DNA of 64,000 nucleotides from Olsenella timonensis (GTDB taxonomy: Bacteria > Actinomycetota > Coriobacteriia > Coriobacteriales > Atopobiaceae). Both the position numbers and the translations under genes were made by a program. Below the pieces are notes generated by a model. It had not been told where the DNA came from and ran no database searches. It worked only from the letters and a program-made list of their open reading frames with translations. Positions 1 through 64,000 of this stretch are shown in pieces (the stretch's first letter is position 1; each line of letters starts with the position of its first letter). The stretch is taken from contig NZ_LT635455.1 of assembly GCF_900119915.1 (NCBI RefSeq), positions 744,001 through 808,000 of the forward strand. The letters run 5' to 3'.

Positions 1-293
1 TCGCGGTGGCGGCCGGGATCGAGAGCGTGGAGGACGTCGAGGACGTCAAGATGATCGCCGACGAGGGGTTCGTCTACGCCTGCGCCACGGCGCCGGAGGT
101 CGTCGAGGTGAGCTTCGCGCTCGCGGCGGGCGAGGTCGCCATGGACTTCTCCCTCGGCGCATCCGCGCCCGACGACGACTCCGTCGAGCTCGTCCGGGTG
201 CTGCTCTCCGCGCTCTGCGACGAGTTCGACCTCTCCGACGACGGCGCCAGGCTGCACCTCCTGCGCGCGACCGGCGGCTCCGATGACGAGTAG
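1..293 (+). CDS. Anti-sigma factor, RsbW/SpoIIAB-like (5' partial)
   Basis: This is the C-terminal part (about 97 residues) of a protein whose start lies before the window. The pattern resembles the end of the GHKL/HATPase fold of RsbW/SpoIIAB anti-sigma factors, and it runs directly into a SigB/SigF-type sigma gene with an 11-base overlap, the classical partner arrangement. At the place of the family's N-box (usually E-x-x-x-N) the sequence reads EGFVYAC, so the ATP/Mg-binding Asn appears to be Tyr. The protein may therefore bind the sigma factor without being a normal kinase. The assignment rests on the neighbour and on weak similarity. Confidence 0.6.
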   Translation, partial: AVAAGIESVEDVEDVKMIADEGFVYACATAPEVVEVSFALAAGEVAMDFSLGASAPDDDSVELVRVLLSALCDEFDLSDDGARLHLLRATGGSDDE

Positions 294-1104
294 GGCTCGC
301 ACCGACGGCACCGCCGCGCGCCCCGCGCGCCGCGCTCCCCAGGGGCGCGTCGCCTGGGACAAGGACCGCACGCGCGAGCTGTTCCGCCGCTACAAGGGGC
401 AGGGCGACGCTGAGGCGCGCGACCAGCTCATCATGAGCCACCTCAACCTCGTGCGGTTCCTCGCGTCCAAGTTCAAGAACCGCGGCGAGGCGCTCGACGA
501 CCTCGTCCAGGTCGGCACGATCGGCCTCATCAAGGCCATCGACCGCTTTGACCCGGAGCGCGGGCTGGAGTTCACCACCTACGCCACGCCCACGATCATG
601 GGGGAGATCAAGCGCCACTTCCGCGACAAGGGCTGGTCGGTGCGCGTGCCGCGCCGCCTGCAGGAGCTCTCCGCGAAGGTCAACCAGGCCACCGACGAGC
701 TCACCAACCAGCTGCAGCACAGCCCCTCGGTGGCGGAGATCGCCGAGCGGCTGGGCGTCACGGTCGACGAGGTGCTCGAGGCGATGGAGTCCTCGAGCGC
801 CTACAGCTCGGTGCCGCTCGAGGGCGGGGGGTCGGAGGGGGACGACGAGGCGCCGTCCGTGATCGACCACTACGCCACCGAGGACGCCGACCTCGCCGCC
901 TCCGATGACCGCATCGTGCTCGAGGAGGCCATCGCGGACTTCTCGCCCCGCGAGCGCGACGTCATCCGCATGCGCTTCGTGGACGGCCTCACGCAGGTCG
1001 AGATTGCGGAGCGCCTCGGCGTCTCGCAGGTGCAGGTGTCGAGGCTGCTGCGCCGCACCCTGCGCCGCATCCAGGACAAGATCGACCCGGAGGGTCTCGC
1101 GTAG
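283..1104 (+). CDS. RNA polymerase sigma factor, SigB/SigF/SigG family
   Basis: A 273-residue sigma-70 family factor with regions 2, 3 and 4. Region 2 lies at about residues 45-125 and includes the GTIGLIKAIDRFDPERG core and the FTTYATPTIMGEIKRHFRD -10 recognition helix typical of SigB/F/G. Region 3 is at about 130-170. Region 4 carries the helix-turn-helix at about 235-265 (LTQVEIAERLGVSQVQVSR). It would direct RNA polymerase to an alternative promoter set. The ATG overlaps the end of the upstream anti-sigma gene by 11 bases, so the two are probably translationally coupled. An acidic, Gly-rich linker separates regions 3 and 4. Which member of the family it is cannot be said. Confidence 0.93.
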   Translation: MTSRARTDGTAARPARRAPQGRVAWDKDRTRELFRRYKGQGDAEARDQLIMSHLNLVRFLASKFKNRGEALDDLVQVGTIGLIKAIDRFDPERGLEFTTYATPTIMGEIKRHFRDKGWSVRVPRRLQELSAKVNQATDELTNQLQHSPSVAEIAERLGVTVDEVLEAMESSSAYSSVPLEGGGSEGDDEAPSVIDHYATEDADLAASDDRIVLEEAIADFSPRERDVIRMRFVDGLTQVEIAERLGVSQVQVSRLLRRTLRRIQDKIDPEGLA

Positions 1105-1154
1105 GCGTCCCGGCGCGGCCGGCCCCGGGCCACCGCGGGACAGGAGAGGAAGAC

Positions 1155-2480
1155 ATGTCTGCGAAGCCGCGTGCGGCACGATACGAGAAGTGGCGCCTCC
1201 GCGCGACGGTGGCGTGGGCCATCGTGGGCGCGGCCCTGGTCTTCCTGCTCGCGGTGCGCGGGCTCGCCGTGGTCGGCCAGGCCGTCGAGCTCCTGCTGGT
1301 GGGCACGATCGTGGGCTACGTCTGCAGCCCGCTCACCAACTTCCTGGAGGACCGCAGGGTCCCGCGGGGCGTCGCCGTGCTCGTGTCGCTCGTCGTGGTG
1401 GTCGCTGCCATCGCCGTGGTCGTCGCGCTGTTCATGGGGCCCTTCCTGCGCGAGTTCGTCACGCTCCTGCGCAACGTCCCGTCCTACTTCACGCAGGCGC
1501 AGTCGGCGCTCGAGGCCTTCTGGGACACGTTTGGCTCTGCGAGCGGCGGCAACGTCGCGAACGCCGTGAACTCCTTCGTGAGCGTGCTCGTCGACGCGGG
1601 CACGCAGGTCGCCTCCGACCTCGCGCGCCAGCTCTCCACGGGCCTCGTGACGAGCATCACCGACCTCGCCGGCCACCTCGTGACGATCTTCCTCGCGCTC
1701 ATCCTCGCGTACTGGTTCGCGCTCGACTACCCCAAGATCATGCGCGAGTTCGCCGTGATCGCGGGTCCCGACTACGACGACGAGCTCGTCCTGAGCCTCG
1801 CCGTCCTGTCGCGCTCGGTGGGCGGCTACATGCGCGGCACCCTCATCACGTCGCTCGCCAACGGCGTCATGGTCGCCGCCGGGCTCGCGCTCATTGGCCA
1901 CCCCTACGCCGGGCTTCTCGGCATCGCCACCTTCGTCCTGCACTTCGTGCCCGTGGTCGGCCCGATGCTCTCCTCGCTCTCCGCGGTCCTGCTCGCCCTC
2001 TTCGTGGGGCCGCTGTGCGCGCTGTGGACGCTCGCGATCACGGTCGTGGCGCAGAACGTCACCGACAACGTGCTCTCGCCCCTGGTCATGCGCTCCGCCG
2101 TCAAGATCCACCCGGCGCTGTCGCTCGTGGGCATCGTCGTGGGCGGCGCGGTGGGCGGCGCGGTGGGCATGGTCCTCGCCGTCCCGCTTACCGCCGCGAT
2201 CAAGGGGCTGTTCGTGTACTACTTCGAGAGCCGCACCAGCCGCCAGCTCGTCTCGCCGGACGGCGCCCTCTTCGGCGGCACCCCCTACTCCGCCCCCGCA
2301 GGGGGGCCGATGCCCACCTTCGACGCCCTCGACGACGACACCTTCATCGAGCGCTCGCGCCTGCTCGCGGGACTCTCGCGCCTGCACGCCGAGCGCGAGG
2401 CGGCCACCGCGCCCGACGAGGCCACGCGCGACGCGCGGGGAGACGCCCCGTCCGAGAGGGGTGACGGCTCGCCCGAGTAG
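1155..2480 (+). CDS. AI-2E family transporter (TqsA/YdiK-like permease)
   Basis: A 441-residue integral membrane protein with the layout of the AI-2E/PF01594 family. Two or three hydrophobic segments lie near the N-terminus (residues about 15-100), a variable extracytoplasmic stretch follows, then a long hydrophobic C-terminal half (residues about 170-355), then a charged cytoplasmic tail of about 80 residues rich in Glu, Arg and Ala. The family includes putative exporters of small molecules and Na+/H+ antiporters, so the substrate is unknown. The start ATG is preceded by a GGAGAGG ribosome-binding site. It stands alone between the sigma gene and alaS. Confidence 0.85.
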   Translation: MSAKPRAARYEKWRLRATVAWAIVGAALVFLLAVRGLAVVGQAVELLLVGTIVGYVCSPLTNFLEDRRVPRGVAVLVSLVVVVAAIAVVVALFMGPFLREFVTLLRNVPSYFTQAQSALEAFWDTFGSASGGNVANAVNSFVSVLVDAGTQVASDLARQLSTGLVTSITDLAGHLVTIFLALILAYWFALDYPKIMREFAVIAGPDYDDELVLSLAVLSRSVGGYMRGTLITSLANGVMVAAGLALIGHPYAGLLGIATFVLHFVPVVGPMLSSLSAVLLALFVGPLCALWTLAITVVAQNVTDNVLSPLVMRSAVKIHPALSLVGIVVGGAVGGAVGMVLAVPLTAAIKGLFVYYFESRTSRQLVSPDGALFGGTPYSAPAGGPMPTFDALDDDTFIERSRLLAGLSRLHAEREAATAPDEATRDARGDAPSERGDGSPE

Positions 2481-2530
2481 CGTCGACCCCCACATGCCCC
2501 TTGACGCGCCTGCCCGGGGCCTCGGCGCGC

Positions 2531-2536
2531 TATACT
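2531..2536 (+). promoter_or_regulatory. Candidate -10 box for alaS
   Basis: TATACT lies 48 bases before the alaS start. The TTGACG at 2501-2506 is 24 bases away, too far for a normal -35 partner. No T-box-like leader is visible in the short untranslated region. Confidence 0.45.
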
Positions 2537-2583
2537 TGGACGGTTGATTGTTCGAGAAGAGCCGCCTGAGGCAGGGGAGACAC

Positions 2584-5247
<2,664 letters not shown>

Positions 5248-5250
5248 GGC

Positions 5251-5664
5251 ATGCGGGTCCTCGCGCTCGACATCGGCGAGAGGCGCGTCGGCGTGGCCGT
5301 GAGCGACCCGTCGGCGCGCGTCGCGTCCCCCGTCTGCGTCCTGCCGGCGGCCGAGGTGCTCGCGCGCGCGGCGACCTTCCGCCGCGTGCTCGAGGACTGG
5401 GAGCCCGAGCTCCTCGTCTGCGGGCTGCCCCGAACCCTGGCGGGGGAGGAGGGACCCCAGGCCGAGCGCGTCCGGGCGCAGGCCGTCGAGATAGCTGCGA
5501 GCTGCGGACTTCCCTTGGAGTTTGCAGACGAGCGCCTGTCCTCGTCCGAGGCCAGGCGTATCCTGAAAGAGCAGGGCCTCTCCGAGCGCGCGATGCGCGG
5601 GCGGGTCGACTCCGTCGCCGCCTCCCTGTTCCTCCAGTCCTGGCTTGACGCCAGGCAGACCTGA
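5251..5664 (+). CDS. ruvX: Holliday junction resolvase-like protein RuvX/YqgF
   Basis: A 137-residue RNase H-fold protein. It opens with the LALDIGERRVGVAVSD strand-turn carrying the first catalytic Asp and has the second motif FADERLSSSEA at about residues 90-100, followed by a conserved Asp in VDSVAA. The family processes pre-16S rRNA 5' ends in E. coli and has been proposed as a Holliday junction nuclease. It starts 3 bases after alaS, so they are almost certainly co-transcribed. Confidence 0.93.
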   Translation: MRVLALDIGERRVGVAVSDPSARVASPVCVLPAAEVLARAATFRRVLEDWEPELLVCGLPRTLAGEEGPQAERVRAQAVEIAASCGLPLEFADERLSSSEARRILKEQGLSERAMRGRVDSVAASLFLQSWLDARQT

Positions 5665-5673
5665 AAGGGCACG

Positions 5674-6924
5674 ATGGCCACACCGACCGGCAGGTCCCCC
5701 AGGCGCGGGGGCTCGCACTTCTCGACCGGCGCCGCCCCGCGCGTCGCCCGGACCACCCCCCAGCCAGCCTCGGGCGCGAGCGCGCCCCGCTCGGCGCTCG
5801 CCGGCGGCCGCGTCTCGAGCCGCACCGCCGCGGCCACGCGCCGCGCCGGCTCGCACAGCCCGCGCGACCCGCGGGGAGGCCGTGGCCGCCGCCGATTCCC
5901 GCTTGCGGCGCTCGCCGTGGTCGGCGCCATCGCGATTGCCGTCGTCGCTGCCCTCGTGCTCGTCCCCGGCCTCATGGGGGGCGACGGGGAGCAGCAGGTG
6001 CAGCTCGCCGAGGAGGGCACCGAGGTCACCATCACCATCCCCGACGGCTCCGGTGCCGCCGCGGTCGCCCAGATCCTCGCCGACAACGGCCTGATCGCCG
6101 ACCAGAGCGCCTTTCTCTCCGAGGTCCGCCGCACCGAGGCGGAGTCCGCGCTCAAGAGCGGGTCGTACCGCATCGTCGCCGGCACCGACGACACGCAGAT
6201 CATCGAGCTGCTGACCAGCGGCCCCAACGCCTCGACGGCCCAGCTCGTCGTGCCCGAGGGCTACACGGTGAGCCAGATAGCCCAGGCGGTCCAGGACTCC
6301 CTCGGCATCTCCGCCGACGAGTTCCTCGCCCAGGCGAAGGCGTCGAACTACGCCGCCGACTACCCCTTCCTCTCGGGCGCGCACGAGGACTCCCTCGAGG
6401 GCTACCTCTTCCCCAAGACCTACGACTTCTCGGGCATGGAGTCGGTGACGGCCGACGCCGTGATCCGCGCCATGCTCGACCAGTACCAGATCGAGGTCTC
6501 CTCGATCGACCTCGACGCGGCCGCGAGCGCCCTCTCCGAGCGCTACGGGATCGAGCTCGACGCCAACGACGTCATCACGATGGCGTCGATCGTGGAGCGC
6601 GAGGCCGTGACCGACGAGCAGCGCCCCAAGGTCGCCTCGGTCTTCTACAACCGCCTGCGCGACGGCATGCGCCTGCAGAGCGACGCGACGCTCACCTACT
6701 CGCTCGGGAGGGCGGCCACGGCCGACGAGATCAACAGCCTCGACGACCCCTACAACACCAACCTGCGCGACGGCCTCACGCCGACGCCGATCTGCTCGCC
6801 GAGCCTCGCCTCCATCGAGGCCGCCTGCGAGCCCGCCGACACCAACTTCTACTACTTCTACATCACGCAGGACACGGAGCAGTTCTCCGAGAGCTACGAC
6901 GAGCACCGCTCCGCCTACGAGTAG
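5674..6924 (+). CDS. mltG: Endolytic murein transglycosylase MltG
   Basis: A 416-residue YceG-family protein that cleaves nascent glycan strands at the outer face of the membrane. A basic, disordered N-terminal tail of about 70 residues precedes one transmembrane helix (about 73-98). A LysM-like region follows, then the YceG domain with the catalytic Glu in ASIVEREA and the downstream YNRL and SDATLTYSLG blocks. The N-terminal tail is longer than in E. coli, as is common in actinobacteria. It lies 9 bases after ruvX. Confidence 0.93.
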   Translation: MATPTGRSPRRGGSHFSTGAAPRVARTTPQPASGASAPRSALAGGRVSSRTAAATRRAGSHSPRDPRGGRGRRRFPLAALAVVGAIAIAVVAALVLVPGLMGGDGEQQVQLAEEGTEVTITIPDGSGAAAVAQILADNGLIADQSAFLSEVRRTEAESALKSGSYRIVAGTDDTQIIELLTSGPNASTAQLVVPEGYTVSQIAQAVQDSLGISADEFLAQAKASNYAADYPFLSGAHEDSLEGYLFPKTYDFSGMESVTADAVIRAMLDQYQIEVSSIDLDAAASALSERYGIELDANDVITMASIVEREAVTDEQRPKVASVFYNRLRDGMRLQSDATLTYSLGRAATADEINSLDDPYNTNLRDGLTPTPICSPSLASIEAACEPADTNFYYFYITQDTEQFSESYDEHRSAYE

Positions 6925-6933
6925 GGGCGCCGG

Positions 6934-7434
6934 ATGGGACTTCTTCGTGCCACGCGCTACGTGGCGAGCCTGCCGCAGGTGAGCGTCGACGAGCTGGTGG
7001 ACGCCGGCGTGCGCCTCGTCCTGCTCGACCGCGACAACACCTGCGTCCCGCGTGACGCCGACGTGCCGCCCGCCGAGGTCATGGCATGGCTCGACCGCGC
7101 ACGCGAGGCGGGCCTGCGCCTGTGCCTCGTCTCCAACAACTTCCACTCCTCGCAGGTCCGCGCCAGCGCCGCCCAGATGGGCGTCGAGGCGGTCGACCAC
7201 GCCATGAAGCCGCTGCCCTTCGCGCTCGTCCGCGCGATGCGCCTCATGGGCGCCGTGCCCGGCGAGACCGTCATGATCGGCGACCAGGTCTTCACCGACG
7301 TCTGCGCCGGCAGCCTCGCCGGCGTCCGGACGATCCTCGTGCGCCCGCAGTCACGCCGGGACCTCTGGTACACGCACGTCTTCCGCGTCTTCGAGCGCCT
7401 CGCCCTGCGCGGCGTCGAGTTTGACGGCGAGTAG
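6934..7434 (+). CDS. YqeG-family HAD-IIIA phosphatase
   Basis: A 166-residue HAD-superfamily protein. Motif I is LLDRDNTCV (nucleophile Asp and acid/base Asp), motif II is in LVSNN, and motif III/IV is MIGDQVFTDV. Members are annotated as YqeG or phosphatidylglycerophosphate-phosphatase-like proteins, but the substrate cannot be read from the sequence. It is the last gene of the alaS run, and a promoter for aroK follows. Confidence 0.9.
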   Translation: MGLLRATRYVASLPQVSVDELVDAGVRLVLLDRDNTCVPRDADVPPAEVMAWLDRAREAGLRLCLVSNNFHSSQVRASAAQMGVEAVDHAMKPLPFALVRAMRLMGAVPGETVMIGDQVFTDVCAGSLAGVRTILVRPQSRRDLWYTHVFRVFERLALRGVEFDGE

Positions 7435-7482
7435 TCCTCCCCGGAGGAACGCAGAGGCGCCCCACGTCCGCCGAGTATCGAG

Positions 7483-7488
7483 TAGAAT
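7483..7488 (+). promoter_or_regulatory. -10 box for aroK
   Basis: TAGAAT is 33 bases before the aroK start and about 48 bases after the yqeG stop, marking a new transcription unit. No convincing -35 is seen. The same -10 hexamer precedes several other units in the window. Confidence 0.5.
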
Positions 7489-7520
7489 CTCTTCTCGGTA
7501 CACGGGAAGGGGGAGACAGC

Positions 7521-8066
7521 GTGCCGCACGGTTCGGGATACGTCGTTCATGAGGGGTGCGACCACCTCTTCTTCGTCGGCTTTCTCGGCGCTGGCAAGTC
7601 CACCCTCGCGCGCAACCTCGGCTCGCTCTTCCACCGGCCGCACGTCGACACCGATCGCCTCGTGGAGCGCGCGCTCGGCGCCTCCGTCGCGCAGATCTTC
7701 GCCCGGGAGGGGGAGGGGCGCTTCCGCGAGGCGGAGACCGCGCAGCTGCGCAAGCTCGCCGCTCGCAAGTCGCTGCTCGTGAGCTGCGGCGGCGGGATCG
7801 TGGAGCGCCCCGAGAACTGCGAGCTCATGCACGAGATGGGCGTCGTCGTCTTCCTCGACGGCGATCTCGCCGACTCGCTGCGCCAGATCCAGCGCCCCGA
7901 CCTGCGTCCCGACCTCGGCTCCGACGAGCACGCCGCCGAGGTCTACCGCCGGCGCCGCCCGCTCTACGAGGGCGCGGCCGACATCACGATCGACATCAGG
8001 GACAAGACGTTCGAGCAGGTGGCCCAGGAGTCGGGCCGGCTGCTCTGGGAGAGGGGGCTTCTGTGA
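7521..8066 (+). CDS. aroK: Shikimate kinase
   Basis: A 181-residue P-loop kinase that phosphorylates shikimate at the 3-hydroxyl. Walker A is GFLGAGKST (about residues 20-28), the substrate Asp lies in HVDTDRLVE, the substrate Arg in GRFREAE, the Gly triplet in SCGGGIV, and the C-terminal RRRRPLYE carries the second substrate Arg. All the usual active-site residues are present, so it looks functional. The GTG start follows a GGGGGAGA ribosome-binding site. It overlaps the following aroB-like gene by 4 bases. Confidence 0.9.
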   Translation: MPHGSGYVVHEGCDHLFFVGFLGAGKSTLARNLGSLFHRPHVDTDRLVERALGASVAQIFAREGEGRFREAETAQLRKLAARKSLLVSCGGGIVERPENCELMHEMGVVVFLDGDLADSLRQIQRPDLRPDLGSDEHAAEVYRRRRPLYEGAADITIDIRDKTFEQVAQESGRLLWERGLL

Positions 8067-9250
8067 GCGAGGGGCTTGATCGCGAGGAGAGGGACCAGGC
8101 GCCGGAGGCGCCCTCCGGCACCGGGGCGGACGAGGCGCCCGCCGCCGCCGCGACGCCGGCGGCACCGCGTGCCGCGCGCCAATGGGTGCTGATGCGCGGC
8201 GCCTCGATGGACCTGCGCGCGGGCGCCGGGATCCTGCCCGAGTTCCCGCGCGTGCTGCGCTCGGCGGCGGGCAGGCCCCACCTCTGCGCGCTCGTCTGCG
8301 AGGAGGGAGCCCCCGAGGGCGCCGTGCGCGACCTGCGGGAGAACCTCAGCGACCAGGGCTTTGAGGTGCGTTGTGCCACGCTCGCCCACGCCGGGTGCGA
8401 CCTCGCCGCCGTGGGCCGCTTCGACGAGGCCCTCGCCGAGGCGCACGTGACGGCAGACGACATGGTGCTCGTGGTGGGCGGGTTCGAGACGCTCTCGGTG
8501 GCGTCGTTCGCCTGCGCGGGGTGGTGCGGGGGCGTGCAGCTCGCCGAGGTGCCGCTCGACCTCCCGAGCGCGGTCACGGCCGCGACGACGCCGCGCGCCC
8601 TCGACGCCGCCGGCCTGCCGCGCATGGTCGCCCAGGACGGGGTGGCCCGCTACGCGGCCCTCGACCTCGACCTCGTTGCGGCGGACCCCGCGAGCGAGCC
8701 GGCCCTTCTCGGCTTCTCGCTCATGGTGCAGGGTGCTATGTGCGAGTCCGACCGCTCCTTCGGCAGGCTCTGGGACGCAGCCGCGGACCTCGCCGCCGGC
8801 GACGCCGACGCGCTGGCGGCCCAGCTCCAGGACTCGGTCAAGAGCCGCGGCAAGGTCGCGTCTGCGACCTCGGCGGCGATGCGCCAGTCGCTCGAGTTCG
8901 GCACGACGTTCGCGACGGCGCTGCGCTCGCTCGCGCCCGAGGTGGGCGCGGGGGTCGCGCTCGCGGACGGCATGCGCTTTGCCTCGCGGCTGGGCGTGGC
9001 CCAGGAGACGCTCTCCATCGACGACATGCTCGCCGTCGACGAGGTGCTCGACCGCCTGGGCGTGCCCACGGCGCGCGCGAGCGTGGACCCCGAGGCGCTC
9101 GCCGCGCGCATCAGGGAGGAGCGCTTCCGGCGCTCGAGCCGATTCATGCTCGCCGTCCCCCGCGGCCTGGGCCGGGTGCGCCTCGCGGTCATGACCGACG
9201 AGCTGCTCGCCGAGCACGCGGCGGCCTGGTGCGCCTCCCGCCCCGCCTGA
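8063..9250 (+). CDS. AroB-like protein lacking catalytic residues (probable pseudoenzyme)
   Basis: A 395-residue protein that aligns by eye along the length of 3-dehydroquinate synthase but has lost its active-site motifs. Where AroB has the NAD-binding GGG-x-x-GD, it has VVGGFETLSV. Where AroB has VPTTLL-x-x-VDSSVGGK, it has VPLDLPSAVTAATTP. The zinc-ligand Glu of the AEVIKYG region is missing (FSLMVQG). The FGHTFGHA zinc motif reads FGTTFATA, the HGEAV motif reads AGVALAD, and the late DKK reads EER. An Ala/Pro-rich N-terminal extension of about 40 residues precedes it. The GTG start overlaps the aroK stop. It is uninterrupted and has normal codon use, so it is maintained rather than decayed; its role is unknown. 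Confidence 0.8.
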   Translation: MSEGLDREERDQAPEAPSGTGADEAPAAAATPAAPRAARQWVLMRGASMDLRAGAGILPEFPRVLRSAAGRPHLCALVCEEGAPEGAVRDLRENLSDQGFEVRCATLAHAGCDLAAVGRFDEALAEAHVTADDMVLVVGGFETLSVASFACAGWCGGVQLAEVPLDLPSAVTAATTPRALDAAGLPRMVAQDGVARYAALDLDLVAADPASEPALLGFSLMVQGAMCESDRSFGRLWDAAADLAAGDADALAAQLQDSVKSRGKVASATSAAMRQSLEFGTTFATALRSLAPEVGAGVALADGMRFASRLGVAQETLSIDDMLAVDEVLDRLGVPTARASVDPEALAARIREERFRRSSRFMLAVPRGLGRVRLAVMTDELLAEHAAAWCASRPA

Positions 9251-9300
9251 CGGCCCGGCGGACCAACCACAACCAACCCCATCGAGAGAAAGGACACGAT

Positions 9301-10425
9301 ATGGCGGACGAGAAGGCATGCGCCGGGCGCGTGGAGCGCCTGCGCGAGCTCATGGCGGAGCGCGGCTACGACGCCGTGATCCTGCGCAACAACCCCGACC
9401 TGCGCTGGCTCACCGGAGCCGAGCGCACCTTCGACGACGAGGTCGCCCACACCGCCGTGATCACGGCCACGGGCCAGTGGCTCCACACCGACTCGCGCTA
9501 CTACAACACCTTCGTCGAGCGCCTCGGCGCCGACACCGCCTGGGTCCTCGACATGGACGTCGTCGATCCGGCTGCGTGGGCCGCGCGGCGCCTCGCGACG
9601 GAGCGCGCCCGCGTCGCGGCCGTCGAGGACACCTGTGACCTCGCGTTCTACGACGAGCTGCTCGTCGAGCTCTCCCGCTGCGGCGTCGCGTGCCTCACGC
9701 CGCGCCTGCACGGCGACATCTGCGACCTGCGCATGGTCAAGGACGACGAGGAGGTCGCGCTCATGCGCCGCGCGCAGGAGATCACCGACGACGCCTTCGC
9801 GCACATCTGCGAGTTCATCAAGGTGGGCATGACGGAGCAGGAGATCCGCGTGGAGCTGGAGAACTACATGCTCTCCCACGGCGCCGACGCCCTCTCCTTC
9901 GGCACGATCATCGCCTCCGGCCCCAACGGCGCCAACCCGCACGCGCAGCCCGGCGAGCGCCGCGTCGCCGAGGGGGACCTCATCGTCATGGACTACGGCG
10001 CGGGCTACCACGACTATCACGCCGACATGACGCGCACCGTCGCCGTGGGCGAGCCGGGCGCGGAGCAGCGCGCGGTCTACGACGTCGTGCGCCGCGCCCA
10101 CGAGGCGTGCGCCGCGGCGGTGCACGCCGGCGTGATCGGCCGCGACGTCCACCAGGTCGCGGTGGACGTCATCTCCGAGGCGGGCTACGGCGACTTCTTC
10201 GGCCACGGCCTCGGGCACGGCGTGGGCATCCAGATCCACGAGAACCCCAACTTCAACCGTCGCTGGGACCGCCCGGTGCCCGAGGGCTCGGTCGTGACCA
10301 TCGAGCCCGGCATCTACCTGCCCGGGCGCTTCGGGATCCGCCTGGAGGACTTCGGCCTCGTCACCGCCACGGGCTACGAGCCGTTCACGCGCTCCACGCA
10401 CGACCTCGTCGTCGTGGGGCGCTAG
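9301..10425 (+). CDS. M24-family aminopeptidase (Xaa-Pro peptidase, YqhT-like)
   Basis: A 374-residue cytoplasmic metallopeptidase with a creatinase/prolidase N-terminal domain (residues about 8-135) and a pita-bread M24 catalytic domain (about 145-370). The five dinuclear metal ligands are visible: Asp in VMDYGAG, Asp in DMTRT, His in GHGLGHGVG, Glu in TIEPGIYLP and Glu in RLEDFGLV. The ATG at 9301 follows a GAGAAAGGA ribosome-binding site, and longer in-frame upstream starts run into the aroB-like gene. The order pepP-efp is conserved in Gram-positives; here a PTS operon separates them. Confidence 0.92.
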   Translation: MADEKACAGRVERLRELMAERGYDAVILRNNPDLRWLTGAERTFDDEVAHTAVITATGQWLHTDSRYYNTFVERLGADTAWVLDMDVVDPAAWAARRLATERARVAAVEDTCDLAFYDELLVELSRCGVACLTPRLHGDICDLRMVKDDEEVALMRRAQEITDDAFAHICEFIKVGMTEQEIRVELENYMLSHGADALSFGTIIASGPNGANPHAQPGERRVAEGDLIVMDYGAGYHDYHADMTRTVAVGEPGAEQRAVYDVVRRAHEACAAAVHAGVIGRDVHQVAVDVISEAGYGDFFGHGLGHGVGIQIHENPNFNRRWDRPVPEGSVVTIEPGIYLPGRFGIRLEDFGLVTATGYEPFTRSTHDLVVVGR

Positions 10426-10440
10426 GCCCCGCGCCCCTCT

Positions 10441-10590
10441 CGCCCGTGAATTCACGTGCGCCCCGCTTTGCCCTCAAAGCCGACAAGAACCCCCGCCCGT
10501 GAATTCACGTGCGCCCCGCTTTGCCCTCAAAGCCGACAAGAACCCCCGCTCGTGAATTCATCTGCGTCGCCCGTGACGCCGACAAGGCGC
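10441..10590 (+). repeat. 53-bp tandem repeat, 2 full copies plus a diverged third
   Basis: Units start at 10441, 10494 and 10547. The first two are essentially identical over 53 bases. The third keeps the start, diverges, and then repeats the GCCGACAAG part. Each full unit contains the perfect 12-base palindrome CGTGAATTCACG. The third unit has only CGTGAATTCA. It lies between the pepP stop and its terminator. Confidence 0.9.
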
Positions 10591-10637
10591 CCCTGCGCCC
10601 GCCGAGGAGAGCTCGGTGGCGCGGGGGCGCCGTCTTT
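10586..10637 (+). terminator. Intrinsic terminator after the M24 peptidase gene
   Basis: A GC-rich 13-base stem (10586-10598 with 10619-10631, one G-T pair) with a 20-base loop is followed by GTCTTTT. It separates the pepP unit from the PTS operon. Confidence 0.75.
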
Positions 10638-10691
10638 TGGGCAATCCGGCGAGCGGTTGGGATTGTGGAGGAGTCGTGACCCAGGGTGTAC

Positions 10692-10697
10692 TAGAAT
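10692..10697 (+). promoter_or_regulatory. -10 box for the mannose PTS operon
   Basis: TAGAAT is preceded by TGTAC, which may help as an extended -10. It would give a leader of about 100 bases before the IIAB gene. No clear -35 and no sigma-54 -24/-12 motif are visible. Confidence 0.5.
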
Positions 10698-10730
10698 GTG
10701 AAGCGTGCGTGAAGCAGCAGGGGAGAAAAT

Positions 10731-10763
10731 GTGAAGAGCAAGCCCCTCGTAACACGCCGGTAA
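10731..10763 (+). CDS. Possible 10-residue leader peptide
   Basis: A short frame, GTG to TAA, encoding MKSKPLVTRR is preceded by AGGGGAGAAAAT, a good ribosome-binding site at the right distance, and lies in the leader between the -10 box and the IIAB gene. No attenuator hairpin is evident downstream. It may simply be chance. Confidence 0.2.
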   Translation: MKSKPLVTRR

Positions 10764-10804
10764 GGCAATGGTAAGAGTCCGCGAAACAGAGAAGGAGGTA
10801 AGCG

Positions 10805-11812
10805 GTGGTTAGCATTGTCCTAGCCAGTCATGGCACGTTCGCCGAGGGCATTAAGATGTCCGGCCAGATGATCTTTGGCCCGCAGGAGAACGTCGCAGCC
10901 GTGACGCTCATGCCCGAGATGGGGCCGGACGACCTTCGCGCCAAGCTGCTCGAGGCCGTCGCCGGCTTCGAGGACCAGGACCAGGTCCTGTTCCTCGTCG
11001 ACCTCCAGGGTGGCACGCCCTGGAACCAGGTCTCGCTGCTGCTCGGGGAGGAGGGGCACGAGCACTGGGTCGCCGTCGGCGGCCTCAACCTGCCGATGCT
11101 CGTCTCCGCCTACGGCGAGCGCATGGGCGCCGAGACCGCGGCCGACGTCGCCAAGGCCATCTACTCCGAGGCCAAGGCCGGCGTCTGCATCAAGCCCGAG
11201 GATCTCGCTCCCGCCGAGGCCGCTCCCGCGGCTCCCGCCGCCCCCGCCGCCGCTGCCGGCGCCATCCCGCCCGGCACCGTGCTCGGCGACGGTCACATCA
11301 AGATCGCCCACTGCCGCGTTGACACCCGCCTGCTCCACGGCCAGGTTGCCACCGCGTGGACCAAGGCGATCAACCCCGACCGCATCATCGTCGTCTCCGA
11401 CGGCGTCGCTCACGACGAGCTGCGCAAGACGATGATCGTCCAGGCCGCGCCTCCTGGAGTTAAGGCCCACGTCATTCCCATCAAGAAGATGATCGAGGTC
11501 GCCAAGGACCCGCGCTTCGGCGCCACCAAGGCCTTCCTGCTCTTCGAGACCCCGCAGGACGTCCTCAAGGCCATCGAGGGCGGCGTGGACATCAAGAACG
11601 TGAACATCGGCTCCATGGCCCACTCCGTGGGCAAGGTCGTCGTCACCAACGCGATCGCCATGGACCAGGCCGACGTCGAGTGCCTCGAGGCGCTCCAGGC
11701 CAAGGGCGTCACGTTCGACATCCGCAAGGTCCCGGCGGACTCGCCCGAGAACTTTGAGGCCATGATGAGCAAGGCCAAGTCCGAGCTCGCCGCACAGGCC
11801 GCACAGGCATAA
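10805..11812 (+). CDS. manX: PTS mannose-family EIIAB component
   Basis: A 335-residue fused phosphocarrier. The IIA domain (about 1-130) has its phosphorylated His at residue 9 in LASHGTFAEG. An Ala/Pro-rich linker (about 136-156) leads to the IIB domain (about 160-330), whose phosphorylated His is at about residue 178 in RLLHGQVATAW. It accepts phosphate from HPr and passes it to the sugar imported by IIC/IID. The GTG start follows GAAGGAGGTAAGC, a near-ideal ribosome-binding site. It is first in the operon IIAB-IIC-IID-DUF956. Substrate within the mannose/fructose/glucosamine class cannot be fixed. Confidence 0.95.
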   Translation: MVSIVLASHGTFAEGIKMSGQMIFGPQENVAAVTLMPEMGPDDLRAKLLEAVAGFEDQDQVLFLVDLQGGTPWNQVSLLLGEEGHEHWVAVGGLNLPMLVSAYGERMGAETAADVAKAIYSEAKAGVCIKPEDLAPAEAAPAAPAAPAAAAGAIPPGTVLGDGHIKIAHCRVDTRLLHGQVATAWTKAINPDRIIVVSDGVAHDELRKTMIVQAAPPGVKAHVIPIKKMIEVAKDPRFGATKAFLLFETPQDVLKAIEGGVDIKNVNIGSMAHSVGKVVVTNAIAMDQADVECLEALQAKGVTFDIRKVPADSPENFEAMMSKAKSELAAQAAQA

Positions 11813-11825
11813 GAAGGAGGGAAGC

Positions 11826-12638
11826 ATGTCGGTTTTCGCAATCGTCCTTATCGTCATTGTCGCCTTCTTTGCCGGCATGGAGGGCATCCTTGACGAGTTC
11901 CAGTTCCACCAGCCGCTGGTGGCCTGCACGCTGATTGGTCTGGTGACCGGTCACCTCGAGGCGGGCATCATCCTCGGCGGCACGCTCCAGATGATGGCCC
12001 TCGGCTGGGCCAACATCGGCGCCGCCGTCGCGCCCGACGCGGCGCTCGCCTCCGTGGCGTCCGCCATCCTCATGGTCATCGCCATCAACGGCGGCTCCGA
12101 CCAGGCCACGGCCATCACCACGGCCATCGCCGTCGCCGTGCCGCTGTCCGTCGCCGGCCTGTTCCTGACGATGATCGTCCGCACGCTCGCCATCCCCGTG
12201 GTCCACGCCCAGGACGCCGCTGCGGCCAAGGGCAACTTCGCGGCCATCGAGGCCTGGCAGATCGCTGCCATCTGCATGCAGGGCATCCGCATCGCCATCC
12301 CGGCCGCCGCGCTCTGCTTCATCCCCGACGAGGCCGTCATGGGCGCCCTCAACATGATGCCCGCGTGGCTCAACGAGGGCATGACGATCGGCGGCGGCAT
12401 GGTCGCGGCCGTCGGCTACGCCATGGTCATCAACATGATGGCCACCAACGAGGTCTGGCCGTTCTTCGCGCTCGGCTTCTGCGTCGCCGCCATCTCCGAG
12501 CTGACCCTCATCGCCCTCGGCGCCATCGGCATCTCCCTGGCCCTCATCTACCTGGGCCTCAAGGAGGCCGCCAAGGCCGGTGCCGGCGCCGCCGGCTCGG
12601 GCGACCCGCTCGGCGACATCCTGGACGACTACGAGTAG
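11826..12638 (+). CDS. manY: PTS mannose-family EIIC component
   Basis: A 270-residue membrane protein with several hydrophobic helices and the family's typical motif region near the start (FFAGMEGILDEFQFHQP), where the sugar path is formed with IID. It has a short acidic C-terminus. It lies 13 bases after manX with a GAAGGAGGGAAGC ribosome-binding site and 18 bases before the IID gene. Confidence 0.95.
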   Translation: MSVFAIVLIVIVAFFAGMEGILDEFQFHQPLVACTLIGLVTGHLEAGIILGGTLQMMALGWANIGAAVAPDAALASVASAILMVIAINGGSDQATAITTAIAVAVPLSVAGLFLTMIVRTLAIPVVHAQDAAAAKGNFAAIEAWQIAAICMQGIRIAIPAAALCFIPDEAVMGALNMMPAWLNEGMTIGGGMVAAVGYAMVINMMATNEVWPFFALGFCVAAISELTLIALGAIGISLALIYLGLKEAAKAGAGAAGSGDPLGDILDDYE

Positions 12639-12656
12639 GAAGGGAGGAGAGAACAC

Positions 12657-13595
12657 ATGGCAGAGAACAAGGTAACCCTGTCCAAGAAGGACCGCATGTC
12701 CGTCGCCTGGCGCCACCAGTTCCTCCAGGGCTCCTGGAACTACGAGCGCATGCAGAACGGCGGCTGGTGCTACTCCATCATCCCGGCCATCAAGAAGCTC
12801 TACCCCAGCAAGGATGACCAGATCGCGGCGCTCAAGCGTCACATGGAGTTCTACAACACGCACCCGTACGTCTCGGCCCCCGTCATGGGCGTCACGCTCG
12901 CCCTCGAGGAGGACCGCGCCAACGGCGCGCCCGTCGACGACGCCGCCATCCAGGGCGTCAAGGTCGGCATGATGGGCCCGCTCGCCGGCGTCGGTGACCC
13001 GGCGTTCTGGTTCACCCTCCGCCCGCTGCTCGGCGCGCTCGGCGCGTCGCTCGCCATGGAGGGCAACATCGTCGGCCCGATCCTGTTCTTCGTGCTCTGG
13101 AACCTCATCCGCATGGCGTTCATCTGGTACACGCAGGAGTTTGGCTACAAGCTCGGCACCTCCATCACCAAGGACCTCTCCGGTGGCCTGATGGGCAAGA
13201 TCACCGAGGGCGCCTCCATCCTCGGCATGTTCGTCATCGGTGGCCTGGTCCAGCGCTGGGTGTCCATCTCCTTCGCGCCGACGGTCTCCACCGTCACGCA
13301 GTCCGAGGGCGCCTACATCGACTGGGCGGCCATCCAGTCCACGGCCGACTCCTCGGGCGTGGCCCAGGCCATCCACGACGCCCTGAGCGGCTTCTCCTCG
13401 CTCGGCGCCACGGGCCTCGAGGTCGAGAAGGTCACCACGCTTCAGGCCAACCTCGACAGCCTCATCCCCGGCCTCGCCGCCGTGTGCGTGACGCTGCTGT
13501 GCTGCTGGCTGCTCAAGAAGAAGGTCTCGCCGATCGCCATCATCATCGGCATGTTCGTCGTGGGCATCGTCGGCCACCTCGTCGGCCTGCTCTAA
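12657..13595 (+). CDS. manZ: PTS mannose-family EIID component
   Basis: A 312-residue protein with the family's hallmark N-terminal cytoplasmic region (QGSWNYERMQNGGWCYSIIPA) and the MMGPLAGVGDPAFWFTLRP segment, followed by membrane helices to the C-terminus. It forms the translocation unit with IIC. It is co-transcribed with the upstream genes; a strong hairpin follows before the DUF956 gene, so downstream expression is probably lower. Confidence 0.95.
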   Translation: MAENKVTLSKKDRMSVAWRHQFLQGSWNYERMQNGGWCYSIIPAIKKLYPSKDDQIAALKRHMEFYNTHPYVSAPVMGVTLALEEDRANGAPVDDAAIQGVKVGMMGPLAGVGDPAFWFTLRPLLGALGASLAMEGNIVGPILFFVLWNLIRMAFIWYTQEFGYKLGTSITKDLSGGLMGKITEGASILGMFVIGGLVQRWVSISFAPTVSTVTQSEGAYIDWAAIQSTADSSGVAQAIHDALSGFSSLGATGLEVEKVTTLQANLDSLIPGLAAVCVTLLCCWLLKKKVSPIAIIIGMFVVGIVGHLVGLL

Positions 13596-13616
13596 GCTCG
13601 CCATCTCGGCCTTCTC

Positions 13617-13681
13617 GGGGCCGCGCATCCGTCGGAAGTGTCACAATGACTCTTTGCGACGGGGCGCGGCCCCTCGCTTTT
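13617..13681 (+). terminator. Hairpin between the IID and DUF956 genes
   Basis: The arms 13617-13634 and 13657-13673 pair over about 16 bases with one small bulge and are followed by TCGCTTTTC. It may be a partial terminator that lowers transcription of the DUF956 gene. Confidence 0.7.
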
Positions 13682-13704
13682 CTCGGAAAGGAAGGGGCAG
13701 GGTC

Positions 13705-14091
13705 ATGGCCCAGTCTCAGAACACCACGGTCGACCTCACCATCCCGGCCACCATGTTCACGGGCTTTTCCGTCACCGGCTCGATGATGGTGGGGGACAGG
13801 GCGCTCGAGTTCTACAACGAGCGCAACGTCGAGGACTACATCCAGATCCCGTGGGACCAGGTCGACCACATCGACGCGTCGGTCATGTTCGGCGGCCGCG
13901 TGATCCCGCGCTTCGCGGTCTTCACCAAGGAGAACGGGCACTTCTCGTTCTCCGCCCGCAACAACCACAGGCTGCTGCGTGCCGTGCGCGACCACATCGG
14001 CGGCGAGAAGATCGTGCGATCGGCGACGTTCTTCGGCGTCATGCGCGCGGGCTTCGCGGGGCTGTTCCGTTGCCTCTTCCGGCGCGGGTAG
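13705..14091 (+). CDS. DUF956 family protein (ManO-like, mannose PTS accessory)
   Basis: A 128-residue protein that matches the DUF956 family, found at the end of mannose PTS operons in lactic acid bacteria, where it is called ManO and thought to influence operon expression. Visible features are an N-terminal stretch predicted as beta strands, IPWDQVDHIDASVMFGG in the middle, and a basic, partly hydrophobic C-terminus. The ATG follows GGAAGGGGCAGG. Position after IIAB-IIC-IID supports the call. Confidence 0.85.
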   Translation: MAQSQNTTVDLTIPATMFTGFSVTGSMMVGDRALEFYNERNVEDYIQIPWDQVDHIDASVMFGGRVIPRFAVFTKENGHFSFSARNNHRLLRAVRDHIGGEKIVRSATFFGVMRAGFAGLFRCLFRRG

Positions 14092-14163
14092 CGCGCGCAG
14101 CGACGTGGCCGGTGCCCCTGCGCCGCCGTCATGGAATCCGCGCGCAGACGTCGTGCGCGGTGC

Positions 14164-14169
14164 TAGAAT
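14164..14169 (+). promoter_or_regulatory. -10 box for efp
   Basis: TAGAAT is 36 bases before the efp start, separating efp from the PTS operon. No clear -35 is seen. Confidence 0.5.
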
Positions 14170-14204
14170 AGCGCCTGTATGTGAGCACGACGGAAAGGCG
14201 CAAC

Positions 14205-14771
14205 ATGGCAACCATCAGCACCGCAGACTTCAAGAACGGCATGGGCCTCAAGATCAACGACAAGTACTACACGATCGTCGAGTTCCAGCACGTCAAGCCC
14301 GGCAAGGGCGGTGCCTTCGTCCGCTACAAGATCCGCGACCTCAAGACCGGCCGCGTGATCGACCAGACCTGCAACGCCGGCACCAAGTTCGAGAACGTGC
14401 AGCTCATCACCAAGGAGATGCAGTACCTCTACAACGACGGCGGCACCTTCTACTTCATGGACAACGAGACCTACGAGCAGGTCGAGCTCCCCGCCGACTT
14501 CATCGGCGACAACGCCAAGTGGTTCAAGGAGAACGACAACGCCCAGCTCCTCTACGCTGACACCGAGCTGCTCGGCGTGGAGCCCCCGATGTTCATCGAG
14601 GTCGAGATCACCGAGACCGACCCCGGCTTCAAGGGCGACACCGTCCAGGGCGGCACCAAGCCGGCCACCGTGGAGACCGGCGCCGTGATCCAGGTCCCGC
14701 TCTACCTCAACGTGGGCGAGAAGATCAAGGTCGACACGCGCGACGGCGGCAAGTTCGTCGGTCGCGTCTAG
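14205..14771 (+). CDS. efp: Translation elongation factor P
   Basis: A 188-residue three-domain EF-P that relieves ribosome stalling at proline runs. The modified-loop residue is Lys34 in HVKPGKGGAF, while the usual bacterial OB-domain signature is seen in the C-terminal third (FKGDTVQGGTKPATVETG). No epmA/epmB, earP or ymfI-type modification gene is visible nearby. The ATG at 14205 is preferred over an upstream in-frame GTG because it has GGAAAGGC before it. Confidence 0.97.
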   Translation: MATISTADFKNGMGLKINDKYYTIVEFQHVKPGKGGAFVRYKIRDLKTGRVIDQTCNAGTKFENVQLITKEMQYLYNDGGTFYFMDNETYEQVELPADFIGDNAKWFKENDNAQLLYADTELLGVEPPMFIEVEITETDPGFKGDTVQGGTKPATVETGAVIQVPLYLNVGEKIKVDTRDGGKFVGRV

Positions 14772-14806
14772 CCCTCGCGCCCGTCCGGGCGACAGGAGCG
14801 AGCGCG

Positions 14807-14845
14807 CGGGGCCGCCTCGGGGAGTCCGGGGCGGCCCCGTCCTTC
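14807..14845 (+). terminator. Terminator after efp
   Basis: A GGGGCCGCC / GGGCGGCCCC stem is followed by GTCCTTCTC. The T-run is weak, but a new -10 box follows at once. Confidence 0.6.
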
Positions 14846-14881
14846 TCGCCGCCAAGCTCGTCGCGGCGGCAGGACAACGGG

Positions 14882-14887
14882 TATACT
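14882..14887 (+). promoter_or_regulatory. -10 box for the gls24-nusB operon
   Basis: TATACT is 38 bases before the Gls24-family start, downstream of the efp terminator. The -35 is not obvious. Confidence 0.5.
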
Positions 14888-14925
14888 GTGACGGTGACCG
14901 TATGATGCGAGCAAGGGGGTCCTCC

Positions 14926-15288
14926 ATGGCAGAAAGCGAGCTCTTCGTCTCTGGCATCGGCATCTCCAGGGATGTCGTCTCCACGATCGTCGGAATCGCG
15001 GCCCGCCGCGTCGAGGGCGTGGCCTCCGTCGGCGGCAACGACATCGCCTCCAGCCTGATCAGCGTGTTCACCAGCAGGAGCGTCGCGCCGGAGAAGGCCG
15101 TGGAGTCCACCGTCGAGGACGACGCCCTGCACGTGACGGTTCACCTGGCCGTCTTCTACGGCTACCCGTTCACCAAGCTCGCCGCTGACGTTCGCGCCGA
15201 GGTCGCCCGTGCCGTGACCGAGCAGATCGGCGTCGCCGTCTCCGCCGTCGACGTCTGCATCGACAGCCTCGTCTTCCCCAAGGAGTAA
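14926..15288 (+). CDS. Asp23/Gls24 family envelope stress-response protein (YqhY-like)
   Basis: A 120-residue Asp23/Gls24-domain protein. The family core is clear: ISRDVVSTIVGIAARRVEGV, then a charged beta region, then VRAEVARAVTEQIGV. In Bacillus the YqhY relative sits in the same neighbourhood (efp, accBC, yqhY, nusB) and has been linked to fatty acid synthesis control. Here accB and accC are missing from the run. The ATG at 14926 with AAGGGGG before it is preferred over two upstream ATGs. Confidence 0.88.
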   Translation: MAESELFVSGIGISRDVVSTIVGIAARRVEGVASVGGNDIASSLISVFTSRSVAPEKAVESTVEDDALHVTVHLAVFYGYPFTKLAADVRAEVARAVTEQIGVAVSAVDVCIDSLVFPKE

Positions 15289-15295
15289 TCGCACC

Positions 15296-15769
15296 TTGAG
15301 CACACACTTCGGTGGGCGCACCCTCGCCCGCAGCCAGGCTCTCCAGCTGCTGTTCCAGGCGGAGGCCAACTCTCGCGCCGTGATCGAGGTCCTCGACGGC
15401 GAGTACGCCCTCTCGCAGGGCCCGCTGGAGGACTACGCCCGCCGCCTCGCCCTGGGCGCCGACGAGCGCCGTCCCGACCTCGACGCCGTCATCTCCGTGC
15501 GCTCCACGGGCTGGTCGCTCTCGCGCATGAACGCCGTCGACCGCAACCTGCTGCGCCTCGCGCTCTACGAGATGCTCTTCGTCGACGAGGTCGACGTCGC
15601 CGTGACGATCGACGAGTGCGTCGAGCTGGCCAAGGCCTACGGCACCGACGAGTCGTCGCGCTTCGTGAACGGCATCCTCGGTCGCGTCGCCGACGACCTC
15701 GACGCCGGCGTTGACGTCGTCGCGGCCTCGCGCCCGGCCCCTGCCTCCCCGGAGGGGGAGGGGGCCTGA
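15296..15769 (+). CDS. nusB: Transcription antitermination factor NusB
   Basis: A 157-residue all-helical NusB that joins NusE in the rRNA antitermination complex. Recognisable blocks are RSQALQLLFQAE at the start, SLSRMNAVDRNLLRLALYEM in the middle and DESSRFVNGILGRV near the end. It appears to start with TTG seven bases after the gls24 stop, an unusual start codon that suggests translational coupling. A short Ala/Pro-rich tail follows the domain. It overlaps xseB by one base. Confidence 0.95.
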   Translation: MSTHFGGRTLARSQALQLLFQAEANSRAVIEVLDGEYALSQGPLEDYARRLALGADERRPDLDAVISVRSTGWSLSRMNAVDRNLLRLALYEMLFVDEVDVAVTIDECVELAKAYGTDESSRFVNGILGRVADDLDAGVDVVAASRPAPASPEGEGA

Positions 15770-16050
15770 TGGCACGCGTCGACGTCTCCCAGTACCAGAC
15801 CTTCGGCCAGATCAACGAGCGCCTGGACGCGCTTGTGGGCCAGGTGCGCGACAAGGACGTCTCGCTGGAGCGCTCGCTCGACCTCTTCGACGAGGCCATC
15901 GCGCTCGGGTCGAAGGCCGTGAGCCTCGTCGACGCCACGGACTTCTCGCCCGAGGAGGAGGCTCGCCTCGCCGACGCCACGGACGGGCCCGAGAAGGACG
16001 CCTCGCCCGAGCCCGCCGACCCGACCGAGCCCCCGAGCGACGGGCGCTAG
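15769..16050 (+). CDS. xseB: Exodeoxyribonuclease VII small subunit
   Basis: A 93-residue protein. Residues about 10-55 match the XseB helical hairpin (INERLDALVGQVRDKDVSLE followed by SLDLFDEAIALG), and the last 35 residues are an acidic, Pro-rich tail. XseB works only in complex with XseA, which is absent from this window; in many Gram-positives xseA lies just upstream. It overlaps nusB by one base and is 3 bases before tlyA. Confidence 0.88.
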   Translation: MARVDVSQYQTFGQINERLDALVGQVRDKDVSLERSLDLFDEAIALGSKAVSLVDATDFSPEEEARLADATDGPEKDASPEPADPTEPPSDGR

Positions 16051-16053
16051 CGC

Positions 16054-16791
16054 ATGCCGCGCCGCCGCCGGCTCGACGCCGAGCTCGTCGAGCAGGGGTT
16101 CTTCTCGTCCGCAGACGACGCGATGCGCGCCGTGATGGCGGGCGACGTGTCCACCACCGACCGACGCCTCGCCTCCCCCGGCGAGCAGGTCACCCCCGGC
16201 ATTCCCCTTCACGTGCGCGGACGGGCGGCCTACGTGAGTCGCGGCGGCCTCAAGCTGGAGCGCGGCCTCGCCGCCTTTGGCGTGGACCCATGCGGGCTCG
16301 CGTGCCTCGACGTGGGCTGCTCGACCGGGGGCTTCACCGACTGCCTGCTCAAGCACGGAGCCGCCTCCGTCGTCGCCGTCGACGTCGGCTACGCGCAGTT
16401 CTCCTGGGAGCTGCGCGGCGACGCGCGCGTCCGCCTGCTCGAGCGGACCAACGTCGTCGATGTGCCCGAGCTTCTGGGGGAGGGCGTCGTCGACCTGGCC
16501 GTGTGCGACGTCTCGTTCACGTCGGTGACCACGGTGCTGCCCGCGGTGCTCGCGCTGCTGCGGGCGGGCGGGACCTTCCTCACGCTGGTTAAGCCCCAGT
16601 TCGAGGCCGCCCGCGAGGACGTGGGGGAGGGGGGCGTGGTCCGCGAGCCGCGCGTGCGCGCGGCGGCGCTCGAGCGGGTGCGCACCTCGTTCGAGGACGC
16701 CGGCCTCGTCGTGCGCGGGAGCTGCGAGAGCCCGATCACTGGTCACAAGGGAAACGTCGAGTACCTCCTCTGCGCCGACCTGCCAAAATAG
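16054..16791 (+). CDS. tlyA: TlyA-family 2'-O-rRNA methyltransferase
   Basis: A 245-residue protein with an N-terminal S4 RNA-binding domain (residues about 1-62) and an FtsJ/RrmJ-like methyltransferase domain. The SAM-binding motif is LDVGCSTGGFTD at about residues 85-97. A later CDVSFTSVTTVLP strand and the LVKPQFE motif carry further catalytic-type residues. Relatives methylate 16S and 23S rRNA and affect capreomycin sensitivity; some are annotated as hemolysin A. It lies in the conserved order nusB-xseB-tlyA-nadK-recN. Confidence 0.93.
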   Translation: MPRRRRLDAELVEQGFFSSADDAMRAVMAGDVSTTDRRLASPGEQVTPGIPLHVRGRAAYVSRGGLKLERGLAAFGVDPCGLACLDVGCSTGGFTDCLLKHGAASVVAVDVGYAQFSWELRGDARVRLLERTNVVDVPELLGEGVVDLAVCDVSFTSVTTVLPAVLALLRAGGTFLTLVKPQFEAAREDVGEGGVVREPRVRAAALERVRTSFEDAGLVVRGSCESPITGHKGNVEYLLCADLPK

Positions 16792-16897
16792 CGCCCGCTC
16801 CTCGGTCTCCGCGCCCTTCTCGCCTGCCGCCCGCGAGCGCCCCGGACTCTCGGGCACGTGGCACCGGGACGGTGTGACCCGCGCGGGAGCGGCGGGG

Positions 16898-16903
16898 TAT
16901 ACT
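16898..16903 (+). promoter_or_regulatory. -10 box for nadK-recN
   Basis: TATACT is 37 bases before the nadK start, in a 148-base gap after tlyA. Confidence 0.5.
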
Positions 16904-16939
16904 GGCAGGGACGAACGCCCGAGAGAAAGGCCGGCAGCT

Positions 16940-17794
16940 GTGAAGGTTCTGATCGTCCCCAACTATGCGCGGGAGGACGCGATTGAGAGCGCCCGCCGGC
17001 TCGAGCGCTGGCTCGACGAAGAGGGCGTCGACGTCGCGTGGGCGCACGACAAGCGCCTGCTGCCCGACGCGACCGCCTCGGCGGACGGCTGCGACCTCGT
17101 GGTCTCGCTCGGCGGCGACGGGACGCTGCTGCGCGCGGCGCGCATCGTGGGGTATGCGGGCGTGCCCGTGCTCGGCATCTCCTACGGCCACCTCGGGTTC
17201 CTCACCTCCGCCGGCCCCGAGGACCTGCTCGAGACCGTCCGCGATGCCCTGGCGGGCGAGCTGCACGTCTCGCGCCGTGCGACCCTCGACATCGAGTGCG
17301 AGTTCGTGCTCGAGGACGGCTCGTCCCGGCTGGTCCACAGCTTCGCGCTCAACGACTTCGCGCTCTCGCGCGGAGGCGCCGGGGACATGGTGGAGTTCGA
17401 CGTCTCCGTCTCGGGCAAGCACATCGACCGCCTGCGCGGCGACGGCTTCGTAGTCTCCACGGCGACCGGCTCCACCGGCTACGCGCTCGCCGCCGGCGGC
17501 CCCATCGTGACCCCTGAGTTCACGGGCATGGTCTGCGTCCCCATCGCGCCGCACACCATCATGGCGCGCGCCTTCCTCACCTCGCCGGCAGACGTCGTGG
17601 AGATCGAGATGAGCCCCGAGCGCCCTGCCATGCGCCACTTCTTCGCCGACGGCCAGCCGGTGCGCCGCGAGGGCGGCACGGGCGTGCGCGCCGTCGTCCG
17701 GCGCGGCCCCGGGGACCTCCTGCTCCTCGACCGCAGCACCCAGAGCTTCTATGACTCGGTCTCCCGTGTCTTCTACGGACAGGTGGGCAAGTGA
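16940..17794 (+). CDS. nadK: NAD kinase
   Basis: A 284-residue ATP-NAD kinase making NADP. Diagnostic motifs are LGGDGTLLRAAR (catalytic Asp in GGDG, about residues 59-70), the GHLGFL block, ALNDFALSRG (the NE/D-type motif) and DGFVVSTATGSTGYALAAGG. GTG is taken as the start because the fold begins with MKVLIVPN and GAGAAAGG lies upstream. It precedes recN by 52 bases; argR, often found between the two, is absent. Confidence 0.95.
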   Translation: MKVLIVPNYAREDAIESARRLERWLDEEGVDVAWAHDKRLLPDATASADGCDLVVSLGGDGTLLRAARIVGYAGVPVLGISYGHLGFLTSAGPEDLLETVRDALAGELHVSRRATLDIECEFVLEDGSSRLVHSFALNDFALSRGGAGDMVEFDVSVSGKHIDRLRGDGFVVSTATGSTGYALAAGGPIVTPEFTGMVCVPIAPHTIMARAFLTSPADVVEIEMSPERPAMRHFFADGQPVRREGGTGVRAVVRRGPGDLLLLDRSTQSFYDSVSRVFYGQVGK

Positions 17795-17846
17795 TGCCGC
17801 GGCAGACGGGCGTCGCCGCGGCCGAGGGGGACGGGCGGGCCGCGCG

Positions 17847-19490
17847 ATGATCGACGAGCTGCATGTCCGCGACGTGGCGCTGATCCGCGACGCGACCATC
17901 GAGCCGTCCGCGGGCCTCACCGTGCTCACGGGCGAAACGGGCGCCGGCAAGACGGCGCTGCTCTCCTCGATCAAGCTTCTGGTGGGAGAGCGTGCCGACG
18001 CCGGGATGGTCCGCGAGGGCTCTGCCTCGCTCGAGGTGGAGGGCCGACTGTTCCTCCCCGGAGACGACGAGGACGGCACCGTCGTGCGTCGGCGCGTGTC
18101 CAGCGACGGTCGCGGGCGCGTGGAGCTCTCCGGCCACATGGCGAGCGTTCGCGAGCTCGCCGAGCGCGTGGGGTCCACCGTCGACCTCTGCGGCCAGCAC
18201 GAGCACCAGCGGCTGCTCGCGGTGTCCACGCATGCCGAGCTGCTCGACGCCTGGGCCGGCCCGGCGGCAGAGGGCGCGCTCGCGGCCTACCGCGACGCGC
18301 TCGCGGCGAGTGCGAGGGCGGCGGCAGAGCTCGAGCGCGTGCGCGACATGGGGCGCGCCACGGGCGAGCGCCTCGACCAGGCCGCCTTCGTGCTGCGTCG
18401 CATCGACGAGGTGAACCCGCTCGACGGCGAGCTCGAGGAGCTCGAGGCTCGGCTTCCGCGCGTGGAGCACGGGGAGGCCCTCATGTCGGCGGCGGCCGGG
18501 GCGCGGGAGCGGCTCTCCGGCGACGAGGGGGCCTGCGACGCCCTCGGCGACGCGGTGCGCGCGCTCGAGGAGGCCTCGCGCTACGACGAGCGCCTCGCCG
18601 CGTGGGCCAGGTCGCTCGAGAGCTCGCTGATCGACATCGAGGACGTCTCGTCGGAGCTGCGCGACTACGCCGACGAGGTCGACTTCGACCCCGAGGAGCT
18701 CGACCGGCTGCAGACCCGCCTGGCGGCCCTCGAGGGGCTTCGCCGTTCCTTCGGGCCGCGCATGTCCGACGTGTTCCGCCGCCGCGACGAGGCGCGCGAG
18801 GTCGTGTCGGCGGCGAGCGACGGCGGCGAGCTCGAGCGGCGTGCCGCCGAAGAGCTCGCTCGCCGCGAGGCCGAGCTCGCCGCGGCGGCCGACGCGCTCG
18901 ACGCGGTGCGCGCCGAGGCGGCGCCGCGCCTGTCCGCGGCCGTCTCCGAGCAGATGGCGCTTCTCGAGATGGGGGGCGCGGGGCTGGAGGTCGTGCAGGA
19001 GCGTCTGCCGCGCGACGAGTGGGGCGCACGCGGGCCGTCGCGCGTGGAGTTCCTCTACCGACCGGGCGCCGGCCTCACGGCGCGCCCGCTGCGCCGAATC
19101 GCGTCGGGCGGCGAGGTCAGCCGCGTGATGCTCGCCCTCAAGGTGGTCCTCGGCGAGGCGGACGCGTGTGAGACGCTCGTCTTCGACGAGGTCGACGCCG
19201 GCGTGGGCGGGGCCACGGCGGTCGCGCTCGCGGGCGTGCTGGCGCATCTGGCCAGGACGCACCAGGTCATCGTGGTCACGCACCTCGCACAGGTTGCCGT
19301 GGCGGCGGAGCGGCACTATCTGGTCGAGAAGCGTGAGGGGGAGGGGGGCGTCCCCGAGACCACGCTCACGGAGATCTCCGGCGAGGACCGCGTGGCCGAG
19401 GTGGCGCGCATGCTCTCCGGCGACACGGGTGCGGCGAGCCGCGATCTTGCGCGCGAGATGCTCGTGGAGCGCTCGGGCGGGTCCAGCTAG
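17847..19490 (+). CDS. recN: DNA repair protein RecN
   Basis: A 547-residue SMC-like ATPase involved in double-strand break repair. Walker A is GETGAGKTALL at about residues 30-40. A long helical arm runs from about 150 to 370. The ABC signature region is IASGGEVSRVMLAL, and Walker B is LVFDEVDAGVGG near residue 450. The length is typical of the family. It ends the nadK unit; a palindromic repeat cluster follows. Confidence 0.96.
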   Translation: MIDELHVRDVALIRDATIEPSAGLTVLTGETGAGKTALLSSIKLLVGERADAGMVREGSASLEVEGRLFLPGDDEDGTVVRRRVSSDGRGRVELSGHMASVRELAERVGSTVDLCGQHEHQRLLAVSTHAELLDAWAGPAAEGALAAYRDALAASARAAAELERVRDMGRATGERLDQAAFVLRRIDEVNPLDGELEELEARLPRVEHGEALMSAAAGARERLSGDEGACDALGDAVRALEEASRYDERLAAWARSLESSLIDIEDVSSELRDYADEVDFDPEELDRLQTRLAALEGLRRSFGPRMSDVFRRRDEAREVVSAASDGGELERRAAEELARREAELAAAADALDAVRAEAAPRLSAAVSEQMALLEMGGAGLEVVQERLPRDEWGARGPSRVEFLYRPGAGLTARPLRRIASGGEVSRVMLALKVVLGEADACETLVFDEVDAGVGGATAVALAGVLAHLARTHQVIVVTHLAQVAVAAERHYLVEKREGEGGVPETTLTEISGEDRVAEVARMLSGDTGAASRDLAREMLVERSGGSS

Positions 19491-19504
19491 CGCGAAGGCG
19501 TGTT

Positions 19505-19745
19505 CTGCTGCAAAAATGCCGCTCGTGCGATGTTTTGGCGATTCGAGACGCAAACGTGCCGTTCGTGTGATGTGTTTTCTGGCCTCAGGGCCGCCATCTT
19601 GATTCGTTCGCGTGAGTATTCGCAGGTCGCAATATAAATGGTGCAAAGAAAATCGCCAAAGCGGGAGAAATCGTATCGCACGAACGCCCTTTTTGTCGTC
19701 CGAGCGTCCGAAATATCACACGAACAAGGGTTTTGCGCCCAAGCT
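19505..19745. repeat. Palindromic cluster with four copies of a TTCGTGYGAT motif
   Basis: Two direct copies of GCCGYTCGTGYGATG occur at about 19518 and 19558 (40 bases apart). Two inverted copies, ATCGCACGAACG at 19675 and ATCACACGAACA at 19715, are also exactly 40 bases apart. Each copy has an A-rich block (CAAAA) at a fixed distance and a T-rich block after it. The two halves form an imperfect inverted repeat with about 75-base arms. The stretch is much richer in A and T than its surroundings. It lies between the convergent ends of recN and an XRE gene. Confidence 0.85.
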
Positions 19746-19781
19746 GCGGGGCGCACGCGCATCCGGGCGCGCGGACGGTGC

Positions 19782-20072
19782 CTACTCGTCCCCAGGGGAC
19801 GGGCGCGCCGAGCCGTCCAGGTCGAGGAGCTCGGTCACGGACAGGCCGAAGACCCACGCGAGCGAGAGCAGCGTGTGGTACGTGGGGTTCATGGGGGTGC
19901 CGGGCTTTGACTCGCCCTTCTCGAACTTTTGGTAGGTGTAGAGCGCGATGCCGGCGCGGTGAGCCACGGCCTCCTGGCTGAGCCCCTGCCTGCGACGCAG
20001 GTCGCGCAGGCGGTAGGCAAGCCGCATCGAGTAGTCCCTGAAGTTCGGGACGTTGTCCACCCTGAGTTCCAT
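19782..20072 (-). CDS. XRE-family transcriptional regulator
   Basis: A 96-residue DNA-binding protein with an HTH_3 domain at about residues 17-75: RLRDLRRRQGLSQEAVAHRAG is the first half with the recognition helix, then YQKFEKGESKPGTP and a final hydrophobic helix (LLSLAWVFGLSVTELLDL). An upstream in-frame start at 20129 would add 19 residues. It is convergent with recN and divergent from the PARG-like gene 156 bases away, so it may control that gene. There is no effector domain. Confidence 0.82.
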   Translation of the reverse strand: MELRVDNVPNFRDYSMRLAYRLRDLRRRQGLSQEAVAHRAGIALYTYQKFEKGESKPGTPMNPTYHTLLSLAWVFGLSVTELLDLDGSARPSPGDE

Positions 20073-20227
20073 GTGTCGAATATCAGGGGAGTTGCAGGGC
20101 TTGACCACCATATGTGTATTGCAAGCCAAAACACACAGAAGGCTTGGTGCGCGCCGGCAGCCCCTTGCGGCGCCCCGCGTCGCGCTTGTGAGAGAATGGC
20201 GGGGATGGTCCGGAGAGAGGAGTTCAC

Positions 20228-21139
20228 ATGGCGGGAAAGAACGCGCGTCGCGAGGGTCGCGGGCCCAGCCGGGCGCAGCGGGCGAGGTCGCACGTCGAGG
20301 AGATGGCGCGACGCTTCTCGGGCGAGATCGCCGCCTCCGCCAAGGGGGTTCGCGCCTACGACGGCGCCCCGGCTGTCAGCGCTGCGGCGCCGGGCGTCCC
20401 GAGGGTCTCCGTCGCAGACGAGGACACGGCCTCCGCGGTGCTCGCGCGCGGGCGCGGGCTCGCCTCGGCGTGCGACCTCGCCGTGCTGGACTTCGCGTCG
20501 TTCCTGTACCCCGGCGGCGGCTACGAGCGCGGCGCGTGGGGCCAGGAGCAGGCGCTCTGCTCCGAGAGCTTCCTCTACAACGTGCTCTCGCAGAAGGCCG
20601 ACTGGTACGCCGAGAACCGCCGTCGCAACGTCAACTGCCACCTCTATCGCAACCGCGCGCTTATGGTGCCGCGCGTGCGCTTCGAGCGGGACGGCTACCA
20701 CTCCTACGCAGACGTGATCGTGGCCGCCGCTCCCGACGCCCGCCGCGCGGGCGAGGAGTACCGCGTGGGGGAGGGCGCGCTGCTCTCCGCCCTGCGCGAC
20801 CGCGTGCGCCTGGTCATGGCGGTCGCGGACGAGCTCGGTCACGAGAAGCTCGTGCTCGGGGCCTTTGGCTGCGGCGCCTTTGGCTGGGACGCGGCCGTGG
20901 TGGCGGAGGCGTTCCGCGCGGAGCTCGCGGGCAGCGCGCACGTCGCGCGCGAGGTGACCTTTGCCGTGCCGCGCGGCCGCACCGACGAGAACCTCGAGGT
21001 CTTCGAGCACGCGCTCGCCACCTTCCCGGAGGCCAACGCGGCCCCGTACGCGAGCCGCGCCGAGCGCGCCGCCGCCGAGGCCGAGCGCGCCGCCGCGGAC
21101 GACGCCGACGAGGACGACGACTGGCGGCAGTACCTGTAG
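20228..21139 (+). CDS. TIGR02452 family protein, microbial PARG-like
   Basis: A 303-residue protein matching the bacterial poly(ADP-ribose) glycohydrolase-like family (DUF2263/TIGR02452). The PARG signature is present as PGGGYERGAWGQEQALC, Gly-Gly-Gly followed seven residues later by Gln-Glu, at about residues 96-112. A later GAFGCGAFGWD loop matches the macrodomain phosphate-binding loop. The N-terminus is basic and the C-terminus is Glu/Asp/Ala-rich. It would remove ADP-ribose from targets; which ADP-ribosylation it reverses is unknown and no ART gene is adjacent. It stands alone, divergent from an XRE gene. Confidence 0.85.
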   Translation: MAGKNARREGRGPSRAQRARSHVEEMARRFSGEIAASAKGVRAYDGAPAVSAAAPGVPRVSVADEDTASAVLARGRGLASACDLAVLDFASFLYPGGGYERGAWGQEQALCSESFLYNVLSQKADWYAENRRRNVNCHLYRNRALMVPRVRFERDGYHSYADVIVAAAPDARRAGEEYRVGEGALLSALRDRVRLVMAVADELGHEKLVLGAFGCGAFGWDAAVVAEAFRAELAGSAHVAREVTFAVPRGRTDENLEVFEHALATFPEANAAPYASRAERAAAEAERAAADDADEDDDWRQYL

Positions 21140-21159
21140 GCCCGCTGCCCAGGACCAGG

Positions 21160-22350
21160 TTAGGACCGGGCGCGGGCGCGCGCTAGCGCGGTCCCCACGG
21201 CCGCGGTCGCCACGGCGAAGAGTGCCACGATCGCGGACTGCGCGAGCACGCTTGCCGCGAGCTCCCCGGTGAGGCCGTCGGCAGCATACACCGCGCTCAT
21301 GGCGTGGATGACCCACCAGATGGGGGTGAGCCGCGCCACGGCCGTCACCGCGGCGCCCATGCTCGCCTGCTGGACCCAGGTTCCGCCCAGGAACGTGAGC
21401 ACCATCGAGCCCATGTTGCCCGCCGCGTGCGCGAGGTCGCCGGTGGCTCCGAGGCCCCAGAGCAGGTAGCCGTACGCCGAGCCCACGCAGGCCAGGGCCA
21501 GCAGCGGCACCTGCGCGAGCAGCACGAGCCGCACGTCCGTGCCCGCCAGCGAACCCGCGCACCAGAGCGTTCCGAGCACGCCCATCGCCGCCCAGACCGC
21601 GAGGCCCACGCCGAGGCAGGCGAGCGCGAGCTGGGTCCCGCGCGCCGCGTCGGATACCGGGGCCGCGAGCAGGCGCGTCGTGACGGGCTGGTCGCGTCCG
21701 AGCGAGCGCAGCCCGCACGCGATGAGGATGGCCGTCCCGCCAAAGAGGGCATACGTCGAGAACTGCATGAAGACGAGGTAGTCCGTCGGCAGCGCCCCGG
21801 AGTCGCCCGGTTCGATGACGCCCACCTCCAGCTGCGCCCCCTCGGAGGCGCGCGCCTCCTCGGCGCATGCCACGGCCTGGTCGACGGAGAGTCCCGTGTC
21901 GGCGAGAAGCGCGTAGAGCTGCTGGGCGTAGGCACGTACCCGCTGGTCGGCGAGCGAGCCGCTCGCGTCGCTGTAGCTCACCACGCACTCGAGCGCGGGC
22001 ATCTCGGCGCCCCCGCGCGCCGCCGCCTCGAGTGCCCCTCCGTAGCCCTCCGGGATCACGAGCACGTAGTTGGCCAGGTCCTTGGCGGCGGCGTCCTGCA
22101 GCGCGTATGCGGTGTCGGGCAGCTCCACGAGCTCGCCCGTCTCGGCGGCGTAGTCGGAGAGCGCCTCCGACACCGCGGAGCCGTCCCGGTCGATCACGGC
22201 GATGGTGGGCCGAGCGGCCTCGTATGAGCTCGATTCCGTGCCCACGTAGGACGCCATGAGCCAGCCAAAGGCCCCGAGCATGACCACGTAGAGGGCGAGA
22301 AGCCCGCGGTGGCGCAGGACCACGTGCCCGGCGAGTCTAAAGAGCTGCAT
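21160..22350 (-). CDS. ABC-2 type exporter permease
   Basis: A 396-residue ABC-2 permease (ABC2_membrane_3 type) with one N-terminal membrane helix (about 15-35), a large extracytoplasmic domain of about 150 residues, then five or six helices from about 165 to the end. It is last in an operon with a second permease (overlap 14 bases) and an ATPase, so the exporter is probably a heterodimer of the two permeases. The substrate is likely a drug, lipid or peptide, by family analogy only. Confidence 0.88.
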   Translation of the reverse strand: MQLFRLAGHVVLRHRGLLALYVVMLGAFGWLMASYVGTESSSYEAARPTIAVIDRDGSAVSEALSDYAAETGELVELPDTAYALQDAAAKDLANYVLVIPEGYGGALEAAARGGAEMPALECVVSYSDASGSLADQRVRAYAQQLYALLADTGLSVDQAVACAEEARASEGAQLEVGVIEPGDSGALPTDYLVFMQFSTYALFGGTAILIACGLRSLGRDQPVTTRLLAAPVSDAARGTQLALACLGVGLAVWAAMGVLGTLWCAGSLAGTDVRLVLLAQVPLLALACVGSAYGYLLWGLGATGDLAHAAGNMGSMVLTFLGGTWVQQASMGAAVTAVARLTPIWWVIHAMSAVYAADGLTGELAASVLAQSAIVALFAVATAAVGTALARARARS

Positions 22351-23521
22351 AGCGCTGCCTCCTCATGAAGAGCGCCGCCACGACGAAGAGCGCGGCGGAG
22401 ATGGCCAGGAGCGTGCCCAGGGACCGGGCGAACGGTGCGAGCGAGTCGTAGAACGCCAGGCGATAGAAGGCCTCGCCGACCTGCACCGCCGGGTTTATCG
22501 CCTGCGCCCAGGGCAGGTGGAGGGAGAGCCAGTCGGCCAGGCGAAGCGACGGCGTGCCGAAGAGCCCCGCCGGAAGCGAGAGGCCCATCGTCGCGATGGT
22601 GCAGACGACGTCCTTGGCGGACGTGGAGAGCCGCGGTATCGAGCCGATGAAGGTTCCGATGGCGCAGCTCACGAGCGCGCACGCGGCGCAGGCGGCGACC
22701 GCCAGCCCTTCCCGGCCGCCGAAGGAGACCCCTGCGACGAGCCGGATGTAGACGAGGGCTGCCACAAGGCACGCAAAGACCACGATCCACGCGGCGAGAA
22801 GCGCAGCTGCGAGCTGGCGGACAGGCCCCACCGCGCCGAGCTGGCGCCGGGCGCCCTCCGGGGAGCCGTCCGCGCGCTTGGTGACCACGAGCAGAAGCGC
22901 CACCTGCGCGCCCATCAGGCTCGAGAAGCCGAGCATCGCGTAGTAGAAGCGCGCGAACTCGCTCGACTCGGCGCGCAGGACGGAGAGGCGCTCGGTGAGC
23001 ACGTCGTCGCCGGCCAGCGACTCGGCCAGGCGGGTCGTGGACTCCGCGGAGGAGAGGGCCGTCGGGTCGGCCTCGGCCACGGCGGCCATCGTCGCGGAGA
23101 CCTGCAGATAGCGCTCGAGCACGAGCTGCACCACCGCCTGGTCCACGGTCCCGGTGGAGCGGGCGGGCACCTCCATGCGCGGCGCGGCCTCCGCCGAGGC
23201 CACGACGTAGGCGCAGACCTCCTCGGCCTCCGCCCCTGCCGCAGCGCTGGCCTCGTCTGGATAGGCCACGACCTCGAGGACCGCGTCCTCGCCATCGGCG
23301 AGCTCGTCGAGAACGGCAGTGAGCTCCGCGGCCGTTGCCGAGCCGTCCGAGACCACGCCCACGCGCGTGGCGCGGTCCACGTCCCCCGAAGCGTAGCCGT
23401 CGAACATGAACACGAAGACCGTCGCCAGGAGCAGCGGGAACAGCAGCACCCAGATGACCACGCCGCGGTTGCGCAGCGCCTGGGTGAGGTCGAAGCGCAG
23501 GAGCGAGAGCACGTCTTTCAC
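22337..23521 (-). CDS. ABC-2 type exporter permease
   Basis: A 394-residue permease of the same layout as its neighbour: an N-terminal helix, a large extracytoplasmic domain, and a C-terminal block of helices. It begins with a YhaP/NatB-like sequence (LRFDLTQALRNRG). GTG at 23521 is chosen over an upstream ATG because AGGGGG lies 8 bases before it and it clears the stop of the ATPase gene. Middle gene of the exporter operon. Confidence 0.86.
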   Translation of the reverse strand: MKDVLSLLRFDLTQALRNRGVVIWVLLFPLLLATVFVFMFDGYASGDVDRATRVGVVSDGSATAAELTAVLDELADGEDAVLEVVAYPDEASAAAGAEAEEVCAYVVASAEAAPRMEVPARSTGTVDQAVVQLVLERYLQVSATMAAVAEADPTALSSAESTTRLAESLAGDDVLTERLSVLRAESSEFARFYYAMLGFSSLMGAQVALLLVVTKRADGSPEGARRQLGAVGPVRQLAAALLAAWIVVFACLVAALVYIRLVAGVSFGGREGLAVAACAACALVSCAIGTFIGSIPRLSTSAKDVVCTIATMGLSLPAGLFGTPSLRLADWLSLHLPWAQAINPAVQVGEAFYRLAFYDSLAPFARSLGTLLAISAALFVVAALFMRRQRYAAL

Positions 23522-23531
23522 GGCACACCCC

Positions 23532-24470
23532 CTAGTCGCGCAGCTCACGGCCGCAGAGCTCGAGGAAGACGTCGTTTAGGGTGGGCGGCTCGCTCCAGAC
23601 GCGCCCGCAGCTCACGCCGGCCGCGCGCAGCTCCTCGAGCACGTCCACGAGCGCGTGGGCGGCCGGCGCGCAGTCCACGTGCAGCTCGCCGTCGGCGTAG
23701 GAGGCGCGGCTCACGCACGGCAGCGACTCCAGGCGCGCGAGCGTCTCGGGTGCGAGGGGGGCCGTCTGTGCCACGATCTTCTCGCCTGCGTCGATGAGGC
23801 GCTTGAGCTCGTCGCAGGTGCCCTGTGCGATGGCGCGCCCGGCGTCCATGATCATGACGCGCCCGCAGATCTGCTCGACCTCCTCCATGTAGTGGCTCGT
23901 GTAGACCACGGTGGCGCCCCCGTCGCGCAGGCGGCAGATGCCGTCCAGGATGGCGTTTCTGCTCTGCGGGTCCACGGCCACGGTGGGCTCGTCGAGGAAG
24001 AGCAGCTCGGGCCGGTGCGCGATGCCGCAGGCTATGTTGAGTCGCCGCGCCAGGCCGCCCGAGAGCCTGCGCGGGCGCTTGTCCGCGTGCTCGGCGAGGC
24101 CCACGAAGTCGAGCGCCTCGTCCACCAGGCGGCGCCGCTCGGCGCGCGCGGGTACGTAGAGCGCGCAGAAGGCGTCCACGTTCTCGCGCACGGTGAGCTC
24201 GTCGAGCACGGCGACCTGCTGCGGGACCACGCCGATGCGCCGCTTGAGGTCGTGGCGGGAGGGCGCCATCGGCTCGCCGAAGAGCTCGATGGTGCCGCGG
24301 TCGTAGGTGAGCAGCTGCAGGATGCAGTTGATGGCCGTGGTCTTGCCGCAGCCGTTGGGGCCCAGGAGGCCGAAGATCTCCCCTTTGGCCACGGTGAGGT
24401 CGAGGTGGTCGAGCGCCAGCGTCTGGCCGTAGCGCTTCACGAGCCCCTCCACGCGCACGATGTCGGTCAT
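23532..24470 (-). CDS. ABC exporter ATP-binding protein
   Basis: A 312-residue ATPase of the DrrA/CcmA-like class. Walker A is GPNGCGKTTA (about residues 38-47), the signature is LSGGLARRL, Walker B is LLFLDEPTVAVDP, and the H-loop is in VVYTSHYMEE. A C-terminal extension of about 90 residues is typical of drug-exporting members. It is first in the operon, has AAGGAGGAGAC before its ATG, and is divergent from a two-component system. Confidence 0.94.
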   Translation of the reverse strand: MTDIVRVEGLVKRYGQTLALDHLDLTVAKGEIFGLLGPNGCGKTTAINCILQLLTYDRGTIELFGEPMAPSRHDLKRRIGVVPQQVAVLDELTVRENVDAFCALYVPARAERRRLVDEALDFVGLAEHADKRPRRLSGGLARRLNIACGIAHRPELLFLDEPTVAVDPQSRNAILDGICRLRDGGATVVYTSHYMEEVEQICGRVMIMDAGRAIAQGTCDELKRLIDAGEKIVAQTAPLAPETLARLESLPCVSRASYADGELHVDCAPAAHALVDVLEELRAAGVSCGRVWSEPPTLNDVFLELCGRELRD

Positions 24471-24528
24471 GTCTCCTCCTTCTGCGGTCGGTGGCCCAAG
24501 TGTGCGCCGTGTGGGGGTCGGCGGGAAG

Positions 24529-24572
24529 TGACGTATGTCACGAAGGGGGCGGGAGGGGCGTGACAGATGTCA
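24529..24572. promoter_or_regulatory. Two operator-like palindromes TGACNNATGTCA
   Basis: TGACGTATGTCA (24529-24540) and TGACAGATGTCA (24561-24572) are 32 bases apart centre to centre, about three helical turns. They lie between the divergent ABC operon and the sensor kinase gene, as expected for sites of the adjacent LuxR-type response regulator. Confidence 0.65.
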
Positions 24573-24597
24573 CGGGCGACGGCTGCAGCGTGCCTGA

Positions 24598-24603
24598 TAG
24601 AAT
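24598..24603 (+). promoter_or_regulatory. -10 box of the sensor kinase gene, probably leaderless
   Basis: TAGAAT ends 6 bases before the ATG at 24610. A normal start site would fall on or next to the ATG, so the mRNA probably has no leader; no ribosome-binding site is visible. Confidence 0.5.
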
Positions 24604-24609
24604 CCCCGC

Positions 24610-25689
24610 ATGGAGAGAATTGCCGACAAGTTCGTGGTGCTTGCGTGCTGCGTGGGCGCGCTTGCCCTCACGGGGACGGGTGCGGACGTCGTGGGCTCGC
24701 TGCTCGCCTCGGTTGCCTGTGCGTTTGCCGCCGAGTTGCCCTGTGGTCGCGCGCGACTCCTGCCGGCTCTCGCCTACGTGGCGCTCTCGCTTGCGGTGCC
24801 GGTCGCCGGCGCCTTCGTCGCCCCGGTCGCCTACGATCTCGCCGCCGGGCGCCGCGGTCGCTGGCTCGCCGCCGCATGTGCGCTCCTGCCGCCCGCCGCC
24901 TGCTGGCGGGGCGCCCTCGCGGCGCCCGCGGCCCTCGTCGCGCTTCTCGCCGTGCTCGTGGCAGTGCTCCTGGCCGGGCGCACGCATCGCATGCTCGAGC
25001 AGCGCGCGGAGAACCTGCGCGTCGCAGACGGCCTGCGCGAGCGCGAGCTGGTCCTCGAGGCGCGCAACCGCGATCTCATGGACGCGCAGGATTACGAGGT
25101 TCGCCTCGCTACGCTCTCCGAGCGGACGCGCATCGCTCGGGAGATTCACGACAGCGTGGGCCATCTGCTCACGCGCGCCGTCGTGCAGACGGAGGCGCAG
25201 CGCGTGGTCCACGCCGGGGAGCCATGCGAGAGGGACTTCGCCGCCGTGGCGGACACGCTGCGCGAGGCGCTCGACGAGGTGCGCGCGAGCGTGCACGACC
25301 TGCGCGACGACGGCTGCGACCTCTCCGTGCAGCTGCGCGCGGCGGCAGAAGCCGCCTGCGCGGGGTCGGGGGTCGAGGTGAGCTGCCGGGCGGAGGCCGC
25401 CGACGCCCCGCCGGCGGTGACGAGCTGCCTGCTGGCGGTGGTGCGCGAGGCGCTCTCCAACACGTTGCGCCACTCCGACGCACGGCACGTGAGCGTGGAG
25501 CTCGCGAAGCACCCGGGGCTCTGGCGGCTGCGCGTGGCAGACGACGGGGATGCGGCGGCCCCGGCCCCGGACGGGGCGGGCATGGGGCTCGCCTCCATGG
25601 AGGAGCGGGTCCGTGCGCTGGGCGGCTCCTTCCGGGCCGGTCCCGGGGAGCGCGGGGGCTGGGTGGTCTTTGCCAGCGTGCCGAGATGA
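24610..25689 (+). CDS. Sensor histidine kinase, NarL/DesK-like (HisKA_3)
   Basis: A 359-residue membrane kinase. The N-terminal 120 residues hold four or five hydrophobic helices with almost no extracytoplasmic loop, typical of intramembrane sensors. A coiled-coil linker leads to the HisKA_3 domain with the phosphorylated His in REIHDSVGHLLT (about residue 180), then a HATPase with the N-box VVREALSNTLRHS and G-box GMGLASMEERVRALGG. It is followed 11 bases later by its response regulator and is divergent from the ABC exporter, which it probably controls. Confidence 0.92.
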   Translation: MERIADKFVVLACCVGALALTGTGADVVGSLLASVACAFAAELPCGRARLLPALAYVALSLAVPVAGAFVAPVAYDLAAGRRGRWLAAACALLPPAACWRGALAAPAALVALLAVLVAVLLAGRTHRMLEQRAENLRVADGLRERELVLEARNRDLMDAQDYEVRLATLSERTRIAREIHDSVGHLLTRAVVQTEAQRVVHAGEPCERDFAAVADTLREALDEVRASVHDLRDDGCDLSVQLRAAAEAACAGSGVEVSCRAEAADAPPAVTSCLLAVVREALSNTLRHSDARHVSVELAKHPGLWRLRVADDGDAAAPAPDGAGMGLASMEERVRALGGSFRAGPGERGGWVVFASVPR

Positions 25690-25700
25690 GGGGAGCGAGG

Positions 25701-26345
25701 ATGCGACTTGTCATAGCCGACGACGACGCGGTGGTGGCGTCGTCGCTCGAGATCGTGCTCGGCGCGCAGCCGGACATCGAGGTCGTGGGGCGAGCCGCCG
25801 ACGGTAACGAGGCCGTCCGCCTGGCGGCCGAGCTCGCCCCCGACGTGGTCCTTCTCGACATCCAGATGCCGGGCACGGACGGCCTCGCCGCGGCGGAGCG
25901 GATCCTCGCGGTGCCGACGCCCCCGCACGTGGTCTTCCTCACCACGTTCTCCGACGACGAGTACATCGTGCGCGCGCTCTCGCTCGGCGCGGCGGGCTAC
26001 CTGATCAAGCAGGACGTGGGCGGGGTGGCGCCGGCCCTGCGCGCGGTCATGGCCGGTCGCAGCGTGCTGGAGGGGGAGGTGCTGGAGCGCGCGGTGGCCC
26101 TCGGCGCGCCGCCTGGCGAGAAGGGCGCGGCGGAGCCTGACCTCGCCGCGATGTTCCCGCAGCTCACGGGACGCGAGCGCGAGGTCGTGCGCCTCGTTTC
26201 CGAGGGCCTCGACAACCGCGAGGTGGCGGCTGCGGCCTACATGGGGGAGGGCACGGTGCGCAACCACATCAGCCAGATCCTCGCCAAGCTGGGACTGCGC
26301 AACCGCACGCAGATCGCGGTGGCCTACTGGCGCGCCCTGCGGTAG
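25701..26345 (+). CDS. Response regulator, NarL/LuxR family
   Basis: A 214-residue regulator with an N-terminal receiver domain (acidic pair DDD near residue 8, phospho-acceptor Asp in VVLLDIQMPGTDG near residue 54, conserved Lys in YLIKQD) and a C-terminal LuxR-type HTH (LTGREREVVRLVSEG, then EVAAAAYMGEGTVRNHIS). The ATG at 25701 follows AGGGGAGCGAGG. It pairs with the upstream kinase and probably binds the two TGACNNATGTCA sites upstream. Confidence 0.93.
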   Translation: MRLVIADDDAVVASSLEIVLGAQPDIEVVGRAADGNEAVRLAAELAPDVVLLDIQMPGTDGLAAAERILAVPTPPHVVFLTTFSDDEYIVRALSLGAAGYLIKQDVGGVAPALRAVMAGRSVLEGEVLERAVALGAPPGEKGAAEPDLAAMFPQLTGREREVVRLVSEGLDNREVAAAAYMGEGTVRNHISQILAKLGLRNRTQIAVAYWRALR

Positions 26346-26352
26346 GGAAAGC

Positions 26353-26510
26353 GGGGCAGTTGCAGGGCGAGAAGCACTTCTCGCCCTGCAACTGCCCCGG
26401 ACTGTTAAGCGCTCGGCAACGCTGGACCTGCAACTACCCCGAAAACCTAAGCAGATCGCGACCCGGACCTGCAGCCACCCCGGATTCCTGAGCGGCTTCC
26501 CGTTTCCCGC
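26353..26510. repeat. Perfect 22-bp hairpin plus diverged tandem repeats of about 42 bp
   Basis: 26353-26374 and 26377-26398 are perfect inverted complements with a 2-base spacer. From 26385 a unit beginning CCTGCAACTGCCCCG recurs at 26427 (CCTGCAACTACCCCG) and 26468 (CCTGCAGCCACCCCG), each followed by a TAAGC/TGAGC block. The hairpin could end the response regulator transcript although there is no T-run. Confidence 0.85.
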
Positions 26511-26625
26511 GCGTGTCGCAATGTTTCGCGTTCGCGTCCGAATCCGCGAGCGGGCGCACCGTCCCCCTCGCCGCGCGCTACCATGGAGACCCGTGGAAAC
26601 GAGACGGATTCTACGGGAGGTCCCC

Positions 26626-28275
26626 ATGGCAAAGCACATCTTCGTGACCGGCGGCGTGGTCTCGTCGCTCGGCAAGGGCATCACGGCGGCGTCGCTCGGG
26701 CGGCTGCTCAAGGCCCGCGGCTACAAGGTCATGATGCAGAAGGCGGACCCCTACCTCAACGTGGACCCGGGCACGATGAGCCCCTTCCAGCACGGCGAGG
26801 TCTTCGTCACCGAGGACGGCTACGAGTCCGACCTCGACCTCGGCCACTACGAGCGCTTCATCGACGAGAACCTCACGCGCGACTCCAACTTCACCACGGG
26901 GGCCGTCTACCAGAGCCTCATCTCCCGCGAGCGCGCGGGCGACTTCCTCGGCGGCACCGTGCAGGTCATCCCGCACGTGACGGACGCCATCAAGGAGCGC
27001 TTCCGCCGTGTGGAGGCCGAGACCGGCGCCGACGTGGTGATCACCGAGCTCGGCGGCACGATCGGGGACATCGAGAGCCAGGCCTTCGTGGAGGCCATCC
27101 GCCAGTTCCGCAACGAGAAGGGCCGCGACGAGTGCATCCTCATCCACGTGAGCCTCGTGCCCTACATCGCGGCGGCCCACGAGGTCAAGACCAAGCCGAC
27201 GCAGCACTCGGTGCGGGAGCTGCGCTCCTTCGGCCTGCAGCCCGACTTCATCGTCTGCCGCTCCGACCACGAGGTGGACGCGTCCATCCGCGCCAAGATC
27301 GCGAGCTTCTGCGACGTCCCCGCCGACCACGTCTTCGAGAACTCCGACTGCCCCTCGATCTACGACGTGCCGGAGCACCTCGCCGCACAGGGCTTCGACG
27401 CGAAGGTCTGCGAGCGCCTGGGGCTCGAGCTCCGCGAGAGCCACATGGAGGGCTGGTACGGCTTCACGAGCGCGATGCACGCCGCCAACGCCCGCGCCGA
27501 CGTCACGCGCGTCTGCGTGGTGGGCAAGTACACGCAGCTGCCGGACGCCTACCTCTCCGTCATCGAGGCCCTCCACCACTCGGGCGTGCTCTTCGGGCGT
27601 CACGTGGACATCCGGCTCGTGGACGGCGAGGCGCTTGACGAGAAGAACGTCGAGGGGGTGCTCGGCGACGCCGACGGCATCCTCGTGCCCGGCGGCTTTG
27701 GCCTGCGCGGCATCGAGGGCAAGGTCTGCGCCGTTCGCCGCGCGCGCACCCAGCGCATCCCGTACCTGGGCGTCTGCCTGGGGCTGCAGGTCGCGGTCTG
27801 CGAGTTCGCCCGCGACGTCTGCGGCCTGGCGGACGCGAGCTCGGCCGAGTTCGACGCCGCCACGCCCCACCCCGTGATCCACATCATGCCCGACCAGGCC
27901 GAGATCACCGACAAGGGCGGCACCATGCGCCTCGGCGCCTACCCGTGCAAGGTCGTGTCCGGCACGCTCGCCGCCGAGGCCTACGGCGAGCCGCTCGTCT
28001 ACGAGCGCCACCGCCACCGCTACGAGGTCAACAACGCCTACCGCGAGCGGCTGACCTCCGCCGGGCTCGTCATCTCGGGACTCTCGCCCGACGAGCGGCT
28101 CGTGGAGATGGTGGAGCTGCCGGAGGACGTGCACCCCTGGTTCGTGGCGAGCCAGGCCCACCCCGAGTTCAAGAGCCGCCCGGACCGCCCGGCGCCGCTG
28201 TTCCGCGAGTTCGTGCGCGCCGCGATCGCGCACCACGAGGGATGCGGCCGCCACGACGTGGCGCCGCTCGCCTAG
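26626..28275 (+). CDS. pyrG: CTP synthase
   Basis: A 549-residue enzyme converting UTP to CTP with glutamine. The N-terminal synthase domain starts with the typical KHIFVTGGVVSSLGKGI P-loop. The C-terminal class I glutamine amidotransferase domain has the catalytic Cys in YLGVCLGLQ and the His/Glu pair in AQAHPEF. The ATG at 26626 follows GGGAGG; longer in-frame starts lack support. It is followed 9 bases later by a XerD-like gene. Confidence 0.97.
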   Translation: MAKHIFVTGGVVSSLGKGITAASLGRLLKARGYKVMMQKADPYLNVDPGTMSPFQHGEVFVTEDGYESDLDLGHYERFIDENLTRDSNFTTGAVYQSLISRERAGDFLGGTVQVIPHVTDAIKERFRRVEAETGADVVITELGGTIGDIESQAFVEAIRQFRNEKGRDECILIHVSLVPYIAAAHEVKTKPTQHSVRELRSFGLQPDFIVCRSDHEVDASIRAKIASFCDVPADHVFENSDCPSIYDVPEHLAAQGFDAKVCERLGLELRESHMEGWYGFTSAMHAANARADVTRVCVVGKYTQLPDAYLSVIEALHHSGVLFGRHVDIRLVDGEALDEKNVEGVLGDADGILVPGGFGLRGIEGKVCAVRRARTQRIPYLGVCLGLQVAVCEFARDVCGLADASSAEFDAATPHPVIHIMPDQAEITDKGGTMRLGAYPCKVVSGTLAAEAYGEPLVYERHRHRYEVNNAYRERLTSAGLVISGLSPDERLVEMVELPEDVHPWFVASQAHPEFKSRPDRPAPLFREFVRAAIAHHEGCGRHDVAPLA

Positions 28276-28284
28276 GGGGCCAAC

Positions 28285-29175
28285 GTGGAGCTGGCGCGCG
28301 CGAGGGAGGAGTACCTGAGCTACCTCGCCGTCGAGCGGGGATGCTCGGCCAACACCGTCGCCGCCTACGGGCGCGACCTCGCCCGCTACGTCGCCTGGCT
28401 CGCCGAGCGCGGCGTCACGGAGCCCGACGGGGTGTCGCTCGCGCTCGTCGAGGAGCACGTCGCCGAGCTCAGCGCGAGCGGGCTGGCGGCATCCTCGGTC
28501 GAGCGCGCCGCCTCCGCCGTCAAGGGCTTCCACCGCTTCATGCTCACCGACGAGATCGCGCAGACGCTCCCCACCGCCGACCTGCCCCTGCCGGCAAAGC
28601 CGGCGCGCCTCCCCGACGTCATCTCGCGCGAGGACGCCGCCCGCCTGCTGGACCAGCCGTTCCCGGCCACGCCCGCCGGCCTGCGCGACCACGCGGTGCT
28701 GGAGGTGCTCTACGGCTGCGGGCTGCGCGCGAGCGAGCTCTGCGGGCTCGACGAGCGCACGGTCCTTCTCGACGAGGGCGTGCTGCGCGTCTTTGGCAAG
28801 GGCTCCAAGGAGCGCGTGGTCCCGATCCTGGGCGCCGCGGCCGATGCGCTCGGGCGCTACCTCGACCGGGGGCGGGGGGCGCTCGCGGGCCGTCGCCCGT
28901 GCCCCGCGGTCTTCCTCAACGCCCGGGGCGGGCGCCTCTCCCGCCAGTCCGTCCATGCGATCGTCGAGAAGTACGGGCGAGTCGTGGGCATCAGGGGCCT
29001 GCACCCGCACACGCTGCGCCACAGCTTCGCGACGCACCTGCTCGAGGGCGGGGCGGACCTGCGCGTGGTCCAGGAGCTCCTGGGGCACGCCAACGTGGCG
29101 ACCACCCAGCTCTACACCCACCTCGGCCGCTCTCACATCCGCCGCGTGTACCTCGCGGCGCACCCGCGGGCGTAG
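28285..29175 (+). CDS. xerD: Site-specific tyrosine recombinase, XerD-like
   Basis: A 296-residue recombinase of the size of XerC/XerD, expected to resolve chromosome dimers. The N-terminal SAM-like core-binding domain occupies about residues 1-85. The catalytic domain shows the Arg in CGLRASEL, Lys in FGKGSKER, His-x-x-Arg in HTLRHSFATHL, His in LLGHANV and the nucleophile Tyr in TTQLYTH. The GTG start lies 9 bases after pyrG, so the genes are co-transcribed. It is placed as a housekeeping recombinase since no element genes surround it. Confidence 0.88.
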   Translation: MELARAREEYLSYLAVERGCSANTVAAYGRDLARYVAWLAERGVTEPDGVSLALVEEHVAELSASGLAASSVERAASAVKGFHRFMLTDEIAQTLPTADLPLPAKPARLPDVISREDAARLLDQPFPATPAGLRDHAVLEVLYGCGLRASELCGLDERTVLLDEGVLRVFGKGSKERVVPILGAAADALGRYLDRGRGALAGRRPCPAVFLNARGGRLSRQSVHAIVEKYGRVVGIRGLHPHTLRHSFATHLLEGGADLRVVQELLGHANVATTQLYTHLGRSHIRRVYLAAHPRA

Positions 29176-29210
29176 CGCCTGCCCCCGGGGGGCTCGTCGC
29201 GTCCGGGTGG

Positions 29211-29216
29211 TAGAAT
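29211..29216 (+). promoter_or_regulatory. -10 box for the TPR protein gene
   Basis: TAGAAT lies 35 bases before the ATG at 29252. No -35 is clear. Confidence 0.45.
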
Positions 29217-29251
29217 CGGCTGAGTCCAGGGACGCGAGGGGGGAGGGCGGT

Positions 29252-31657
29252 ATGGGCCGCTCGGGAGACCGACCGATTCCGATGCTTGCGGGCGTGGCGC
29301 TGACTGGGGCCGGCGTGCTCTTTCTGGGGTACGCCTTCTTCCAGTACGCCTCCATCGCCAACGACCCGTCCTATGCCGGGGTGGGCTGGCGGGACACCTA
29401 CGAGATGCGCGACGTCGCCCGCGGGATGCTGCTGGGGGTCGCGCTCGTCACGCTCGGGATCGTGGTCGTGGCGCTGCGGGTGCGCGACCGCCTGCGGGCG
29501 CCGCGGGTGCCCCGGGGGGCAGAGGGGGGCGCGGAGGCCGCGCCTGCGTCGCACCCGGCGCCCGCACAGGCGAGACCCGCCCCACCGAAGCGCCCCGACG
29601 GCGGCATCTCGCCGCTCGACCAGGTGCTCCCGCGCTCGGACGACGCGCTCGCGACGCTGCGCTACTTCATCGAGGACGCCCCCGCCCAGATGCTCCCCGA
29701 CCAGTGCGAGCTCGTGCGGCGGACGGGGCTCGCCGACTGGTCGGGAGAGCCGCGCTGCGCCGCCGGAAAGCTCACGCGCAGCGGCCGCTGGCGGCTCTTC
29801 CCCTCGGGCGGGCGCCCGGCCCCGGACGACGCGGACCGCATCTGGGCGATCGAGGCCGCCCTCAACCTCGGGCAGGACGCGGCGAGGATGCCCGATCCCC
29901 CCGCCACGGCGGACGAGCGGGCTCGCGCCCTGCTCGCCGGCGTCGCGCGGCTGGAGCCCGTCCGTCACCCGGGCAGCCGCTTCCGCGACGCGCTTTGCGA
30001 GGGGGCTGCCGACCAGGGGGAGTGGGCCGTGCGCCTGGCCTTCGCCGACTGCCTGAACAACCTGCCGGCGCCCTTCCGCATGATCGCGGACTTCCGCCTC
30101 AACGTCTCCGAGGGCCTGCTCGGCGTGAGGGTCGCCGTGCCCCGGCCGGCGGCCTTCCGGTTCATGCGGGAGGCCGAGCGCGCCCCGCTCGCCTGCGCCT
30201 ATGCCTACGACCTCGCGCTGCTCGTCGCCCGGACGGCGTTTGACGCCTCCCCGACGATTCGTCGCGCGGCCGTTGACTGTCACGAGGCCGGCGGGCCCGA
30301 CTGCGTCCTCTCCGTGGAGCTCACGCGCTCCTCGATCGAGCGCGCGGCGGCCGCTCCGCGCGAGGGCGGGCTGCCCGAGCCGTCCGCTGAGCTGCGCGTC
30401 CGACGGCGCGCCGACGGGTGGCTCGCGCCCGTCGAGTCGCTGCTGCCCTTCGCCGACGCGGCCCTCTGCCCGCCGGGGCGCAGCCGTCCCGTCGAGCTGG
30501 ACAACGAGCCCTGCCCCGAGGCGGTCGTGCGGGCGTGCGGCGCCTGTCGGCGCTCCGAGCTCGGCATCGCGGAGAGCGTGGTGCGCTGGGACGCGTGGGA
30601 GCGCGTCGCGGACGACTTCGGAGGGCTGGGGGACACGACGGAGGATGCGGTCGCCGCCCTCTCCGGGCTTCGCGCGGGCGCGACGGACGCCACGGTCGTC
30701 GAGGCGTGCGAGCGCACGGTCCGCGCGCTCATCTCGGGCGAGCTCGACGTCGAGGACGTGGACGGCCTCATCGAGTGCTTCGTCGACGGGTTCCCGCTCC
30801 AGCGCGCCGTCCGCCGCGCCGCCCCGCTGGCGATGAGCGCGGACGCCGACCCGGACGAGGTCGCCGACGCCCTCTCCGCGCTCGAGGACGAGATCGCGCG
30901 CTTCGAGTCGCGCAGCCTCCCCCGTGACGACGAGCGTGTCGTCTACCGCTACTTCCGCTCGGTCCCCGAGCGCGTGACGTACAACCTCGACCTCGCCGAC
31001 GGCCGTGTCGTCCGGCTCGTCCCCGACGCCTACGCCCTCGCGCACCAGTACGCCTCCATGCTCGGGCGACGGGCGGCGCGCCCCGGCAGCCTCGATTGCG
31101 CGCTGGCCCACGCGGAGCGCGCGGCAGAGCTCGCCCCGTGCACGGTCGAGACGTCGCTCGCCCGCGCCGACTGCCTGCGCGACCTCGGACGCGTCGACGA
31201 GGCGGTGCGCGTGGCGTCCGAGGCCGCAGAGCGCTGCGCGACCATCGAGGGGCTCTCCCTGTGCCACTACCGCCTCGCCGGCCTCACGTACGACCTCGGC
31301 ATGGTGGAGGCGTCCGTCGCCTGCTACCGTCGCTGCATCGAGCTCGGCGGCGACGAGGTCGCCGTGTCCGCCCGCCGCGAGCTCTCCGTCCTCGTCGAGC
31401 GCGAGCACGAGGCGCTCGCCGCGAGTCGCCTCGACCCCGCCTCGCTCACGGGCGCCCGCCTCGCCGCCGTGCTGGAGGGGTCGGGGCTGCCCGCGGGCTC
31501 GACCGAGCGAATCTCCGCGCGCCTGCTCGCCGCCGCCGTCGCCTGCGTCGACGCCGGGATCTTCTCGTCGGCGGACGCCCTGCTCCGGGCCCTCCTGCAG
31601 GACTCCGGCTACTGCGACGACGCGCTCTTCAACGTGCTCGGGTCGATCGCGAACTAG
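29252..31657 (+). CDS. Large membrane-anchored protein with TPR-like C-terminus
   Basis: An 801-residue protein of no recognised family. Two membrane helices (about 10-32 and 55-72) precede a Pro/Ala-rich linker (about 80-110). A large globular middle part has scattered Cys pairs, including a CGACRR motif. The C-terminal 180 residues show TPR-like helices (LAHAERAAELAPC, LARADCLRDLGRVDEAV and similar). The context gives no function. The ATG follows GGGGGGAGGGCGG. Confidence 0.75.
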   Translation: MGRSGDRPIPMLAGVALTGAGVLFLGYAFFQYASIANDPSYAGVGWRDTYEMRDVARGMLLGVALVTLGIVVVALRVRDRLRAPRVPRGAEGGAEAAPASHPAPAQARPAPPKRPDGGISPLDQVLPRSDDALATLRYFIEDAPAQMLPDQCELVRRTGLADWSGEPRCAAGKLTRSGRWRLFPSGGRPAPDDADRIWAIEAALNLGQDAARMPDPPATADERARALLAGVARLEPVRHPGSRFRDALCEGAADQGEWAVRLAFADCLNNLPAPFRMIADFRLNVSEGLLGVRVAVPRPAAFRFMREAERAPLACAYAYDLALLVARTAFDASPTIRRAAVDCHEAGGPDCVLSVELTRSSIERAAAAPREGGLPEPSAELRVRRRADGWLAPVESLLPFADAALCPPGRSRPVELDNEPCPEAVVRACGACRRSELGIAESVVRWDAWERVADDFGGLGDTTEDAVAALSGLRAGATDATVVEACERTVRALISGELDVEDVDGLIECFVDGFPLQRAVRRAAPLAMSADADPDEVADALSALEDEIARFESRSLPRDDERVVYRYFRSVPERVTYNLDLADGRVVRLVPDAYALAHQYASMLGRRAARPGSLDCALAHAERAAELAPCTVETSLARADCLRDLGRVDEAVRVASEAAERCATIEGLSLCHYRLAGLTYDLGMVEASVACYRRCIELGGDEVAVSARRELSVLVEREHEALAASRLDPASLTGARLAAVLEGSGLPAGSTERISARLLAAAVACVDAGIFSSADALLRALLQDSGYCDDALFNVLGSIAN

Positions 31658-31670
31658 ATGGGGGCGTGGC

Positions 31671-32294
31671 TCAGGCGCCCGGTGCCCCCACGGCATCCTC
31701 CCAGGCCTCGCGGCCTATCGCCAGCTCCTCGTCGGGGAGCGTCGCGCGTGCCACCTCGACGCCCGTGCCGTCGTCGATGAGGGAGACCGTCACGCCCCAG
31801 TCCTCCTGCCCGTCGAGGAGCTGGAGGTAACCGCAGGCGGCGACCGCCACGTAGAGGTCGCCCACCGGCCCGCCCGGCTCGTCGACGAGCGAGGGGCGCG
31901 CCCTCACGGTCACGCCCCGGAGGTCGTCCGCCACCTCGACGGACGCGACGCCCTCGTTGGCCGCCATCGCCTCGACGCGCTCCCCGAGCTCGTCCTCCCA
32001 TGCTCCGACCTGCCGTGCGTGCTGGGCGTCCGTGAGCGCGAGCACGAGGTCGCCGCCCTCGACGAAGGCGTCGTAGGCGACGTCGTCCCCCCTCGAGAAG
32101 TCCTCGAGGGCGTCCGCCGCGCTTAGGTCGCAGAAGTCGAGGAACGAGCGCGGGATGAAGACGCGGATGGTCGTCGGCTCCGTCTTGACCGCGGGGTCGA
32201 CCTCGCGCCCGGGGCCCGTGGAGTCGTCTGAGCACCCGGAGAGGCCGCCGAGGAAGCATGCCGACAGGGCGAGAAGGGCGCGTCTGGTGAGCAT
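31671..32294 (-). CDS. Lipoprotein of unknown function
   Basis: A 207-residue protein with a clear lipoprotein signal: MLTRRALLALSACFLGGLSG followed by Cys21 as the lipidation site. A Ser/Thr/Gly-rich linker leads to a domain of about 170 residues that I do not recognise. It is convergent with the TPR gene and divergent from mraZ. A TAGACT (32320-32325, reverse strand) may be its -10 box. Confidence 0.78.
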   Translation of the reverse strand: MLTRRALLALSACFLGGLSGCSDDSTGPGREVDPAVKTEPTTIRVFIPRSFLDFCDLSAADALEDFSRGDDVAYDAFVEGGDLVLALTDAQHARQVGAWEDELGERVEAMAANEGVASVEVADDLRGVTVRARPSLVDEPGGPVGDLYVAVAACGYLQLLDGQEDWGVTVSLIDDGTGVEVARATLPDEELAIGREAWEDAVGAPGA

Positions 32295-32495
32295 GGGCGT
32301 CTCCTTTCAGCTCCCCTCGAGTCTAGCCCATCTGACGCCGCGCCCGCGGAGGGGCGGTCCCGGGGGCGGTGGGGCGTCCCTTCATCGCGGCGTCACAAAT
32401 CGCGGGGCAGGGTTGTGCCCGGGCGCGCCCAGATGCGCAACATCTGGTGCACGGGGGAGGGCGATCGACCGTCTGCGCCCGCTTTTCAACCGCAA
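32295..32495. other. Intergenic stretch before the mraZ promoter
   Basis: No gene is seen. It contains a short inverted repeat, CCAGATG-CGCAA-CATCTGG (32429-32447), and a possible reverse-strand -10 box for the lipoprotein gene. Confidence 0.5.
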
Positions 32496-32547
32496 GGTGT
32501 CGGAAAGTGTTTTTTAGTGTGGCAAGGTGTGGCAAATGACGTATAGT
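32496..32547 (+). promoter_or_regulatory. mraZ promoter with MraZ-box-like repeats
   Basis: Four RGTGT elements occur at exactly 10-base steps (GGTGT 32496, AGTGT 32506, AGTGT 32516, GGTGT 32526), followed by the -10 box TATAGT at 32542-32547. MraZ is known to bind short G-rich direct repeats with 10-base periodicity in front of its own gene, so this is probably the autoregulatory operator. Confidence 0.75.
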
Positions 32548-32599
32548 AGTCCCACGCTCCGCTCGGGGCCGGCCCATCGTCGCGGAGGGGAGGGAAGAG

Positions 32600-33058
32600 A
32601 TGCTCACCGGCTCGTATCCGATGACCGTGGATACCAAGGCGCGCATCACCCTGCCCGCCGTCTTCCGCAAGCAGCTCGTGGAGGGCGACAGCCGGACGAT
32701 CAAGCTCGTTCCCTACGGCGGACGCGTGAACGGCTTCACCCCTGACGGGTTCAAGGCCTTCGTCGACAGCCTCTTCGCGGTCAACGGGGCGCAGTACGAC
32801 CCGCGCAGCGCCAAGCAGGAGAAGCTCAAGCGCGGCCTCACGGCCCGCGCGGTGGAGGTCGACATCGACTCCGCCGGTCGCGTGGCCCTCGGCAAGCTCG
32901 ACGCCAACACGGCGGGCACGCGCGAGAGGTTCGGCCTGGTCGGCGAGGTCGTGGTGGTGGGCGCGGACGACCACTTCGAGGTGTGGAACGCCGAGGAGTG
33001 GGCGGCCGAGCAGGAGAGCCTCGACGAGGAGCTCGACGCCCTGCTCTACCACGACTAG
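32600..33058 (+). CDS. mraZ: Transcriptional regulator MraZ
   Basis: A 152-residue protein with two SpoVT/AbrB-like halves. The first carries GSYPMTVDTKARITLPAVFR and the second VDIDSAGRVALGK, the duplicated DxxGR-type motif of the family. It forms a ring that represses the division and wall operon. It is the first gene of the dcw cluster, with GGGAGGGAAGAG before the ATG, and the repeats upstream are its likely operator. Confidence 0.95.
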   Translation: MLTGSYPMTVDTKARITLPAVFRKQLVEGDSRTIKLVPYGGRVNGFTPDGFKAFVDSLFAVNGAQYDPRSAKQEKLKRGLTARAVEVDIDSAGRVALGKLDANTAGTRERFGLVGEVVVVGADDHFEVWNAEEWAAEQESLDEELDALLYHD

Positions 33059-33073
33059 GGGGTGACGATCGTC

Positions 33074-34036
33074 ATGACAGCAGAATATCGGCACATACCC
33101 GTGATGCTCGCCGAGGTTCTCGCCGAGCTCGACCCCCAGCCGGGGGAGGTGGTGTGCGACTGCACCCTCGGGGGCGCGGGGCACACCGTCGAGCTCGCCG
33201 GGCGCGTGGCGCCGGACGGCCTGTCGATCGGCATCGACCAGGACGACATGGCCCTCCGAGCGGCGACCGAGCGCCTCGCGCGCGAGGTCCCGCAGGCGCA
33301 GACGCTCCTGCTCAAGGGAAACTTCGGCGACCTCGACGAGCTTCTCGTCGAGGCGGAGGTCCCCGGGGTCGACTGCTTCCTGTTCGACCTCGGCGTCTCC
33401 TCGCCCCAGCTCGACATCCCGGAGCGCGGCTTCTCCTACCACGAGGACGCCCCGCTCGACATGCGCATGAATTCGGGGAACCACACCCTAACCGCAGCCG
33501 AGGTCGTGAACACCTACAACGAAGCAGACCTCACCCGAATCCTCCGCGTATACGGTGACGAGCGCCATGCGGCCCGCATCGCCAGGAGAATCGTCGAGCG
33601 GCGCGCCAAGGCGCCCATCGAGACCACGCTCCAGCTCGTGGACGTGATCAAGGAGGCGATTCCCGCCGCGGCGAGAAGGACCGGGGGGCACCCGGCACGC
33701 CGCACCTTCCAGGCCCTGCGCATCGAGGTCAACCACGAGCTCGACGTGCTCGACCGGGGGCTCAGGGCGGCGGTCCGCTGGGCCAACCCGGGCGGGAGGA
33801 TCTGCGTGATCTCCTACCACTCCCTCGAGGACCGCATCGTGAAGCACGTCTTCTCGGAGCTCTCGCAGGGATGCACCTGCCCGCCGGACCTCCCGGTGTG
33901 CGTGTGCGGGCACGTGCCGATAGTCGAGGTCAGGACGAGAAGGCCCCTCGTTGCGTCCGACGAGGAGGTCGCGACCAACCCGAGGTCGCGAAGCGCCCTC
34001 ATGCGCGTGGCGGTCAGGCTCGACGCCCCCGCGTAG
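33074..34036 (+). CDS. rsmH: 16S rRNA m4C1402 methyltransferase RsmH (MraW)
   Basis: A 320-residue SAM-dependent methyltransferase. It begins with RHIPVMLAEVLAELDP, followed by DCTLGGAGHT (SAM site), FDLGVSSPQLD and the late ISYHSLEDRIVK block, all typical of MraW. The ATG at 33074 is preferred over a GTG 12 bases upstream because the TAGGGGG motif then sits at a proper distance. It follows mraZ by 15 bases. Confidence 0.96.
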   Translation: MTAEYRHIPVMLAEVLAELDPQPGEVVCDCTLGGAGHTVELAGRVAPDGLSIGIDQDDMALRAATERLAREVPQAQTLLLKGNFGDLDELLVEAEVPGVDCFLFDLGVSSPQLDIPERGFSYHEDAPLDMRMNSGNHTLTAAEVVNTYNEADLTRILRVYGDERHAARIARRIVERRAKAPIETTLQLVDVIKEAIPAAARRTGGHPARRTFQALRIEVNHELDVLDRGLRAAVRWANPGGRICVISYHSLEDRIVKHVFSELSQGCTCPPDLPVCVCGHVPIVEVRTRRPLVASDEEVATNPRSRSALMRVAVRLDAPA

Positions 34037-34276
34037 GGCATCAGGGTGTCATAGCCGGCGCAAGCCGTCTGTGAGAGCAGGAGCAAACGCACGACGAACG
34101 CACCACAACGAAGCATAAACGCACTACCACCGAACACTAAACGAACTATCGACCAACTCTCAATGAACTCTTAAGGACGCTCAACAACACCCTGAGACAA
34201 AGCATCAAGCAAGTCTCAAGTTCCCAGCGTACCTGCCACAGATTGCGAACCGACCGAACACAGCGAGGAAGTCGTC
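34037..34276 (+). other. G-poor A/C-rich leader between rsmH and ftsL
   Basis: Within a window of very high GC, bases 34081-34200 contain about 41% A, 33% C, 15% G and 11% T. No gene, hairpin or strong promoter is visible. It could be an unstructured mRNA segment or a Rho loading site. Confidence 0.6.
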
Positions 34277-34762
34277 ATGAGGTACCAGGGGTCCGAGGCA
34301 TACAACATGGACGTGGCGGAGCGGAGGCGCGAGCGCCTCGAGCAGCAGGCCGCCCCCTCCTTCGAGGTCGTCACCGGCGGCGGGCTCGACGCCCGGGTCC
34401 GTGCCGGCGTCTCGCCGACCTTCGTCGCGCGCCTCCGGGCGGCCCTCGTCGCCTTCGCCGTCGTCCTCGCCGTCGGCATGGTGCGCGTCGGCATCGCCTC
34501 GGCCACGGTCGCGCTCCTCAGCGCCAACACGACGCTCTCCGCGCAGATCGACGAGGCGACGAGCCTCAACGAGCAGCTGAGGGTGCAGCGCTCGGTCCTC
34601 TCCAGCAACTCCCGCATCTCGCGCATCGCCTCGCAGAACTACGGCATGGTGCTCACCTCCGACGCCGTGACCATCGACCTCGGCTCCGAGGGCGACGCGG
34701 CCGCTGATGGGGAAGCTGCGCAGACCGCGGACGCCGGGGCGGCCCAGGCCGAGCTGTCGTAA
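34277..34762 (+). CDS. ftsL: FtsL-like septum protein
   Basis: A 161-residue bitopic protein: a cytoplasmic N-terminus of about 55 residues, one membrane helix (about 55-78, FAVVLAVGMVRVGIASATVALL), then a short helical, coiled-coil-like region (about 80-120) and an acidic Ala-rich tail. Sequence similarity is weak, as always with FtsL, so the call rests on topology, size and position between rsmH and the septal penicillin-binding protein. Confidence 0.72.
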   Translation: MRYQGSEAYNMDVAERRRERLEQQAAPSFEVVTGGGLDARVRAGVSPTFVARLRAALVAFAVVLAVGMVRVGIASATVALLSANTTLSAQIDEATSLNEQLRVQRSVLSSNSRISRIASQNYGMVLTSDAVTIDLGSEGDAAADGEAAQTADAGAAQAELS

Positions 34763-34773
34763 ACTCATAACCT

Positions 34774-36558
34774 GTGAGCAGCAGGGACAGACAGAGCCGG
34801 CGCGGCCGGCGAACCCAACCGGAGGCCTCGTACGACGAGGCCTCTCGTGCGCGTTACCGCGTGCGCGCCTCGCGCCCGGGCGGGGAGGGCTCGGGCGGGT
34901 CGGACCACGGCATCTCGGTGACGCGCGCCGCCTTCCTCGGCCTCGCGGGCATCGCGGGCGTGCGCCTGGCCTACCTCCAGCTCCTCAAGCACGGCGACTA
35001 CTCGTCCGCCGCCGAGGCGCAGCGAACCAACACGATGACGCTGCACGCAAAGCGCGGCACGATCTACGACCGCAACGGCAACGCGCTGGCGATGAGCGTC
35101 GAGTGCGAGACGGTCTACGCCAACCCCAAGGCGGTCACGGACCCCTCGGGCGTGTCGTCGCTGCTCGTCCGCTCGCTGGGCGGCGACAAGAGCGACTACA
35201 TGGACCTCCTCACCCAGGACACGACCTTCGTCTACATCCAGCGCCAGGTCGACCAGGAGGTCGCAGACGAGCTGCGCGACCAGCTCAACGCCCGCGAGCT
35301 CACCGGCGTCTACTTCGTGTCAGACACCAAGCGCGTCTATCCCTACGGGACGGTCGGGGCGCAGGTCATCGGCTACGTGGGCACGGACGGCAACGGCCTG
35401 TCCGGCCTCGAGCTCTACTACGATGACATCCTCACCGGCACCGACGGCGAGATGATCATGGAGACCGGCCTCGACGGGACCCCGATCGCGGGCGGCGCCT
35501 CCACGGTCACGGAGGCCCGCGACGGCACCGACCTCGTCATCTCGATCGACGCGGACCTCCAGGAGATCTGCGAGCGCACCATCACGGAGGCGGTCGACAC
35601 CTACCTGGCGGACTCCGGCTCGGTCATGGTGACCGACCCGCTGTCCGGCGAGGTGCTCGCGGCCTGCTCCACCCCGCTGCCCGACTTCTCGAACCTCGAG
35701 GACTCCTCGTCGCTCAACCTCAAGCTCGTCTCGAGCGCCTTCGAGCCGGGCTCGGTCTTCAAGGTGCTCACGACCTCGATCGGCATCGAGGAGGGGCTGT
35801 TCACCGAGGACACCGTCTACACCGTCCCCGCCCAGGTGCAGGTCGGCTCCGACTACGTCACCGACGTCGACGGGCGCGACTACACCATGGACATGAGCGT
35901 GCGCGACATGCTCGTCCGCTCCTCCAACACCGCCCTCGCCCAGCTCGTGCAGGACGTGATCGGCGCGGAGACCTTCTCTAAGGGCGTCGAGCGCTACGGG
36001 ATCGGCAAGACGACCGGCATCGACTTCCCCGGGGAGATCACGGGCATCGTCCGCGACCTCGAGGACTACGACGGCGCCACCGCCGGCTCGATGGCCTTCG
36101 GCCAGGGCCTCGCGATCCCCATGGTCCAGATCGTGCGCGCCTTCGGCGCCGTCGCCAACGGCGGCGTGCCGCTGACGCCGCACTTTCTCGTGTATCGTGG
36201 TGAGGAGCAGGTCGAGTGGGCGGCGGGGGAGCGCATCATCTCCGAGGAGACCGTCGCCCAGGAGATCGACATGATGCGCGGCGTGATGACCGAGGGGTCG
36301 GGCACGTCGGGCAGCGTCGAGGGCTACGACTTCGCCGGCAAGACGGGCACGGGCGAGCAGGCGGACGAGAGCGGCGGCTACCGGGACGACTACTACGTCT
36401 CGTCGCTGTGCGCCTTCGCCAACGCGTCCGCCCCCGAGATCCTTCTCTACGTGGGACTCAACGGCACGCCGTACCTCTCGTCCGCCTCGTCGGGCGTCGT
36501 CTTCAACGAGATCGCCCGCCAGGCGGTCGGCATCCTGGGCATCAGCCCCGCATCCTGA
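34774..36558 (+). CDS. ftsI: Septal penicillin-binding protein (class B PBP, FtsI-type)
   Basis: A 594-residue transpeptidase for septal peptidoglycan. A basic cytoplasmic tail of about 50 residues and one membrane helix precede the dimerisation domain (with RGTIYDRNGNALA). The transpeptidase domain carries the nucleophile Ser in PGSVFK (about residue 327), SSN at about 383 and KTGTGEQ at about 523. There is no PASTA domain. The GTG start lies 11 bases after ftsL. murE, which usually follows, is absent. Confidence 0.95.
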   Translation: MSSRDRQSRRGRRTQPEASYDEASRARYRVRASRPGGEGSGGSDHGISVTRAAFLGLAGIAGVRLAYLQLLKHGDYSSAAEAQRTNTMTLHAKRGTIYDRNGNALAMSVECETVYANPKAVTDPSGVSSLLVRSLGGDKSDYMDLLTQDTTFVYIQRQVDQEVADELRDQLNARELTGVYFVSDTKRVYPYGTVGAQVIGYVGTDGNGLSGLELYYDDILTGTDGEMIMETGLDGTPIAGGASTVTEARDGTDLVISIDADLQEICERTITEAVDTYLADSGSVMVTDPLSGEVLAACSTPLPDFSNLEDSSSLNLKLVSSAFEPGSVFKVLTTSIGIEEGLFTEDTVYTVPAQVQVGSDYVTDVDGRDYTMDMSVRDMLVRSSNTALAQLVQDVIGAETFSKGVERYGIGKTTGIDFPGEITGIVRDLEDYDGATAGSMAFGQGLAIPMVQIVRAFGAVANGGVPLTPHFLVYRGEEQVEWAAGERIISEETVAQEIDMMRGVMTEGSGTSGSVEGYDFAGKTGTGEQADESGGYRDDYYVSSLCAFANASAPEILLYVGLNGTPYLSSASSGVVFNEIARQAVGILGISPAS

Positions 36559-36571
36559 TCGGAGTGTGCAC

Positions 36572-38011
36572 ATGATTCACCTGAGTGCGTCAGACATAGC
36601 GAGCGCGACGGGCGCGACCCTGCTGCTGCCGGGCACGCGCGAGGTCTCGGGCGCGGCCGCGATCGACTCGCGGCGCGCGGGGGAGGGCTCGCTCTTCGTC
36701 GCCTTCGCCGGCGAGCGCGTGGACGGCAACGCCTACCTCTGCGCCGCCGCCCGCGCCGGCGCCGCGGCCGTCGTCGCCTCGCGCGAGCCCTCCGAGGCCG
36801 AGCTCGCCGAGCTCGGCTCCCTGGGCTGCGCCGTGCTGCGCGCCGCCTCGGACGACTGCGAGGAGTTCCTGCTCCGCCTCGCCGCGCGCGTCCGCGCCGA
36901 CCACCCCGAGTGGCTCGTCGTGGGGGTGACCGGGTCGGTCGGCAAGACCACGACCAAGGACATGCTCGCCGCCGCCTTCGGGTCGCAGCGGCGCACCCAC
37001 GCCACCGAGGGCAACCTCAACAACCTGATCGGCCTCCCGCTCACGGTGCTCTCGGCCCCCGACGGCGCCGAGGTGCTCGTCTGCGAGCTCGGCATGAACC
37101 ACGCCGGGGAGATCGAGCGCCTCGCCGCGGCCTGCCGCCCCGCCCTCGCCTGCGTCACCAACGTGGGCACGAGCCACATCGGGCTTCTCGGCAGCCGGGA
37201 GAACATCGCCCGCGCCAAGGCCGAGGTCGTCTCGGGGATGGCCCCCGCACGCGACGTGGCCCCCGCGCTCGCGCTCCCCTCCTCGGGCGACTTCACGCCC
37301 CTCATCGCCGACGGCTTCGCCCGCCCTGCCGGCGTCGACGTCATGCTCGTGGGGCGCGGGGAGGGCGACCTGGTGCGCTGCTCGTCGCTCGCGCTGGACG
37401 ACGAGGGGCGCGCGACCGCGCGGCTCGCCTGCGCCGACGGCTGGGAGGGCACGGCGCGCCTGCCGGTGCCCGGCCGCGCCCCGGTCGACGACCTCATGCT
37501 CGCCCTCGCGCTCGCGTGGCGCGCGGGGCTCGACCGCGACGCGGCGCTCGCCGCCGTGGAGGGCATGCCGCAGGCGAGCATGCGCCTCGACGTCCGCCGG
37601 GCCCCGTCGGGCGCGCGCGTGATCGACGACTCCTACAACGCGGCCCCCGCCTCGATGGCCGCCTCGCTCGACGTGCTCTCGCAGATGGCCTGCGAGGGGC
37701 GGCGCATCGCCGTGCTCGGGGAGATGGGCGAGCTCGGCGACGAGGCGGCTCGCCTGCACGGGTACGTCGGCGCCTACGCGGCGGCCAAGGGGGTCGACCT
37801 GCTCGTGCTCGTCGGCGGCGCGCTCGCCGACGAGATGGCCGAGGCGGCGCGCACGATGGGGCTCTCCGAGGACGCCATCGAGCGGCTCGCCACGGTCGAC
37901 GACGCCGCCCGCGTGATCGGCCCCGTCCTCTCCGCCGGGGACCTCGTGCTCGTCAAGGCGTCCCGCTCCGCGGGACTCGACACGTTCGTGAGGGGAGTGC
38001 TCGCCCGATGA
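36572..38011 (+). CDS. murF: UDP-MurNAc-tripeptide:D-Ala-D-Ala ligase
   Basis: A 479-residue Mur ligase adding D-Ala-D-Ala to the UDP-MurNAc tripeptide. The N-terminal substrate domain has the typical DSRRAGEGSLFVAF. The P-loop is GVTGSVGKTTTKDML (about residues 117-131). The central block includes HATEGNLNNLIGLPL, specific to MurF. The ATG at 36572 is chosen over a GTG two codons upstream because GGAG then sits 7 bases away. It overlaps mraY by 4 bases. Confidence 0.95.
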   Translation: MIHLSASDIASATGATLLLPGTREVSGAAAIDSRRAGEGSLFVAFAGERVDGNAYLCAAARAGAAAVVASREPSEAELAELGSLGCAVLRAASDDCEEFLLRLAARVRADHPEWLVVGVTGSVGKTTTKDMLAAAFGSQRRTHATEGNLNNLIGLPLTVLSAPDGAEVLVCELGMNHAGEIERLAAACRPALACVTNVGTSHIGLLGSRENIARAKAEVVSGMAPARDVAPALALPSSGDFTPLIADGFARPAGVDVMLVGRGEGDLVRCSSLALDDEGRATARLACADGWEGTARLPVPGRAPVDDLMLALALAWRAGLDRDAALAAVEGMPQASMRLDVRRAPSGARVIDDSYNAAPASMAASLDVLSQMACEGRRIAVLGEMGELGDEAARLHGYVGAYAAAKGVDLLVLVGGALADEMAEAARTMGLSEDAIERLATVDDAARVIGPVLSAGDLVLVKASRSAGLDTFVRGVLAR

Positions 38012-39039
38012 TCGGAAACCCCGCCTATCCCACCTACCAGGTGTTCCTCGCCGTCGGCCTGGCCGCGCTCGTGACCGGCCTGCTGATGCCGCTGTTCATC
38101 CGGCTCATGCGCTACGAGGGCGTGGGCCAGCAGATCCGCGCCGACGGCCCCCAGCGCCACCTCGTCAAGCAGGGCACGCCCACGATGGGCGGCGTCGTCA
38201 TCCTGCTCGGCGTGCTCGTCTCCTGCGCCCTCATCGCCGAGTGGACGCCGGGGCTCGTGCTGGCCGTCGCCGCCACGCTCGTCACCGGCTCGCTCGGGCT
38301 GCTCGACGACATAGAGAGCGTCGCGCACGGCCGCTCGCTCGGGCTCACGCCCTCCCAGAAGATGGCCGGGCTGATCCTCATCTCCGTGTCGTTCTGCCTC
38401 GTCGCCGTCAACGTCTGCGGCGTGGCGCCGACGGTCAGCTTCCCCGGGGGGCTCACGATCGACCTCGGCGTGCTCACCACCACCGTCGAGCTCGGCGGGG
38501 CCACCGTCGCCGTTCCCTGGCTCTACCTCGTCTTCGTGTTCCTGCTCATGGCCGGCCTCTCCAACGCCGTCAACCTCACCGACGGCCTCGACGGCCTCGC
38601 CGGCGGCTGCACGATGGTCGTCATGCTCGCGATGTCGATGGTCGCCTTCCGATACGGCGAGCTCGACCTCGCCGTGTTCGCCGCGGCGATCGCCGGCGCC
38701 TGCATCGGCTTCCTCTGGCACAACTGCTACCCCGCCTCGATCTTCATGGGAGACACGGGCTCGCTGGCCCTCGGCGCCGCCTTCGCGTCGCTCGCCGTCC
38801 TCACCAAGACCGAGGTCACCTCGCTCATCATGGGGGGCCTGTTCATCTGCGAGGCCCTCTCCGTCATGATCCAGGTCACGAGCTTCAGGCTCACGGGGAA
38901 GCGCGTCTTTCTCATGGCCCCGATCCACCACCACTTCGAGAAGCTCGGGTGGAAGGAGAACAAGGTCGTCGTGAGGTTCTGGATCGTGTCGGCCGCCTTC
39001 GCGGCGCTCGGCTTCGCCCTGTACTTCCAGCTCGGGTAG
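38008..39039 (+). CDS. mraY: Phospho-MurNAc-pentapeptide transferase
   Basis: A 343-residue integral membrane enzyme making lipid I, with about ten helices. Signature stretches are the GTPTMGG motif, NLTDGLDGLAGG (catalytic Asp residues), CYPASIFMGDTGSLALG and APIHHHFEKLGWKE. It begins within the murF stop (ATGA overlap), indicating tight coupling. Confidence 0.97.
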   Translation: MIGNPAYPTYQVFLAVGLAALVTGLLMPLFIRLMRYEGVGQQIRADGPQRHLVKQGTPTMGGVVILLGVLVSCALIAEWTPGLVLAVAATLVTGSLGLLDDIESVAHGRSLGLTPSQKMAGLILISVSFCLVAVNVCGVAPTVSFPGGLTIDLGVLTTTVELGGATVAVPWLYLVFVFLLMAGLSNAVNLTDGLDGLAGGCTMVVMLAMSMVAFRYGELDLAVFAAAIAGACIGFLWHNCYPASIFMGDTGSLALGAAFASLAVLTKTEVTSLIMGGLFICEALSVMIQVTSFRLTGKRVFLMAPIHHHFEKLGWKENKVVVRFWIVSAAFAALGFALYFQLG

Positions 39040-39048
39040 GGGGCGAGA

Positions 39049-40455
39049 ATGACCGTCCGCTCGCGGGAGCATCTCGGGAACGTCGCTGTGCTCGGCCTCG
39101 GCAGGACCGGCGAGGCCGTGGCGCGCTACCTGTCGGGGCTCGTCCCGGAACGCGTGTCGTCGGTCGCGCTCTTCGGCGGCCGCGCCAGCTCGCCGGGCGA
39201 GAGGACCCGCGCGCTCGAGGCGCTCGGTGTCTCCGTGGTCACCGGGACCGACGTCGTCTCGGGCCGCTACGACCTGGCCGTGGCGTCCCCCGGCATTCCC
39301 GACACCTCGGACTTCTTCCTCTCCGCGGCCGCCTGCTCGGGCGAGGTCGTCGGCGAGCCCGAGCTCGCCTGGCGCGAGAGCCCCGACCGCTGGGTGGCCA
39401 TCACCGGCACCAACGGAAAGACCACCACGACGTCGCTCGCCGCGCACCTGCTGCGGGAGGGCGGGCTCTCCGCCGAGCCCGTCGGCAACATCGGGACGAC
39501 GCCGACCGAGGCGCTCGCGACGCGCGGCCCCGCGACGTGGTTCGTCGCCGAGCTCTCGAGCTTCCAGCTCGCCACGACCCGCCGCTTCCACCCGCGCGCC
39601 GCGGTGCTCCTGAACGTCACGCCCGACCACCTCGAGTGGCACCACACGATGGAGGCCTACGCCGCCGCCAAGGAGCGCGTCTTCGACAACCTCGGAGCGG
39701 GCGACCTCGCCGTCGTCTCCGTCGACGACGACTGGTGCCGCTCGACCGCGTCGCGCCTCGAGGCGCGGGGCCTGCGCGTCTGCCGGCTGAGCGTCGAGGG
39801 GGAGCCGCGGGGCGCCTGCGCCGCCTTCCTGCGCGGCGAGACGCTCGTCGTGCGCCTGGACGGGGCGGAGCACGAGCTTCTCGACACCGCCGACCTGCGG
39901 CTGTTCGGGCGCCACAACGCCGAGAACGCCCTCGCCGCCGCCACGCTCGCCCTCGAGCTCGGCGTCCGCTCCGCCGACGTGCGCCGCGGCCTCGCGTCCT
40001 TCTCGCCCATCGAGCACCGCATCGAGCCGGCCGGCGTCGTCGCCGGGGTGCGCTTCGTCAACGACTCCAAGGCGACCAACGTCGACTCCGTGGCCAAGGC
40101 CCTCTCGTCCTTCGCCCCGGGGAGCGTCGTGGTCCTTCTGGGCGGGCACGACAAGGGCACCGAGCTCGGGGAGCTCGTGAGCGCCGTGTGCTCGCGGTGC
40201 CGCGTCGCCGTCTGCTTCGGGGAGGCGGGGGAGAGGATCGCCCGCGCCCTCACGGCGGCGCCGTCGGACCTCGTCGTCCTGCGCGCCCCCCATCTGCGCG
40301 AGGCGTTCGCCGCCGCCGCGGGCGCCGCGCGCCCCGGGGAGACGGTGCTGCTCTCGCCCGCCTGCTCGTCCTTTGACGAGTTCGCCAACATGGAGGAGCG
40401 CGGGCGCCGCTTCAAGGCGCTCGTGCGCGATCTCGCCGAGCGGGAGGGGGACTAG
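39049..40455 (+). CDS. murD: UDP-MurNAc-L-Ala:D-Glu ligase
   Basis: A 468-residue ligase. An N-terminal Rossmann domain (GLGRTGEAVARYL) comes first. The P-loop is AITGTNGKTTTTSL at about residues 116-129. The central domain carries VTPDHLEWHHTMEAYAAAK, and the C-terminal domain has FVNDSKATNVDS, typical of MurD. It adds D-Glu to UDP-MurNAc-L-Ala. It sits 9 bases after mraY and one base before the ftsW start. Confidence 0.95.
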   Translation: MTVRSREHLGNVAVLGLGRTGEAVARYLSGLVPERVSSVALFGGRASSPGERTRALEALGVSVVTGTDVVSGRYDLAVASPGIPDTSDFFLSAAACSGEVVGEPELAWRESPDRWVAITGTNGKTTTTSLAAHLLREGGLSAEPVGNIGTTPTEALATRGPATWFVAELSSFQLATTRRFHPRAAVLLNVTPDHLEWHHTMEAYAAAKERVFDNLGAGDLAVVSVDDDWCRSTASRLEARGLRVCRLSVEGEPRGACAAFLRGETLVVRLDGAEHELLDTADLRLFGRHNAENALAAATLALELGVRSADVRRGLASFSPIEHRIEPAGVVAGVRFVNDSKATNVDSVAKALSSFAPGSVVVLLGGHDKGTELGELVSAVCSRCRVAVCFGEAGERIARALTAAPSDLVVLRAPHLREAFAAAAGAARPGETVLLSPACSSFDEFANMEERGRRFKALVRDLAEREGD

Positions 40456-40456
40456 C

Positions 40457-41965
40457 ATGGCGCGGGACGTCGCGGCACGGCGTCGCGCGGGCGGCCGACC
40501 CGCCGCCGGCGCTCGCCCCGCCGGGGCGGACCGGCGCGTCTTCGGCGTGCCGGAGCGCTTCATGCGCCCGCGGCTCGTCCTTCTCGCCGTCGTGGCGGCC
40601 CTCGTGGGCTTTGGCCTGCTCATGGTCTTCTCCGCCTCGTCGGTGACGGCGCTCTCCTCCACGGGGGACCCCGCCTACTACCTCAAGCGGCAGCTCGGCT
40701 TCGTCGCCGCGGGCGGGCTCTGCGCCCTCGCGCTCGCCAAGCTGGACTACCGCCTGTGGGTGCGCCAGCTCCTCATGCCCATCTGGGTGCTGACGGCCGC
40801 CCTGCTGCTGGCCGTCATCGTGCTCGGGACCGACAACGGCATGGGCGCCACGCGCTGGATCGACCTCGGCTTCTTTGACCTGCAGCCGTCGGAGTTCGCC
40901 AAGATCACCGTCATCTTCACCGCCGCCAACCTCGCCGAGCAGTACTACGACCGGGGCTCGATCGACTGGATCCACTTCATCGTGCTGCTCGGCGTGGGCG
41001 TGGGCCTGCCGCTTGTGCTCATCGTCACGCAGCCCGACAAGGGCACGACGATGGTCGTCGGCCTCACGCTCGTCGTGATGGGCTACCTCGCGGGCGTGCC
41101 CAAGCGCTACCTCCTCGTCCTGCTGGCGCTCGGCGCGGCCGTCTTCCTGTTCCTGTCGCTCCGGGACGACTACTCCCGCGCGCGCTTCTTCACGATGTTC
41201 GACCCCTGGGCCGACCCCTACGGCAACGGCTGGCAGCTTATCCAGGGCTTCTACGCCTTCGGGTCGGGCGGCCTCCTCGGCGTGGGCGTGGGCTTCTCGC
41301 GCCAGAAGTACAGCTACCTGCCCATGGCGCACAACGACTTCATCTTCGCCGTGGTCGGCGAGGAGTGGGGCTTCGTGGGCACGATCGGCGTGCTTGCCGG
41401 CTTCCTCGCCTTCCTCTGGGCGGGCCTCGAGATCGCGCGGCACGCCCCCGACTTCGCGGGGCGCCTCGTCGCCGCGGGGTGCACGTCGATCGTCGTGATT
41501 CAGCTCTTCCTCAACGTCTGCGGCGTGCTGGGGCTCTTCCCGCTCTCGGGCAAGCCGATCCCGTTCCTGAGCTACGGCGGCTCCTCGATTCTCGCGAGCC
41601 TCATGCTCGTGGGGCTCGTGATGTCGGTCTCCCTGCACTCCAAGCTGCCCGAGACGGCGCACGACGGCGTCCGTCGCTCCTGGCGCGAGGTCGGCGGGGA
41701 GCCGGACGCTCCGGCGCTCTCGCTCGTCGGCGAGGCGACGCCGCGCTCCGAGCGGCGCGCCCCGGGTGCGCCTCCCTCGCGGTCGGCGTCCGGGCCGCGC
41801 CTGCGCGTCGTGGACGGCGGGCGGGGCCCGCGCGGCGGGGCCCCGCCCGTCTCTTTTACACCACTTCCAGCCCCCGCGAGTCCTCGGCGCGACCTCGAGG
41901 CGCTTCTCGGCCATGGTCCTCCTATCGTCTGCCCCCGGGGCCGGGCGGGGGCAGGACGAGGATAG
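40457..41965 (+). CDS. ftsW: Peptidoglycan glycosyltransferase FtsW (SEDS family)
   Basis: A 502-residue SEDS protein with about ten helices between residues about 40 and 395. Markers are LMVFSASSVTA near the first helix, ATRWIDLG, QPSEFAKI, the catalytic-type Asp region QPDKGTT, and GLFPLSGKPIPFLSYGGSS. It polymerises septal glycan with FtsI. The last 108 residues are unusual: their DNA contains a terminator-like hairpin and an inverted copy of the murG start, so the true end of the protein is uncertain. Confidence 0.93.
   Translation: MARDVAARRRAGGRPAAGARPAGADRRVFGVPERFMRPRLVLLAVVAALVGFGLLMVFSASSVTALSSTGDPAYYLKRQLGFVAAGGLCALALAKLDYRLWVRQLLMPIWVLTAALLLAVIVLGTDNGMGATRWIDLGFFDLQPSEFAKITVIFTAANLAEQYYDRGSIDWIHFIVLLGVGVGLPLVLIVTQPDKGTTMVVGLTLVVMGYLAGVPKRYLLVLLALGAAVFLFLSLRDDYSRARFFTMFDPWADPYGNGWQLIQGFYAFGSGGLLGVGVGFSRQKYSYLPMAHNDFIFAVVGEEWGFVGTIGVLAGFLAFLWAGLEIARHAPDFAGRLVAAGCTSIVVIQLFLNVCGVLGLFPLSGKPIPFLSYGGSSILASLMLVGLVMSVSLHSKLPETAHDGVRRSWREVGGEPDAPALSLVGEATPRSERRAPGAPPSRSASGPRLRVVDGGRGPRGGAPPVSFTPLPAPASPRRDLEALLGHGPPIVCPRGRAGAGRG
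41818..41857 (+). terminator. Terminator-like hairpin inside the 3' end of ftsW
   Basis: A perfect 11-base stem (41818-41828 with 41839-41849, 10-base loop) is followed by TCTCTTTT. It lies in the ftsW coding frame, 108 bases before the stop. Confidence 0.55.
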
Positions 41966-42064
41966 ACCTCGGGCCGAGCGCGACCGAGCGCCTGCGCGGG
42001 CGCGACCGCGGCCCCGGGGGCAGACGATAGGAGGACCATGGCCGAGAAGAGCCTCGAGGTCGCG
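41888..42064. repeat. 55-bp inverted repeat between the ftsW end and murG start
   Basis: 41888-41942 is the reverse complement of 42010-42064 with one mismatch; 67 bases separate the arms. The right arm includes the murG ribosome-binding site (AGGAGG at 42029), the ATG and the first nine codons. The left arm encodes the last residues of FtsW. It may be real or an assembly fold-back. Confidence 0.9.
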
Positions 42065-43165
42065 ATCGCCGCGGGCGGCACGGCCGGACACATCAACCCC
42101 GCGCTCGCGCTCGCCGAAGAGCTGCGGGACCGCGGCCACCACGTGCGCTTCTTCGGGCAGGAGGCCAAGCTGGAGGGCCGGCTCGTCCCGGAGGCGGGCT
42201 TCGAGCTGGTCCCGGTGGTGGTGAGCGGCTTCGACCGGTCGCGCCCGTGGACGCTCGTGACGTCGCTCGCTCGGATGCGGCGCGCCCAGCGCCGGATAGC
42301 GCGGCTCTTCTCGGAGCAGGGGGCGCCCGACGTCGCCGTGGGGTTTGGCGCCTACGTGGAGATGGCACTGCTCAACTGCTGTCACCGACTGGGCGTGCCC
42401 TACGTTCTCCACGAGCAGAACTCCGTGCCGGGCCTCGCCAACAAGGCGCTCGCCCCGCACGCGGAGGCGGTGTGCATCTCGGTGCCGGCGGCCCGTGCGG
42501 TCTTCGAGCGCGAGGGCCGCGCCGCCCGGCGGGTGGCGCTCACGGGAAACCCCGTGCGCCGCAGCGTCATGCGCGCCAGCCGCGACGAGGGCCGCGCCTC
42601 GCTCGGGGTGCGCGAGGACGAGACGATGCTGCTCGTCTTTGGCGGCTCGCTCGGCGCCGCCCACGTGAACGAGGGCGTCTGTCGCCTCAAGGCCGAGCTG
42701 CTCGGCCGCGACGGCGTCGTCGTGGTGCACTCCACGGGCGCCGACGGCTTCGACGACACGGTCACGAGCCTGGCGCTGGCGCCCGACGAGCAGCTCCGCT
42801 GGCGCGTGATGCCCTACATCTCCAATATGGGCCAGGCGCTCGCCGCGGCCGACCTCGTGGTCTCGCGCGCCGGCGCCTCCTCGATAGCGGAGATCGCCGC
42901 CGTGGGCGTCCCGAGCGTCCTGGTGCCCTACCCGCACGCGACGGCCGACCACCAGACCACCAACGCGCGCTTCCTCGTGGACGCCGGCGCGGCGGAGCTC
43001 GTGGCAGACGACGCGATCGACACGCCGCTGTTCGCCGAGACCGTGCTCGGCCTGCTCGACGACCCGGCGCGGCGCGCCTCCATGCGCGCGGCCGCCGCCG
43101 ACCTCGGCCAGTCCCGGGCGGCCTCGGCGCTCGCCGACGAGGTGGAGGCCGCCGCCGGCCGCTGA
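42038..43165 (+). CDS. murG: UDP-GlcNAc:lipid I N-acetylglucosaminyltransferase
   Basis: A 375-residue GT-B glycosyltransferase making lipid II at the inner membrane face. The first Gly-rich loop is AAGGTAGHINPALALA (about 11-26), then GFGAYVE, LHEQNSVPGLANK, LVFGGSLGAAHVN and the donor-site block SRAGASSIAEIAAVGVPS. It has a strong AGGAGG ribosome-binding site, which lies in one arm of a long inverted repeat and could be masked in the mRNA. Confidence 0.96.
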   Translation: MAEKSLEVAIAAGGTAGHINPALALAEELRDRGHHVRFFGQEAKLEGRLVPEAGFELVPVVVSGFDRSRPWTLVTSLARMRRAQRRIARLFSEQGAPDVAVGFGAYVEMALLNCCHRLGVPYVLHEQNSVPGLANKALAPHAEAVCISVPAARAVFEREGRAARRVALTGNPVRRSVMRASRDEGRASLGVREDETMLLVFGGSLGAAHVNEGVCRLKAELLGRDGVVVVHSTGADGFDDTVTSLALAPDEQLRWRVMPYISNMGQALAAADLVVSRAGASSIAEIAAVGVPSVLVPYPHATADHQTTNARFLVDAGAAELVADDAIDTPLFAETVLGLLDDPARRASMRAAAADLGQSRAASALADEVEAAAGR

Positions 43166-43167
43166 CG

Positions 43168-43222
43168 ACGGGCCGCTGTCGGACGTTCTTGTTGAGAAAA
43201 CCGTCCATCCGCGGCCCGCGGC
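43168..43222. terminator. Hairpin repeat A after murG (bidirectional)
   Basis: GGGCCGC/GCGGCCC and GGACG/CGTCC stems flank a TTCTTGTTGAGAAAA loop. It lies between the convergent ends of murG and the AbiEi-like gene. Over about 60 bases it is nearly identical, in the same orientation, to hairpin repeat B at 44597. Confidence 0.75.
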
Positions 43223-43224
43223 GG

Positions 43225-44280
43225 CTAGTGGGGGAGGTTGCGGCGCAGGCGGTCCCAGTCCGGGATCATCGGCGTCCCCTCGGGCAGCGCCAGCGCCGAG
43301 CCGCGCCGGGGCACGCCGTACTCGTCGAGGACGGCCGAGAACAGCGCGGGGCTGGCCGTCACGCCAAACCGGAAGCGCATGAGTGACACGTCGTAGAGGG
43401 TGAGGCGCGAGCCGCGCACGTTCTCGTCGGAGAGGACCTCCTCGAGGTCGCGCCCGCCCATGAACTCCTCTTCGGTGTACTTGACCTTGCCGTCCAGCTC
43501 TCCGAGGATCACGAGCCCGTCCGCGCGCACCCAGCAGAAGTCGGCGCAGTACGGCCCGCCTCCCTCGATGACGCGCGGCACCTCCACCTGCAGCTCCGGG
43601 CAGACGTAGCCGAGCATGAGCATGCGGGCCCGCGCGATTGACTCCCCGCCGTTCTCGCTGCGCGGGTCGGCCCAGGAGAGGGTGTCGAGGGCGCGCCGGG
43701 TCCCGGGCATGCCTCGCAGGTGGCGCGCGGCGTAGCGCTCCAGCTCGGCGCGGCCCGTGACGGCCTTCCGGAGCGCCGAGTCGGCGACGCCGAGCCCATG
43801 CGGGAAGTCCGTCCAGCGCAGGCAGTCGAGCACTGTCTGCTCCGGGCTGGTCACGCGCAGGCCGTCCGCTACCTCGATGCCGCCAGCGGCCTCCCTGCCG
43901 AGGACCGGGTGGCGTGTGACGATTCCGCGCAGCCCGCCGTGCTCGCCCGGCGGCGTGGCGAGGTGAATGCTCCCGAGCAGCGGGAACGACACGTCGATCC
44001 CGTAGGCAAGCGCGGCGGTGGGGCCGCAGAACACCCAGTCGGGGTGCAGGCGCTGCAGGCCGTGCGCCAGAAAGCGGGCGCGCGCGTCGGGCCTCAGGGC
44101 GAGCCAGGCCTCCGTCCGGACGAACAGGCCGGCCGTGGGGGACGTGAGCTCGCCGGCTGCGACCCTGCGGCTGAGGGCGCGGCGCAGCCGGCTCTCGTCC
44201 TGGCTGAGGACGAGGCAGCTCCGGCCCTCCTCCGCCCGGTCGAGCAGTTCGTCAAGGCGTCTGTCCACGGCGTGACTCAT
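43225..44280 (-). CDS. AbiEi-like protein with C-terminal Vsr/DUF559-type domain
   Basis: A 351-residue protein, antisense to the dcw cluster. The first 120 residues resemble AbiEi antitoxin winged-helix modules (LSRRVAAGELTSPTAGLFVR, then FCGPTAALAYGI). The C-terminal third resembles a Vsr/DUF559 nuclease-like fold, with CADFCW followed by GELDGKVKY (Asp and Glu-x-Asp-Gly-Lys) and a final RFRFGV strand. No AbiEii nucleotidyltransferase toxin is next to it. It is flanked by hairpin repeats A and B, suggesting insertion. Its ATG has GAGGGGGC before it. Function is not known. Confidence 0.7.
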   Translation of the reverse strand: MSHAVDRRLDELLDRAEEGRSCLVLSQDESRLRRALSRRVAAGELTSPTAGLFVRTEAWLALRPDARARFLAHGLQRLHPDWVFCGPTAALAYGIDVSFPLLGSIHLATPPGEHGGLRGIVTRHPVLGREAAGGIEVADGLRVTSPEQTVLDCLRWTDFPHGLGVADSALRKAVTGRAELERYAARHLRGMPGTRRALDTLSWADPRSENGGESIARARMLMLGYVCPELQVEVPRVIEGGGPYCADFCWVRADGLVILGELDGKVKYTEEEFMGGRDLEEVLSDENVRGSRLTLYDVSLMRFRFGVTASPALFSAVLDEYGVPRRGSALALPEGTPMIPDWDRLRRNLPH

Positions 44281-44596
44281 GCAGCGCCCCCTCGCGTGAG
44301 AAACAGTGTTGCCGGCTTCCCGTCGGCACGCCCACGCGAATTGGGTGGCGCGCGCTGGCGCGGCGCGGCGTCGCGCGCCCGAGCGGTGGTCGCGCGCGGG
44401 CGGGATGGCGTGCGGCGGGCGAGAAAATCGGTCGACGGGGGCTTGCGGGCCGCGGGCGGCCGGGCGTGGGACGGGCTCGGCCGGGTTGCACGGGGCGTGC
44501 ACGAATCTGCGCGGATCGGGCGGTTTCGGGCGGATTCGTGGCCCGGAGCCGTGCGGGCAGCCCGCACCAGGCGCCCGACTCGTCACCCACCCTCCG
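44281..44596. other. Intergenic region upstream of the AbiEi-like gene
   Basis: 316 bases with no supported gene. It is GC-rich, contains a CACGAATC/GATTCGTG inverted repeat (about 44507-44549), and must hold the reverse-strand promoter of the AbiEi-like gene, which I cannot place with confidence. Confidence 0.4.
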
Positions 44597-44657
44597 ACGA
44601 CGGGCCGCAGATGGACGTTCTTATCGACAAAAACGTCCATCCGCGGCCCGCGGCGCC
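44597..44657. repeat. Hairpin repeat B before murC
   Basis: GGGCCGC..ATGGACGTT pairs with AACGTCCAT..GCGGCCC around a CTTATCGACAAA loop. It matches repeat A (43168) over about 60 bases in direct orientation, with roughly eight differences. B is the better-paired copy. Confidence 0.85.
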
Positions 44658-44730
44658 GGATGGGGGAGTGGCGGGCGCAGACGAGTCTGGGGATTGGGTT
44701 GAGCCGGTACGGACCGCGCTCGTTTTGGGA

Positions 44731-44736
44731 TACAGT
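44731..44736 (+). promoter_or_regulatory. Candidate -10 box for murC
   Basis: TACAGT, 39 bases before the murC start, follows hairpin B. murC would need its own promoter because the islet separates it from murG. The TTGAGC at 44699 is too distant to be a standard -35. Confidence 0.4.
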
Positions 44737-44774
44737 AGACGCGTCTGGACAAGCGAGGACGGAGGCCCCACCCC

Positions 44775-46175
44775 ATGCCTGAGATCGAAAACGTAGAGAG
44801 CGCCCACTTCATCGGCATCGGCGGGGCGGGCATGAGCGGCATCGCGCTGGTCCTGCACGAGCGGGGCTGCCGGGTGACGGGCTCCGACCTCAAGAGCTCC
44901 CACTACGTGCGCGACCTCCTCGCCGCCGGCGTCGACGTGCGCGTGGGCCACGACGCCGCCACGATCGACGAGGTGTCCCCGCAGGTCGTGGTCACCTCCA
45001 CGGCGATCCCCGAGACCAACCCCGAGGTCGTGCGCGCCCGCGAGCTGGGCATCCCCATCTGGCCGCGCGCCAAGATGCTGTCGTACCTCTCGGGCGCCTC
45101 CGTCACCGTGGCGGTGGCGGGCACCCACGGCAAGACGACCACCTCCTCGATGGTGGCCACGATGCTCGACAAGATGGGGCTGGACCCGTCCTTCCTCATC
45201 GGCGGCGTCGTGGAGGGCTACGGCACCAACGGGCGCAACGGGTCCGGGGAGCACTTCGTCTGCGAGGCGGACGAGTCCGACGGCTCCTTCCTCTACCTGC
45301 ATCCCGCGATCGTGGTGGTGACCAACATAGAGGCCGACCATCTCGACCACTACGGCACGCTGGAGAACATCGAGCGGACCTTCTGCACGTTCATGGGCCT
45401 CGTCGGCGACGAGGGCACCGTGATCGTCAACGGCGACGTGCCGCGCTACGTCGAGCTCGCCCGCTCCACCGGCCGCCGGGTGCTCACCTACGGGTTCGAC
45501 CCGTCCTGCGACTACGTCTGCCTCCCCGAGCCGTCGAACCACGCCCTGGCCAGCAGCTTCGCGGTCCGCACGGGGAAGGGGGACGTCCACGTGAGGATCG
45601 CCGCCAACCCCGGCCGCCACAACATGGCCAACGCCACCGCCGCCGTCGCCGTCGCAGACGCGCTGGGCCTGGACCTCGCCGCCGCCGCCGCGGCCCTCTC
45701 GCAGTTCGAGGGCGCGCGCCGCCGCTTCACGCACGTGGGCGACGTTGCCGGCGTCACCGTGGTGGACGACTACGGCCACCATCCCACCGAAATCTCCGCC
45801 ACGCTCGGCGCCGCCGCCGACCTGCCCTTCAAGCGGATCGTCTGCGTGTTCCAGCCGCACCGCTACAGCCGCACGCAGGCGCTCACCGCCGAGTTCGGGC
45901 ACGCCTTCGACGACGCCGACGTCCTGCGCGTCATGGACGTCTTCTCGGCCGGAGAGATGCCCATACCGGGCGTCTCCGGCAAGACGGTCGTGGAGTCGGT
46001 CCGCCACACGGGCAACGTGGCCGACGTCGCCTACGTCCCCAACCGCAAGCGCCTCATCGACAACCTCTGCGACCTCGTGCGCCCCGGGGACCTGCTCATC
46101 ACGCAGGGCGCGGGCGACGTGACCGCCATCGGCCCCGCCTTCATCGCGGCCATGCGCGAGCGCGGCCGGGAGTAG
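44775..46175 (+). CDS. murC: UDP-MurNAc:L-Ala ligase
   Basis: A 466-residue Mur ligase adding L-Ala to UDP-MurNAc. It has the N-terminal FIGIGGAGMSGIALVL Rossmann motif, the P-loop VAVAGTHGKTTTSSM (about residues 113-127), the central EADESDGSFL and EADHLDHYGT blocks, and the C-terminal VDDYGHHPTEI and FQPHRYSRT motifs specific to MurC. It follows the AbiEi-like islet and leads the second half of the cluster. Confidence 0.97.
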   Translation: MPEIENVESAHFIGIGGAGMSGIALVLHERGCRVTGSDLKSSHYVRDLLAAGVDVRVGHDAATIDEVSPQVVVTSTAIPETNPEVVRARELGIPIWPRAKMLSYLSGASVTVAVAGTHGKTTTSSMVATMLDKMGLDPSFLIGGVVEGYGTNGRNGSGEHFVCEADESDGSFLYLHPAIVVVTNIEADHLDHYGTLENIERTFCTFMGLVGDEGTVIVNGDVPRYVELARSTGRRVLTYGFDPSCDYVCLPEPSNHALASSFAVRTGKGDVHVRIAANPGRHNMANATAAVAVADALGLDLAAAAAALSQFEGARRRFTHVGDVAGVTVVDDYGHHPTEISATLGAAADLPFKRIVCVFQPHRYSRTQALTAEFGHAFDDADVLRVMDVFSAGEMPIPGVSGKTVVESVRHTGNVADVAYVPNRKRLIDNLCDLVRPGDLLITQGAGDVTAIGPAFIAAMRERGRE

Positions 46176-46186
46176 GGGGCGCCCCC

Positions 46187-47104
46187 TTGAGCGTCTTCAA
46201 CGCCTACATGACCCTCTCGGGGGCCGTCGACGCGGACTTCGCGCGCGACGAGCCCCTCTCGCGCCGGACGAGCTACCGGATCGGCGGCCCCGCCGCCCTC
46301 GTCGCGCGCGTCCGCGACTACGCGGCGCTGGTGCGCACCATCGAGGTGCTCGGTGACGAGGGCGTTCGCTGGGTCGTGCTCGGCAAGGGGACCAACGTCC
46401 TGGCCGACGACGCCGGCTTCGACGGCTGCGTCATCCTCCTCGAGGGCGAGTTCGCCCGCGTGAACGTCTCGGCAGAGGAGGCGACCATAACGGCCGGCGC
46501 GGGCGCCCTGCTCTCGCGCGTGGTCAACGAGGCGCTCCGGGCCGGCCTGTCGGGCATCGAGCCCTGCGTCGGCATCCCCGGCACCCTCGGCGGTGCCGTC
46601 TCCATGAACGCGGGGAGCCGCCGCGAGTGGATCGGGCGGCGCGTCCGCGACCTCGTGACCTATCGGCCCGGCACGGGGATGCGCCGCTACGAGGGCGGCG
46701 AGGTCGAGTGGGGGTACCGCGCGACGTCGCTGCCCACCTCCGAGGTCATCCTCGAGGCGACGCTCGCCCTCATGCCGGCCGAGAAGGGCGCCATCGCGGC
46801 AGACATGGACGCGCGCCTGCGCAGGCGCCGCCAGAGCCAGCCGCTCACGCTCCCGAGCTGCGGGTCGGTGTTCCGCAACCCGCCGGACCGCTCCGCCGGC
46901 GAGCTGATCGAGCGGTGCTCCCTGTCCGGCGCGGTCAGCGGGGGCGCCCAGATCTCGCCCGAGCACGCCAACTTCATCGTCAACCACGGCGGCGCGACGT
47001 CCGCGGACGTGCTCGCCCTCATGACGCGCGCGCACGACGCCGTGCTCGGCCGCTTTGGCATCGACCTCGCACCCGAGGTCAAGTTCCTCGGCTTCGGGGG
47101 CTAG
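46187..47104 (+). CDS. murB: UDP-N-acetylenolpyruvoylglucosamine reductase
   Basis: A 305-residue FAD enzyme completing UDP-MurNAc. FAD-binding stretches include YRIGGPAALVAR, VLGKGTNVLADDAGF and GIPGTLGGAVSMNAGS. The catalytic Ser lies in CGSVFRNP and the Glu in SPEHANFIVN; the form is type II-like. The apparent start codon is TTG at 46187, with TAGGGGG upstream, 11 bases after murC. Confidence 0.95.
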   Translation: MSVFNAYMTLSGAVDADFARDEPLSRRTSYRIGGPAALVARVRDYAALVRTIEVLGDEGVRWVVLGKGTNVLADDAGFDGCVILLEGEFARVNVSAEEATITAGAGALLSRVVNEALRAGLSGIEPCVGIPGTLGGAVSMNAGSRREWIGRRVRDLVTYRPGTGMRRYEGGEVEWGYRATSLPTSEVILEATLALMPAEKGAIAADMDARLRRRRQSQPLTLPSCGSVFRNPPDRSAGELIERCSLSGAVSGGAQISPEHANFIVNHGGATSADVLALMTRAHDAVLGRFGIDLAPEVKFLGFGG

Positions 47105-47105
47105 C

Positions 47106-48122
47106 GTGGCGGGCGACAGGAACAGGCGGCCCACGCCGAGGAGGCGCGGGAAGCCGGCGCCGTCCCCGCGCGCGTCGGCGCCGGCGGCCCGGGCACGCGC
47201 CCCGCGCGCGGCGTCCGCGCGGCCCAGGCTCGCGCCGCTCCCGCGCCCGAAGGCCCCCTCCGCGGCCTCGCAGCCGCGCGAGCGCCGCGTCAGGCACCAG
47301 CGCGCGGGCACCCTCCGGGTCGCCGCCGTCGCCCTCGGGGCCCTCGCCGCACTCGCGCTCGTCGCCGCCCTCGCGCTTCTCGCCCTGCGCAACTCCCCGG
47401 TCTTCGCCATCACCTCGATAGAGTTCGAGGCGACCGAGCACGTGAGCGCCGAGGACGTCCAGAGCCTCGCGGCCGTCCCCGAGGGCGCGACGCTGCTCAA
47501 CGTCGACACGGACGCCATCGAGGCGTCGCTCCGGAAGAACCCCTGGGTCGCCTCGGCGAGCTTCTCGCGCATCTTCCCCAGCACGCTCGGGATAACCATC
47601 GAGGAGCAGCGCCCGGCGGCCCTCGTGCTCATGAGCACGGGCACGGTCGCGTGGTACCTCAGCGAGTCCGGCTCCTGGATAGAGCCAACCACGGTCGAGG
47701 CCGCCGAGGGCCAGTCCGTGGCCGACGCCGCCCTTGCGCTCGCGCAGGAGCAGGGCTGCCTGCTCATAACCGACGTTCCCTCCACGGTCGACCCCGAGGC
47801 GGGCTCCGCGGCGACCGACGAGACGCTCGACGCCGTCCGGCAGTTCCAGGAGGGCTTCTCGTCGGACTTTGCGGCGCAGGTCGTCTGCTACAGCGCGCCC
47901 TCGACGGAGAACGTCTCCTGCGTGCTCGAGAGCGGCGTGGAGGTCTCGCTCGGCTCGCCGACCGACATCTCCGAGAAGGAGGACATCGTCCAGGGCTACC
48001 TCGAGCAGAGCGACGGCCGCGTCGTGCGCATCAACGTCCGCGTCCCCTCGAGCCCCGCCTACCGCGAGATCGACTCCTCCAACGTCCAGGCCGGCGAGGG
48101 CGTCTCGTCCGAGGAGGAGTGA
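47106..48122 (+). CDS. ftsQ: Cell division protein FtsQ/DivIB
   Basis: A 338-residue bitopic division protein. A very basic, Pro/Ala-rich cytoplasmic tail of about 75 residues precedes one membrane helix (about 77-98), then the POTRA domain (FAITSIEFEATEHVSAEDVQ) and the FtsQ beta domain with NPWVASASFSRIFPSTLGI. The GTG is one base after the murB stop. It ends the wall-gene run; ftsA is missing and a promoter for ftsZ follows. Confidence 0.92.
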   Translation: MAGDRNRRPTPRRRGKPAPSPRASAPAARARAPRAASARPRLAPLPRPKAPSAASQPRERRVRHQRAGTLRVAAVALGALAALALVAALALLALRNSPVFAITSIEFEATEHVSAEDVQSLAAVPEGATLLNVDTDAIEASLRKNPWVASASFSRIFPSTLGITIEEQRPAALVLMSTGTVAWYLSESGSWIEPTTVEAAEGQSVADAALALAQEQGCLLITDVPSTVDPEAGSAATDETLDAVRQFQEGFSSDFAAQVVCYSAPSTENVSCVLESGVEVSLGSPTDISEKEDIVQGYLEQSDGRVVRINVRVPSSPAYREIDSSNVQAGEGVSSEEE

Positions 48123-48199
48123 CGCCCCCGTCCGGGGAGGCCCGCGAGGCGGCGAACGGTAGGGCATGACCTGCGAACTTCACGGTTCCGTCACACGGG

Positions 48200-48229
48200 T
48201 TGACGAACGACCCTCAAGTGTGCAAATAT
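48200..48229 (+). promoter_or_regulatory. ftsZ promoter
   Basis: TTGACG (48200-48205), an 18-base spacer and AAATAT (48224-48229) lie 126 bases before ftsZ, in the 232-base gap after ftsQ. The leader between is rather T-rich for this genome. Confidence 0.6.
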
Positions 48230-48354
48230 GCTTCGCTTTATCCCAAGCTTCGGGGTTAACTTGACCTTTAGGGTTTGCCTCGTCCGGGACGGAGCGAGTG
48301 GGACGGTCTAAGAACGCTCTACAACGAGGCACGAAAGGCAAAAAGGAGAGCACG

Positions 48355-49527
48355 ATGATCAAGGACACCGACACCCTCAGCAACTATCTCGCCGTCATCA
48401 AGGTCGTTGGCGTGGGCGGCGGCGGCACCAACGCGGTGAACCGCATGATCGAGGAGGGCATCCGCGGCGTCGAGTTCGTCGCCGTGAACACCGACGCCCA
48501 GGCGCTCGCCATCTCCGACGCCGACATCAAGGTCCACATCGGGACCGACATCACCAAGGGCCTGGGCGCCGGCGCCAACCCCGAGGTCGGCAAGGAGGCC
48601 GCCGAGGACTCCCGCGACGAGATCAAGGCCGCGCTCGCCGGCTCCGACATGGTCTTCATCACCGCGGGCGAGGGCGGCGGCACCGGCACCGGGGCCGCGC
48701 CCGTCGTGGCGGACATCGCCAAGAACGACGTGGGCGCGCTCACCGTGGGCGTCGTCACCAAGCCGTTCACCTTCGAGGGCCGCAAGCGCTACGCCTCCGC
48801 CAGCCAGGGCATCACCAACCTCTCCGAGAACGTCGACACGCTGATCGTGATCCCCAACGACCGCCTGCTCGACCTCTCCGAGAAGAAGACCACCATGCTC
48901 GAGGCATTCCGCATGGCCGACGACGTGCTGTGCCAGGGCACCCAGGGCATCACCGACCTCATCACGGTCCCCGGCCTCATCAACCTCGACTTCGCCGACG
49001 TCTGCACCATCATGAAGGGCGCGGGCACGGCCATGATGGGCATCGGCACCGCCTCCGGCGACAACCGCGCGACCGACGCGGCCGAGGAGGCCATCTCCAG
49101 CCGCCTGCTCGAGAGCTCCATCGACGGCGCCACGCGCGTGCTGCTCTCCATCGCCGGCAACAAGGACCTCGGCATCCAGGAGATCAACGACGCCGCCGAC
49201 CTCGTCGCCAAGAACGTCGACCCCGACGCCAACATCATCTTCGGCACCGTCGTCGACGAGTCGCTCGGCGACCAGGTCCGCGTGACCGTCATCGCCACCG
49301 GCTTCAACGACTCCAACGTCCAGCAGACGCTGCCGTCGCTCACGCCGGCCTCCCGCCCGAGCCGCGAGCGCCAGGCCCCCGCGCGCGAGTCCCGCCCGGC
49401 CGCCGTGCCCGCCTCGCAGCAGCCGGCCACCATGCCCATCAACGTGAGCCGTCCGGCCTCGTCCTCCTCGTCCAGCAACGACAAGGAGTTCGACATCCCC
49501 GACTTCCTCAAGCGCAGCCGTCTCTAG
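48355..49527 (+). CDS. ftsZ: Cell division protein FtsZ
   Basis: A 390-residue tubulin-like GTPase forming the Z-ring. The N-terminal nucleotide fold has [15 protein letters not shown], the tubulin signature [13 protein letters not shown] (about 104-116) and the NxDFAD catalytic T7 loop (LINLDFADV). A Pro/Ser-rich linker precedes the conserved C-terminal peptide DIPDFLKRS, which binds SepF. The ATG follows AAAAGGAGAGC. With no ftsA in the cluster, SepF is the likely membrane tether. Confidence 0.98.
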
Positions 49528-49529
49528 CG

Positions 49530-50345
49530 ATGGCCGCTCTCGCGAGACAGACCTCTGACGGCGTGACCCTGCTCACGGACGAGTCCCGTCCGGGCGGGGT
49601 CACGCTCGCGTTCACCGAGCGGACGGGCGGCGTCTCCGAGGCGCCGTACGCCTCGCTCAACCTCGGCTCGCGCTGCGGGGACGACCCCGCGCGCGTCGCC
49701 GAGAACCGTCGGCGCGCCCTGGCGGCGCTCGGCGCGGAGGACCTTCTCGACCGTCTGGTGGTCCCGCGCCAGGTCCACGGCGACCATGCCGTCATCGTGC
49801 GCTCCGCCGATCCGGACGCGCTCGCCGCGGCCCGCGCCGAGGCCGGGTCCGGCGCCGACGCCGTCGTCTGCACGGCGCCCGGCGTCCCGGTGCTCATGTG
49901 CTTCGCGGACTGCGTGCCCGTGGTCCTGGCCGCACCGGGTGCCTTCGCCGTCGTCCACTCCGGCTGGCGCGGCACGATCGCGCGCATCGCCGAGAGGGCG
50001 GCGCGCACGCTCTGCGCCGAGGCCGGCTGCGCGCCCGCCGACCTTCTCGCCTACGTGGGCCCGCACGTCGGCGCGGCCGACTACGAGGTCTCCGAGGAGC
50101 TCGCCGAGCGCTTCGCCGCCGAGTTCGGCCCGTCCGTCGTGCCCGAGCCGCGCCACCTCGACCTCACCGCCGCCGTCATGGCCGCGCTCGCGTCCGCTGG
50201 CGTCGCCGAGAGGAGCGTGGCGGTCTGCGACCTCTCCACGGCCTCCGCCACGGATCGGTTCTACTCCTATCGCGCCGAGGGCGGCACCTGCGGCCGGCAC
50301 GGCGCGATCGCGTTCCTGAGGGAAGGGGAGGCGACGCTCGCATGA
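49530..50345 (+). CDS. pgeF: YlmD/PgeF laccase-domain protein (peptidoglycan editing factor)
   Basis: A 271-residue protein of the COG1496 family. Zinc-site motifs are QVHGDH, FADCVPV and HSGWRGT (about residues 147-153), with a late HxDL-type segment. E. coli YfiH/PgeF removes wrongly made UDP-MurNAc-L-Ser; members also show purine nucleoside phosphorylase activity. It starts 2 bases after ftsZ and overlaps the next gene by 4 bases. Confidence 0.92.
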   Translation: MAALARQTSDGVTLLTDESRPGGVTLAFTERTGGVSEAPYASLNLGSRCGDDPARVAENRRRALAALGAEDLLDRLVVPRQVHGDHAVIVRSADPDALAAARAEAGSGADAVVCTAPGVPVLMCFADCVPVVLAAPGAFAVVHSGWRGTIARIAERAARTLCAEAGCAPADLLAYVGPHVGAADYEVSEELAERFAAEFGPSVVPEPRHLDLTAAVMAALASAGVAERSVAVCDLSTASATDRFYSYRAEGGTCGRHGAIAFLREGEATLA

Positions 50346-51070
50346 CCCGCGACCAGGACTCGTACGAGGCGTTCCTGCGGGAGCGCCGCGAGACGATCTT
50401 TGGCATGATCTCCGAGGCCGCGCGCCGCGCCGGCCGCGACGCGTCGGAGGTCGAGGCGATCGCGGTCTCCAAGACCGTCGACGCAAACGCCGTGCTCCTC
50501 GCCATCCGCGCCGGCTGGGCGCGCTTCGGCGAGAACCGCCCCCAGGAGCTCGGCCGCAAGCTCGGGGCGCTCGCCGGCGCGCCCGAGGCGGCCGGGACGT
50601 GCTTCGACATGATCGGCAACCTGCAGAAGAACAAGATCCACCAGGTGATCGGGCGCGTCCGCCTGATCCACTCGATCTCCTCGGAGCACCTCGCCGAGGC
50701 GGTCTCGACGCGCTGCGAGGCGCGCGGGATCGTGGCGGACGTGCTGCTGGAGGCCAACGTCTCCGGCGAGGCCTCCAAGTCGGGCTTCTCGCCCGACGAC
50801 CTGCGCGAGCGGGCGGAGGCGATCGTCGCGCTGCGCGGGATCTCCGTCCGCGGCCTCATGACGATGGCCCCCGCGCACGACGCCGACGCGGCGAGAAGGA
50901 CCTTCTCGGGCCTGCGCGAGCTCGCGGACGACCTGCGCGCGCGGACGGGCTGCGCGCTCGAGACGCTCTCGTGCGGCATGAGCGACGACTTTGGGATTGC
51001 GGTGGAGGAGGGCTCCACCCTCGTCCGCCTCGGCAGGTGCGTGTTCGATCCGGGGTACAACCTCGACTAG
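50342..51070 (+). CDS. YggS/YlmE family PLP-homeostasis protein
   Basis: A 242-residue PLP-binding protein of the YggS/PROSC family. The PLP Lys lies in AVSKTVD (about residue 44), and the family blocks FGENRPQE, MIGNLQKNK and LSCGMSDDF (phosphate site) are present. It buffers free pyridoxal phosphate. Conserved order ylmD-ylmE-sepF. Confidence 0.93.
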   Translation: MTRDQDSYEAFLRERRETIFGMISEAARRAGRDASEVEAIAVSKTVDANAVLLAIRAGWARFGENRPQELGRKLGALAGAPEAAGTCFDMIGNLQKNKIHQVIGRVRLIHSISSEHLAEAVSTRCEARGIVADVLLEANVSGEASKSGFSPDDLRERAEAIVALRGISVRGLMTMAPAHDADAARRTFSGLRELADDLRARTGCALETLSCGMSDDFGIAVEEGSTLVRLGRCVFDPGYNLD

Positions 51071-51107
51071 CTGGGAGCGCCGAGAGGCGCCAACGTAAGG
51101 AGTGCAC

Positions 51108-51731
51108 ATGAGCTTCCTCGACACCATCAAGGACCGCCTGCGCGGCGGCAACGACGACTACTACGAGGACGACTACTACGACGAGGGCTACGACGACGGC
51201 GGCTACGTCGACGACGGGGCCGACCGCGCCGCCGCCCCCTCCGGCGGCCACCTGCTCGGCAACACTCCGCGCCCCGAGGCCGAGAGCGTCTCGGTCTACA
51301 CGCGCTCGGGCCGCCCGGTGGGGGGCCGCGACCAGGGCGCCCCGTCGCGCTCCTACTCCGACGTCACCACGACGATGCCCGTCGTGGGCTACGACGCCGC
51401 CCAGCCCGCGCCCGTCGAGCTGCCGCAGCGCCCGGCAGGGCGCGTGACGTCGGGCCAGCTGCCGCCCTACGTGCTCCGTCCCGTCTCCTACGACGACGTC
51501 CAGACGGTCGTGCGCCGCGTGCGCACCAACCAGCCCGTGGTCGTGGTCTTCCGCAACACCAACATCGAGACCGCCAAGCGCATCCTCGACTTCTGCTTCG
51601 GGTTCTCCTACGGCGTGAACGGCGAGGTCACCGAGCTCGGCGACCGTGTCTTCGCCGTGCTCCCGGCGGGCGTCTCGCTCACCGCGACCGACATCGACAA
51701 GCTCGTCGCCGACGGCGACCTCGTCCGCTAG
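51108..51731 (+). CDS. sepF: Cell division protein SepF
   Basis: A 207-residue protein. The N-terminal amphipathic helix (MSFLDTIKDRLRGG) is the membrane anchor. An acidic Tyr/Asp-rich linker follows (about 17-45), and the SepF core (about 115-200) has YDDVQTVVRRVRTNQPVVV and the ILDFCFGFSYG block. It tethers FtsZ in bacteria without FtsA. The ATG at 51108 with AAGGAG before it is preferred over the GTG two codons upstream. Confidence 0.95.
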   Translation: MSFLDTIKDRLRGGNDDYYEDDYYDEGYDDGGYVDDGADRAAAPSGGHLLGNTPRPEAESVSVYTRSGRPVGGRDQGAPSRSYSDVTTTMPVVGYDAAQPAPVELPQRPAGRVTSGQLPPYVLRPVSYDDVQTVVRRVRTNQPVVVVFRNTNIETAKRILDFCFGFSYGVNGEVTELGDRVFAVLPAGVSLTATDIDKLVADGDLVR

Positions 51732-51741
51732 GCGGTGCGCG

Positions 51742-52640
51742 ATGACAGTCTGTGAGGGGACGAGCGTAGGCTTCGTGGGAGCGGGGGCCATGGGCGGGTC
51801 GATCGCCCGGGGCCTGGTCGGGGCGGGGGGGGCGGGGCGGGGGGGGCGGGGCGGGGGGGGGGGGGGCCCCCCCCCCCCCCCCGCCGCCGCGCCGGCTCGC
51901 GCGCTGACCCGGGGGTGCTGGACGTCGGCCGCCTGCTCGTGGCAGACAGCGACCCGGCGCGCCTCGCGCCCTTCGCCGAGCTCGGCGCACGGACCTACCC
52001 CGACGCCGCCTCGATGCTCGCCGACGGCCCCGACGCCGTCGTGCTCGCGGTGAAGCCGCAGGTGCTGGGCTCGGTGCTGAGCTCGGTCGCGCCGCTCGTC
52101 GACGACGCGCTCGTCGTCTCCATCGCCGCGGGGGTGACGATCGCCTCGATCGAGGCGGCGCTGCCGGGCGCGCGCGTGGTGCGCGTGATGCCCAACCTGC
52201 CCGTGCAGGTGCGCTCGGGCGCCACGGCGGTCTGCGCGGGGACGCACGCGGGCGAGAAGGACGTCGACCTCGTGCTCTCGCTCTTCTCGGCCCTGGGCGC
52301 CGCCTTCGTCATGCGCGAGGACCAGCTCGACGTGGCGGGCGCCGTCTCGGGCTGCGCGCCCGCGTTCTTCTCGCTGTTCGTGGACGCCCTCACGCGCGCC
52401 GGCGTGGGGGCGGGCCTCCCCGCGGCGTGCGCGCGGGAGATGGTGGAGTCGACGATGCGGGGGTGCGCGGAGCAGCTCCTGAATGAGGGGGTGCACCCGA
52501 GGGAATATATGGAGCGCGTGACGTCGCCCGGGGGAACCACCGCGGCGGCCCTGAGAGCCCTCGAGGGACCGCTCACGGAGGGGACCTACGCGGCGATCGA
52601 CGCGGCGCTCGCGCGCACGCGCGAGCTCGCCGACGGCTAG
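51742..52640 (+). pseudogene. proC: Pyrroline-5-carboxylate reductase, broken by a G/C tract
   Basis: The first 29 codons encode a normal ProC start (VGFVGAGAMGGSIARGL, the NADP-binding motif). After an extra low-complexity stretch of about 80 bases (51830-51912), which includes 14 G then 16 C, the remainder of ProC continues in another frame from about 51912 (LLVADSDPARL, AVKPQVLGSVL, the AGVTIASIEAALPG block, and the catalytic DVAGAVSGCAPAFFSLF region) to the stop at 52640. Both frames are open across the tract. The simplest view is an assembly or sequencing error in an intact gene, but a real insertion is possible. Confidence 0.85.
51830..51912. repeat. G-run/C-run low-complexity tract (G14 followed by C16)
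   Basis: G-rich blocks from about 51830 lead to 14 consecutive G (51853-51866) directly followed by 16 C (51867-51882) and then GC-only sequence. It is self-complementary, and nothing similar is seen elsewhere in the window. Confidence 0.9.
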
Positions 52641-52658
52641 CCCCGCAGAAAGGCAGAC

Positions 52659-52928
52659 ATGGGAACCTACCAGCTCCTCATCCTCGTTCAGCGGCTCTTT
52701 GACATCTACGGCTGGCTCATCATCGCGTGGTGCCTCATGTCGTGGATCCCGATGCGCCCCGGCGCCTTCCTCGACGACCTGCGCGGCGCGCTGGGCATGC
52801 TGGTCGAGCCCTATCTGAACCTCTTCCGCAGGTTCATCCCGCCGCTCGCGGGCGTGGACTGGTCGCCGGTTGTGGCGGTATTGGTCCTGAGCCTCATCGA
52901 GCGGCTCCTCTACACGATTCTCCTGTAA
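52659..52928 (+). CDS. YggT/YlmG family membrane protein
   Basis: An 89-residue protein with two membrane helices (about 5-28 and 62-84) and the family motif MLVEPYLNLFRRFIPPLAGVD between them. In Bacillus and Streptococcus the gene lies in the same place, between sepF and divIVA. Its role in division or membrane organisation is not settled. Confidence 0.9.
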   Translation: MGTYQLLILVQRLFDIYGWLIIAWCLMSWIPMRPGAFLDDLRGALGMLVEPYLNLFRRFIPPLAGVDWSPVVAVLVLSLIERLLYTILL

Positions 52929-52990
52929 GATTGGTAGGACACAGGCGCACGGGCACCGGCCCGACGCCGCGCAAGCGAAAGGGAACAGGA

Positions 52991-53656
52991 ATGGCAATCA
53001 CACCCGCAGACATCGAGCAGCAGACCTTCTCTCCCTCCAAGCACGGCTACGACACCGAGGAGGTCGACGCCTTCCTCGAGCAGCTCTCCGCCGAGGTCGA
53101 CGCGATGCTCCAGAAGATCGCCGACCTGAAGGGTCGCCTCACCTCCACCGAGCAGCAGCTCTCCGCCGCCCAGGCGCAGGTCGCCTCGCTCGAGGAGCAC
53201 CCGGTCGTCGCCCCCGCGCCCGCGCCGGTCGCCGCCGAGTCCCTGGCCGCCTCCGAGCGCCAGATCTCCCAGGTCCTCATCGTCGCCCAGCAGTCCGCCG
53301 ACAAGCTCCTCGCCGACGCCCGCGACAACGCCGACCGCATCCGCAACGAGGCGGACGCCAAGGCCCGCGAGGTCATTCGCCAGGCGCTCGCCGAGAAGCA
53401 GAACGAGCTGGACGAGATAGACCGCCTCAAGGCCTCCCGCGAGGAGTTCCGCGGCGAGTACAAGAAGCTCCTGCAGCACTTCATGGACGACGCCGAGGCC
53501 GTCTTCCCCATGCAGGGCAGCCTCCCGAGCGCTCCCAACGGCTCCGCCGGCACCGTCGCCCCCGACGTCCCCGTCTCCGCGCCCGCGCCCGTCGCCTCGC
53601 CGATTCCCGCGCCCGCGCCCGCGGCGAGCGCCGCCGACTTCGGCGACCTCGACTAG
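52991..53656 (+). CDS. divIVA: DivIVA-domain cell pole/septum protein
   Basis: A 221-residue coiled-coil protein. The N-terminal lipid-binding DivIVA motif is seen (TPADIEQQTFSPSKHGYDTE followed by EVDAFLEQL, with the Phe and basic residues that touch the membrane). Coiled coil runs from about 25 to 70 and again from about 95 to 165, ending in a Pro/Ala-rich tail. The first ATG of the conserved motif is the start, with GGGAACAGGA before it. It closes the division cluster. Confidence 0.94.
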   Translation: MAITPADIEQQTFSPSKHGYDTEEVDAFLEQLSAEVDAMLQKIADLKGRLTSTEQQLSAAQAQVASLEEHPVVAPAPAPVAAESLAASERQISQVLIVAQQSADKLLADARDNADRIRNEADAKAREVIRQALAEKQNELDEIDRLKASREEFRGEYKKLLQHFMDDAEAVFPMQGSLPSAPNGSAGTVAPDVPVSAPAPVASPIPAPAPAASAADFGDLD

Positions 53657-53678
53657 CCTCGCCCACGCGCAAGCGACC

Positions 53679-53710
53679 AGGCGCCCCGGTCCCTGAGGGC
53701 CGGGGCGCCT
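53679..53710. terminator. Hairpin after divIVA
   Basis: AGGCGCCCCGG and CCGGGGCGCCT form a perfect 11-base stem with a 10-base loop. There is no long T-run. It sits between the convergent ends of divIVA and rnpB and could serve both. Confidence 0.65.
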
Positions 53711-53744
53711 CCCTGTGCGGTGCCGCGAGGCTGCAAAGCGAGGT

Positions 53745-54100
53745 GCGAGGTGAGCCTGTAAGCCGGGTTCTGTCGTGGGCGGCCATTTATCTAGGACGAC
53801 CGTCTCCGGTCGCCTCGAGCGCGCAACCCGAGCGCGGTGCGGGCCACACCATGGCGCTCCTATTTGCGTTTGCTCCGGATGGGGCTTGCCAAGCCGCCGT
53901 GTTGCCACGACGCTGGTGGTCTCTTACACCACCGTTTCAGCTTTTCCCTCAACGGGCGAACCCGCCAGCGGGAGTCTTCTTTTCTGCGGCGCTTTCCGTC
54001 GGGTTACCCCGCCCGGCCGTTAGCCGGCATCCTGCCCTGTGGAGCCCGGACTTTCCTCATGGCGCGCGAACGCGCCCCGCGGTCGCCTGGCCCACCTCGC
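53745..54100 (-). ncRNA. rnpB: RNase P RNA (type A-like)
   Basis: About 356 nt on the reverse strand. The 5' end GCGAGGTGGGCC pairs with the 3' end GGCTCACCTCGC to form P1. Conserved parts are GAGGAAAGTCCGGGCTCC with ACAGGGCAGGATG near the 5' end and ACAGAACCCGGCTTA near the 3' end. It is the catalytic subunit that matures tRNA 5' ends. Ends are set from P1 and may be off by a few bases. The protein gene rnpA is not in the window. Confidence 0.95.
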
Positions 54101-54106
54101 GCGGGT

Positions 54107-54112
54107 ATTCTA
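54107..54112 (-). promoter_or_regulatory. -10 box of rnpB
   Basis: TAGAAT on the reverse strand ends 7 bases before the predicted 5' end of the RNA. Confidence 0.65.
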
Positions 54113-54150
54113 CCATGAAAGCGCTTCTCGCCCGACGGCTCCGCTTGTTC

Positions 54151-54156
54151 TACAAT
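54151..54156 (+). promoter_or_regulatory. -10 box for the IIA-yigZ unit
   Basis: TACAAT is 51 bases before the IIA start, divergent from rnpB. Confidence 0.45.
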
Positions 54157-54206
54157 ACTCGCGGATTGGATGGCGCCGCGTCGCGGCGCGCGTGGAAAGG
54201 CGTGAC

Positions 54207-54740
54207 GTGGGTCTGTTCGACAAGCTCGGCCTGTCCCTGCTGGACCGGTCCAAGCCTACGCTCAAGCCTGTGCCCACCCCCGAGGACCCCCAGGCAGTCT
54301 GCGCCCCGGTGACGGGGCGGCTGATGGCGCTCGGCGACGTCAGCGACCCGGCGTTCGCCCAGGGCATGCTGGGCGCGGGCGCGGGCATCGCCCCGGAGGG
54401 CGACATGGCGTACTCCCCGGTCTCGGGCGTCGTTGCAGCCGAGGTCAAGACGAAGCACGCCCTGCTCATCAAGGCCGAGGGCGGCGCCGAGGTGCTGCTT
54501 CACGTGGGGCTGGACTCCGTCGCCCTGGGCGGGACGGGGTTCCGCCAGCTCGTGGGGAAGGGCGAGACGGTCCGCGCGGGCCAGCCGGTCCTGGCCTTCG
54601 ACCGGGCGCTCATGGCCGCGCGGGGCCTCGACGACACGGTCGTGGTGACCGTCACCAACCCCGGTGACTTCTCGAGCGTGGAGGTATGCGCGGAGGGCGA
54701 GGTCACGGCGGGGTCCGCCATGCTTCGGTGCGTCTCGTGA
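54207..54740 (+). CDS. crr: PTS glucose-type EIIA protein
   Basis: A 177-residue stand-alone IIA-Glc domain. Family blocks are CAPVTGRLMALGDVSDPAF, EGDMAYSPVSGVV, KTKHALLIKAEGG (first active-site His) and VLLHVGLDSVAL (phosphorylated His). It takes phosphate from HPr-His. No matching IIBC is next to it, so it may serve an IICB elsewhere or have a regulatory role. The GTG is chosen because GGAAAGG precedes it and it starts the domain properly. It overlaps the yigZ gene by 4 bases. Confidence 0.93.
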   Translation: MGLFDKLGLSLLDRSKPTLKPVPTPEDPQAVCAPVTGRLMALGDVSDPAFAQGMLGAGAGIAPEGDMAYSPVSGVVAAEVKTKHALLIKAEGGAEVLLHVGLDSVALGGTGFRQLVGKGETVRAGQPVLAFDRALMAARGLDDTVVVTVTNPGDFSSVEVCAEGEVTAGSAMLRCVS

Positions 54741-55378
54741 CGGGCGGGGGCTATCGCACGCTCCGCGCGGGCGCTGAGGCGCGCGGCGAGTTCGAGGACC
54801 GGCGCAGTCGCTTCATAGCCCAGCTCAGGCGCGTGGGGAGCGAGTCCGAGGCGGAGGGGTTCATCGCCGAGGTGCGCTCCCGCCATCACGACGCGCGCCA
54901 CAACGTCCCCGCCTGGATCCTCGCGGACGGTCGCGAGCGCTGCTCTGACGACGGGGAGCCCAGCCGCACGAGCGGGATGCCCACGCTGGACGTCCTGCGC
55001 GGGGCCGGCCTGGCGGACGTCTGCTGCGTGGTGACGCGCTACTTCGGGGGCACGCTGCTCGGGCCGGGCGGGCTCGTGCGCGCCTATGCCGCGGCGACGC
55101 AGGCCGCGGTCGCGGCGGCCGAGCGGGACGGGGCGATCTGCGAGATGACGCTCGTGGTGCCCGTGACGGCACAGCTCCCGTACGCGCTCTACGACCGCGT
55201 GACGCGGCTGTGCGCAGACGCGGGCGGGCGCGTGACGGACCAGCTCTTCACCGAGGACGTGCAGGTCACGTGCCTGTTCCGTGCCGGAGACGAGGAGGGG
55301 TTCCTCGCCGCCGTGCGCGAGCTCGCCGGCGGCGAGGAGCTGGCCCGCGCCGGCGAGCCACGCTTCGCCGAGTTCTAG
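54737..55378 (+). CDS. YigZ/IMPACT family protein
   Basis: A 213-residue protein of the UPF0029 family. The IMPACT domain (about 10-130) has RRSRFIAQLRRV, HHDARHNVPAWIL, the DDGEPSRTSGMPTLDVLRG block and VTRYFGGTLLGPGGLVRAY, followed by the C-terminal DUF1949 (ferredoxin-like) domain. Its biochemical role is uncertain. The GTG start lies inside the IIA stop. Confidence 0.92.
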   Translation: MTGGGYRTLRAGAEARGEFEDRRSRFIAQLRRVGSESEAEGFIAEVRSRHHDARHNVPAWILADGRERCSDDGEPSRTSGMPTLDVLRGAGLADVCCVVTRYFGGTLLGPGGLVRAYAAATQAAVAAAERDGAICEMTLVVPVTAQLPYALYDRVTRLCADAGGRVTDQLFTEDVQVTCLFRAGDEEGFLAAVRELAGGEELARAGEPRFAEF

Positions 55379-55516
55379 GCGCGCTCTCGCGCCCCGCCTG
55401 GGCCCCTGATATCAATCTCAAAACAACCCACCCGCACGAACGCCGCGCGGCGAGCGCCGCCGCCTCGCGTGACGAACCCAAACCCGGTCTGGGGTGGGGC
55501 GCCGGGGCGCGATTCG

Positions 55517-56227
55517 CTAGCGCACGCGCGCGAGCGAGCCCATCGGGTCCCAGGGAGCGAGCACGCGGGCCTCCTCGGTGTCGGAGGCGGCGCGCTCCTC
55601 GTCGGTGAGGTAGCGGCGGTCGACGACGACCTGATAGATGTACTCGCCGAGGCAGGTCGCGAGGAGGTGGTGGACGTCGCCCATCATCTCGCGGCGCATG
55701 GCGGCGAGGTCGTTCGCCCCGACGCCCGCGCCGGCGCTCTCGCGCAGGCGCCTCGCGCACCCGCGCAGGTAGCGCGTCAGGTACTTGTCCATCTCACGGG
55801 TGTTCCTGGAGCAGGCGGTCTCGGGCATGGCCTCCTTGGGCACGACGCCGTACTTCCTCACGAGGCTGCGGAACATGTCCCACTGGCCGCCGTCGCAGAT
55901 TGGGTCGGACAGCAGGTAGGAGACGAGGCGGCCGTCCAGCGGCTCGTCCAGGGTGTCCAGGACGTTGGCGAGAAACCAGTTGCTCTTCTCGAGCTTGTCC
56001 CAGAACAGGGGGTAGGCCTGGGACAGCTCGAAGGTCTTGAGGCCGTAGCGGCGGATGACACGGTGGCGCATGGTGTTCAGGCTCGCGAACATCCAGCAGC
56101 GCCCGCCCTGGCGGACCTCGACGTCGAAGGTCATGGCGTTTGCCGCCACGCCCTCGGGCACGCGCGCGGCGGCGCGGATGCCGCACGAGGTGACGGCGTT
56201 CCTGGCGACGAGGATAGCACAGGGCAT
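55517..56227 (-). pseudogene. Truncated C1B aminopeptidase (PepC/bleomycin hydrolase-like)
   Basis: A 236-residue frame matching the N-terminal half of PepC: NAVTSCGI, then VRQGGRCWMFASLN with the catalytic Cys and oxyanion Gln, FELSQAYPLFWDKLEKSNWF, DGGQWDMFRSLVRKYGVVP and the DVHHLLATCLGE block. Full PepC has about 440 residues; here similarity stops at LGE, and the last 45 residues are unrelated. The catalytic His and Asn of the C-terminal half are missing, and the N-terminal 20 residues seem lost too. It cannot work as a peptidase unless the rest lies elsewhere. It is antisense to its neighbours. Confidence 0.8.
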
Positions 56228-56278
56228 GCCTGGGTCGCCCCGACCCCGCGCCCTGCCGCCCCCGTGCGGACCCCATGC

Positions 56279-56284
56279 TAGAAT
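56279..56284 (+). promoter_or_regulatory. -10 box for cca
   Basis: TAGAAT is 41 bases before the cca start, inside the 5' flank of the pepC remnant. Confidence 0.5.
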
Positions 56285-56324
56285 CAGCGAGAAGAGCTGG
56301 GGCACGCGGCGAGGGGAGGCGCGC

Positions 56325-57719
56325 ATGGACGTCACTGCCGAGGCGCGCCTGGCGCGCGAGCTGCCCCCCTACGCGCGGAGGGTCCTGGACGCCCTCGAGG
56401 CCGCCGGGCACGAGGCCTGGGTCGTGGGGGGCTGGGTGCGCGACGCGCTTCTCGGCCGCGCGGGCCACGACGTCGACGTGACCACCTCGGCCCCGTGGCA
56501 GGAGACGGCGGCCGTGCTGCGCGCCGCCGGCATCGCCGTCCACGAGACGGGCACGGCGCACGGCACCGTCACCGCCGTCGTGGACGGAAGGCCGGTGGAG
56601 ACCACCACCTACCGAGTGGAGGGTGCCTACTCCGACCGCCGCCACCCCGACGAGGTGCGCTTCGTGCGCGACGTGCGCGAGGACCTGGCGCGCCGCGACT
56701 TCACCGTGAACGCGATGGCCTTCCACCCGCTGCGCGGGCTGCTCGACCCCTTCGGGGGCGAGGGGGACCTCGCCGCCGGCGTCATCCGAGCGGTGGGGGA
56801 GCCCAGGGCGCGCTTCGGGGAGGACGCGCTCCGCGTGCTGCGCGCGGTTCGCTTCGCGTGTCGTCTGGGCGCGCGGATCGAGCCCGCCACCCAGGAGGCG
56901 CTCGAGGCGTGCGCCGGCGGGCTCGCCGCGATCGCGCAGGAGCGCATCGGGCAGGAGCTGGACGGGATCCTCGGCACGGGGCGCGTCGCATGGGCGCTGC
57001 GCCATGAGTTCGCCGTGCTGTCGGCAGCCGTGCCGGAGCTCGCCCCGATGGCGGGCTTCGACCAGAAGAGCCCCTACCACGCCCATGACGTGCTCGAGCA
57101 CACGGCGCGCGTCTGCGCGGGCGTCGAGGAGTTCGGCGGTGGGGCGCCGTGCCCCGCGCTGCGCTGGGCGGCGCTGCTGCATGACGTGGCGAAGCCCGCG
57201 TGCTGGAGCGAGGACGTCTCGGGGAGGGGTCACTTCTTCGGGCACCCGGAGGAGGGCTCTCGTGTGACGAGGCGCGTGATGGCTCGCCTTGCGATCCCGG
57301 GCGACGTGACGCGCGGGGCGGCGGCGCTCGTGCTCCTGCACGACTTCGAGATTCGCGCGACGGCGCCCTCCATGCGGCGGCTGCTGTCGGAGCTGGAGGC
57401 GGCGGCGCCGGGCCAGGCCCGGCCGCTCGCCTTTGCGCTTCTCGACCTCAAGCGCGCGGACGCGGTGGCCAAGGCCCCCGCGTGCATGGGATACGCGGCC
57501 GACCTCGACGCGATGAGCGCGGCGCTGCGCCGCGAGCTGGCCGACGGCGGCGTGTGGCGCGTGCGCGACCTCGCCGTGGGAGGCGCGGACGTGATCCGCG
57601 AGCGCGGCGTCGAGCCGGGGCCGGGCGTCGGCATGGTGCTCGCCCAGCTGCTCGAGGCCGTGAGGGCCGGCGAGGTGCCCAACGAGCGCGAGGCCCTTCT
57701 CGCCTGGCTGCGGTGGTAG
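56325..57719 (+). CDS. cca: CCA-adding tRNA nucleotidyltransferase / poly(A) polymerase family
   Basis: A 464-residue class II nucleotidyltransferase. The catalytic head shows VVGGWVRDALLGRAGHDVDVTT (Gly-rich loop and DxD) at about residues 31-50, then RRDFTVNAMAF and the EDALRVLRAVRFACRLG neck helix. A C-terminal HD-type domain has YHAHDVLEHT and LLHDVAKP. It builds or repairs tRNA CCA ends; the tRNAs that follow already encode CCA, so here it would mainly repair. Confidence 0.94.
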   Translation: MDVTAEARLARELPPYARRVLDALEAAGHEAWVVGGWVRDALLGRAGHDVDVTTSAPWQETAAVLRAAGIAVHETGTAHGTVTAVVDGRPVETTTYRVEGAYSDRRHPDEVRFVRDVREDLARRDFTVNAMAFHPLRGLLDPFGGEGDLAAGVIRAVGEPRARFGEDALRVLRAVRFACRLGARIEPATQEALEACAGGLAAIAQERIGQELDGILGTGRVAWALRHEFAVLSAAVPELAPMAGFDQKSPYHAHDVLEHTARVCAGVEEFGGGAPCPALRWAALLHDVAKPACWSEDVSGRGHFFGHPEEGSRVTRRVMARLAIPGDVTRGAAALVLLHDFEIRATAPSMRRLLSELEAAAPGQARPLAFALLDLKRADAVAKAPACMGYAADLDAMSAALRRELADGGVWRVRDLAVGGADVIRERGVEPGPGVGMVLAQLLEAVRAGEVPNEREALLAWLRW

Positions 57720-57765
57720 GGTCCGCCCCCCTGCGCCCGCCCGTCGCGTGCGGAGCATAACTTCT

Positions 57766-57778
57766 CCAGAATTTCTGG
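57766..57778. repeat. 13-bp palindrome upstream of the tRNA promoter
   Basis: CCAGAATTTCTGG is a perfect palindrome around a central T, touching the -35 box of the tRNA promoter, so it is a possible operator. Confidence 0.4.
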
Positions 57779-57807
57779 TTGCGCCGGGGCTGCGAATCCC
57801 GTATAGT
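57779..57807 (+). promoter_or_regulatory. Promoter of the tRNA operon
   Basis: TTGCGC (57779-57784), a 17-base spacer and TATAGT (57802-57807) lie 36 bases before tRNA-Gln. Confidence 0.7.
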
Positions 57808-57843
57808 GTCTCCTTGCGCTGAGAGGCGCACGAAGTGGCAGAT

Positions 57844-57917
57844 TGGGACTTCGTCTAGTGGTAGGACAGCGGATTCTGGTTCCGTCAACGGGAGTTCGAC
57901 TCTCTCAGTCCCAGCCA
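57844..57917 (+). tRNA. tRNA-Gln (CUG)
   Basis: A 74-nt tRNA with a 7-bp acceptor stem TGGGACT/AGTCCCA, encoded CCA, and anticodon stem GCGGA/TCCGT holding loop TTCTGGT, anticodon CTG. The T-loop TTCGACT is present. Confidence 0.93.
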
Positions 57918-57947
57918 TTTGCCGCTTGCCTCACAATCGCATATGTG

Positions 57948-58023
57948 GCCCGTTCGTCTAGCGGTTCAGGACGCCGCCCTCTCAAGGCGGAGATCACCAG
58001 TTCGAATCTGGTACGGGCTACCA
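57948..58023 (+). tRNA. tRNA-Glu (CUC), copy 1
   Basis: A 76-nt tRNA with acceptor GCCCGTT/TACGGGC and encoded CCA; anticodon stem CCGCC/GGCGG holds loop CTCTCAA, anticodon CTC. It is identical to copy 2. Confidence 0.93.
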
Positions 58024-58026
58024 ACG

Positions 58027-58102
58027 GCCCGTTCGTCTAGCGGTTCAGGACGCCGCCCTCTCAAGGCGGAGATCACCAGTTCGAATCTGGTACGGGCTAC
58101 CA
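58027..58102 (+). tRNA. tRNA-Glu (CUC), copy 2; left boundary of an integrated element
   Basis: A perfect 76-nt duplicate of copy 1, starting 3 bases after it. The 3' part of this tRNA is overlapped on the reverse strand by the last codons of a serine recombinase gene, the usual picture of an element integrated at a tRNA gene. Confidence 0.93.
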
Positions 58103-59571
58103 AACTTGAATTCGGCGAACTGCCCCTGAGCTGGGCATTCGCCGATTTTTTGTGCCGCGGAGACGCCCGTTTCGAGCATGCTCTCGCTCGCGCGCCACGG
58201 AATCTCCACACGCAGCATGCCGCGGTCGTCGATGGTCGCGCGGGAGGCGGCGTGGCGCAGGAGCTCGCCCGGGTCGCGCCGGCAGAGCTCCGTGCGGACC
58301 CACTCGGCCATCTCCTCGACCGTGGGGACGGCCGTGGAGGCCGCCTCGACCTCCCGCTCGAGCGTCGCGCGCTCCCCGGCGAGCTCCGCCAGGCGCCGGT
58401 CGGTCCCCGGCGGCACGACGCCCGCCTCCACGGCGCGCAGGATGTTGCGCTCGGAGCGGGAGATCTCGGTCAGGCGCCGGCGGGCGCGGCGGACGGCGGG
58501 GGAGTCCCCGTCGCTCTCCATGGCCAGGACCGCGGCGCGCGCGACGCGCTCGGAGAGCTCGGGGTCGGAGAAGGTGCGGGCGAGGGCCGTCACGGCCGCC
58601 TGCTCCACCTCGTCCTTGGGGTAGCGTCGCTCGTGGCCGTCGCCGGTCGGCACGGAGTAGTAGAGGTAGCGCCTGCCCGAGCAGCCCGTGCCGCTCGTGC
58701 CCCGGTAGGGGGTGCCGGTCGCGGTGTCGAGGAGCCTGCCGGCGAGCGCGAAGGCGTTCTGCCGCGGGTGGCGGTCCATGAGGGCCTGGACGGCGGAGAA
58801 GAGCTCGTCGGGGACGATGCGCGGCATCCCGCCCTCGACCCTGACTCCGTTGAAGAGGTAGACGCCCCGGTACTTCTCGTTGGTGAGCACGCCGCGCAAG
58901 GAGTTGAGGGTCCAGGGGTTGCCGCGCGTGTTGCGCGACCCGGAGGCGTTCAGCCACTCCACGACGGCCTTGCGGCCCTCGCCCGCGGCCACGCGCTCGA
59001 ACGCCTCGCGCACGAAGGGCGCCTCCGCCTCGTCCACCTCGTAGCGGCCGTCGGCGCCCGTTCGATAGCCGTAGACGCGCACCCCGTTGACGAGGCAGCC
59101 CTCGGCGTTCCCCATCATGCCGCGAAGCGTGTTCTGCGCGAGGTTGCGGGAGTAGTACTCGTTGTAGCCGTCGATGACGGCCTCGAGGATCACGCCCTCG
59201 GGCCCCTCGGGGATGGACTCCATGGCGGACTGGAGCGCCACGCCGCACTCCGCGAGTCGCTTGCGGTAGACGGCGGCGTCGAAGCGGTCCCGGGCGAAGC
59301 GGTCGAGCTTGTAGACGAGCACCGTGCCGAAGTTGCCCGAGCGCGCGTCGGCGACCATGCGCAGGAACTCCGGGCGCTCGTCGCTCGTGCCCGAGAGGGC
59401 GCGGTCGGCGTAGGTGGCCACCACGGCTAGGCCGTGTCCCTCCGCCCAGTCTGAGCACACGCGCACCTGGTCCTCGATGGACTCGTCGCGCTGCTTGTCG
59501 GACGAGAACCGCGCGTAGACCACGCACGCGCCGCGGTCGGGCTCTGGCGTCCTCCTCTTCCTGCGTGGCAT
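58045..59571 (-). CDS. Large serine recombinase (site-specific integrase)
   Basis: A 508-residue recombinase. The resolvase catalytic domain (about 12-155) has the nucleophile Ser in ARFSSDKQ and the conserved YKLDRFARDRFD block. The recombinase domain (about 165-275) has GYRTGADGRYEV and TLNSLRGVLTNEKYRG. A degenerate zinc-ribbon region (only one Cys pair position kept, near GTGCSGRRYLYYSV) and a C-terminal coiled coil follow. The ATG at 59571 is preferred over a TTG upstream. The last residues (PYQIRTGDLRLERAAS) are encoded by the antisense of tRNA-Glu, so the natural C-terminus probably changes on excision. Confidence 0.92.
   Translation of the reverse strand: MPRRKRRTPEPDRGACVVYARFSSDKQRDESIEDQVRVCSDWAEGHGLAVVATYADRALSGTSDERPEFLRMVADARSGNFGTVLVYKLDRFARDRFDAAVYRKRLAECGVALQSAMESIPEGPEGVILEAVIDGYNEYYSRNLAQNTLRGMMGNAEGCLVNGVRVYGYRTGADGRYEVDEAEAPFVREAFERVAAGEGRKAVVEWLNASGSRNTRGNPWTLNSLRGVLTNEKYRGVYLFNGVRVEGGMPRIVPDELFSAVQALMDRHPRQNAFALAGRLLDTATGTPYRGTSGTGCSGRRYLYYSVPTGDGHERRYPKDEVEQAAVTALARTFSDPELSERVARAAVLAMESDGDSPAVRRARRRLTEISRSERNILRAVEAGVVPPGTDRRLAELAGERATLEREVEAASTAVPTVEEMAEWVRTELCRRDPGELLRHAASRATIDDRGMLRVEIPWRASESMLETGVSAAQKIGECPAQGQFAEFKFGSPYQIRTGDLRLERAAS
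58113..58151 (+). terminator. Intrinsic terminator of the tRNA operon
   Basis: GGCGAA-C-TGCCC pairs with GGGCA-TTCGCC and is followed by GATTTTTTG. It lies antisense within the 3' coding part of the recombinase gene. Confidence 0.85.
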
Positions 59572-59650
59572 AATGTACCTGCCTTTCAAGTGTTCCCTTG
59601 GCTGGCGCTTGCCCCGTGTCGTCTGGCAGGACGCGCGGGGCGCTATTGTG

Positions 59651-60613
59651 TTACCTGATTCTCAGAGGCCTCTTCCAGTCAATCGGGAACCCCATGGGCG
59701 CCAGGCTGACGCTTGGGTGTCGGCCGACGATTGCTGAGAGCTCCGTCCCTAGGTCATCCCATCGTTGGGGCCACGAGGACTCGTAGATCCTCCGGATGAC
59801 TAGGAGCGTGGGGAACTGCTTGTCCCCCTTGTATGCCGAGTCGGGGCTGAGCATCGTTGGTCGCGTGGTCATGACCCTGTTGAACAGCCTGCTGTGGTGG
59901 GCACAGATGTTGCGAACGTACGTCAGATGTCTGAGCCAGCTCCTGAGGATGAAGGGCTTGGCCCCAAAGTCCCTGGCGACGGCCGCTCTGACGCTCGTCC
60001 CATTCGGGTATGCGGCCGAATCCGCTAGGTTCCCGTATAGCTGCGAGACAGTCCCCATTGACATGACCTCGACGGCCGCCCATATGGGAAGATCGCCATA
60101 CTTCCCCATGTTGTGGACGACGCAGGGGACGCCATCATCCAGCGCTCTGTCGCGCTCCCTCTTGAGGTTCCCCATTGACCGCGCGTGGCTCTTTGAGCTA
60201 AAGAAGTTATTCGAATCCTCGTGGGCGAGCGGGCCGAGGGCCATCGACATATGGTATGCAAACGATGTCCTCGCCTTCACCTCAATGGGCGCGAGCGCTC
60301 GCCAAACCCAGTCTCTCAGCTCGGCGTCGAGCAGGTAAATCTCCCAGATGTCGTCAAAGGTCGTTCCCGGAATGAAAACTCCGCCCGACTCGAGCGTGAG
60401 CCAGTACCCTCGAAGGCGGTAATAGTTGGACTCCGCGAGATGACTCAGGGCAGAGGCCTCGTCCTCAACGAGAAGGCCGCGACCCTTCATGAGGGAGAGC
60501 TGATCCCTGAGCGAAAGAGGGCTTTTCATCGGAATAAAAGACGACCCCGCCTGGTTCGCTCCGCCAGTCGGACGGGTCGCGTGCGGGGTACTGTTGGTTG
60601 CATTCTTACCCAT
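59651..60613 (-). CDS. Abi_2 family protein (AbiD/AbiF-like, HEPN)
   Basis: A 320-residue protein of the Abi_2 family (PF07751) of phage abortive-infection proteins. It has the opening LSLRDQLSLMKGRGLLVEDE, then YYRLRGYWL, the AHEDSNNFFS region and the HEPN RNase-type motif Arg-x4-His in VRNICAHHSRLFNR (about residues 225-240). Recent work shows that AbiF-type members pair with a small RNA; I do not see one but the 80-base gaps on each side are candidates. The start ATG has AAGGATGGGGAG before it. Confidence 0.88.
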   Translation of the reverse strand: MGKNATNSTPHATRPTGGANQAGSSFIPMKSPLSLRDQLSLMKGRGLLVEDEASALSHLAESNYYRLRGYWLTLESGGVFIPGTTFDDIWEIYLLDAELRDWVWRALAPIEVKARTSFAYHMSMALGPLAHEDSNNFFSSKSHARSMGNLKRERDRALDDGVPCVVHNMGKYGDLPIWAAVEVMSMGTVSQLYGNLADSAAYPNGTSVRAAVARDFGAKPFILRSWLRHLTYVRNICAHHSRLFNRVMTTRPTMLSPDSAYKGDKQFPTLLVIRRIYESSWPQRWDDLGTELSAIVGRHPSVSLAPMGFPIDWKRPLRIR

Positions 60614-60694
60614 CTCCCCATCCTTTGCAACACTTTGCAGCACGAAAACACATCTTGTGACACGTTCGCGCACGAAATGGCAGCAAGCGGCACG

Positions 60695-61840
60695 TCAGAC
60701 GAACCGAAGGTCGCCCTTCGGCCTCACCTCGACCTTCGAAGCCGCCCCGAACCCGCCGGAGGAGACGAAGCCTCGCGGGACGCCGACGACGTCCTCGAAC
60801 ACGTCCTCGGGCACCCCGCACCTCGCCATGAGGGCCCTCACGTCGAGCAGCCCCTCCCTCACGGCGAGCGAGACGCATGTCCTGAGGAGTGTCGGGGCCT
60901 CGGGCATCCTCTCCCCGTCGTAGGGCTCGGACTTCCTCCAGCGCTTGCGGCTTATGGCGACCTGTCTGGAGGTGTACTGCGACTCGTCGAGGAGGCCGAG
61001 GTCGTACGCCCTCCTCACCATCGCCTGTATGGAGACGCCCCACGCCGGCTTCGCCATCTTAAAGTCCTCCAGCGAGAGACCGACGAGGGACTCCCTGAAG
61101 GGCCCCTCGGGAAGGAGCAGCGCCCCCGCGAAGCGATGACCCTGGGACTCGATCACCTTCCTGACGTCCGACGGGACGGAGTCGATTCCTGGGATCCCCC
61201 GATGGAGGACCATGTGAGCGAGCTCGTGGGCGACGTCGAACCGCCAGCGAAAGGCGTTTCCAAGGTCCGTGTTGACCATCGCCACGGGACGGCTCGTCGA
61301 TCCCATCCTCGAGAGGGCGTCAAGCGTCTCGACCCCGAACGGGAACATGCACACGACGACGCCGTGCGCCTCAGCGGAGGCGACGAGGTTCGCGACTGGT
61401 CCGTCACCGAGCCCCCACGCCTCTCTGAGCTCGCTCGCGGCGCGCTCGATGTCGGCTCCGGAGATCTCGTCAACCGACTCGGCGCCGATCGTCGGGACGT
61501 CGAAGCTCGGGAAGTCAAGGATGGCGTCGAGCTCCGCCACGATTGCGTCGACCATCTCCGACCTCGCGCGCTGGGCGGCCCGTGCCGACTTCGTCGCGGC
61601 GCTCATGGACCTGAAGAACACGGTGCTCTCGACGTTGCCGACGCCGCCCATCAACACCTCCGGGGTGGTAGAGAGCGCTTGGGCGAGCTTGGACGCCACA
61701 TCCTCGGTGAGCGCGGCACCGCCCCTCTCGACCTTGGAGATGGTCGACTGGGAGACCCCGGACTCGACGGAGAGCCTCTTCGCCGTCATCATGCGGGTCT
61801 CCCTCACGCGTCGCACGTTGTTTCTCGCCCTATCGGCCAT
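60695..61840 (-). CDS. XRE-ImmA/IrrE family metalloprotease regulator
   Basis: A 381-residue fusion of an N-terminal HTH (about 8-65, TAKRLSVESGVSQSTISKVE) and an ImmA/IrrE peptidase domain with the zinc motif FDVAHELAHMVLHRG (about residues 195-209). A C-terminal domain of about 140 residues follows, as in COG2856-type regulators of phage and toxin-antitoxin loci. The ATG at 61840 is preceded by AGGAGG; longer frames upstream are unlikely. It overlaps the upstream gene by 11 bases, so the two are a coupled pair. Confidence 0.9.
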   Translation of the reverse strand: MADRARNNVRRVRETRMMTAKRLSVESGVSQSTISKVERGGAALTEDVASKLAQALSTTPEVLMGGVGNVESTVFFRSMSAATKSARAAQRARSEMVDAIVAELDAILDFPSFDVPTIGAESVDEISGADIERAASELREAWGLGDGPVANLVASAEAHGVVVCMFPFGVETLDALSRMGSTSRPVAMVNTDLGNAFRWRFDVAHELAHMVLHRGIPGIDSVPSDVRKVIESQGHRFAGALLLPEGPFRESLVGLSLEDFKMAKPAWGVSIQAMVRRAYDLGLLDESQYTSRQVAISRKRWRKSEPYDGERMPEAPTLLRTCVSLAVREGLLDVRALMARCGVPEDVFEDVVGVPRGFVSSGGFGAASKVEVRPKGDLRFV

Positions 61841-62489
61841 CGCCCGACGCCCTCCTCTCGACGCCCCTCTTGACGGTGACGACGGGCATATCGACGGCAG
61901 CGGACTCGATCGTCCAGCTGCGACGGACGAGGTGGCTGAGGGAGAGGTACTCGTCGTTTTCCTCCGTGATGCCGGGGAGCAGTATGCCGACGGAGACAAG
62001 AGTTCGCGCCGAAGGTCTTCCCGGTCTCGTCGACGTCTGGTAGATGATGATTGCGCTCGCTCGGTCGTCGAGAGGGGCAGAGGGAACGAGTTCGTCCCCG
62101 ACGAGATCGAGCCGGAACTGCCCGTTCGAGTTGAAGCTATCCTTGAAAGGGGTGCTCCTGGGGCGCGTGCCCTCAGAGTCGACCTTGGCCACGGTCACTC
62201 GGACGCCGCTCTCCGTGGCAAGCAGGTCCTTCCAGTGGCTCCTACCCTGACGGCCGACCGACGCCTCGAACCCCAGCGCAGAGAGTCTGCCCTTGACGGC
62301 CATGGCCACGAGGTCCCTCGCGATGTGGGGAACCGAGTCCATGTCCCTCGCGTCCTCGACCGTGGACTCGACCATCTCCGCCGTCCTGTCCTCGACGGCC
62401 CGCCTGATCGCCTCTACGAGTAGGGCGAGGCCATCCTCGCCCCCCAGCGCGTCAGTGACGGACTGCATGCCAGGGCTTGTCACGTTCAT
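61830..62489 (-). CDS. Unrecognised partner of the XRE-ImmA/IrrE protein
   Basis: A 219-residue soluble protein with no family I recognise. The N-terminal 60 residues are mostly acidic helices. The middle has a GRQGRSHWKD segment and a beta-rich FNSNGQFRLDL stretch, and the C-terminus ends in strands with VVTVKRGVERR. It overlaps the XRE-ImmA/IrrE gene by 11 bases and probably is its antitoxin, toxin or substrate. The ATG follows GCGAGGTATAC. Confidence 0.6.
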   Translation of the reverse strand: MNVTSPGMQSVTDALGGEDGLALLVEAIRRAVEDRTAEMVESTVEDARDMDSVPHIARDLVAMAVKGRLSALGFEASVGRQGRSHWKDLLATESGVRVTVAKVDSEGTRPRSTPFKDSFNSNGQFRLDLVGDELVPSAPLDDRASAIIIYQTSTRPGRPSARTLVSVGILLPGITEENDEYLSLSHLVRRSWTIESAAVDMPVVTVKRGVERRASGDGR

Positions 62490-62514
62490 GTATACCTCGC
62501 TATCCGAGAAGGAA

Positions 62515-62583
62515 TAATCGATAAGAGGATAGCAAATTATTGGCGCAATCGATAATAAAACATGAAGAAAATTTCTTCATGTT
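62515..62583. promoter_or_regulatory. AT-rich control region with AATCGATAA repeats and a 25-bp palindrome
   Basis: AATCGATAA occurs twice (about 62516 and 62547), upstream of the 219-residue gene, as expected for operator sites. 62559-62583 is a perfect 12+1+12 palindrome. Read on the reverse strand it is followed by TTTTATTATC, so it may be the terminator of the XRE-led operon. Confidence 0.6.
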
Positions 62584-62605
62584 GAGTGAGCGATCTACCT
62601 GTCAC

Positions 62606-62791
62606 CTACACCGCCCCCGTATCAGCTCCACGTTCGGCTGCCTTCCCCGAGGCCAGCGCGGCGTTGCGCGCGACGACGACAAGGGAGTGGCGGTTCTCCG
62701 CCGTGGAGGCGTCGTAGCACCTCACGAGCTCCTCGCGCATGGGGTCGGCGGGCGCCGCGCGGTAGTTCGCTTGTCTCTCCAGCTCCATCAC
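62606..62791 (-). CDS. 61-residue protein resembling the tail of the upstream XRE regulator
   Basis: A small basic/acidic protein whose centre (ADPMREELVRCYDAS with NRHSLVVVARNAAL) matches by eye the C-terminal tail of the XRE protein at 63393 (SDPREAELHRCYRSC with RQDRLLDTARDFAG). It has no HTH. Its ATG overlaps the stop of the 202-residue gene (ATGA), so it is translationally coupled. It may bind the XRE protein or its ligand. Confidence 0.65.
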   Translation of the reverse strand: MMELERQANYRAAPADPMREELVRCYDASTAENRHSLVVVARNAALASGKAAERGADTGAV

Positions 62792-63396
62792 AGGCCTCCC
62801 GTCGCGAGACCGAGCAGGAATTCGAGCAGCTTCACGATGAGCCCTGGCGTCGCCGTGGCGAGCGCAGACATGATCTTCGAGGATATTCCAGCGAAAGAGC
62901 CGCCGTCTCTCTTCGTTGCGGCTCCCTTCGCCTGGGCGAGTAGCATCTGAAGCTCCGCCTTCTGCTCCTCTGTGAGCTTCGGGTCGGCGTCAACAGCCTC
63001 GATGGCCTCGGACATCGTGACGCTCACGGTCGCGCATGCGCTCGATTTGGCGGTTGTCGTCTGCGTGGCGCTGTTGTCGACGTACACGCTCACCTGCCCC
63101 GCCACGTCACCCTCCCTGTTGCCAGTCTTGCCCTCGACCAGGTCCTCCCGGTAGAGCTCCAGCTTCTTACATAGGACTCTCAGGTCACGAGTGTTGTCGA
63201 TCTGAGGCTGCGATATGTCACTGAACCAGACACGCTGTTGGTAGCGATCAAGGCCGCTCTTGATGTCGGGAATCCTCGACGCGAACACCCCCACGATCTC
63301 CTTGACGAGTTCGGACTTCGATTGTTCTCCCGGCTGACTGGACAGCGCCTCATCTATCCGTGAGATGTAGCCATCGACGAAGTCAATCCTGCTCAC
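62788..63396 (-). CDS. Unknown protein with C-terminal hydrophobic helix
   Basis: A 202-residue protein of no family I can name. The N-terminal 90 residues are helical and charged. A low-complexity Ser/Thr/Ala stretch lies at about 105-125 (near VDNSATQTTTAKSSACA). A helical segment TEEQKAELQMLLAQAKGAA follows, and the final 28 residues form a hydrophobic helix (IMSALATATPGLIVKLL) that could insert in the membrane. The last third recalls C-terminal segments seen in some bacterial defence proteins, but this is an impression. It overlaps both neighbours by 4 bases. Confidence 0.65.
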   Translation of the reverse strand: MSRIDFVDGYISRIDEALSSQPGEQSKSELVKEIVGVFASRIPDIKSGLDRYQQRVWFSDISQPQIDNTRDLRVLCKKLELYREDLVEGKTGNREGDVAGQVSVYVDNSATQTTTAKSSACATVSVTMSEAIEAVDADPKLTEEQKAELQMLLAQAKGAATKRDGGSFAGISSKIMSALATATPGLIVKLLEFLLGLATGGL

Positions 63397-63758
63397 GCCA
63401 CCTCGCCCCCTTCTGCGGGAGGTACATCACGTTCGGCCACATCCCGGCTCATGCCCGCGAAGTCGCGGGCGGTGTCGAGGAGGCGGTCCTGGCGCTCCCG
63501 GTCGCAGGAGCGGTAGCAGCGGTGGAGCTCCGCCTCGCGCGGGTCGGAGAACTCGGAGGGGTCGCGCACCGGCATACCCGCGATCTCGTCTATGGAGCAG
63601 TCGAGAAGGACGGCGCAGTTGTAGGCCTGCTCGAGAGACATCATCGCCTCTCCGCGTTCCCAAGAGCCATAGGTTCGTACTTTCACGTTAAGCCTCTCAG
63701 CGATCTCCGCTTGCTTAAGTCCTGCACGCTTCCTCATCTCCTGGAGGTGTATTTCCAT
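63393..63758 (-). CDS. XRE-family regulator heading a three-gene operon
   Basis: A 121-residue protein with an N-terminal HTH (about 3-58: MRKRAGLKQAEIAERLNVKV, then RTYGSWERGE) and a C-terminal helical tail (about 70-105) that is shared with the 61-residue product two genes downstream. The ATG at 63758 has AAAGGAGG before it. It overlaps the next gene by 4 bases. It probably represses its own promoter. Confidence 0.85.
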   Translation of the reverse strand: MEIHLQEMRKRAGLKQAEIAERLNVKVRTYGSWERGEAMMSLEQAYNCAVLLDCSIDEIAGMPVRDPSEFSDPREAELHRCYRSCDRERQDRLLDTARDFAGMSRDVAERDVPPAEGGEVA

Positions 63759-63783
63759 CGATGCCTCCTTTCTTATGACGCAG

Positions 63784-63812
63784 ATACTACAACCAGAATG
63801 GAAGAGCCTCAA
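63784..63812 (-). promoter_or_regulatory. Promoter of the XRE-led operon
   Basis: On the reverse strand TTGAGG (63812-63807), a 17-base spacer and TAGTAT (63789-63784) lie 25 bases before the XRE start. This is one of the best-formed promoters in the window. Confidence 0.7.
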
Positions 63813-64000
63813 CGAGATTGTCAGTGTTCAGTGGCGGTGCCGTTGGGCACCGCCCCCTTGTTGTAGCTTTCAAGCAGACTGCCGGTTTTGGCGCCATATC
63901 GGCATGATTTCTTGGTTGCGAGCGAAAAAAAGCAATAGTTTGCTCCGAGGGGCCCGCCCCGACGCTGCCGGCTACGCGCAGCCCCCGCACGCCGCGCACG
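63813..64000. other. Window end, no gene seen
   Basis: It contains a perfect 9-base-stem hairpin (63833-63841 with 63846-63854, loop GTTG) that may end a transcript, and a poly-A stretch near 63926. No supported coding region is seen. Confidence 0.4.

Follow-up and report, generated by a model that had tools for sequence, protein, structure and literature searches.

Why does a bacterium keep a full-length relative of AroB (DHQS), whose catalytic motifs appear to have been replaced, directly beside an intact shikimate kinase? The question arises from a gene in a stretch of 64,000 nucleotides of Olsenella timonensis DNA (hereafter the window). The original prediction described its product, here called AroB', as an AroB-like protein that had lost every catalytic motif and nevertheless seemed to be under selection, possibly as a pseudoenzyme with a new binding or scaffolding role or as an enzyme with another substrate. 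The frame proved to be open at full length (395 aa), and its GTG start shares 4 nt with the aroK stop (GTGA, 8063-8066). All coordinates are given in Table 1.

Kinship and chromosomal setting of AroB'

AroB' matches the Pfam model DHQS_C with 29.3 bits (cut-off 27.6) and the NCBIfam aroB model TIGR01357 with 46 bits, which lies below the equivalog cut-off of 305, and it is thus a DHQS relative under the functional cut-off. Pfam's two DHQS models match 22 and 8 of 40 AroB' members (E up to 0.001), and the profile match to 3qbd reached 88 bits. A structure model built from 8 sequences (mean pLDDT 67) had DHQS chains as its 28 best Foldseek matches (E 1e-11 to 3qbe), with VIA Z values of 12-15 to DHQS chains; its domains match those of DHQS, but the arrangement between them differs (TM 0.4, rmsd ~13) and is unsure. 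The predicted kinship with AroB is confirmed by the DHQS_C, TIGR01357 and Foldseek matches, and AroB' has the fold of the DHQS superfamily, with similarity across most of its length. As a functional DHQS enzyme, on the other hand, it fails on the features tested.

Copies were aligned in three groups, i.e., 67 degenerate copies (group A, 60 from the Atopobiaceae, the family of the window, and 7 from family f10, which we take to be the Coriobacteriaceae), 30 canonical copies from aro clusters (group B), and 13 copies from other families (group C). In genome G054, the halves of AroB' appear fused with mltG and yqeG (L075, L010), which we took as a misassembly because a second alaS fragment lies inside the ORF; L075 was therefore left out, and the counts for group A are based on 66 rows. 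The scrambled G054 locus (L151, 3707-8284) has the AroB' halves separated and the extra alaS fragment in one ORF, probably through misassembly.

Table 1. Features of the AroB' locus with their coordinates in the window
Feature	Coordinates	Strand	Basis
mltG-like gene, upstream neighbour	5674..6924	+	Order same in loci reaching that far
yqeG-like HAD phosphatase	6934..7434	+	Pfam HAD families; upstream of AroB' in 65/66 loci
aroK1, shikimate kinase; P-loop, D34, R58 and GGG kept	7521..8066	+	Pfam SKI 127.8 bits; site table, 62 copies
AroB', degenerate DHQS paralogue, 395 aa, GTG start	8063..9250	+	Open frame; DHQS_C and TIGR01357 matches; site counts over 66 copies
GGFETLSVASF..WCGG, replacing NAD loop GGGxxGD and YxRG motif	8477..8533	+	S145, W154 and C155 newly fixed
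Segment replacing DSSVGGK	8564..8596	+	P177 59/66, R178 46/66
KSRGK..RQSLEFG, with R262 at the K250 place and R274 at the R264 place	8840..8902	+	Alignment of 66 copies
C-terminal segment RRSSRFMLAVPR..GRVRL..EHAAAWC, DKK motif lost	9128..9232	+	R360 62/66, R373 65/66, H385 64/66
pepP-like M24 peptidase	9301..10425	+	Pfam Peptidase_M24 236 bits; downstream in 65/66 loci

The genes yqeG, aroK, AroB' and pepP are tightly spaced on one strand (yqeG and mltG are the names that we presume to apply). The lone locus without pepP downstream (L047) lies on a contig that ends soon after AroB'. An aroK gene adjoins AroB' in 62 of the 66 loci. The P-loop Gly and Lys, D34, R58 and GGG of AroK1, to which we assign their usual roles by assumption, are retained in 61 or 62 of these 62 copies. 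At the AroB' locus, aroK was not found in G036, G047, G048 and G051 (4/66 loci), nor in four further genomes (G038, G105, G107 and G115). In five aroK-less loci (L139, L141, L145, L147 and L148), a prepilin-peptidase-like ORF, as judged by eye, fills the space; between yqeG and AroB', it spans 3726-4199 (+) in L145 and, in reverse-complement coordinates, 3097-3585 in L147 and 2851-3327 in L148. One might guess that the role of AroB' is linked to the functions of yqeG, aroK and pepP.

Active-site positions and selection on AroB'

The loss of the active site was evaluated at 18 positions set by motif, with site numbers and residue roles that we assume from the Aspergillus DHQS. The canonical reference consisted of the 30 B rows and 11 C rows, with two degenerate C rows (L109 and L111) kept apart. 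All 18 residues are kept in all canonical rows, whereas group A copies retain 0 to 4 of them (mean 1.7) and the AroB' of the window retains just one, R264. The zinc ligands E194, H271 and H287 occur in 3, 2 and 0 of the 66 A copies, respectively, in comparison with 41/41 each in the canonical rows; 61 of the A rows have none, five have one, and none has two, while the window AroB' has 0/3. Lysines are likewise rare in group A (K152 in 1, K197 in 4, K250 and K356 in 0 of 66), and the third Gly and D119 of the NAD loop GGGxxGD are found in 0/66. Among the other canonical residues, T139 is seen in 25/66 copies, H275 in 6, D146 and N268 in 1 each, and R130 in none.

The claim that every catalytic motif was lost thus holds for the zinc ligands, the NAD loop and the lysines, which are replaced, but not for R264, which is retained in 65/66 copies (R274 in the window), and the place of K250 is taken by an Arg in 62/66 (R262 in the window). 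An Arg also stands at the place of K152 in 46/66 copies. The conservation of R264 and of the K250-to-R exchange might be structural. The original prediction had named zinc ligands conserved in shifted positions as evidence against it; these were looked for in the 66 copies and were not there. Residues of the required ligand type occur no more than 3 columns away from the original position in just 4, 3 and 4 of the 66 copies, and a screen for His, Cys, Asp and Glu kept in at least 70% of them found no conserved replacement metal triad, H385 (64/66) being the sole His. Nearby relocation of the zinc ligands is ruled out by these counts and by H385 as the sole conserved His.

Several residues have instead become newly fixed in group A, i.e., S145 at the place of D119 (63/66), P177 at the place of G151 (59/66), W154 (66/66), C155 (61/66), R262 (62/66), R373 (65/66) and H385 (64/66). 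Seven residues, D133, G139, W154, R305, R309, D326 and P366, are invariant across the 66 copies, and the spacing between the K250 and R264 places is 11 residues in all of them vs 13-14 in the canonical rows. Within group A, the columns of D119, G151, K250 and R264 rank at the 3rd-10th percentile of entropy. K152 and K356 lie at the 40th-44th and E194 and K197 at the 66th-69th percentile, while the most variable former sites are H287 (98th), GGG (95th), H271 (90th), H275 (86th) and N268 (84th). Averaged over the 18 sites, the entropy percentile is 56% in group A vs 13% in the canonical rows. The high variability of the H287, H271, H275 and N268 columns looks as if the metal site had been given up and not rebuilt.

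Decay-like dN/dS among orthologs had been named as a further sign against the prediction. Under a GY codon model, run on 31 genus genomes for AroB', AroK1 and PepP and on 9 genomes for canonical AroB, omega was 0.083 for AroB', 0.043 for AroK1, 0.041 for PepP and 0.065 for canonical AroB. For AroB', the lnL was -18307.5 with omega free vs -20289.3 with omega = 1 on the same tree, a difference of ~1982. By the codon model, AroB' is under purifying selection, in line with the selection suggested originally, and its decay is rejected. Simple counting looks more relaxed, with a median dN/dS of 0.59 and a maximum of 1.10 for AroB' (464 pairs, 0.1 < dS < 1.5), compared to 0.22 for AroK, 0.36 for PepP and 0.36 for canonical AroB (35 pairs). 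Considering that the GC3 of AroB' averages 0.94, we believe that counting may underestimate dS. With a mean identity of 60%, AroB' also evolves more quickly than the other genes in the comparison (AroK 85%, PepP 83%, canonical AroB 71%). No internal stop occurs in the matches for the 66 group A copies. The genome profile search flagged one stop in 19 listed A matches; for eight of the flagged genomes (G007, G008, G009, G015, G016, G018, G024 and G058) no stop was seen in the separate relatives search, and the profile thus most likely overran the terminal stop there.

Distribution, the shikimate pathway and descent

A profile of 40 rows, searched across 140 genomes of the family, matched in 140/140, and 139/140 were judged to carry AroB'. 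The exception is G124, where a canonical copy is the sole match and yqeG was also not found, so that the block is lost or absent from the assembly. G115 and G038 gave a low profile score, yet AroB' is in place at the locus, and the AroB' matches in G035, G054, G143 and G145 are fragmentary or partial. The relatives search gave matches to AroB' in 90/100, a number in which single canonical copies are counted. In f10, 63/65 genomes matched at E < 1e-100, G220, which gave three matches, at 5e-52, and G213 (72% complete) at 2e-21; by score, about 64/65 would carry AroB', with site residues examined in 7 f10 copies. Other families gave weaker E-values, like those obtained for native or cluster AroB.

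The search for a second, canonical aroB proposed along with the original prediction succeeded, as one was found in the same genome at G000:C1:1082691-1083689 (339 bits). It belongs to an aro cluster (L123) whose ORFs were read as DAHP synthase, prephenate dehydrogenase, aroB, aroA, aroC, pheA, an aroE-aroK fusion and an ORF with a C-terminal aroQ; aroC and the second shikimate kinase are also supported by separate searches. This second kinase is the C-terminal part of the 430-aa aroE-aroK fusion (L123 14590-15882, G000:C1 1090589-1091881). Minus-strand ORFs resembling a PTS membrane component and a KDPG-type aldolase (L123 7807-10029) split aroB from aroA. Since the cluster holds a canonical aroB and a kinase, the aroK and AroB' of the window are extra.

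AroB' also persists where the pathway itself seems to be gone. Of the 140 family genomes, five (G036, G038, G103, G115 and G177) gave no match for chorismate synthase, and all five have AroB' between yqeG and pepP, with aroK present too in G103 and G177. No canonical aroB was detected in G036, G038, G115 and G177, and G103 has a partial match to it at a contig end; a genome-wide search for SKI found none in G036 and G038. G115 is 94% complete, while G036 (86%), G038 (57%), G103 (79%) and G177 (86%) are incomplete drafts, and absences in these four may thus be gaps. In G066 (family f7, 94% complete), aroK, a degenerate AroB and pepP are consecutive, and chorismate synthase was not found. The retention of AroB' in genomes seemingly without the pathway suggests that it probably has another job.

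Concerning descent, an unrooted tree of 61 rows (LG+C20), which has long branches, united group A and G066 in a single clade (100/100), apart from the cluster copies and from the native AroB of other families; group B likewise forms a single clade (100/100). At the 13 C loci, aroK lies beside AroB in 10, and pepP is present in 13/13, downstream on the same strand in 12. Among 19 columns separating B from C, A resembles C in 6, B in 2 and neither in 11. The gene order, the tree and the column counts together would fit a descent of AroB' from the native copy. G066 and G115 are two long rows that join each other in the tree, and their placement may be wrong.

Further degenerate copies are found in G096, G064 and G097, of which G096 and G064 also carry a canonical copy. 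In the free tree, G064 and G097 cluster with native copies of f5 (100/99), and clade A takes in G096 at 79/95, a node that is not starred. A single grouping of all degenerate rows was not rejected (p-AU 0.23); based on this value and on the placement of G096, independent losses are suggested but not shown. The native AroB of G064 (L111) is part-degenerate, with K152, H275 and H287 kept and E194, H271 and R264 lost, and the canonical copy lies elsewhere. G074 has two AroBs above the family cut-off (L161 and L162; 349 and 342 bits), one of native and one of cluster type, a pair that could possibly represent a stage preceding catalytic loss.

Possible roles of AroB' and comparison with known systems

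We propose, with a probability of roughly 70%, that AroB' is a native, vertically inherited AroB that has lost its DHQS activity and is retained for a role outside the shikimate pathway. Its source would be the aroK-aroB-pepP arrangement of the Coriobacteriales, passed on by vertical descent, and the catalytic loss would have come after a second aro cluster took over the DHQS reaction. AroB' would then be non-catalytic and act through binding, as is suggested by the fixation of residues where the active site used to be and by its persistence without the pathway; a cleft whose fixed residues are a Ser, a Pro and two or three Arg may hold an anionic ligand, or the surface may hold a protein partner. 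A broader and more tentative scenario, which we hold to be possible but rather doubtful, is that a second role, linked to the chromosomal block, was present in the AroB of the Coriobacteriales or was acquired by it, and that the second aro cluster, or pathway loss, left only that role. This would have resulted in a housekeeping AroB' family with the DHQS fold, independent of the pathway and near-universal in two families of the Actinomycetota, and G096, G064 and G097 would repeat the same unmasking.

The two options left by the original prediction, a pseudoenzyme or an enzyme with another substrate, do not fare equally. A pseudoenzyme, with its site lost in a conserved orthologous group under purifying selection, is preferred to an enzyme with another substrate, given that the columns which once held the metal-site His are among the most variable, and this part of the prediction is thereby supported. 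A sugar phosphate cyclase-fold enzyme whose chemistry is new and metal-free, and whose Arg cluster binds a phosphate or carboxylate substrate, would be consistent with the purifying selection, with the strong fixation of S145, P177, R262 and R274 at former sites, and with the new substrates acquired by fold members elsewhere, as described in PMC4426668. We nevertheless regard it as unlikely, as the zinc ligands, the GGG loop and most lysines are gone, a conserved metal replacement was not found, and many ex-catalytic columns are variable, while conserved acid/base candidates are limited to D133, D320, D326 and H385, D133 being usual in canonical copies too.

AroB' could also be thought of as a subunit that regulates AroK1 or the canonical AroB, acting as a heteromer in the shikimate pathway. 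DHQS enzymes are dimers, the AroB' start overlaps aroK1, and aroK1 adjoins AroB' in most loci with its site residues intact. We consider this improbable, however, given that AroB' is kept in the eight genomes without aroK at the locus (G036, G038, G047, G048, G051, G105, G107 and G115) and in the four where canonical AroB was not found. For the same reason, a role tied solely to the adjoining shikimate kinase is not supported, and the aroK-less loci weaken AroK partnership as the only role. The idea of a functionless relic in decay, or of an operon spacer coupling aroK-pepP translation, is one to which we give hardly any credence: the lost site of the ancestral activity, the fast evolution and the relaxed counting ratios would suit it, but an omega of 0.083 that is preferred to omega = 1 by ~1982 lnL units, matches without internal stops, retention in 139/140 genomes and seven invariant residues all argue against it.

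Automatic annotation may label AroB' 3-dehydroquinate synthase, and its resemblance to AroB is enough for such a label, which would mislead metabolic models. The fold of a pathway enzyme kept in ~200 genomes (by profile), seemingly independently of the pathway, also offers a natural case for the study of catalytically dead paralogues, and the conservation of AroB' singles out residues for mutation.

In comparison with AroB as defined by TIGR01357, AroB' has the same fold, a near full-length alignment and R264, and it adjoins aroK and pepP like the native AroB of other Coriobacteriales; on the other hand, its zinc ligands, NAD loop and catalytic lysines are replaced, and the K250-R264 loop is 2-3 residues shorter. 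The fold is also common to 2-deoxy-scyllo-inosose synthase (2gru), ValA (4p53) and desmethyl-4-deoxygadusol synthase (5tpr), to which profile matches are weaker. These and other sugar phosphate cyclases bind metal at the DHQS places, and the residues expected of such cyclases in these columns are not conserved in AroB'; the titles of the 2gru, 4p53 and 5tpr structures name bound metal and NAD, whereas AroB' is without conserved metal ligands. The NCBIfam family TIGR04425 (P_lya_rel_AroB) matches 10/40 AroB' members (E up to 0.001), but the AroB' of the window scores 13.7 bits against a cut-off of 400.

Pseudoenzymes retained after duplication or replacement form a general class. Among the papers listed by our literature searches, we found no pseudoenzyme of the DHQS fold; PMC11528492 reports a TrpC-TrpF pseudoenzyme, which is not a DHQS. 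With its conserved fold, lost site and purifying selection, AroB' resembles this class.
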